Shown: positions 1 to 22,806 of the stretch, one piece after another | Position numbering within the stretch: the stretch's first letter is position 1 | How the letters are laid out: the number at the start of each line of letters is the position of its first letter | Source: an uncultured Bacilli bacterium | Lineage (GTDB): Bacteria > Bacillota_I > Bacilli_A > RF39 > UBA660 | Assembly: GCA_948543905.1 (NCBI GenBank) | Contig: CAOVIS010000001.1 | Span: forward strand, 5,780-28,585 | DNA length: 22,806 nucleotides | Direction: 5' to 3' | Notes under the pieces: model-generated | Database searches by the model: none | The model's input: the letters and a program-made list of their open reading frames with translations, nothing else | What the model was told of the DNA's origin: nothing | Program-made: the position numbers and the translations under genes

Positions 1-287
1 CAAACTTGTATTTCATCAAAGAAAATAACTGTATTTGAAATATTTATTCTATCACCTATAATGATTTCTATTTGTTCTATTATTTTTTGCGAATCCAAAG
101 TAGTTTTAAAAATATTAGCAATTTCTATTTCTTTTTCTAAATTAAAATAATAAAAATTATCAAAATTCTCCTCACAAAACTTTTTCAAAACATAAGTTTT
201 ACCAGTTTGTCTTGCTCCAATTAACATAAGAGGTTTTTTTGAATTTTTTTTCCAATCTTTTAATTTAACCTCAAAATTTCTATACAT
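1..287 (-). CDS. AAA-type ATPase of the DUF4143 group, N-terminal part only
   Basis: The reading frame runs off the left edge, so only about 95 N-terminal residues are visible. They contain a Walker A motif (GARQTGKT, about residues 24-31) preceded by the strand PLMLI, and a Walker B motif (VIFFDEIQ) just before the edge. This spacing and the start MYRNFEVKLKDW are typical of the AAA_14/DUF4143 ATPases, which are often annotated only as ATP-binding proteins; their role is generally unknown, though many sit in accessory regions. Two ATGs are possible, at 293 and 287. I prefer 287 because GGGTGAT lies 4-6 bases upstream of it, whereas it would abut the 293 ATG. The C-terminal DUF4143 domain would lie outside the window. 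Confidence 0.8.
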   Translation of the reverse strand, partial: MYRNFEVKLKDWKKNSKKPLMLIGARQTGKTYVLKKFCEENFDNFYYFNLEKEIEIANIFKTTLDSQKIIEQIEIIIGDRINISNTVIFFDEIQV

Positions 288-336
288 TTTCATCACCCAG
301 TAAAATAATAATATCATATATTATGATCAGTTTCAA

Positions 337-416
337 GAAAAAACGTACACTTTGCACAAAATTTTCAGGAAAAAACGTACACTTTGCACAAAATTTTCAG
401 GAAAAAACATACATTT
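337..416. repeat. Tandem 32-bp repeat, two perfect copies plus a degenerate third
   Basis: Copy 1 spans 337-368 and copy 2 spans 369-400; they are identical over 32 bp and carry the core CGTACACTTTGCACAAAA. A third, shorter and altered copy starts at 401 and fades by about 416. The array lies between the divergently placed DUF4143-type gene and pnuC. Multiple terminal repeats of this size with TGTAC cores resemble the ends of IS21-family elements. No istA/istB genes are visible, so this may be an orphan IS end or a protein-binding array. Confidence 0.8.
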
Positions 417-529
417 AAAAACTTATATTTTTCAATACTTCCTAGTAAGCCACAAAAAATTTCAATCTATCAAAATTTAATATCATTAAAATAATATTTA
501 TGTTAAAATATTTAAAAAGGTAAAGTGAA
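417..529 (+). promoter_or_regulatory. Upstream region of pnuC with an extended -10-like site
   Basis: The gap before pnuC holds no gene. An extended -10-like element TGtTAAAAT lies at 501-509, with no convincing -35, followed by the Shine-Dalgarno AAAAAGG at 514-520 and the ATG at 530. I saw no recognisable riboswitch. Confidence 0.4.
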
Positions 530-1190
530 ATGACCAAAACAAATAAAAAATATATCATAATTATTTTAATATGTATTGCTATATCCTTAATATCTGGAAT
601 AATAACTCATGATATCATAATTGGTGGATTAAATCTCTTAACTGCGCTTCTATGTGCTTATTTTTCTAGTGAAGGCAAAAGAATTAGTTACATCCTAGGT
701 TTAATTAACTATCTTTTAATAGGATATGTTTCTTTCAAAAACAAACTTTGGTTTATTTATTTTTAGCATTATAGTTTGTCCTATCTTACAAATCCAAGGA
801 TACTTAAGTTGGAGTAAACATTTAGATAAAGACCATAATGTTAAAGTAAGAGAATTCACTTTAAAGAATTCCGTAATTATTACTTTATCATGTATTTTAG
901 GAAGTTTAATATTAAGCTACTTACTAACACTTATTCCTAGCGAAAGAATAGCTTTTATGGATACTTCTTCTAATATTATTAATCTTTGTGGTGTCATATT
1001 AATGATCCTCCGCTTTAAAGAAGCTTGGTGGATATGGCTCATAAATAATATTATTGATTTAATAATTTGGATTATAACTGTTTTAGGGCAAGGTGAAGGC
1101 TCTATCATGATGCTTCTAGTATCAATTGGCTATTTATTAATAAATATCTATGGCATAATAAAATGGAATAAAGATGCTAAAAAAAATTAG
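530..1190 (+). pseudogene. pnuC: Nicotinamide mononucleotide/riboside transporter PnuC, frameshifted
   Basis: PnuC proteins are membrane channels of about 220 residues that take up nicotinamide riboside for NAD synthesis. Here the first 78 codons (530-766) end at TAG. The homologous remainder continues in the +1 frame, where the family's block FGLFIFSIIV...LQIQGYLSW follows directly, and later RFKEAWWIWLINNIIDLIIW, a typical PnuC helix with its tryptophans. Joined, the two parts give about 220 residues with several hydrophobic helices, the usual size. The break lies near 740-755, in AAAAACAAACTTTGGT, and needs one extra or two missing bases. An internal ATG at 726 has no Shine-Dalgarno, so the second half is probably not made alone. 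This could be a real inactivating mutation or a sequence error. Confidence 0.85.
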
Positions 1191-1200
1191 ACAACCTATT

Positions 1201-2136
1201 CTAATTTTTTATTAATATTCTAATTAATTCTTGCTTTTTATCTTCTGCAATAGGACTACTAGCTGCCTTATCATGGCCTTTACCACCAAAAGCTTCTGCA
1301 ATTAATCTAACATTTACATTATCTTTAATATTGCGATATGAAATAGTTCCATAATCAAGAGCTACCAGCATTACAAAATCCATATCAAAACCATTTTGTC
1401 TTAAATATTCTGCTAAATCATTACGATATTCGTAATCTATAAATATAATCCCAGCTTTTAATCCCAAAACTTTTTTATAATATATTTTCTTAGCATAGAA
1501 AGATAATTTTTCTTGAACTTGCTTTAATTTATTTTTAATTAACATCTCCTCAAGCTCACTAAATTCAAAATTATCTGTTAACTTTTTTAGTTTTTGACAC
1601 ATTAATTCAATATAACCATTACAACCAACCACATTAAATAGTAATGTTAATTCATGAGGCCTCTCTTCGTGATATTTAGTTTTCCACTCCCAAGTATCAT
1701 ATTTTCTAGTAAGTTCTGAAAACTCTCTTATTGCTGTATTTTTAGTGTCAATAAAATTATAGCTAACCAAATAATAGTAAAATAAACTTGTTCCACTACA
1801 TAAACCTATTTCATCAGCCACTTTTATTGTCGTAAATGCATATTTATCAAAATTTTCTTTTAAAGCCGATTCATGATGATCAAACACCAAAAATTTATTA
1901 TTTAACTTATCATCACTAGCTACCTTACTAAGCATAGGCTCTTCTAGCCACATATCCGTCACAAATATTTTGTCATAGCTATAAATACTACCATCATCAT
2001 AAAATTTTGCTATTTCATTTTGTAAATCAAAAGTTTCGCATAACACATAAGTAACATCATCAAAAGCTAATTTTGCAAGTATTGCTCCACCCATTCCATC
2101 AATATCACTTTTATGTGTAAATATAAGTACTCTCAT
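1201..2136 (-). CDS. DHH-family phosphoesterase, NrnB-like nanoRNase
   Basis: This 311-residue protein has the DHH superfamily signatures: HKSDIDGMGGA (D11, D13), VTDMW (D61), FDHHES (D86-H87-H88) and a C-terminal DHHA1-type GGKGHDKAASS. DHH enzymes of the NrnB/YngD group are Mn-dependent exonucleases that degrade oligoribonucleotides or hydrolyse cyclic or linear dinucleotides. The assignment to nanoRNase rather than another DHH phosphodiesterase is inference, and the protein is shorter than Bacillus subtilis NrnB (about 400 aa). The start is the ATG at 2136, preceded by GGGAGG at 2147-2152. An upstream in-frame TTG (2154) would put that site inside the gene. It follows pnp, which makes an RNA-turnover pairing attractive, but the pnp terminator lies between them. 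Confidence 0.85.
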   Translation of the reverse strand: MRVLIFTHKSDIDGMGGAILAKLAFDDVTYVLCETFDLQNEIAKFYDDGSIYSYDKIFVTDMWLEEPMLSKVASDDKLNNKFLVFDHHESALKENFDKYAFTTIKVADEIGLCSGTSLFYYYLVSYNFIDTKNTAIREFSELTRKYDTWEWKTKYHEERPHELTLLFNVVGCNGYIELMCQKLKKLTDNFEFSELEEMLIKNKLKQVQEKLSFYAKKIYYKKVLGLKAGIIFIDYEYRNDLAEYLRQNGFDMDFVMLVALDYGTISYRNIKDNVNVRLIAEAFGGKGHDKAASSPIAEDKKQELIRILIKN

Positions 2137-2152
2137 TTTTAAACTGCCTCCC

Positions 2153-2180
2153 AAAAAAAGATAAACAAATATTTATCTTT
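2153..2180 (-). terminator. Rho-independent terminator after pnp
   Basis: A perfect 9-bp stem (AAAGATAAA / TTTATCTTT, loop of 6) begins just after the pnp stop and is followed by a T run on the minus strand. The T run abuts the Shine-Dalgarno of the next gene, so read-through would still feed the DHH gene. Confidence 0.8.
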
Positions 2181-4337
2181 CTATTTCTTACTAGATTTTT
2201 TTGAGCTTTCATTACTTTTAGGTAGTGCTGCTTTCCTAGATAAATTAAGCCTTCCGCGATTATCAAAACCAAGAGCTTTAACTAAAATCTTATCCCCAAC
2301 ACTAACAATATCTTTTGGTTTATCAACTCGTTTTACATCAAGCTCTGATACATGAACTAATCCTTCACATCCTGACCAAAGTTCTACAAAGCAACCAAAG
2401 TCTTCCACTTTTACAACTTTACCAGTATAAACAGTATTTATCTCAACTTCTCTTACCACATCTTCAATCATTTTTCTCGTTTTTGCAATAATCTCCGCAT
2501 CAGTATGATATATAATTACTCGACCATCATCTTCAAGGTCTACTTTAACTGCATCTTTATCATTAACAGATTTAACATTACTTGCCTCTAAGATAATTTT
2601 GGTAATCATATCACCTCCACGGCCAATAACATCTTTAATCTTATCAGGATTAATCTTAAATGTATCAATTTTAGGAGCATACTTACTTAAACTCTTACGA
2701 GGTTCACTAATACATTTTTCCATTGTATCCAAAATTTGTAATCGCGCCTTCTTAGCTTGAGCTAAAGCTTCTTTTAAAATTTTCTCTGTAACTCCTTTAA
2801 TCTTAATATCCATTTGTAAAGCACAAATACCTTTTTTTGTACCCGCTACTTTAAAATCCATATCACCCATATGGTCTTCTAAACCTTGAATATCAGTTAA
2901 AATTGTATATTTTTTACCTTTCTCTATCAATCCCATAGCAATACCTGCAACAGGAGCTTTAATAGGGACGCCCGCTGCCATTAAACTTAAACAACCTGCG
3001 CAAATAGTCGCTTGACTACTACTACCATTTGACTCTAATATTTCACTTACAACTCTAATAGTATAAGGAAATTCTTCTTCACTAGGTATTACTTGAGCAA
3101 GAGCTCTTTCCCCTAAAGCTCCATGACCAATTTCCCGCCTTCCTGGCGCTCCATATCTTCCCGTTTCCCCCACTGAAAATGAAGGGAAATTATAATGAAG
3201 CATAAATCTTTTAGAATCTTCAAGACCTAAACCATCTAAAATTTGATGTTCACCAATTGCCCCTAAGGTTGTAGTTGCCAAACTCTGAGTTTCACCTCTT
3301 GTAAATAATGCTGAACCATGTGTTCTAGGTAATAAATCTATTTGGCAATCAAGCGGCCTAATTTCATCTATTGCTCTTCCATCAGGCCTAATTTTCTTAT
3401 CTGTAATAAGTTCTCTAACTAAATTAGCTTCTAACATATCACCTAATTTTTCTACTTGTTTTAGCTTTTCATCTTTATCTTCATCTTCGGCATACACCTC
3501 ACTAAAGTTTTCAACTAAACTTGTCTTTACTGCTTCTACAGCTTCAGCTTTTGCTAGTTTTCCATCAACTTTTAATGCTTTTAGCATAGCATCACGAGCA
3601 AATTCATTTACACTAGCTTCAATTTCTGCATCCATTACTTCTCGAGCAAGTTCTATTTTTTCTGCTCCAACTTCCGCAATAATCTCTTTTTGAAAATCAC
3701 ATAATTTCTTTAAATTTTCATGGCCAAACATCAAAGCTTCTAACATTTCTTTCTCACTTAATTCTTGTGCTCCTGCCTCAACCATACATATAGCTTCATT
3801 TGTACCTGCAACAGTTAAAGATAAAGTGCTATTATCAATTTGCTCAGCAGTAGGATTAATAATTAATTCTTTTCCTACTTTACCTACTGTTACTCCTGCA
3901 ACCGGACCATCAAATGGTATCTTTGAAATTCCAAGACATAAACTAGTACCAAACAACGCTGCCATAACTGGTGAATTATCTGGATCTACTGATAAAACAG
4001 TATTTACAACTTGAATTTCTTGACGTAATGCCTCATCAAACATTGGTCTAATAGGACGATCAATTAGCCTTGCCGCCAATGTTGCATCTTCACTAGGCCG
4101 TCCCTCACGTTTAATAAATCCCCCTGGAATTTTACCTACCGAATATAATTTTTCTTGATATAAAACTTGAAGTGGAAAAAAATCTTGCCCTAAAACTTCT
4201 TTTCCCATTACACAAACCGATAATACTACTGTATCTCCATATCTAACTAAAACAGCCCCATCAGTTTGTTTAGCCATCTCTCCTATTTCAACTATTAAAT
4301 CTCGACCTAAAAAATCTAACTTAAATACTTTCTTCAT
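2181..4337 (-). CDS. pnp: Polyribonucleotide nucleotidyltransferase (PNPase)
   Basis: PNPase is a trimeric 3'-to-5' phosphorolytic exoribonuclease and degradosome partner. The 718 residues match the family length (about 700-720) and show the full architecture: a first RNase PH domain (about 10-140, [21 protein letters not shown]), a helical linker, a second RNase PH domain (about 310-540, with [16 protein letters not shown] and the acidic [11 protein letters not shown] site), a KH domain ([12 protein letters not shown]) and an S1 domain ([28 protein letters not shown]). A short Lys/Ser tail ends the protein. ATG at 4337 is preceded by GAAGGAG. It lies 52 bp downstream of rpsO, the ancient rpsO-pnp pairing, with a hairpin in the gap that can act as a partial terminator or processing site. 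Confidence 0.98.
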
Positions 4338-4362
4338 TTATTTCTCCTTCTATTATTTTTAA

Positions 4363-4390
4363 ATAAAAAGACACTAAAAAGTATAGTGCC
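4363..4390 (-). terminator. Hairpin terminator between rpsO and pnp
   Basis: The stem GGCACTA / TAGTGTC (one G-T pair, loop of 7) starts at the rpsO stop codon and is followed by TTTTTATTT on the minus strand. In many bacteria a hairpin at this place limits or processes rpsO-pnp read-through. Confidence 0.75.
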
Positions 4391-4659
4391 TATTTTCTTA
4401 ATCCAAGTTTACTAATTACATTACGATAACTAACAACATCGTTTTCCTTTAAGTAAGCAAGTAATTTTCTTCTTTTACCAACTTTCTTTAAAAGTCCCCG
4501 ATTACTATGAAAGTCATGTTTATGTACCTTTAAATGCTCTGTTAAATCATTAATTTCTGCGGTTAGAATTGCAATTTGTACTTCCGTAGAACCACAATCT
4601 TTATCATTCTTACCAAATTCTTTAACTAATTTAGCACGCATTTCTTTTGTAACTGCCAT
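4390..4659 (-). CDS. rpsO: 30S ribosomal protein S15
   Basis: S15 binds the three-way junction of 16S rRNA helices 20-22 and starts assembly of the platform. The 89 residues are the standard length and carry the conserved blocks [24 protein letters not shown] (RNA-facing helix), [24 protein letters not shown] and a C-terminal Y-R-x-VI-x-KLGLRK. ATG at 4659 follows a strong AAGGAGG at 4665-4671. It is the first gene of rpsO-pnp, driven by the promoter at 4741-4769, with a leader of about 75 nt that can fold and may mediate autoregulation. Confidence 0.98.
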
Positions 4660-4671
4660 AATATCCTCCTT

Positions 4672-4734
4672 AAAATCTAATCGGTTTCATCCCAGTATAA
4701 ATTCGGAATTCTATTTAAACCGCGATAAAACTTC
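4672..4734 (-). promoter_or_regulatory. rpsO leader with a foldable element, possible S15 autoregulatory site
   Basis: Between the inferred transcription start (about 4734) and the Shine-Dalgarno, CGGTTT (4717-4722) can pair with AAACCG (4682-4687). Inside it TAAAT and ATTTA can form a nested hairpin, leaving an asymmetric TACTGGGATG strand. S15 leaders in several phyla form unrelated structures that bind S15 near the ribosome-binding site. This one is a candidate by position only. Confidence 0.45.
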
Positions 4735-4740
4735 AATAAC

Positions 4741-4769
4741 ATTATATTATATTAAATCCCAAAAATCAA
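4741..4769 (-). promoter_or_regulatory. Sigma-A promoter of rpsO
   Basis: TTGATT (-35, 4764-4769), a spacer of exactly 17 bp, and a consensus TATAAT (-10, 4741-4746). The -35 abuts the stop codon of the preceding 714-codon gene. Confidence 0.85.
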
Positions 4770-6914
4770 CTATTTTTTTAAACCCCTACTTCTATTTTCA
4801 AATATTGCCATAATTTTATCTGTCATATCTTTATCACCAATAAGTTTTTTCACATCTAAACTTCTTATATATGCTAAAAATTCTCTACTACTTACTACAC
4901 ATTTAATTTCTTTAAAAGCTTTATCACCTTTTATTCCCGTAATTATAAGCGGAAAATCACCTAAAACTGCATAAAATATTTTAAAATCTCTTCCTTTATA
5001 TTTTACCTTGAAAGGTAAATTAAGTCCTAAAACTTCTTTATCTTGAGCAATATTTCCTGAAATTATCTTATTTAAATTAATTCTTATCTCTTTATAATCA
5101 CTTTTTAAAGCCTTATTTACCTCATCTAAAAGTAACTCTTTATAATAAATGATTGATGGCTTATCTTCTACTATACCTTCTTTCTTTAGTCTTAATATTC
5201 TCTTTAAATCTTCTACATATGAATCAAGCTCTAAAATTAATTCATTATCTTCATCTAAATTACTATCAAATAATAAATCAAAAATAGCATTTATTTCTTT
5301 TAAAACTGCCGTTGCCTCTACATTTCCACTAATTTGTGCTTTATCAAGTAATTCTTTATCATCACCAAGTAATTTTTCTTTTAACTTAACTATTATATCT
5401 TTTTTTTCTTTCTCTTCGCTTAATCTAATTAAATTAATCATTTGTCTATAATAATCCATTTTTTGTGCTTCACTTAAATTAGATTCCTTAAGTAACGTTT
5501 TAAATTCTTCTAATTCACATACCCGAATAACTTTTCCATTTAAAATATAATCATCTAAAGGATTTACAAAACATTTTGAACTTTCATATCTAACTTGTCT
5601 TTGTTTAATATACCTCGTCATATTATCCATAGCTTTTTCTTTTAATTCACTTAAATTATCTTCAGTTGGCAATAAAAATTTTATCATTGATTCCATAAAG
5701 TAATCTAAATACTTAGAATATAACTCTAAAAATAAATCTTCATTGCTTTCATTAATCTTAAAATCTCCACTTATAAGGGAAGCCATTTTAATTTCTAAGT
5801 CCTGAATTTTCTTTTCTGAATTGTTTAAATCTTCTTTTATCTCTTCACCATTAATTTTAATTCCCGTTAATATGACATATTGTAAATCTGGAATATTTCT
5901 TATCGTTCCTAAAGCTATTCTTGGCAAACCAAAACTTTTTAAAATTAAACCTCGATGTGTAAAACAATCAAAAAGTGAAGCAATGCTATCTTTATCTTGT
6001 AATAATTTATATATTAAATTATTCGTATCTTCTAAAATTTTAGCTAAAGTTACATCATCAGTCCAACCAAAATTATATTCATTATTCATTTTTGCAATAA
6101 TTTGTTTTTTTGATACCCCATCAATATATCTATAATTAAAATAAACATAATTACAAAAAGTATTTAATTTTTGCCTAATGCTTTCATTTATAGCTAGACT
6201 ACTATTAAAATTTTCAATCAAAATATCAACTAATTGATCATCAATATCTCTTCTATCTTGAAAATACATTTTTTTAATTATTTCTAATAATTCATCTAAT
6301 CTTTCTAATACAACATATTTATCAAATAGTTTATCCATTTTTTCTTGATTTAATACTAAGCCAAAATAATATTTAGATTTTTTCTCAAATGTTTCATAGT
6401 CACAATCTTTAAGTGCTTTCAAAATTTCTTTTTCAATTTCCAAAGAACTAGCTACATAATCTTCATAAGATTTTAATGTATTAATTTTACCCGAATTTCC
6501 TGTCTTTACATTAGCTTCAATTAAACTAACATAAATTCTTGCTATAAAACTATAATCTATTAAAGATTCATTACTAAATAAATTTGTCATAAATATAACA
6601 ATACTACTAATACCTTTACTAAAATTTTTATAAACACTTTTAAGTTCCAATTCCGTTTCATTCATCTCTGATTGCACACAGCTAATATATTTCTCCATCG
6701 CCGATATTATCAACTTATAATCATCTTTACTTTTTAAATCAATTCCTAAAGAATATGTTTTATTAACACTTCTCAAAAAATCAAAATTTCTATTAGCATA
6801 AGCAACATTTAACTGATTTAAAACTTTTTTTAAAGATTCCAAATGTCCATTTTCCATTAAAATATTATTCTTAAGTATTTTTATTAACTCATTCTTATAT
6901 TCACTATATGTCAT
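4770..6914 (-). CDS. Unrecognised large helical protein, 714 aa
   Basis: I do not recognise this protein. It is cytoplasmic by appearance: no signal peptide and no clear membrane segment. Most of it is charged and helix-prone, rich in Lys, Glu, Leu and Ile, with stretches that could form coiled coils (about 395-415 and 500-540). The C-terminal 110 residues look more globular (LNLPFKVKYKGRDFKIFYAVLGDFPLIITGIKG). ATG at 6914 follows AGGAGG. It has its own promoter (6938-6966) with an inverted repeat inside, and it follows two further unknown genes on the same strand. The reading frame is intact over 2.1 kb, so it is clearly a gene. It is probably lineage-specific. Confidence 0.85.
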   Translation of the reverse strand: MTYSEYKNELIKILKNNILMENGHLESLKKVLNQLNVAYANRNFDFLRSVNKTYSLGIDLKSKDDYKLIISAMEKYISCVQSEMNETELELKSVYKNFSKGISSIVIFMTNLFSNESLIDYSFIARIYVSLIEANVKTGNSGKINTLKSYEDYVASSLEIEKEILKALKDCDYETFEKKSKYYFGLVLNQEKMDKLFDKYVVLERLDELLEIIKKMYFQDRRDIDDQLVDILIENFNSSLAINESIRQKLNTFCNYVYFNYRYIDGVSKKQIIAKMNNEYNFGWTDDVTLAKILEDTNNLIYKLLQDKDSIASLFDCFTHRGLILKSFGLPRIALGTIRNIPDLQYVILTGIKINGEEIKEDLNNSEKKIQDLEIKMASLISGDFKINESNEDLFLELYSKYLDYFMESMIKFLLPTEDNLSELKEKAMDNMTRYIKQRQVRYESSKCFVNPLDDYILNGKVIRVCELEEFKTLLKESNLSEAQKMDYYRQMINLIRLSEEKEKKDIIVKLKEKLLGDDKELLDKAQISGNVEATAVLKEINAIFDLLFDSNLDEDNELILELDSYVEDLKRILRLKKEGIVEDKPSIIYYKELLLDEVNKALKSDYKEIRINLNKIISGNIAQDKEVLGLNLPFKVKYKGRDFKIFYAVLGDFPLIITGIKGDKAFKEIKCVVSSREFLAYIRSLDVKKLIGDKDMTDKIMAIFENRSRGLKK

Positions 6915-6935
6915 AATTTGCCTCCTAAAGTGCTC

Positions 6936-6966
6936 CTATTTTAACACTTTAAAATAGCAAAGTCAA
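6936..6966 (-). promoter_or_regulatory. Promoter of the 714-aa gene with an embedded inverted repeat
   Basis: TTGACT (6961-6966), a 17-bp spacer and TAAAAT with an extended TG (-10, 6938-6943). A perfect 9-bp inverted repeat, CTATTTTAA cact TTAAAATAG (6936-6957), covers the -10 and most of the spacer, a good place for a repressor. Confidence 0.65.
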
Positions 6967-6968
6967 AT

Positions 6969-7514
6969 CTATTTTTTCCTTGCTCTATCCATTGCATTCT
7001 TGCTTGGAAAAGTAAGCCCATTAAAATTAAAATCACAAGTATATAAAACCCTATTATCTTTAGTATCTACAATAAAAGGTTCTCTATTTCTAATTACCAT
7101 ATAATATTCGTATTCTTGAAGTTCTATCCCATACCTCGTATATACTATATTATCATGTAAAAAACCTTTAGATATTTTTATATAGTCTTTTTCGTTTATT
7201 AAAAAAGCAATTTGATCTATACTAAATTCTTCTTTTAAATTAATATAATTTTTTTCAACATCATAAAAACGATATATTTCAGTTACAACTTTAAGTAAAC
7301 TAATAATAACATCAATATTAAACACCTCATATTTAGTAAAAATATTAAATACCCCATTATCACCAGGTATAATTAAATCAAAATGCCTTAATTTTAGATT
7401 TTCTAAATATAAAATCCATTCTTTAATAATTCCTGAACCATAAAATTCTCGATAATAATCAATTTTTTTAAAAATATCTATCCATGCCTCTATATTTAAA
7501 ACTATCTTCTCCAT
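6969..7514 (-). CDS. Unrecognised 181-aa protein
   Basis: No family is recognised. The protein is soluble-looking with a helical N-terminal two thirds and a beta-rich end (YEYYMVIRNREPFIVDTKDNRVLYTCDF) that finishes in a basic tail, AMDRARKK. I chose the ATG at 7514 because GGGTGG lies five bases upstream; a GTG at 7523 would overlap that site. The gene begins 12 bp after the stop of the upstream 220-codon gene, so the two are very probably co-transcribed and may act together. Confidence 0.75.
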   Translation of the reverse strand: MEKIVLNIEAWIDIFKKIDYYREFYGSGIIKEWILYLENLKLRHFDLIIPGDNGVFNIFTKYEVFNIDVIISLLKVVTEIYRFYDVEKNYINLKEEFSIDQIAFLINEKDYIKISKGFLHDNIVYTRYGIELQEYEYYMVIRNREPFIVDTKDNRVLYTCDFNFNGLTFPSKNAMDRARKK

Positions 7515-7526
7515 TCTAACCACCCT

Positions 7527-8189
7527 TTATTTTTGAAGAATTCTTTTAACCACCTGTTCAAAAGTTACTTCTTTTGTATAGCTCTCATTACTATTAATTA
7601 ATGTAAAATCACTTAAAATATTACCTTCTAAATCTATCACATAAGATATAATTTCTAAAATATTATCATTATTATCATAAACATAATAGCAAACCTCACC
7701 ACATATAACTCCATAATTACTATTAAATTTAAATTCTCCTACATAATGTATGATATCCGTAATAAATATTTTACTAACCGGATTGTATAAAGCATAAGAC
7801 TTAACTTCCCTATTACTTATATCTATTTTTATAACATTATCATTAAGTACTTCAAAATCATTAGCATTTCCTTTTACATTAATTCTAAACCCTCCCTCAA
7901 CATATGTTGCATCATAAAACATAAGTCCATCTTTATCAGAGTTATAAAGATAAATAAAATTATCATGAGGAAGCACTACTAATTTAATTAAATAATTGTG
8001 AGGCGAAAAATCTAAAATAACATTGTAATCCTTATCAACTACTCCAATCCCTTTAATATTAAATATTACCCCATCACTAATAGAATAATAAAAAGCATCC
8101 ACAATTCCATATCCATTAGAAAATTTAATACTACTCTTAGAAACAAATATCTGTACATCATTAAAGTTTAAAGTTACACAATTAGGCAT
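7527..8189 (-). CDS. Unrecognised beta-rich 220-aa protein
   Basis: No family is recognised. The sequence alternates short strands and turns throughout (FSNGYGIVDAFYYSISDG, IKGIGVVDKDYNVILDFSPH, KDGLMFYDATYVEGGF, VIDLEGNILSDFTL). The repeated 'D-x-x-x-V/I-L-x-D/S-F' phrasing recalls bladed or WG-like repeat proteins, but I cannot assign it. There is no signal peptide. ATG at 8189 has only a weak AAAGAGTGAT site. It is the first gene after a strong promoter at 8219-8247 and is followed within 12 bp by the 181-aa gene. Confidence 0.75.
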   Translation of the reverse strand: MPNCVTLNFNDVQIFVSKSSIKFSNGYGIVDAFYYSISDGVIFNIKGIGVVDKDYNVILDFSPHNYLIKLVVLPHDNFIYLYNSDKDGLMFYDATYVEGGFRINVKGNANDFEVLNDNVIKIDISNREVKSYALYNPVSKIFITDIIHYVGEFKFNSNYGVICGEVCYYVYDNNDNILEIISYVIDLEGNILSDFTLINSNESYTKEVTFEQVVKRILQK

Positions 8190-8218
8190 AATATCACTCT
8201 TTCTAAAATTTAGTCTCT

Positions 8219-8247
8219 ATTATATCTTAAATTAAAATTTTTCACAA
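8219..8247 (-). promoter_or_regulatory. Sigma-A promoter of the unknown gene cluster
   Basis: TTGTGA (8242-8247), 17-bp spacer, TATAAT (8219-8224). It diverges from the tRNA-Thr promoter only about 15 bp away. Confidence 0.8.
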
Positions 8248-8262
8248 TTAAAAACTGAGTTG

Positions 8263-8292
8263 TTTACAAAACATTTGTAAATATGCTATAAT
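8263..8292 (+). promoter_or_regulatory. Promoter of tRNA-Thr, overlapped by an inverted repeat
   Basis: TTTACA (8263-8268), 18-bp spacer, TATAAT (8287-8292), eleven bases before the tRNA. A perfect 8-bp inverted repeat, TTTACAAA aca TTTGTAAA (8263-8281), covers the -35 and half the spacer. Confidence 0.7.
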
Positions 8293-8303
8293 TAACTTGT
8301 CTT

Positions 8304-8379
8304 GCTGAAATAGCTCAGTCGGTAGAGCAACGCACTCGTAATGCGTAGGTCGCAGGTTCGATTCCTGTTTTCAGCACCA
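8304..8379 (+). tRNA. tRNA-Thr (anticodon CGU)
   Basis: A complete 76-nt cloverleaf: acceptor GCTGAAA / TTTCAGC, D arm GCTC / GAGC, anticodon stem ACGCA / TGCGT around loop CTCGTAA (anticodon CGT at 8337-8339), T arm GCAGG / CCTGT with TTCGATT, discriminator A and an encoded CCA. It reads ACG codons. It has its own promoter and stands alone. tRNA genes are common integration sites and accessory genes follow, but I found no second copy of its 3' end in the window. Confidence 0.97.
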
Positions 8380-8391
8380 GATTGATAGGAA

Positions 8392-8445
8392 ACTCGAACT
8401 TTTCGAGTGTTAAAAGCGACTTGTCAAAAAAGCCGTTTTTTTTGA
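8392..8445 (+). terminator. tRNA-Thr trailer with two hairpins
   Basis: ACTCGAA ctt TTCGAGT (8392-8408) is followed by TCAAAAAA gccg TTTTTTTTGA (8424-8445), an A/T-rich terminator-like hairpin. The second is the probable end of the tRNA transcript. Confidence 0.5.
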
Positions 8446-8722
8446 TATTATGAATATGCCAAAGAAACTTGCATAAAATAAAAAGGAACATTCAATATGC
8501 CGATGTTGTAATTGGTTACCACCTAAATCATTGGATGAGTTAGGTAGAGTTATAAATAACAATAATAGTAAAAGGAAGATAATAATTACTAGAGCAAAGA
8601 TTAATAAATCTTTCTTGTACATTGACACAATCAATGAACGTATGATAGCAGAAGAAAATTTTCTTCTGCTATTTTAAAATAATAGAAAATGGTGTATAAC
8701 ATACCAATGAAGGAGATACATT
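8446..8722. other. Intergenic stretch with a 28-bp perfect palindrome
   Basis: I cannot support a gene here. Both strands have short open frames (a hydrophobic one on the minus strand, a Cys-rich one on the plus strand) but neither has a ribosome-binding site with a matching start. A perfect 28-bp palindrome with arms ATAGCAGAAGAAAA and its complement lies at 8645-8672, followed by TTTT on the plus strand; it could be a terminator or a binding site. Weak -10-like TATAAC lies at about 8695. Confidence 0.5.
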
Positions 8723-10455
8723 ATGATAATTAATTATTCAGATAAACCGGTATTAAATCAATTTTTTTGGCAGGACCTACTCCTCGAAGCTTAGAAGTTG
8801 AAACATGGCGAAAAGAAGCAATTAGAATATTAAATGAGTTAGGATTTGATGGAATAGTTTATGTGCCAGAGTTAGAAGTGGATAATAGAACATTTAATTA
8901 TGATAATCAAGTTTGGTGGGAAAGAGAAGCATTATATAATGCTAATGTAATTATTTTTTGGATTCCTCGTTCTGCTCAATTACCAGCATTTACTACTAAT
9001 GTGGAATATGGCTATTGGATTGCTAAAAATAGTAATAAATGTTTATATGGAAGATCTGATGATTCCGAGAAGAATAGATATTTAGATTGGCTATATCAAA
9101 CAGAAACTGGTAAGAAGCCAATAAATAATTTAGAAGAATTGTTAAAAGATGCAATAAAACTAGCTAACGAAAATAAGAGTAAAACAGATATAGATAGCTA
9201 CGAATTAAATATAATAGCCAATATATTAAAAAAATATCCAGAAATAACTACACTTGTTGGAGATGTAGAATTTACTCCAGAGAGTTTTGGCGTAGATAGT
9301 GAAAATCCCACTTATGGCAAATTACTTTTTAAAGATGCTGAGTCTGATCAATTAAAAGAATTTGATAGAACTATACTTAGTGTTTTACTATATTTTTATA
9401 TCAAAGATAATAGATATGATAAATTTGTAGAGCAACAATCTGAAGATAATAGATTAACAAAAGAAACATTTAATGAACTTAGAGAACTTATATTAAATAA
9501 TTTTGATACACCTGAAAAAGAAAATTTATTATTATATTATGTAGTAATAAATGATTTGGGTAAAAGTCAAAGAATGGTAAATGCAATAAAGAGGCAAGGT
9601 ATTGAAACTGTAGATCATGATTTAATTCTAAACTATTTACTACAATATAATATGTTACCATCACTAAATGATTTTAGTGAAGAAAGCAAAAATAGTCTAG
9701 TCAATGTATTAACTAATGGTATTAATATGAGACAATTTATTCAAGGTGAATGTGTAGATTATAGTTTTAATAAATTACAGAATCTAACAACATTTGAAAA
9801 AATGCTAATGTCAACAGAAGCAATGCTTGATATTGGTGGAGTTTTAGGTCATATTAATAATCAAAATGGTAGTGCTGTATTGAATCAAACTACTGCTGAA
9901 AATTTTATAACCGCATCAAAAATATTATCGTCATGTGAAGATTGTACAAGAATATTTGATGAATTTTTAATTGATAAAGCCAATAAAATAGGCTTACAAA
10001 CACAAGATAATAGTATTAGAAAAGCAATTACAAGATTATGTTTAATGATGCGTTTAAACAATTCAAATGACATTAAAACTGTAGAAAATGAAATATTAGA
10101 AAATATGGAGCAGTATCAAACGTTAATTTATGAACTTAATCAAAGTGGATATAATAACCAACCAGCTATTCTATTATATTATTCTCCAGCTATGCTTAAC
10201 AATGCTTGTGGTTATTTTAAAAAGAATAATTCCAAAAATCCTATTATTGATTCTTTAAAAATTTGCTTATCATTTATGCAAAGTGTAATGCTAAATGCTA
10301 GAGAAAATATGAATAATCAGGGAAATGGAATTCTTACAATTATGCTTAGAGATGCTGCAATGGCTGTTGCAGAGGAACCTGCTCAATTAGATTCCTTTGA
10401 AGTAAATGTTTTAGGAAAAGATGAGGCACAAGTCCAAAAAAAACTGAAAAAATAG
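8723..10455 (+). CDS. Nucleoside 2-deoxyribosyltransferase-like domain fused to a large helical domain; start out of frame across a 7-T tract
   Basis: The body, open from 8767, begins with a nucleoside 2-deoxyribosyltransferase-like domain (about 1-115): LAGPTPRS, WRKEAIRILNELGFDG, WWEREALYNANVIIFWIPR and PAFTTNVEYG, which contains the family's likely catalytic Glu. The remaining 430 or so residues are not recognised; INDLGK (about 261-266) and DHDLIL resemble degenerate HD-domain motifs. The good start, ATG at 8723 with AAGGAGA, encodes MIINYSDKPVLNQFF but is one base out of frame with the body. The join falls exactly in seven Ts (8762-8768), where eight Ts would restore the reading frame. 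The TTG at 8767 has no Shine-Dalgarno. Possible explanations are phase variation, slippage, inactivation or a sequence error. Such domains act on nucleosides or NAD-like nucleotides, and a defence role is only a guess. Confidence 0.75.
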
Positions 10456-10552
10456 TATTTTAAATGCATATAAATGTAATATTATCTAGTTAGCTAAGTT
10501 TATTACTAGCTATTTCTTTTGCTGGGAGAGTTGTTGTACTTCTCTCTCGGGC

Positions 10553-10581
10553 ATCAATCTGAGATATGATTGATTTTTTTT
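10553..10581 (+). terminator. Rho-independent terminator after the deoxyribosyltransferase-like gene
   Basis: ATCAATC / GATTGAT (loop of 8) followed by a run of eight Ts. It is preceded at 10520-10551 by a GC-richer stretch with GAGAG and CTCTC arms that can form a second hairpin. Confidence 0.75.
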
Positions 10582-10654
10582 ATAATAATTATATGATAAT
10601 AAAAACACAAAAAAATATGCCAAAATATCAAATAAACTTTACTTATTATGTTTA

Positions 10655-10695
10655 AAAAATGAATATTAATTGATATAATAATAATATTCATTTTT
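10655..10695 (+). promoter_or_regulatory. Promoter with a 14-bp inverted repeat flanking the -10
   Basis: An extended -10 TGATATAAT (10671-10679) has a TTTAAA-like -35 about 17 bp upstream. Perfect 14-bp arms (AAAAATGAATATTA at 10655-10668 and its complement at 10682-10695) flank the -10, with a 13-bp spacer between them. The downstream arm runs straight into the Shine-Dalgarno GGAGG at 10699-10703. Confidence 0.6.
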
Positions 10696-10709
10696 GTAGG
10701 AGGTTTAAT

Positions 10710-12010
10710 ATGAATAAATCTGAGTTAATAGCCATTGATAAACAATTATCCGCCCTAAGAAAAAATTTAAATGATGAAAAAATGATATTAGAATTATAAA
10801 AATATTTAATATTCCTTTAGATACATCAAGACTTCAAGATTATCAAATAATAAAATATGAATTTGACAAAAATGGCCAGTTAACTATTGAAATTATTGAC
10901 AAAAAGACGGGAACAACTTTTAAAGTTTTTAATTCAAATTCTAGCAAAATAACTGGTCGTGCTGCGGCCGATAAAGGTCAAGTATTCAAAAGTATTCTTA
11001 TAAACAGTAGCAGTTTAACTCATAATATTTATTATTATGCTGACAAAACAACACCAAGTCTTGAAGAAACAACTATCAAATACGGTGATTATGCGATATT
11101 TTTATCTAAATCTGAACCAAATGTAATTCGCGGTTGGTATCTATTTGATTGTGACTATTTTTTAGTCAAACTTTTAGCTTATGATAAATCTCTTATAGAG
11201 CTGAAATATACAACTAACTATCAAGTCCGAAAAATTAGAGAGTTTAAACAAATAGCTATTAATAATCCTGTAGTTTATGGTCTAAATCTAAATTGCCCAA
11301 ATCATTATTATTATGAAGAAAATACTGGAAATATTATTCTAGGCAATAAATATAAAAAGTTTAATAAATGGTTTATTGATGGGGCTTGTTTTGAAGAATT
11401 TGACCGAGCTGCTTTTGAAGGTTTATTTTATGAGCAAGTAGAAACTTCCCCATTATATGATTATAACATTCCCAATATTACTAATGAATCATTTATCATA
11501 TATAAAGGTTATAGTTTTATTGAACACACCAGTTATACTCACTTAATAACTATTACTAAAACTACAGAAGGTATACAAATTAAGTATAATGTAAAAGACC
11601 GCAATATGCAAAACACTAATCCCATTATGTTAGATACTAATTTTACAATTCCAATATCAAGTACAGGCAAAATAACTATTCAAGAAATCAAATCTCTTAT
11701 CTTAAAATTACAAGCTAAATTTCCTAATAATGAATTTATTATTTTTGTAATTAATGAACTCCAGGCTTTGGAAAAACGAATATCTATAAGAGAAAACAAA
11801 GAGGAGGAACTATTAAGTGCCATTGACCCTAAAGTATTACATAGTCTCCCATTTAATGAAGTAATAAATTCTATAATTGCTAATAAAGATTACTATTTTG
11901 GCTTATTACAAGATTTAGTAGCTAAAGAAACTGGTCAAAATCCTCAAGATTTTATCCAAAAATTAGAAAATAAAAATCATCGAAAAAGAACTAAGCATAA
12001 TACCAACTAA
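10710..12010 (+). pseudogene. Unrecognised gene of about 433 codons, frameshifted near codon 29
   Basis: ATG at 10710 follows a strong GTAGGAGG and opens a frame of 29 codons (MNKSELIAIDKQLSALRK...) ending at TAA 10797. The -1 frame is then open without a stop from 10778 to the TAA at 12008-12010, more than 400 codons, encoding FNIPLDTSRLQDYQIIKYEF onward. One missing base near 10790-10800, for example restoring TTATTAAAAATATTT, would join them into about 433 residues. The predicted protein has a short helical start, a long mixed region rich in Tyr, Asn and Ile, and a basic C-terminus (NHRKRTKHNTN). It has no membrane segment. I recognise no family. An internal ATG at 11606 would give a 134-aa product but has no good ribosome-binding site. 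Confidence 0.75.
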
Positions 12011-12016
12011 AAAAAG

Positions 12017-12661
12017 CTATAGAGTCATTGCCATTCGCATTTTCTCTAAGCTCTTTTTTTCATATCTCGAAACCATAACTTGTGTCATATTAAGTTTTCT
12101 AGCCACTTCACTTTGTGTTAAATCTTCATAATATCTACTTCTAATAATCTCTTGTTCCTCAGGATTTAAAACTTTAAAACTATCGTCTAAGTCCAGTCTT
12201 AAATCAATATTATTTTCTTTTTTATCAGGTATTACTTCATGTAAATTAAGTTCATTTGCCTCATCATCTAAAGATACCATACACTGAGCCATATTAACCG
12301 CTTCATAAATCTTATTAACATCTTGTTCTAAAAACAACGCCACTTCCTCTAAACTAGGCTCTCGCCCCATATTTAAAGCTAACTTATTTTTAGCCTGCAT
12401 TACTTCTCGATATATCTTTAATAAATCACGACTAACTTTAATACTTCTAGCACTATTTACTAAATTATACATCTCACCAAAAATATAAGTATAAGCATAA
12501 GTACTAAACTGCGTTTCTCCAGTATCTTTAAAATTTTTATAAGCATTTAATAAGCCAATTACTCCCACTTGCACTAAATCCTCTTTATCACAATTATAAA
12601 ATTTACTTGCTATTTTTTTAATAAGTCCCATATACTTTTCTATAAGTTCATTTGTTGTCAT
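12017..12661 (-). CDS. sigF: RNA polymerase sigma factor of the SigF/SigG (sporulation) type
   Basis: The 214 residues contain sigma-70 region 2 (DLVQVGVIGLLNAYKNF, FSTYAYTYIFGEMY, then SIKVSRDLL as in SigF/SigG region 2.4), region 3 (GREPSLEEVALFLEQD) and region 4 with its helix-turn-helix (LTQSEVARKLNMTQVMVSRYEKKSLEKMR). It is shorter than the 255-260 residues of Bacillus SigF/SigG, mainly at the N-terminus. Its ATG shares the A of the TAA of the upstream SpoIIAA-like gene, so translation is coupled. That partner is why I prefer SigF. The classical spoIIA operon has spoIIAB, the anti-sigma kinase, between the two; it is absent here, so how this factor is held inactive is unclear. SigB-type is the alternative. 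Confidence 0.8.
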   Translation of the reverse strand: MTTNELIEKYMGLIKKIASKFYNCDKEDLVQVGVIGLLNAYKNFKDTGETQFSTYAYTYIFGEMYNLVNSARSIKVSRDLLKIYREVMQAKNKLALNMGREPSLEEVALFLEQDVNKIYEAVNMAQCMVSLDDEANELNLHEVIPDKKENNIDLRLDLDDSFKVLNPEEQEIIRSRYYEDLTQSEVARKLNMTQVMVSRYEKKSLEKMRMAMTL

Positions 12662-12993
12662 TAGATATTTATTAACCTATTAGCTGCCAATTCATTAGAA
12701 GCCACTTTCATTCTAAGTCTTTTTATTTTAAGTCTAATATCATCACTTACTTCACACAAGCAAATTTTACCTTTATTAGTTCTAATTGCACATTTAGTAT
12801 TTAATAGTGCATCAAGTCCAGACTCATCAATATCCTTAAGTTCAAATAAATTAAACACTAAATATTTAATCTTATGCTTTAGAACAACTGGAACAATATA
12901 ATTGTTTATCTTATAACAAACCTTTCTATCCAAAACTCCCTTTAGTCTTACATATAAAATACCTTTCTCATATTCCATATCAACTTTTAACAT
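12661..12993 (-). CDS. spoIIAA: STAS-domain anti-anti-sigma factor, SpoIIAA-like
   Basis: SpoIIAA/RsbV proteins release sigma factors by binding the anti-sigma kinase when dephosphorylated. This 110-residue protein is a single STAS domain: strand YEKGILYVRLKGVLD, helix, YLVFNLFELKDIDESGLDALLNTK, and a C-terminal strand-helix. With the ATG at 12993 the phospho-acceptor serine of DESGLD falls at residue 58, the same number as Ser58 of Bacillus SpoIIAA. That ATG has AAGGTGAT just upstream; upstream GTG (13002) and ATG (12999) overlap that site. The partner kinase is missing from the operon. RsbV is the alternative name. Confidence 0.8.
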   Translation of the reverse strand: MLKVDMEYEKGILYVRLKGVLDRKVCYKINNYIVPVVLKHKIKYLVFNLFELKDIDESGLDALLNTKCAIRTNKGKICLCEVSDDIRLKIKRLRMKVASNELAANRLINI

Positions 12994-13035
12994 AATCATC
13001 ACCTTGCTACTCTAATATAGAACAAGTTTAATGAT

Positions 13036-13064
13036 TTTTAAACACGTTCGACAAACCTTGTCAA
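13036..13064 (-). promoter_or_regulatory. Candidate promoter of the SpoIIAA/sigma operon
   Basis: A perfect -35 TTGACA (13059-13064) is followed after 16-17 bp by TTTAAA or TTAAAA (13036-13042). The -35 lies in an imperfect inverted repeat, TTGACAA gg TTTGTCGAA, which could be an operator. I cannot exclude a different sigma factor using this region. Confidence 0.5.
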
Positions 13065-13090
13065 TACTTATCAAATTTTGCATGTAAAAT

Positions 13091-13119
13091 AAACGAAAAG
13101 AGGAAGTTCTACTCCCTCT
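13091..13119 (-). terminator. Terminator after trmB
   Basis: AGAGGGAG tagaa CTTCCTCT, an 8-bp stem with one G-T pair that overlaps the trmB stop codon, followed by TTTTCGTTTATTTT. Confidence 0.7.
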
Positions 13120-13756
13120 AATTTACAAATTCAGCATCTAAATAATATATTGGACGACCTTCTTCAAAATACTTCTTTTCAAAATCAGTCATAATATTTT
13201 TAATTGGTAATTCATCATGATGTAAATCTAAACTAACCCTTTTAAAACTATACCAATATTGAGATAAAGTTTCTAGTGAATATTGAAATAACCCTTTATT
13301 ATCTGTTTTCAAAATAATATGCTTATCTTTTTTAAATATTTTATCATAAAGTCGCAAATATGACTCATGAGTAAATCTTTTTTTCTCGTCTTGAGGTTTT
13401 GGCCAAGGCTCTGAAAAAGTAAGATAAATAAGACTAATTTCTTTTCCAAATATCCTATCAAGATCTCTTGCATCCGCATTAATTAATTTTAAGTTAGCTA
13501 ATTTTTTACCTTTTAGACGATCTGTTGCCATGACCATTTGCGATGCATAAAGCTCAATTCCTACATAATTAATATTGGGATTGGCCTCAGCCATTTTAAT
13601 AATAAAATCTCCTCTACCCATACCGAGTTCAATATGAATAGGATTTTTATTTCCAAAAAAATCATGCCATTTATTTCTATAATTATAAGGATTTTTTACT
13701 AAATAAGTAGATTCTCCAATTATATTACCCGCATTTTTAACAACATTATATCGCAT
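13118..13756 (-). CDS. trmB: tRNA (guanine-N7-)-methyltransferase
   Basis: TrmB methylates G46 in the variable loop of tRNAs using S-adenosylmethionine. The 212 residues match the family size and show the SAM-binding IHIELGMGRGDFI, NYVGIELYASQM, the INADARDL loop, the family hallmark LTFSEPWPKPQDEKKRFTH (usually FSDPWPKxxHxKRR) and the C-terminal TDFEKKYFEEGRPIYYLDAEF. The N-terminus (MRYNVVKNAGNII) is divergent. ATG at 13756 follows AAAGGAG. It lies 24 bp after the membrane-anchored protein gene, probably in one operon. Confidence 0.95.
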   Translation of the reverse strand: MRYNVVKNAGNIIGESTYLVKNPYNYRNKWHDFFGNKNPIHIELGMGRGDFIIKMAEANPNINYVGIELYASQMVMATDRLKGKKLANLKLINADARDLDRIFGKEISLIYLTFSEPWPKPQDEKKRFTHESYLRLYDKIFKKDKHIILKTDNKGLFQYSLETLSQYWYSFKRVSLDLHHDELPIKNIMTDFEKKYFEEGRPIYYLDAEFVN

Positions 13757-13780
13757 AAGAATACTCCTTTTTCTTACATA

Positions 13781-14833
13781 TTATAACAATATTTCATATG
13801 CTTTGTCCATATCTTTTGCAACATACCTAAAAGTATAATCAGAAAGTTTTATTTTCTTATCTCCAATCATACTTACATCAATATCTACTTCTTGAAGCTC
13901 ACTAGATATTTTATCATTAACCACCACCTGATAAACATTGCTATTAATTTTCTTAATTTCTTTAATATCACCTAACATAACTGCTTCTGAAGCAAAATAA
14001 CCCCATACAAAATGTTTCTTATTATTACAATTATTTATATCTAAAACTATATCATTATCAGTAATCCATACTCCTTGCAAAGCTTTATATATTTTTTCAA
14101 TATTAATTTTTTCTAACTCTTCTAAAACATCTTTAAGCATACTTTCTTTATCGTGCACCATATCTAGCATCTCATCATTAATTATTTTATCTAATTCTTG
14201 ATATTCCTCTATTGCTTCTTTTATAGCCGTTATTAAATCTTGAGCCTTCATGTCTTCATTATATTCTACTTCTTCAATTTTATCTTCTACCTTAACAAAA
14301 ACTTTATCAAACTCTCCTATTTCTACTTTATTGCCATCACTATCAGTCACAACTTCAATATTTTTATCATAAAAAGTATATTCTGGTTTAATCTCACCAT
14401 CAGACGAATATTTTATTTGCTCTAATAAAGAAATATAGTTCTTTTCACCTTCCTTTTCTATTTTAAAATAATAATTATACTCTTTTTTAGTCATATTATA
14501 CAGAAGTTCTACTTCACATGGTTCTTTATACACTATAGCATTTACTTTTTTATCCTCAATATAATACAAATTAGTATAATTCTTTTCTTTAAATTTATAA
14601 TTAATTACCATTACTGGTGCCTCTGCATCCTTAACCTCAATAAATTTAAGTAAAGCATTATTAGGTATATTTTCCTTATCTTTATTTTTATCTTTTAAAT
14701 ATACATAATAAGTATGCCCCCACTCTTCGTCAATTTTAGAACTTAAAAGATTATCTTTAACCAAGAAAAAACCACCAACTAAAAGAGCAACAACTATAAC
14801 TAAACCTAAACCCAACACTACTTTTTTATTCAT
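13781..14833 (-). CDS. Membrane-anchored extracytoplasmic protein of unknown function, 350 aa
   Basis: The N-terminus is a basic MNKK followed by one hydrophobic segment (VVLGLGLVIVVALLVGGFFLV, about residues 5-25) with no lipobox cysteine, so it is a signal anchor. The rest is a hydrophilic, Lys/Glu-rich domain with beta-like stretches (HTYYVYLKDK, VMVINYKFKEKNYTNLYYI) and a helical, possibly coiled-coil section (about 205-255). No family is recognised. I prefer the ATG at 14833 because it directly precedes the anchor; an upstream TTG (14857) is possible but lies within the promoter's -10. It precedes trmB by 24 bp and has its own promoter. Confidence 0.8.
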   Translation of the reverse strand: MNKKVVLGLGLVIVVALLVGGFFLVKDNLLSSKIDEEWGHTYYVYLKDKNKDKENIPNNALLKFIEVKDAEAPVMVINYKFKEKNYTNLYYIEDKKVNAIVYKEPCEVELLYNMTKKEYNYYFKIEKEGEKNYISLLEQIKYSSDGEIKPEYTFYDKNIEVVTDSDGNKVEIGEFDKVFVKVEDKIEEVEYNEDMKAQDLITAIKEAIEEYQELDKIINDEMLDMVHDKESMLKDVLEELEKINIEKIYKALQGVWITDNDIVLDINNCNNKKHFVWGYFASEAVMLGDIKEIKKINSNVYQVVVNDKISSELQEVDIDVSMIGDKKIKLSDYTFRYVAKDMDKAYEILL

Positions 14834-14856
14834 ATAATCCACTATTCCTTTACTCA

Positions 14857-14885
14857 ATCATAGCATATAATATCTAAATTTTAAA
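14857..14885 (-). promoter_or_regulatory. Promoter of the membrane-anchored protein/trmB operon
   Basis: TTTAAA (14880-14885), 17-bp spacer, TATGAT with an extended TG (14857-14862). It follows directly on the preceding terminator's T run. Confidence 0.6.
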
Positions 14886-14886
14886 C

Positions 14887-14913
14887 AAAAAAAGCAGGAA
14901 TAATTAAATTCCT
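14887..14913 (-). terminator. Terminator downstream of the degraded gene end
   Basis: AGGAAT ttaatt... stem with ATTCCT (loop of 6) followed by gc and seven Ts. It lies just after the stop of the remnant at 14922-15017 and was probably that gene's terminator. Confidence 0.75.
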
Positions 14914-14921
14914 AACAAATT

Positions 14922-15017
14922 CTAATCAATCACTACAAGGGGATTAGCTTCACTTCCATCACCTGAAAACTCTGTATCAGCACATAAATTCAAGACAGGA
15001 CGTAATTCTTGCTTAAA
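14922..15017 (-). pseudogene. C-terminal remnant of a deleted gene (LRPVLNL...GDGSEANPLVV end)
   Basis: A 31-codon open frame with no start reads FKQELRPVLNLCADTEF, SGDGSEANPLVVID and a TAG stop, then the terminator at 14887-14913. The pattern 'LRPV(I/L)xL ... GDGS/TxxNPxVV' is the typical last segment of many Firmicutes surface or formylglycine/DUF6273-like domain proteins. A stop codon lies immediately upstream and I cannot extend the match in any frame, so the rest of the gene has been deleted. Confidence 0.6.
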
Positions 15018-15104
15018 CTAAAAAGGACATTAGTGTTCAAACTAATGATTCAAATTAACTTTAAAAGTAGACATTAGGTGGTCTCCTAACGCTTACCTAA
15101 CTTA
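15018..15104 (-). ncRNA. Candidate short structured transcript with alternative hairpins and a terminator
   Basis: From a possible promoter at 15105-15133, the RNA has arms GTTAGGT (15095-15101), CGTTAGG (15085-15091), CCTAATG (15072-15078), CATTAGT (15041-15047) and ACTAATG (15028-15034), the last two forming a 7-bp hairpin followed by CCTTTTT. CATTAG can pair with either CTAATG, and CCTAATG with either GTTAGG copy. Mutually exclusive pairing ending in a terminator is the layout of an attenuator. No known riboswitch class is recognised. Confidence 0.4.
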
Positions 15105-15133
15105 ATACTAACATATTTTTAATATAAATACAA
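15105..15133 (-). promoter_or_regulatory. Candidate promoter of the short structured transcript
   Basis: TTGTAT (15128-15133), 17-bp spacer, TAGTAT (15105-15110), in the gap after the Bax-inhibitor-1 gene's terminator. Confidence 0.4.
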
Positions 15134-15159
15134 GTTCATAATTTGCTTTTTTAATTCCC

Positions 15160-15187
15160 AAAAAAAGAAAATGCTAGTCTTTAGCAT
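15160..15187 (-). terminator. Terminator of the Bax-inhibitor-1 family gene
   Basis: ATGCT aaagact AGCAT overlaps the stop codon and is followed by TTTTCTTTTTTT on the minus strand. Confidence 0.65.
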
Positions 15188-15815
15188 CTCCAATAATTTG
15201 TAATAAATGTAAGAATATATTAATGAAATCTAAGTACAACTCAAAAGCTCCATTAACCGCCGCAACGTCATCATCGACTCCAGCCCCAGATAATTCTTTA
15301 ATATGTTGAACATCATATGCTGTAAATCCTACAAATATTAATATTGCAATAATTGATACAATAAGGTCAAGTGTCTCACTACCAAGGAACATATTAACAA
15401 TTACACAAATAATTATTCCTACAAGTCCCATTAATAGATAAATGACTATATTGCTTAAATCTAAATTTGTATAATATCCTAATGCCCCAAATGCTGCAAA
15501 TATTAATGCTGCAATTAAGAATACATACATAATTGAATTAAGTTCAAATAAAATAAATGCGCTAGAAAAAGTTAATCCACTTACAAAAGCATAAAGTAAG
15601 AAACTAATCTTCGCAGTTGTCGGACTCATTTTTCGAACTCTTGCCGAAAAGAATATAACAATCGCTAGTTCTGCAATTAATAAAATATAAAACATAGGAC
15701 TGTTAAACACCGCATCAATCATCGTATCATTAATAGAAACTACATAACCTGTAACAAAAGTCACAATAAGACCCACAAACATCCATAAAAATGTTTTAGG
15801 TAATAATTTATTCAT
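15174..15815 (-). CDS. Bax inhibitor-1/YccA family membrane protein
   Basis: The 213 residues form about seven hydrophobic helices, as expected for the BI-1/YccA/YetJ (TMBIM) family, whose bacterial members are implicated in pH-sensitive calcium leak or in protecting membrane proteases' substrates. The late helices carry the family pattern FVGFTAYDVQHIKEL and end in GAFELYLDFINIFLHLLQIIG, with the paired acidic residues near the C-terminus that form the family's pH sensor. ATG at 15815 has a strong AAAGGAGGATCGAG. A separate promoter precedes it, so it is transcribed independently of ychF. Confidence 0.93.
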   Translation of the reverse strand: MNKLLPKTFLWMFVGLIVTFVTGYVVSINDTMIDAVFNSPMFYILLIAELAIVIFFSARVRKMSPTTAKISFLLYAFVSGLTFSSAFILFELNSIMYVFLIAALIFAAFGALGYYTNLDLSNIVIYLLMGLVGIIICVIVNMFLGSETLDLIVSIIAILIFVGFTAYDVQHIKELSGAGVDDDVAAVNGAFELYLDFINIFLHLLQIIGDAKD

Positions 15816-15838
15816 CTCGATCCTCCTTTTATATACCT

Positions 15839-15867
15839 ATTATATCATATTATTAACCACTAGTAAA
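15839..15867 (-). promoter_or_regulatory. Promoter of the Bax-inhibitor-1 family gene
   Basis: TTTACT (15862-15867), 17-bp spacer, extended -10 TGATATAAT (TATAAT at 15839-15844). Confidence 0.8.
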
Positions 15868-15877
15868 CTCCACATTT

Positions 15878-16978
15878 TTAAACATTAAATCTAAAATAAA
15901 CAATATCTCCGTCTTGCATTAAATAATCTTTTCCTTCAAGCCTCAACTTACCAGCCTCTTTTACTTTTGCCTCACTCCCAAGAGCTTCCAAATCTGTAAA
16001 ACTAGTAACCTCAGCTTTAATAAACCCTCTTTCTATATCACTATGAATTAATCCTGCACAAGTCTTAGCGTTCATACCCTTTTTAAATGTCCATGCCCGG
16101 CACTCATCAGACCCACTAGTAAAAAATGTTGCAAGTCCAAGTAATTCATAAGTAGCAAATATCAACCTATCAAGCCCACTAGAACTAATTCCTAGTTCCT
16201 GCAAAAACACTTTTTTATCATCATCATTTAATTCAGCTAATTCTGACTCCATTTTTGCACTCATCACAATTACTCCACTGCCTTCTTTTTCAGCATACTC
16301 TCTAACCTTTTTAGTGTAATCATTATCGCCTAAAATAACATCATCCTCTGCAACATTTGCCGCATATATTAAAGGCTTTAAAGTAATAAAATTAAATGCT
16401 CGCATTAAAAGCAATTCATCTTCTTCAAAATCTACCAGCCTTAACGGTACACTAGCTTCTAAACTATTCTTAGCTTTCATCAAAACATTAACTTCCGCAA
16501 TCGCCTCTTTATCTTTAGTAGTTTCAGCTTTTTTAACAATTTTATTAAGTCTATTTTGGATAATTTCTAAATCAGCCAAAATAAGTTCCACATTAATAAT
16601 CTCAATATCTCTAATTGGGTCAGTAACACCCTCTACATGGGTAATATTAGCATCATCAAAACACCTTACCACTTCGACTATCGCATCAACTTCTCTTATA
16701 TGACTTAAAAATTTATTCCCCAGACCTTCACCTCTTGAAGCACCTTTAACTAAACCTGCAATATCCGTAAATTCGAAAGTTGTTGACACTACATTCTTTG
16801 GCATATACATCTCACTTAAAAAAGTCAGACGACTATCTGGTACTGTTACCATCCCAACATTAGGATCAATTGTTGCAAAAGGATAATTAGCAGCTAGAAT
16901 ATTTTGCTTTGTAATAGCATTAAAAAGAGTAGATTTTCCTACATTAGGAAGCCCCACAATTCCCGCTTTTAAACTCAT
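15878..16978 (-). CDS. ychF: Redox-regulated ATPase YchF (Obg-like)
   Basis: YchF/OLA1 is a ribosome-associated P-loop ATPase of the Obg family. The 366 residues are the standard length and contain G1 GIVGLPNVGKSTLFNA (about 7-22), G3 DIAGLVKGASRGEGLGNKFLSHIREVDA, and the altered G4 NVAE in place of NKxD that explains its preference for ATP. A coiled-coil section (DLEIIQNRLNKIVKKAETTK) and the C-terminal TGS domain (TCAGLIHSDIERGFIKAEV...GDIVYFRF) follow. ATG at 16978 follows AAGGAGG. In many Firmicutes ychF adjoins the DUF951, mscS and spo0J genes; here the retron and a transporter separate them. Confidence 0.97.
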   Translation of the reverse strand: MSLKAGIVGLPNVGKSTLFNAITKQNILAANYPFATIDPNVGMVTVPDSRLTFLSEMYMPKNVVSTTFEFTDIAGLVKGASRGEGLGNKFLSHIREVDAIVEVVRCFDDANITHVEGVTDPIRDIEIINVELILADLEIIQNRLNKIVKKAETTKDKEAIAEVNVLMKAKNSLEASVPLRLVDFEEDELLLMRAFNFITLKPLIYAANVAEDDVILGDNDYTKKVREYAEKEGSGVIVMSAKMESELAELNDDDKKVFLQELGISSSGLDRLIFATYELLGLATFFTSGSDECRAWTFKKGMNAKTCAGLIHSDIERGFIKAEVTSFTDLEALGSEAKVKEAGKLRLEGKDYLMQDGDIVYFRFNV

Positions 16979-17016
16979 AAAAATTCCTCCTTAAAAATTA
17001 AATATATTTTATAAAC

Positions 17017-17022
17017 ATTATA
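17017..17022 (-). promoter_or_regulatory. Extended -10 element of the ychF promoter
   Basis: TGATATAAT directly follows the stop codon of the reverse transcriptase. No good -35 is visible at 17 bp, so recognition would rest on the extended TG. Confidence 0.5.
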
Positions 17023-17982
17023 TCATACTTTTATATCATTTAGATAATTATTTACCAATGTTAAATACTCTAAAAATTCTTTATTATGCCTCATAACATT
17101 TAAAACATAATTAATTTTCCCCTTTAAAGATTCCAAATATTTAATTTTATCACCATTATATTTTATATATTCTAAATGATTCCAAATCCCATATTTTTTT
17201 ATATAATAAATATCTTTCCGAATTTCCTGTCTATATATTTTAGGAATACTCACTTTTTCATTTACAACTAAACCTGTTACTACTTGCCTTTTAGCTTGTG
17301 TAATAATTTTTGTTTTTCCATGATTTAAATTAAAACCCATAACATTTAAAAAAGCTTCGACTTTATTTTTTAGTTTATAAGGATTAAAATCTCCTGAAAA
17401 AGTTAAATCATCCGCATACCTTGTATAATTAATATTTTGATCTCTAACATACTCTCCTATATAATTATCAAAAGATTTTAAAGCAAGATTAGAAAGCATA
17501 GGACTCGTTGGAGCCCCTTGAGGTAAATAATTATCATATAAACATAAATTAAGTAATAAAACTTTCATCTCTTTCGGAAAAATTTCACTAGGTAACACAT
17601 TATATAACATCTCAAAATTAATACTTGGAAAAAAATCTTTAATATCTAGCTTAAGAATAACTTTTGCTTTTTCATGAGGTTTAGCATTATAGATAAGTGA
17701 TTTATTTTTCATATAACTTTGTACATATTCTGAAGGTTTTAAACCATCTAAGACATTATGAAGTATTCTCTTTTGAATATTTTTAAGATAAACATTAGGA
17801 ACAAGCAGCTCTCTTTTTGTCCCATCCTTCTTTAATATATATTTTTTAGTGTAGTATTTTTTGGGGTTATTAGCTATACTATAAAGAATATTTAATTTTT
17901 CTGCATCGCTTAAATTTCCATCAATTAACCCAAGACTTAAAACAAAATCTTTATGATGCTCTTTTGTATAATACTTCCACAT
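17023..17982 (-). CDS. Retron reverse transcriptase
   Basis: The 319 residues form a compact reverse transcriptase. Visible motifs are the fingers region (YILKKDGTKRELLVPN, about 48-63), the retron-specific NAxxH (N99-A-K-P-H103), the first catalytic aspartate in KLDIKDFFPSI (D113), LPQGAPTSPMLSNLA (153-167), the active site YTRYADDLTFSGD (D191, D192) and the retron-specific VTG (235-237) before the thumb helices. NAxxH plus VTG separates retron enzymes from group II intron and DGR enzymes. Retron RTs bind the upstream msr-msd RNA and copy part of it into branched DNA, mostly for phage defence. ATG at 17982 follows AAAGGTGA, a few bases after the a2 repeat. There is no fused or adjacent effector gene. 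It is the only gene in the window stopping at TGA. Confidence 0.92.
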   Translation of the reverse strand: MWKYYTKEHHKDFVLSLGLIDGNLSDAEKLNILYSIANNPKKYYTKKYILKKDGTKRELLVPNVYLKNIQKRILHNVLDGLKPSEYVQSYMKNKSLIYNAKPHEKAKVILKLDIKDFFPSINFEMLYNVLPSEIFPKEMKVLLLNLCLYDNYLPQGAPTSPMLSNLALKSFDNYIGEYVRDQNINYTRYADDLTFSGDFNPYKLKNKVEAFLNVMGFNLNHGKTKIITQAKRQVVTGLVVNEKVSIPKIYRQEIRKDIYYIKKYGIWNHLEYIKYNGDKIKYLESLKGKINYVLNVMRHNKEFLEYLTLVNNYLNDIKV

Positions 17983-17997
17983 AAAATCACCTTTAAA

Positions 17998-18168
17998 AAA
18001 GCAGTACTTAAAAATTATCTTATTTAAGTGTCATGTACATTAGATAATTGAAAATTATCGAAAGCGTAAGCGACGGTACATAAACTAAATAAGCAAAATA
18101 ATATATCATTATTAAACCATAACGACTCGTTATAGCATCTACTAAAACATAGATAAAACTACTGCTTT
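17998..18168 (-). ncRNA. Retron msr-msd non-coding RNA
   Basis: A 171-nt region directly upstream of the reverse transcriptase is bounded by a perfect 9-bp inverted repeat: a1 AAAGCAGTA (18160-18168) and a2 TACTGCTTT (17998-18006). A G follows a1 immediately, the position of the priming 2'-OH guanosine. The msr part has three hairpins: ATCTA/TAGAT (18137-18154), ATAAC/GTTAT (18119-18133) and AATAAT/ATTATT (18097-18113). The msd part is one long stem, CTTATTTA/TAAATAAG (18086-18093 with 18019-18026) extended by ATGTAC/GTACAT (18076-18081 with 18033-18038), with an apical hairpin GATAATT/AATTATC (18043-18059). The exact reverse-transcription end cannot be read from the sequence. Confidence 0.85.
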
Positions 18169-18173
18169 AACGT

Positions 18174-18179
18174 ATTATA
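18174..18179 (-). promoter_or_regulatory. Extended -10 of the retron promoter
   Basis: A consensus TATAAT preceded by TG one base upstream places the start at about 18167, matching the a1 end. The -35 region falls within the upstream terminator and is weak. Confidence 0.65.
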
Positions 18180-18181
18180 AC

Positions 18182-18208
18182 AGAAAAAAAGAAACTTTAC
18201 TAGTCTCT
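18182..18208 (-). terminator. Terminator of the parAB-mscS-DUF951-AbgT operon
   Basis: AGAGACT agtaa AGTTTCT (one G-T pair) followed by seven Ts, beginning at the stop codon of the AbgT-type gene. It insulates the retron from the upstream operon. Confidence 0.75.
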
Positions 18209-19755
18209 TAAACATGAACAACTCCATTAATTCCAATTGGCAAACCTATAATATACCACACAATTAATAAAGCAAGTAAAATAAGTCCACAAACTACCGC
18301 ATAAGGCACTTGATATTTTAAAGTTTTAAAGAAATTAATTGGTTTTTTACTTTGATTATACCTCTCTAAATAAGCAAGATATATGACATAATAAGCCATT
18401 AAAGGTGTAAGTCCCATTGTCATTGACTCTCCAAATCTAAATATTACTTGTGTAAATTCTGGTGAAACTCCAATGTTCATTAAAGCTGGTACTGCAATAC
18501 TAGCCAGAATCGCCCATTTAAATGTTGAATTAGGAAGAAAGAAAGTAGCCACCGCACTTATTAAAAATAAAATAATAATAAGTGGGAAAGCTCCTAAATT
18601 AGCCGCAGTTAAAATATTAGCCAAAGCCGCAGTTATAACTTCGCCTATTCCTGTTTTCTTAAACACACTAATAAAAACAGATGCAAAGAATATAAGCACT
18701 ATAGTTTTCCCAATTCCATCAATGCTGTGCCCTAAATCATCACATAAGTCTTTGTTATTTCGAATAGTTTTAGCTCCTATTCCATAAAAGAAACCTAAAA
18801 TAACAAAAAGCATTGTTACTACAAAGACAAATCCATTACTAAAAAAAGAATCAGCACTAAATAATTTGTCAATATAAAACATTTGTGTTTTATCTAAAAG
18901 TGCGCCTGATAAGGGAAGTCCTGGAATAATACAATATATAAAAAATAATAAATATAAAATCCCTGCCCCACCTGCTAATACTAAACCTTTAAGTTCTCTA
19001 TTAGTAATAGTAAATTCCTCTTCCATTTCACTTTCCGGAAATTCATATTTTGGCATTTTAGGTGCAATATAATTCTCAGTAATTAAAGTAATAGCAAACG
19101 CTAGTAAAATTATAGCAATACTCATAATAATAATTAAACTCATTGTTGACAATTCATAATTAGCCATAATTAAATGTGCCCCTTGTAAAGTATTCGTAAG
19201 AAGAGCTGAATCAACACTTGTAAAAATTGCACTTACCCCTGTTCCAATTGTAAGCCCAGCATAAGAGGCAATAATCCCAATATAAGGATTTCTCTTCCCA
19301 TAAACAAAGATTAAAGCACTAAGAGGAATCATTACCACATAAGGTAAATTTCCCATAATACTACTAATCAAACATATTAAAACTAATACAAAAGTAACCA
19401 TTTTCTTTCGTGCTTTTTTAGTTAACAATGTAATAACGGTTTTTAAAAAACCACTTTTTTCCATTACTCCAATCCCTATTAATATAATAATAAGACTTGA
19501 AAGTGGTGTAAATGAAACAAAATTAGATACTGTTGTGGTAAAAATATACTTAAGTCCACTTAAACTAAACAAAGATTCCACTGAAGCTAAATTTTGCGTA
19601 TATTCAAGTGTCACATCATTACCAATTGTATTATAACTAACTTGAACTCCTAAAAGTGATAAAAAACCGCTTACTATAATCGTTATTACTATAAGAATTA
19701 TGAGGGTCATAATTGGGTCTAAAGTTATTCGTTCTTTAAGATTTCTCTTGTTCAT
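18208..19755 (-). CDS. AbgT-family transporter
   Basis: The 515 residues, with about a dozen hydrophobic segments, match the AbgT family (AbgT, MtrF, YdaH; about 500-510 aa), which moves p-aminobenzoyl-glutamate or exports sulfonamide-like compounds. Supporting blocks are the N-terminal LDPIMTLIILIVITIIVSGF, NFVSFTPLSSLIIILIGIGV and FLPNSTFKWAILASIAVPAL. A C-terminal cytoplasmic loop and two helices end the protein. Its start overlaps the end of the DUF951 gene by 20 bp, so translation is coupled, with AGGAGGACGTT just before the ATG at 19755. The substrate cannot be told from the sequence. A transporter at this point is unusual for the soj/spo0J neighbourhood. Confidence 0.88.
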   Translation of the reverse strand: MNKRNLKERITLDPIMTLIILIVITIIVSGFLSLLGVQVSYNTIGNDVTLEYTQNLASVESLFSLSGLKYIFTTTVSNFVSFTPLSSLIIILIGIGVMEKSGFLKTVITLLTKKARKKMVTFVLVLICLISSIMGNLPYVVMIPLSALIFVYGKRNPYIGIIASYAGLTIGTGVSAIFTSVDSALLTNTLQGAHLIMANYELSTMSLIIIMSIAIILLAFAITLITENYIAPKMPKYEFPESEMEEEFTITNRELKGLVLAGGAGILYLLFFIYCIIPGLPLSGALLDKTQMFYIDKLFSADSFFSNGFVFVVTMLFVILGFFYGIGAKTIRNNKDLCDDLGHSIDGIGKTIVLIFFASVFISVFKKTGIGEVITAALANILTAANLGAFPLIIILFLISAVATFFLPNSTFKWAILASIAVPALMNIGVSPEFTQVIFRFGESMTMGLTPLMAYYVIYLAYLERYNQSKKPINFFKTLKYQVPYAVVCGLILLALLIVWYIIGLPIGINGVVHV

Positions 19756-19942
19756 AACGTCCTCCTACAACTTTTTTTAATTTTCTTGTAAATTCTAATC
19801 TATCAAGCATTACTTCTCGTCCACATTTTATACATTTTATTTTGATATCGACACCATTTCTAATAATCTGCCACTTATTTTCTCCACAAGCATGAGGCTT
19901 TTTCATAATTACAATATCATTTAATTTAAAGTTCTTGTCCAT
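19736..19942 (-). CDS. DUF951 family protein
   Basis: A 68-residue protein with the DUF951 pattern: an N-terminal NDIVIMKKPHACGENKW, then WQIIRNGVDIKIKCIKCGREVMLDR. The cysteines C19, C37 and C40 suggest metal or nucleic-acid binding in a small beta barrel, but no function is established. It overlaps mscS by 17 bp upstream and the transporter by 20 bp downstream. In many Firmicutes it sits between mscS/spo0J and ychF, which supports the identification. Confidence 0.93.
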   Translation of the reverse strand: MDKNFKLNDIVIMKKPHACGENKWQIIRNGVDIKIKCIKCGREVMLDRLEFTRKLKKVVGGRYEQEKS

Positions 19943-20741
19943 AATGCACCTCTATTTGATTATAAGGAATCTTTATTTCATTCTTGTCATAAGCATCTTT
20001 TATCCGTTTTAATATTTCTCTTTTAATACCATATTTATTAGTCTGATCACAATGAATTTTAACCAAATACTTAACAGAAGAAGCGCCTAGTTCATTTATA
20101 CCTAAATACTCACTATCAGCTAAAATAAGTTCTTCTTTTATGGCTACGTCAATTACACTTTTAAGAACTTTTTCAACTTTTTTAGTTTCCACTTCATATG
20201 CCGTATCTATTTCAATCATTAAATTAGCTTTTTTTTGTGAAGAATTGATTAAAGTATCAATATTTCGATTAGCAATAATCATAACTTCACCACTAGCCTT
20301 TTTTATTTTTGTTGTCCTAAGTCCAAGTTCAATTACTTCACCTGTAAAATCATTAAAAGTAACAATATCCCCAACAGCTAAATAATTTTCTAAAATAAGT
20401 GATATTCCACTAATTAAATCTTTTACAGTATCTTGTAGGGCTAGCCCTAAAACTACTCCTATTGCCCCAATACTTGCAACTAAACTTTTAGTATCAACTC
20501 CATAAAAATCTAAAATTACCATTAAAGCAATAATCATTATTACATAACGAAAAAAACTTTGAAACAATTTAACTATCGTCTTTCTTCTTTTTACTTCAAA
20601 AGAAGTCTTTCCTGTAATTAAAATTTTCGAAATTATTCCATTAAATATCTTAACTAAAACATATGAAACACTAATAACACTCAAAGAACCAAATATTTTT
20701 TTAGTCATAAAAACTTCCCACAATTTATCTAATAGTTCCAT
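19926..20741 (-). CDS. mscS: Small-conductance mechanosensitive channel (MscS family)
   Basis: MscS channels open under membrane tension and release osmolytes on hypo-osmotic shock. The 271 residues, close to the 286 of E. coli MscS, show two N-terminal helices, the pore-lining third helix (SLVASIGAIGVVLGLALQDTVKDLISGISLI) and the beta domain start LAVGDIVTFNDFTGEVIELGLRTTKIKKASGEVMIIANR. The C-terminal vestibule domain ends in EIKIPYNQIEVHYGQ. The start is the ATG at 20741 with AAGGTGA upstream. The TTG at 20756 would place that site inside the gene. It follows parB by one base after the stop, so it is coupled to parB. Confidence 0.95.
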   Translation of the reverse strand: MELLDKLWEVFMTKKIFGSLSVISVSYVLVKIFNGIISKILITGKTSFEVKRRKTIVKLFQSFFRYVIMIIALMVILDFYGVDTKSLVASIGAIGVVLGLALQDTVKDLISGISLILENYLAVGDIVTFNDFTGEVIELGLRTTKIKKASGEVMIIANRNIDTLINSSQKKANLMIEIDTAYEVETKKVEKVLKSVIDVAIKEELILADSEYLGINELGASSVKYLVKIHCDQTNKYGIKREILKRIKDAYDKNEIKIPYNQIEVHYGQEL

Positions 20742-20742
20742 T

Positions 20743-21639
20743 TTATTCACCTTCAACGTAAATATTTAGTTCTTCTAAAATTTTAGTTAATTCTTCATCA
20801 TCTTTATAAGGAATTTCAATCTTTTTATTATTTATTTTAACTTTTACTCCTAACTTTTCTCTTGCTATATTTTCATATATACTATATTTAATATCAAAAG
20901 TATCTTTCCGAGCAATATTATGTTTTTTAGGTATATTACTAGCATTAATAAGATTTTCTGTATCCCGAACATTTAAACCATCATGTACTATTTTAAAAGC
21001 AAGTTCATTAATCTTTGCTTCATCATCAAGCTTACTTAGAGCTCGCGCATGTCCCATTGTTAATTCTTTATCTTGAACAAGCTTAATAGTCGCCTCAGGT
21101 AAATTAAGAAGTCCCAACATATTAGTAATATAACTTCTACTCTTCGAAAACTTATGAGCAAGCTCCTCCTGGGTAATATTATTTATTTTTAAAATACTCT
21201 CATAGGCCTTAGCTTCTTCAATCGGATTTAAATCTTCTCTTGCAATATTTTCAATTAAAGCAATTTCCATCATTTCCGTATCATTAAAATCTTTAATAAT
21301 CGCTGGAATCGTTTTAAGTCCTGCAATCCTTGATGCTCTAGTACGCCTCTCACCTGCGACTAACTCATAACCTTTAATACTTTTTTTAACTATTATAGGT
21401 TGAATTACGCCATGTTCCCGAATTGTATTTGCCAGTTCTTCTAAAGAAGCACTATCAAAATTCTTCCTTGGTTGATAAGGATTACTCCTAATTTCCTCCA
21501 GCGGAATTTCAATTACTCCACCACTCGCTTTACCTTCTTCTACAATTTCTCCTTCAAATTTATCAAAATTAATAACTTCATTCGAAAATAATTGTTCCAA
21601 ACCCTTCCCTAATGCTTTTTTTCGATTAGACTCTGTCAC
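20743..21639 (-). CDS. parB: Chromosome-partitioning protein ParB (Spo0J)
   Basis: ParB is a CTP-dependent clamp that loads at parS sites and recruits SMC. The 298 residues contain an N-terminal KALGKGLEQLF (ParA-stimulating), the ParB/Srx domain IPLEEIRSNPYQPRKNF, the CTP-binding GERRTRAS, ENIAREDLNPIEEAKAY, and the helix-turn-helix ITQEELAHKFSKSRSYITNML, ending in a dimerisation tail. I chose the GTG at 21639, with AAGGAAG nine bases upstream; a TTG at 21645 is too close to it. It overlaps the end of parA by 14 bp. No parS site is seen in the window. Confidence 0.96.
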   Translation of the reverse strand: MTESNRKKALGKGLEQLFSNEVINFDKFEGEIVEEGKASGGVIEIPLEEIRSNPYQPRKNFDSASLEELANTIREHGVIQPIIVKKSIKGYELVAGERRTRASRIAGLKTIPAIIKDFNDTEMMEIALIENIAREDLNPIEEAKAYESILKINNITQEELAHKFSKSRSYITNMLGLLNLPEATIKLVQDKELTMGHARALSKLDDEAKINELAFKIVHDGLNVRDTENLINASNIPKKHNIARKDTFDIKYSIYENIAREKLGVKVKINNKKIEIPYKDDEELTKILEELNIYVEGE

Positions 21640-22411
21640 GAGCAATCACTTCCTTTGCTAAATTAGAGTAAGCAATAGTCGCTTTACTCTTTGGATCATA
21701 TTCATTTATTGGCTTTCCATGACTTGGTGCTTCCACTAATCGCACAAGTCTTGGAATTATTGTATTAAATACTTTATCTTTAAAATATTTACGTACTTCT
21801 TCTATTACTTCTAATCCTATTATAGTTCTACCATCAAGCATTGTTAAAAGTACACCTTCAATTCTAAGTGAAGGATTCATACTTGATTGCACCATTATAA
21901 TCGAGTTTAATAATTGTGTAATCCCTTCTAACGCAAAAAACTCACATTGAACGGGAATGATAACAGAATCACTAGCAACTAAGGCATTCATCGTAGCAAG
22001 TCCCAAAGCTGGCTGACAATCAATAATTATATAATCAAATTCATCTTTTACTTCGGCTAGAATAAGTCTTAATTGTTCATTTTGATGAAATTCAGGCTCT
22101 TCAAGCATTTTTTTAACAAACTCTACATCTACTCCAGCTAAATTAATAGTAGAAGGTAGGATTGATAAATTACGATATTTTGTTTTTTTAATCGCCTCTT
22201 TAATATTACAAACTCCTGTTAAAGATTCGTAAACATCATGCGTATAATCTCCATTAGAATAACCAAGTCCTGTAGTCGCATTTCTTTGAGGATCTAAATC
22301 TATTAAAAGAGTCTTTTTCCCCTCAACCCCTAAAGCCGCGGCAAGATTAATACTAGTGGTAGTTTTGCCAACTCCACCTTTTTGATTAACCAATGAAATA
22401 ATTTTTGCCAT
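21626..22411 (-). CDS. parA: Chromosome-partitioning ATPase ParA (Soj)
   Basis: The 261 residues are typical of chromosomal Soj. They show the deviant Walker A KGGVGKTT (11-18), LLIDLDPQRNATTGLG (Walker A'/switch I), FDYIIIDCQPALG (Walker B) and VPVQCEFFALEGITQLL. Soj binds DNA as an ATP dimer, is stimulated by Spo0J, and also regulates DnaA. ATG at 22411 follows GAAGAGGTG. It heads the overlapping operon with parB, mscS, DUF951 and the AbgT-type gene. An extended -10-like TGtTAAAAT lies upstream near 22457-22465. In most Firmicutes this locus is close to oriC, which fits the uniform minus-strand gene direction. Confidence 0.97.
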   Translation of the reverse strand: MAKIISLVNQKGGVGKTTTSINLAAALGVEGKKTLLIDLDPQRNATTGLGYSNGDYTHDVYESLTGVCNIKEAIKKTKYRNLSILPSTINLAGVDVEFVKKMLEEPEFHQNEQLRLILAEVKDEFDYIIIDCQPALGLATMNALVASDSVIIPVQCEFFALEGITQLLNSIIMVQSSMNPSLRIEGVLLTMLDGRTIIGLEVIEEVRKYFKDKVFNTIIPRLVRLVEAPSHGKPINEYDPKSKATIAYSNLAKEVIARDRV

Positions 22412-22504
22412 AAACTACACCTCTTCAACATATTTTTTTACATAACTAAAAATATTTTAACATATTATTTTAATTTTGTCTTTAAATTTTGAACTATTTT
22501 AAGA

Positions 22505-22533
22505 TTTTAAAAAAGTAGCTAATAAACTACTTT
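22505..22533 (-). terminator. Terminator of the right-edge gene
   Basis: AAAGTAG tttattag CTACTTT followed by TTTT, downstream of the partial gene at the right edge. Confidence 0.7.
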
Positions 22534-22561
22534 CAAAATGATCAAAAAGAATAGTTACTAT

Positions 22562-22806
22562 TTATAAAAATTTAATGATATAACTTATACCCCCATTACT
22601 GTTTATATAATACAAATTATACTTATCATTTTCATAAAAAGCTAAACCTCCATTTGCTATTCCTGCACTTGTTGGATAAGATGTACTAGAAGAAGAAATA
22701 CCGCCGTTTTTATTTACATAAAATAATTGATTATTAGCAACACTTAATCCTCCTACAGCATCTGTAACACTTCCTAAACTAACTGCATTAATTTGAACAA
22801 TTACAC
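22562..22806 (-). CDS. C-terminal end of a repetitive, probably surface-exposed protein
   Basis: Only the last 80 codons or so are inside the window. They show a repeated phrase, QLFYVNKNGGIS then NLYYINSNGGIS, about 45 residues apart, each preceded by a GGL segment (VGGLSVANN, NGGLAFYEN). Such short beta repeats rich in Gly, Asn, Ser and Tyr suggest a beta-propeller or stalk in a secreted or wall protein, but no family is recognised. The frame ends at TAA 22562 and is followed by a terminator. The 5' part lies beyond the window. Confidence 0.65.
   Translation of the reverse strand, partial: VIVQINAVSLGSVTDAVGGLSVANNQLFYVNKNGGISSSSTSYPTSAGIANGGLAFYENDKYNLYYINSNGGISYIIKFL

Follow-up and report, generated by a model that had tools for sequence, protein, structure and literature searches.

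A passage of PMC13405049 presents retrons as three-part systems that fall into sixteen subtypes defined by their effectors. Retron-Ec107 (Retron-Eco5) of E. coli, whose reverse transcriptase (RT) carries a YCDD motif, is described in part of PMC6868368 as standing between genes in place of a 34-bp palindrome, with no features of mobility. According to sections of PMC12548924, type III retrons carry a phosphoribosyltransferase beside the RT, and Retron-Bth1 of Bacillus thuringiensis makes RT-DNA.

The locus analysed here lies in a stretch of DNA of 22,806 nucleotides (the window). It is best explained as an Ec107-type (Retron-Eco5-type) chromosomal retron of an uncultured Bacilli-like lineage, consisting of a promoter, an RNA and an RT, with no linked effector (probability about 0.93). 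The preliminary description had proposed a retron that encodes its own msr-msd RNA and has no visible effector, which was upheld, and had suggested that it might be a new subtype, which was not. To our knowledge, no effector has been assigned to the Ec107 clade, and a literature search of one library, largely at the level of titles and abstract openings, returned nothing on Ec107-type retrons in uncultured Bacilli. A well-conserved, effector-less lineage of RNA plus RT contrasts with retrons as they are now described, namely as three-part defence systems.

The locus resembles Retron-Ec107 in its best RT model and its RT clade (represented by the E. coli locus L186), in a leader that is found by the covariance model R1 (see below) and has the same hairpin tip and a G after a1, and in its chromosomal position between housekeeping genes (pyrE and slmA in L186) with no linked effector annotated. 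It differs in the AT-rich host, in YADD instead of YCDD, in the AbgT-ychF site, in shorter a1/a2 arms and in an unlike msd sequence. Retron-Bth1, compared by description only, is likewise a Bacilli retron without an obvious effector; however, it is extrachromosomal, its RT is interrupted by a group II intron, and that RT is unclassified.

Organization of the locus

The retron and both of its neighbours are encoded on the minus strand, with the following features:

18208-19755, minus: upstream neighbour, AbgT-family transporter (Pfam PF03806; synteny)
18174-18179, minus: -10 box TATAAT (extended form TGTTATAAT), 5 nt ahead of a1
17998-18168, minus: msr-msd ncRNA, a1 to a2, 171 nt (covarying helices in alignments A2 and A3)
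18160-18168, minus: a1 arm AAAGCAGTA, perfect 9-bp repeat with a2
18159, minus: G after a1, putative site of the 2'-5' branch, unchanged across all 27 rows of A2 (G10)
18116-18136, minus: msr hairpin with a CG-AGT-CG tip (GAGTC hairpin), helix 2 of A2
18019-18094, minus: msd, comprising an outer stem, an ATGTAC/GTACAT stem and an inner hairpin (helices 3 and 4 of A3); presumed extent of the copied DNA
17998-18006, minus: a2 arm TACTGCTTT, perfect 9-bp repeat with a1
17023-17982, minus: retron RT, Ec107-like, 319 aa, ATG start, single RT domain
15878-16978, minus: downstream neighbour, which we take to be a ychF-type GTPase (sequence, synteny)

On the minus strand the elements follow one another in the order TATAAT, a1, G, hairpins, msd stem, a2, an RBS-like AAAGGTGAT and the ATG of the RT. 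The promoter, the perfect 9-bp repeat with its G, the msr hairpin and the msd stem that had been proposed upstream of the RT were all located, and they recur in relatives. The locus therefore has, at the level of sequence, what generally marks a retron: an upstream msr-msd RNA, an a1/a2 inverted repeat and a G after a1. The TG preceding TATAAT makes an extended -10; no TTGACA-like -35 for this TATAAT was found in a consensus scan. TATAAT was present in 11 of the 12 leaders at the AbgT-ychF site, with TATACT in the remaining one. A terminator-like hairpin, recognized by eye and absent from the pattern-scan list, follows the AbgT gene ahead of the retron promoter, and another TATAAT is present in the 45-bp gap between the RT and ychF.

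The inverted repeat was compared with dinucleotide shuffles of the 336-nt upstream region. Arms of at least 9 bp spanning 130-220 nt arose in 39 of 300 shuffles, and arms of at least 9 bp plus the following G in 4 of 300. The 186-nt RNA folds better than its shuffles (z -3.15), with one of 200 equally stable. Since the repeat by itself is only moderately unlikely, it is conservation in related loci that counts.

By analogy with known retrons, a single transcript starting near a1 would carry the msr, the msd and the RT gene. The RT would bind the RNA closed by a1/a2 and prime synthesis from the 2'-OH of the G that follows a1, and the msd stem would be copied into a short DNA still joined to the msr RNA (msDNA), with trimming of the template RNA by RNase H. 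The transcription start, the branching, and the synthesis and length of msDNA are all modelled here on known retrons.

No Rfam family reached its gathering score in the window except tRNA; all other matches were weak and sub-threshold. This result is uninformative because the E. coli Ec107-type leader likewise has no Rfam match. A weak full-length match to RAGATH-17 (22.6 bits, E 0.89; gathering score 102.3) lies opposite the msd, at 18008-18103 on the plus strand, and is probably due to chance on an AT-rich hairpin.

Classification of the reverse transcriptase

In a family search of the 319-aa RT, Pfam RVT_1 (residues 49-238) was the sole family, and no extra or fused effector domain was detected with Pfam. 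The RT was aligned with homologues, 43 of 120 listed, from a search in which 7,988 of 7,997 scored candidate proteins passed E 0.001. Y189, D191, D192, H103, T236 and G237 were invariant among the 43, and N99 was conserved in at least 90% of them. NAxxH and the TG of VTG, whose motifs had been singled out as diagnostic of retrons, and the accompanying YADD are thus confirmed at these residues, and as a sequence the protein carries the general motifs of retron RTs. The dN/dS of the RT in six pairs was 0.12-0.30 (rough values, with dS above 1 in four pairs), which points to purifying selection. The RT evolves faster than its neighbour genes, as judged by branch lengths and dN.

Among the 65 PADLOC families that matched the window RT, the best model was RT_Ec107-like (377.6 bits, E 1.1e-113), which was also the best model for the RT of L186 (437.4 bits); the next best was RT_III-A (325.7 bits). 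The nearest NCBIfam model, retron_St85_RT, remained below its cut-off (214.7 versus 235). Matches to TIGR04416 (group II) and to DRT models were weak. The closest solved structure by sequence was the RT of Retron-Ec86 (Retron-Eco1; E 1.9e-34), which also resembles the window RT in fold (TM 0.72-0.75); it differs in having about 30% identity and in having been solved with an effector (title of 7v9x). An AlphaFold model of the RT, made from alignment A1, had a mean pLDDT of 95.4, and a PDB fold search with this model returned retron RT chains at ranks 1-18 and group II RTs from rank 19. With retron models far ahead and the top 18 folds being retron RTs, a group II intron, DGR or DRT enzyme was rejected. 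Grouping with group II, DGR or Abi enzymes, which would have spoken against a retron, was not seen in model scores or folds; the RT trees described next contained no typed RT of these three kinds and no Ec86 sequence.

Among 52 RTs placed in a tree, that of the window and that of L186 shared a 36-member clade (support 94). After addition of two III-A RTs and the RT of a phage-labelled scaffold (55 RTs), the Ec107-like clade had 37 members (support 92), most of them retrieved with the window's own RT family as the query. The III-A RTs (L188 and L189) fell outside it, one of them, that of L188, as the next branch (94). PADLOC typing of some of the outside RTs and of the added ones gave II-A for L081, XIII for L082, XI for L113, VI for L118 and III-A for L188 and L189. 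The phylogenetic placement called for in the preliminary description thus groups the window RT with an E. coli Ec107-type RT. Type III-A retrons come closest after that clade, in model score and in branching order, and differ in that L188 adjoins a phosphoribosyltransferase gene whereas the window has none. A new subtype was rejected in view of the RT_Ec107-like best model, the shared RT clade and the finding of the E. coli leader by the RNA model: both RT and leader RNA belong to the Ec107 (Retron-Eco5) kind.

Conservation of the msr-msd RNA

Perfect arms of 8 bp or more, with a G immediately after them and GAGTC behind, were found in 56 of 82 loci (the window, 80 relatives and L186), in a leader scan that favoured the G and GAGTC motif. 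Covariation was examined in two alignments. In A2 (27 Bacilli leaders), 96.0% of cells were paired versus 77.5% in shuffles, double-sided changes occurred in 85 cells versus 22.8, and all five covariation measures exceeded all 500 shuffles. Helix 2, the msr hairpin, showed double-sided changes in 7 of its 8 pairs, with 98.1% of cells paired. In A3 (the 13 nearest leaders), the corresponding values were 95.0% versus 83.7% paired and 41 versus 13.4 cells with double-sided changes; four of the five measures beat all shuffles, and the fifth (further pair types) was reached by 70 of 500. The msd helices 3 and 4 of A3 had 94.9% and 89.3% of cells paired. No shuffle of 500 equalled the observed covariation score in either alignment, and sliding the partner by 1-3 columns lowered pairing to below 50% in both. 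It should be noted that the count for the a1/a2 helix is partly circular, the arms having been picked as inverted repeats; pairing played no part in the choice of the other helices. In related loci the arms, the G and the hairpin return with compensatory changes, which, as far as sequence comparison goes, settles the RNA as real. Lack of conservation of the a1/a2 arms and msd stem, the other outcome that would have counted against a retron, was not observed: the helices covary in A2 and A3.

A covariance model, R1, was built from the 27 Bacilli leaders and run on 99 sources. The window leader, itself a training row, scored 97 bits. R1 found 15 of 15 held-out Bacilli-type loci (L101, L103-L112, L137, L138, L163 and L164), some of which are close kin of the training rows, and the E. 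coli Ec107-type leader (L186:2360-2537, E 7e-4), which contains ggcgagtcgct; L019 was found at E 1.2e-3. None of 29 controls (13 viral RT loci, 7 other RT loci and 9 retron-free gaps) matched at E up to 1, the best control match being at E 5.7. There was also no match in L126, a decayed Ec107-like RT fragment outside the controls. The covariance search proposed at the outset thus recovered held-out Bacilli loci and an E. coli leader, with clean controls.

Of 52 other RT loci, R1 matched 9 with an E cut-off of 0.01 and 15 with a cut-off of 1, always in the position immediately ahead of the RT. The remaining 37 of these loci of the RT clade were missed, so that RNA homology has been seen in only part of the clade. 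Those missed come, by record title, mainly from Lachnospiraceae and other Clostridia, and their leaders have a G+C of 40-63%, against 23-50% in the 15 matches. A later R1 search in a small search space gave E 3e-5 for L066, 0.007 for L032 and 0.0012 for L187, and, among III-A loci, 0.46 for L189 and 1 for L188. The many RNAs aligned here are added to the Ec107 kind and help to define its RNA structure.

Occurrence of related RTs

Of 538 candidate stretches from a genome collection, 473 proved to be relatives; the best 80 were retained. By record title the nearest loci are Bacilli-like, consistent with the low-GC, uncultured Firmicute-type host first suspected. In the genus of genome G001, a strong RT match (E up to 1e-45) was present in 14 of 36 genomes and absent from 22, absences which may be overstated, the genomes being MAGs of unstated completeness. 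Across the wider family, strong matches (E up to 1e-60) were found in 16 of 145 genomes.

A phage or plasmid element was mostly dismissed, with L187 as the one exception. The viral collection held 16 RT relatives, the best with 34% identity. The plasmid matches (174 records) were all below 60%, the best-ranked, at 42%, being the III-A-typed L188 on a Vagococcus plasmid, and so were those in annotated phages (57 records), headed by L187; another of these was the III-A locus L189. L187 (MT838960.1) is an unverified, unannotated 4.7-kb faecal scaffold, a phage ("Bacteriophage sp.") by label only; its RT is RT_Ec107-like (384.7 bits), and its leader is the one matched by R1 at E 0.0012. In E. coli, 373 of 5,426 genomes gave a DNA match to the Ec107-type RT region, at one chromosomal place each; in the listed rows the matches span 28-29% of the query, and L186 was the single locus inspected.

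Chromosomal site and descent

Eleven relatives (L001-L011) share the site of the window, with AbgT before and ychF after the retron, some with extra genes between. The same flanks were also found within several lineages among the relatives. The RT stop codon overlaps the start of ychF in L007, L009 and L010 and all but touches it in L008, which leaves no room for an effector gene between them. TATAAT occurs within the last 60 nt of the RT gene in L007, L008, L009 and L010; the ychF promoter may lie inside the RT gene in these loci.

In the 36 genus genomes, a retron occupied the AbgT-ychF site in 12 (the copy of G158 at a contig end), the gap was tight and empty (about 90-120 bp) in 8 and held other content in 10, including one retron with a broken RT; in 6 the site could not be judged, ychF being missing or on another contig. 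G170 and G173 carry a retron elsewhere in the genome and other content in the gap. The other gap content in the genus, judged by eye, comprised a lipoprotein-like gene, a 228-251-aa protein and, in G155, a transposase-like fragment. In G150, a lipoprotein-like gene is followed by a full-length leader match (116.6 bits) and an RT without most of its middle. The gap contents (lipoprotein-like genes, 228-251-aa family) gave no Rfam match. A natural retron remnant, with a full-length leader match and a large internal loss in the RT, was seen at L164:1402-1728, and the AbgT-ychF gap appeared as a turnover spot in L154, L155, L162, L164, L147, L149 and L157-L159. A shared site with presence, absence and decay among close relatives offers a natural comparison for the role of an effector-less retron.

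The RT tree was compared with a tree of AbgT plus YchF for 12 carriers. They shared 5 of 9 splits, a number reached by none of 2000 label permutations. The host data are compatible with the RT tree (p-AU 0.10), whereas the host tree is rejected by the RT data (p-AU 0.001). A strictly shared descent of the RT and the host genes was therefore rejected, and some exchange or tree error remains. In our reading, a single ancient insertion was followed by losses and by limited exchange.

Search for a linked effector

ORFs of at least 70 aa were called mechanically around the 80 loci. Within 800 nt, such an ORF was present upstream in 77 of 80 loci (63 families) and downstream in 77 of 80 (54 families); some overlap the leader on the opposite strand and are surely not genes, the true nearest gene was missed in some loci, and the ORF of L045 was mostly masked. 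The largest groups reflected lineage synteny. The neighbour ORFs examined numbered 118, namely 117 family representatives below 1,000 aa and one further gene; no Pfam or PADLOC family was found in more than two of them. Known-defence models matched scattered neighbours: mad8 (2 of 118), HTH_VI of type VI retrons (2 of 118; one of them a 76-aa HTH ORF of L078 on the opposite strand, 34.2 bits) and SspH (1 of 118). With a single-domain RT, AbgT and ychF as flanks and no recurrent partner, the earlier impression that no effector is visible was borne out, and the linked or fused effector of tripartite retron defence is lacking from the locus as sequenced. The phosphoribosyltransferase-like and DNA-binding partners of type III-A were not found either: the window and its 11 site relatives have AbgT, ychF or variable cargo, the latter only partly scanned by family.

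A candidate effector acting in trans was also considered. Near tRNA-Thr (8304-8379), the window encodes a 562-aa protein (8767-10455, plus strand) with N-terminal Nuc_deoxyri_tr2 and DUF6829. This deoxyribosyltransferase-like protein found no support as a trans effector, with matches in only 2 of 36 genus genomes and only to its N-terminal part.

Possible functions

The retron may be a defence sensor whose effector is encoded elsewhere and kept quiet by msDNA until phage infection, a possibility that we hold at clearly less than even odds. Retrons are described in part of PMC13405049 as acting in defence through an effector, and patchy presence among close relatives suits a defence gene. However, if a toxin stood elsewhere in the genome, losses of the retron should be costly, and the 8 genomes with a tight, empty site, if these are losses, together with the RNA kept beside a broken RT in G150, argue against a standing toxin; the narrow occurrence of the DUF6829 candidate also tells against this explanation. 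Loss of a trans effector before that of the retron would be compatible with the missing and broken copies.

Equally tentative is the proposal that there is no dedicated effector and that RT and msDNA act on a general host pathway such as ssDNA handling, repair or stress response. It would accord with the lack of a recurrent neighbour family in 80 loci, with the tightest loci, in which RT and ychF leave no space for a gene, with purifying selection on the RT and with the retention of the same flanks within several lineages. Expression of Retron-Ec107 is reported, in part of PMC6868368, to rise in starvation. Against it stands the dispensability of the retron suggested by the 22 genus genomes (MAGs of unstated completeness) without a strong match. 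A broader form of this proposal, in which Ec107-type retrons are an effector-free, mainly vertical chromosomal class whose msDNA works by direct action on a general host pathway instead of by restraining a toxin, seems rather doubtful; such a class may span enterobacteria, Lachnospiraceae and gut Bacilli.

It is unlikely that the retron is a near-neutral or selfish resident kept in place by its linkage to the flanking housekeeping genes. The RT has a higher rate of evolution than its neighbours, decays (G150) and is patchy, and the AbgT-ychF gap accepts other cargo as well, but dN/dS is well below 1, the RNA shows compensatory changes, and a transposase-like fragment was seen, by eye, only in one retron-free gap (G155). 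Finally, that the locus is no retron at all, its RT being a group II intron, DGR or Abi/DRT enzyme with a chance upstream repeat, is highly improbable, since the shared RT domain and the weak TIGR04416 and DRT matches are set against far stronger retron models, retron RTs as the first 18 PDB folds and a covarying leader RNA.

Elsewhere in the window, at 12017-13002 on the minus strand, a sigma-factor-like ORF adjoins an anti-sigma-antagonist-like ORF, as judged by eye from the translations.
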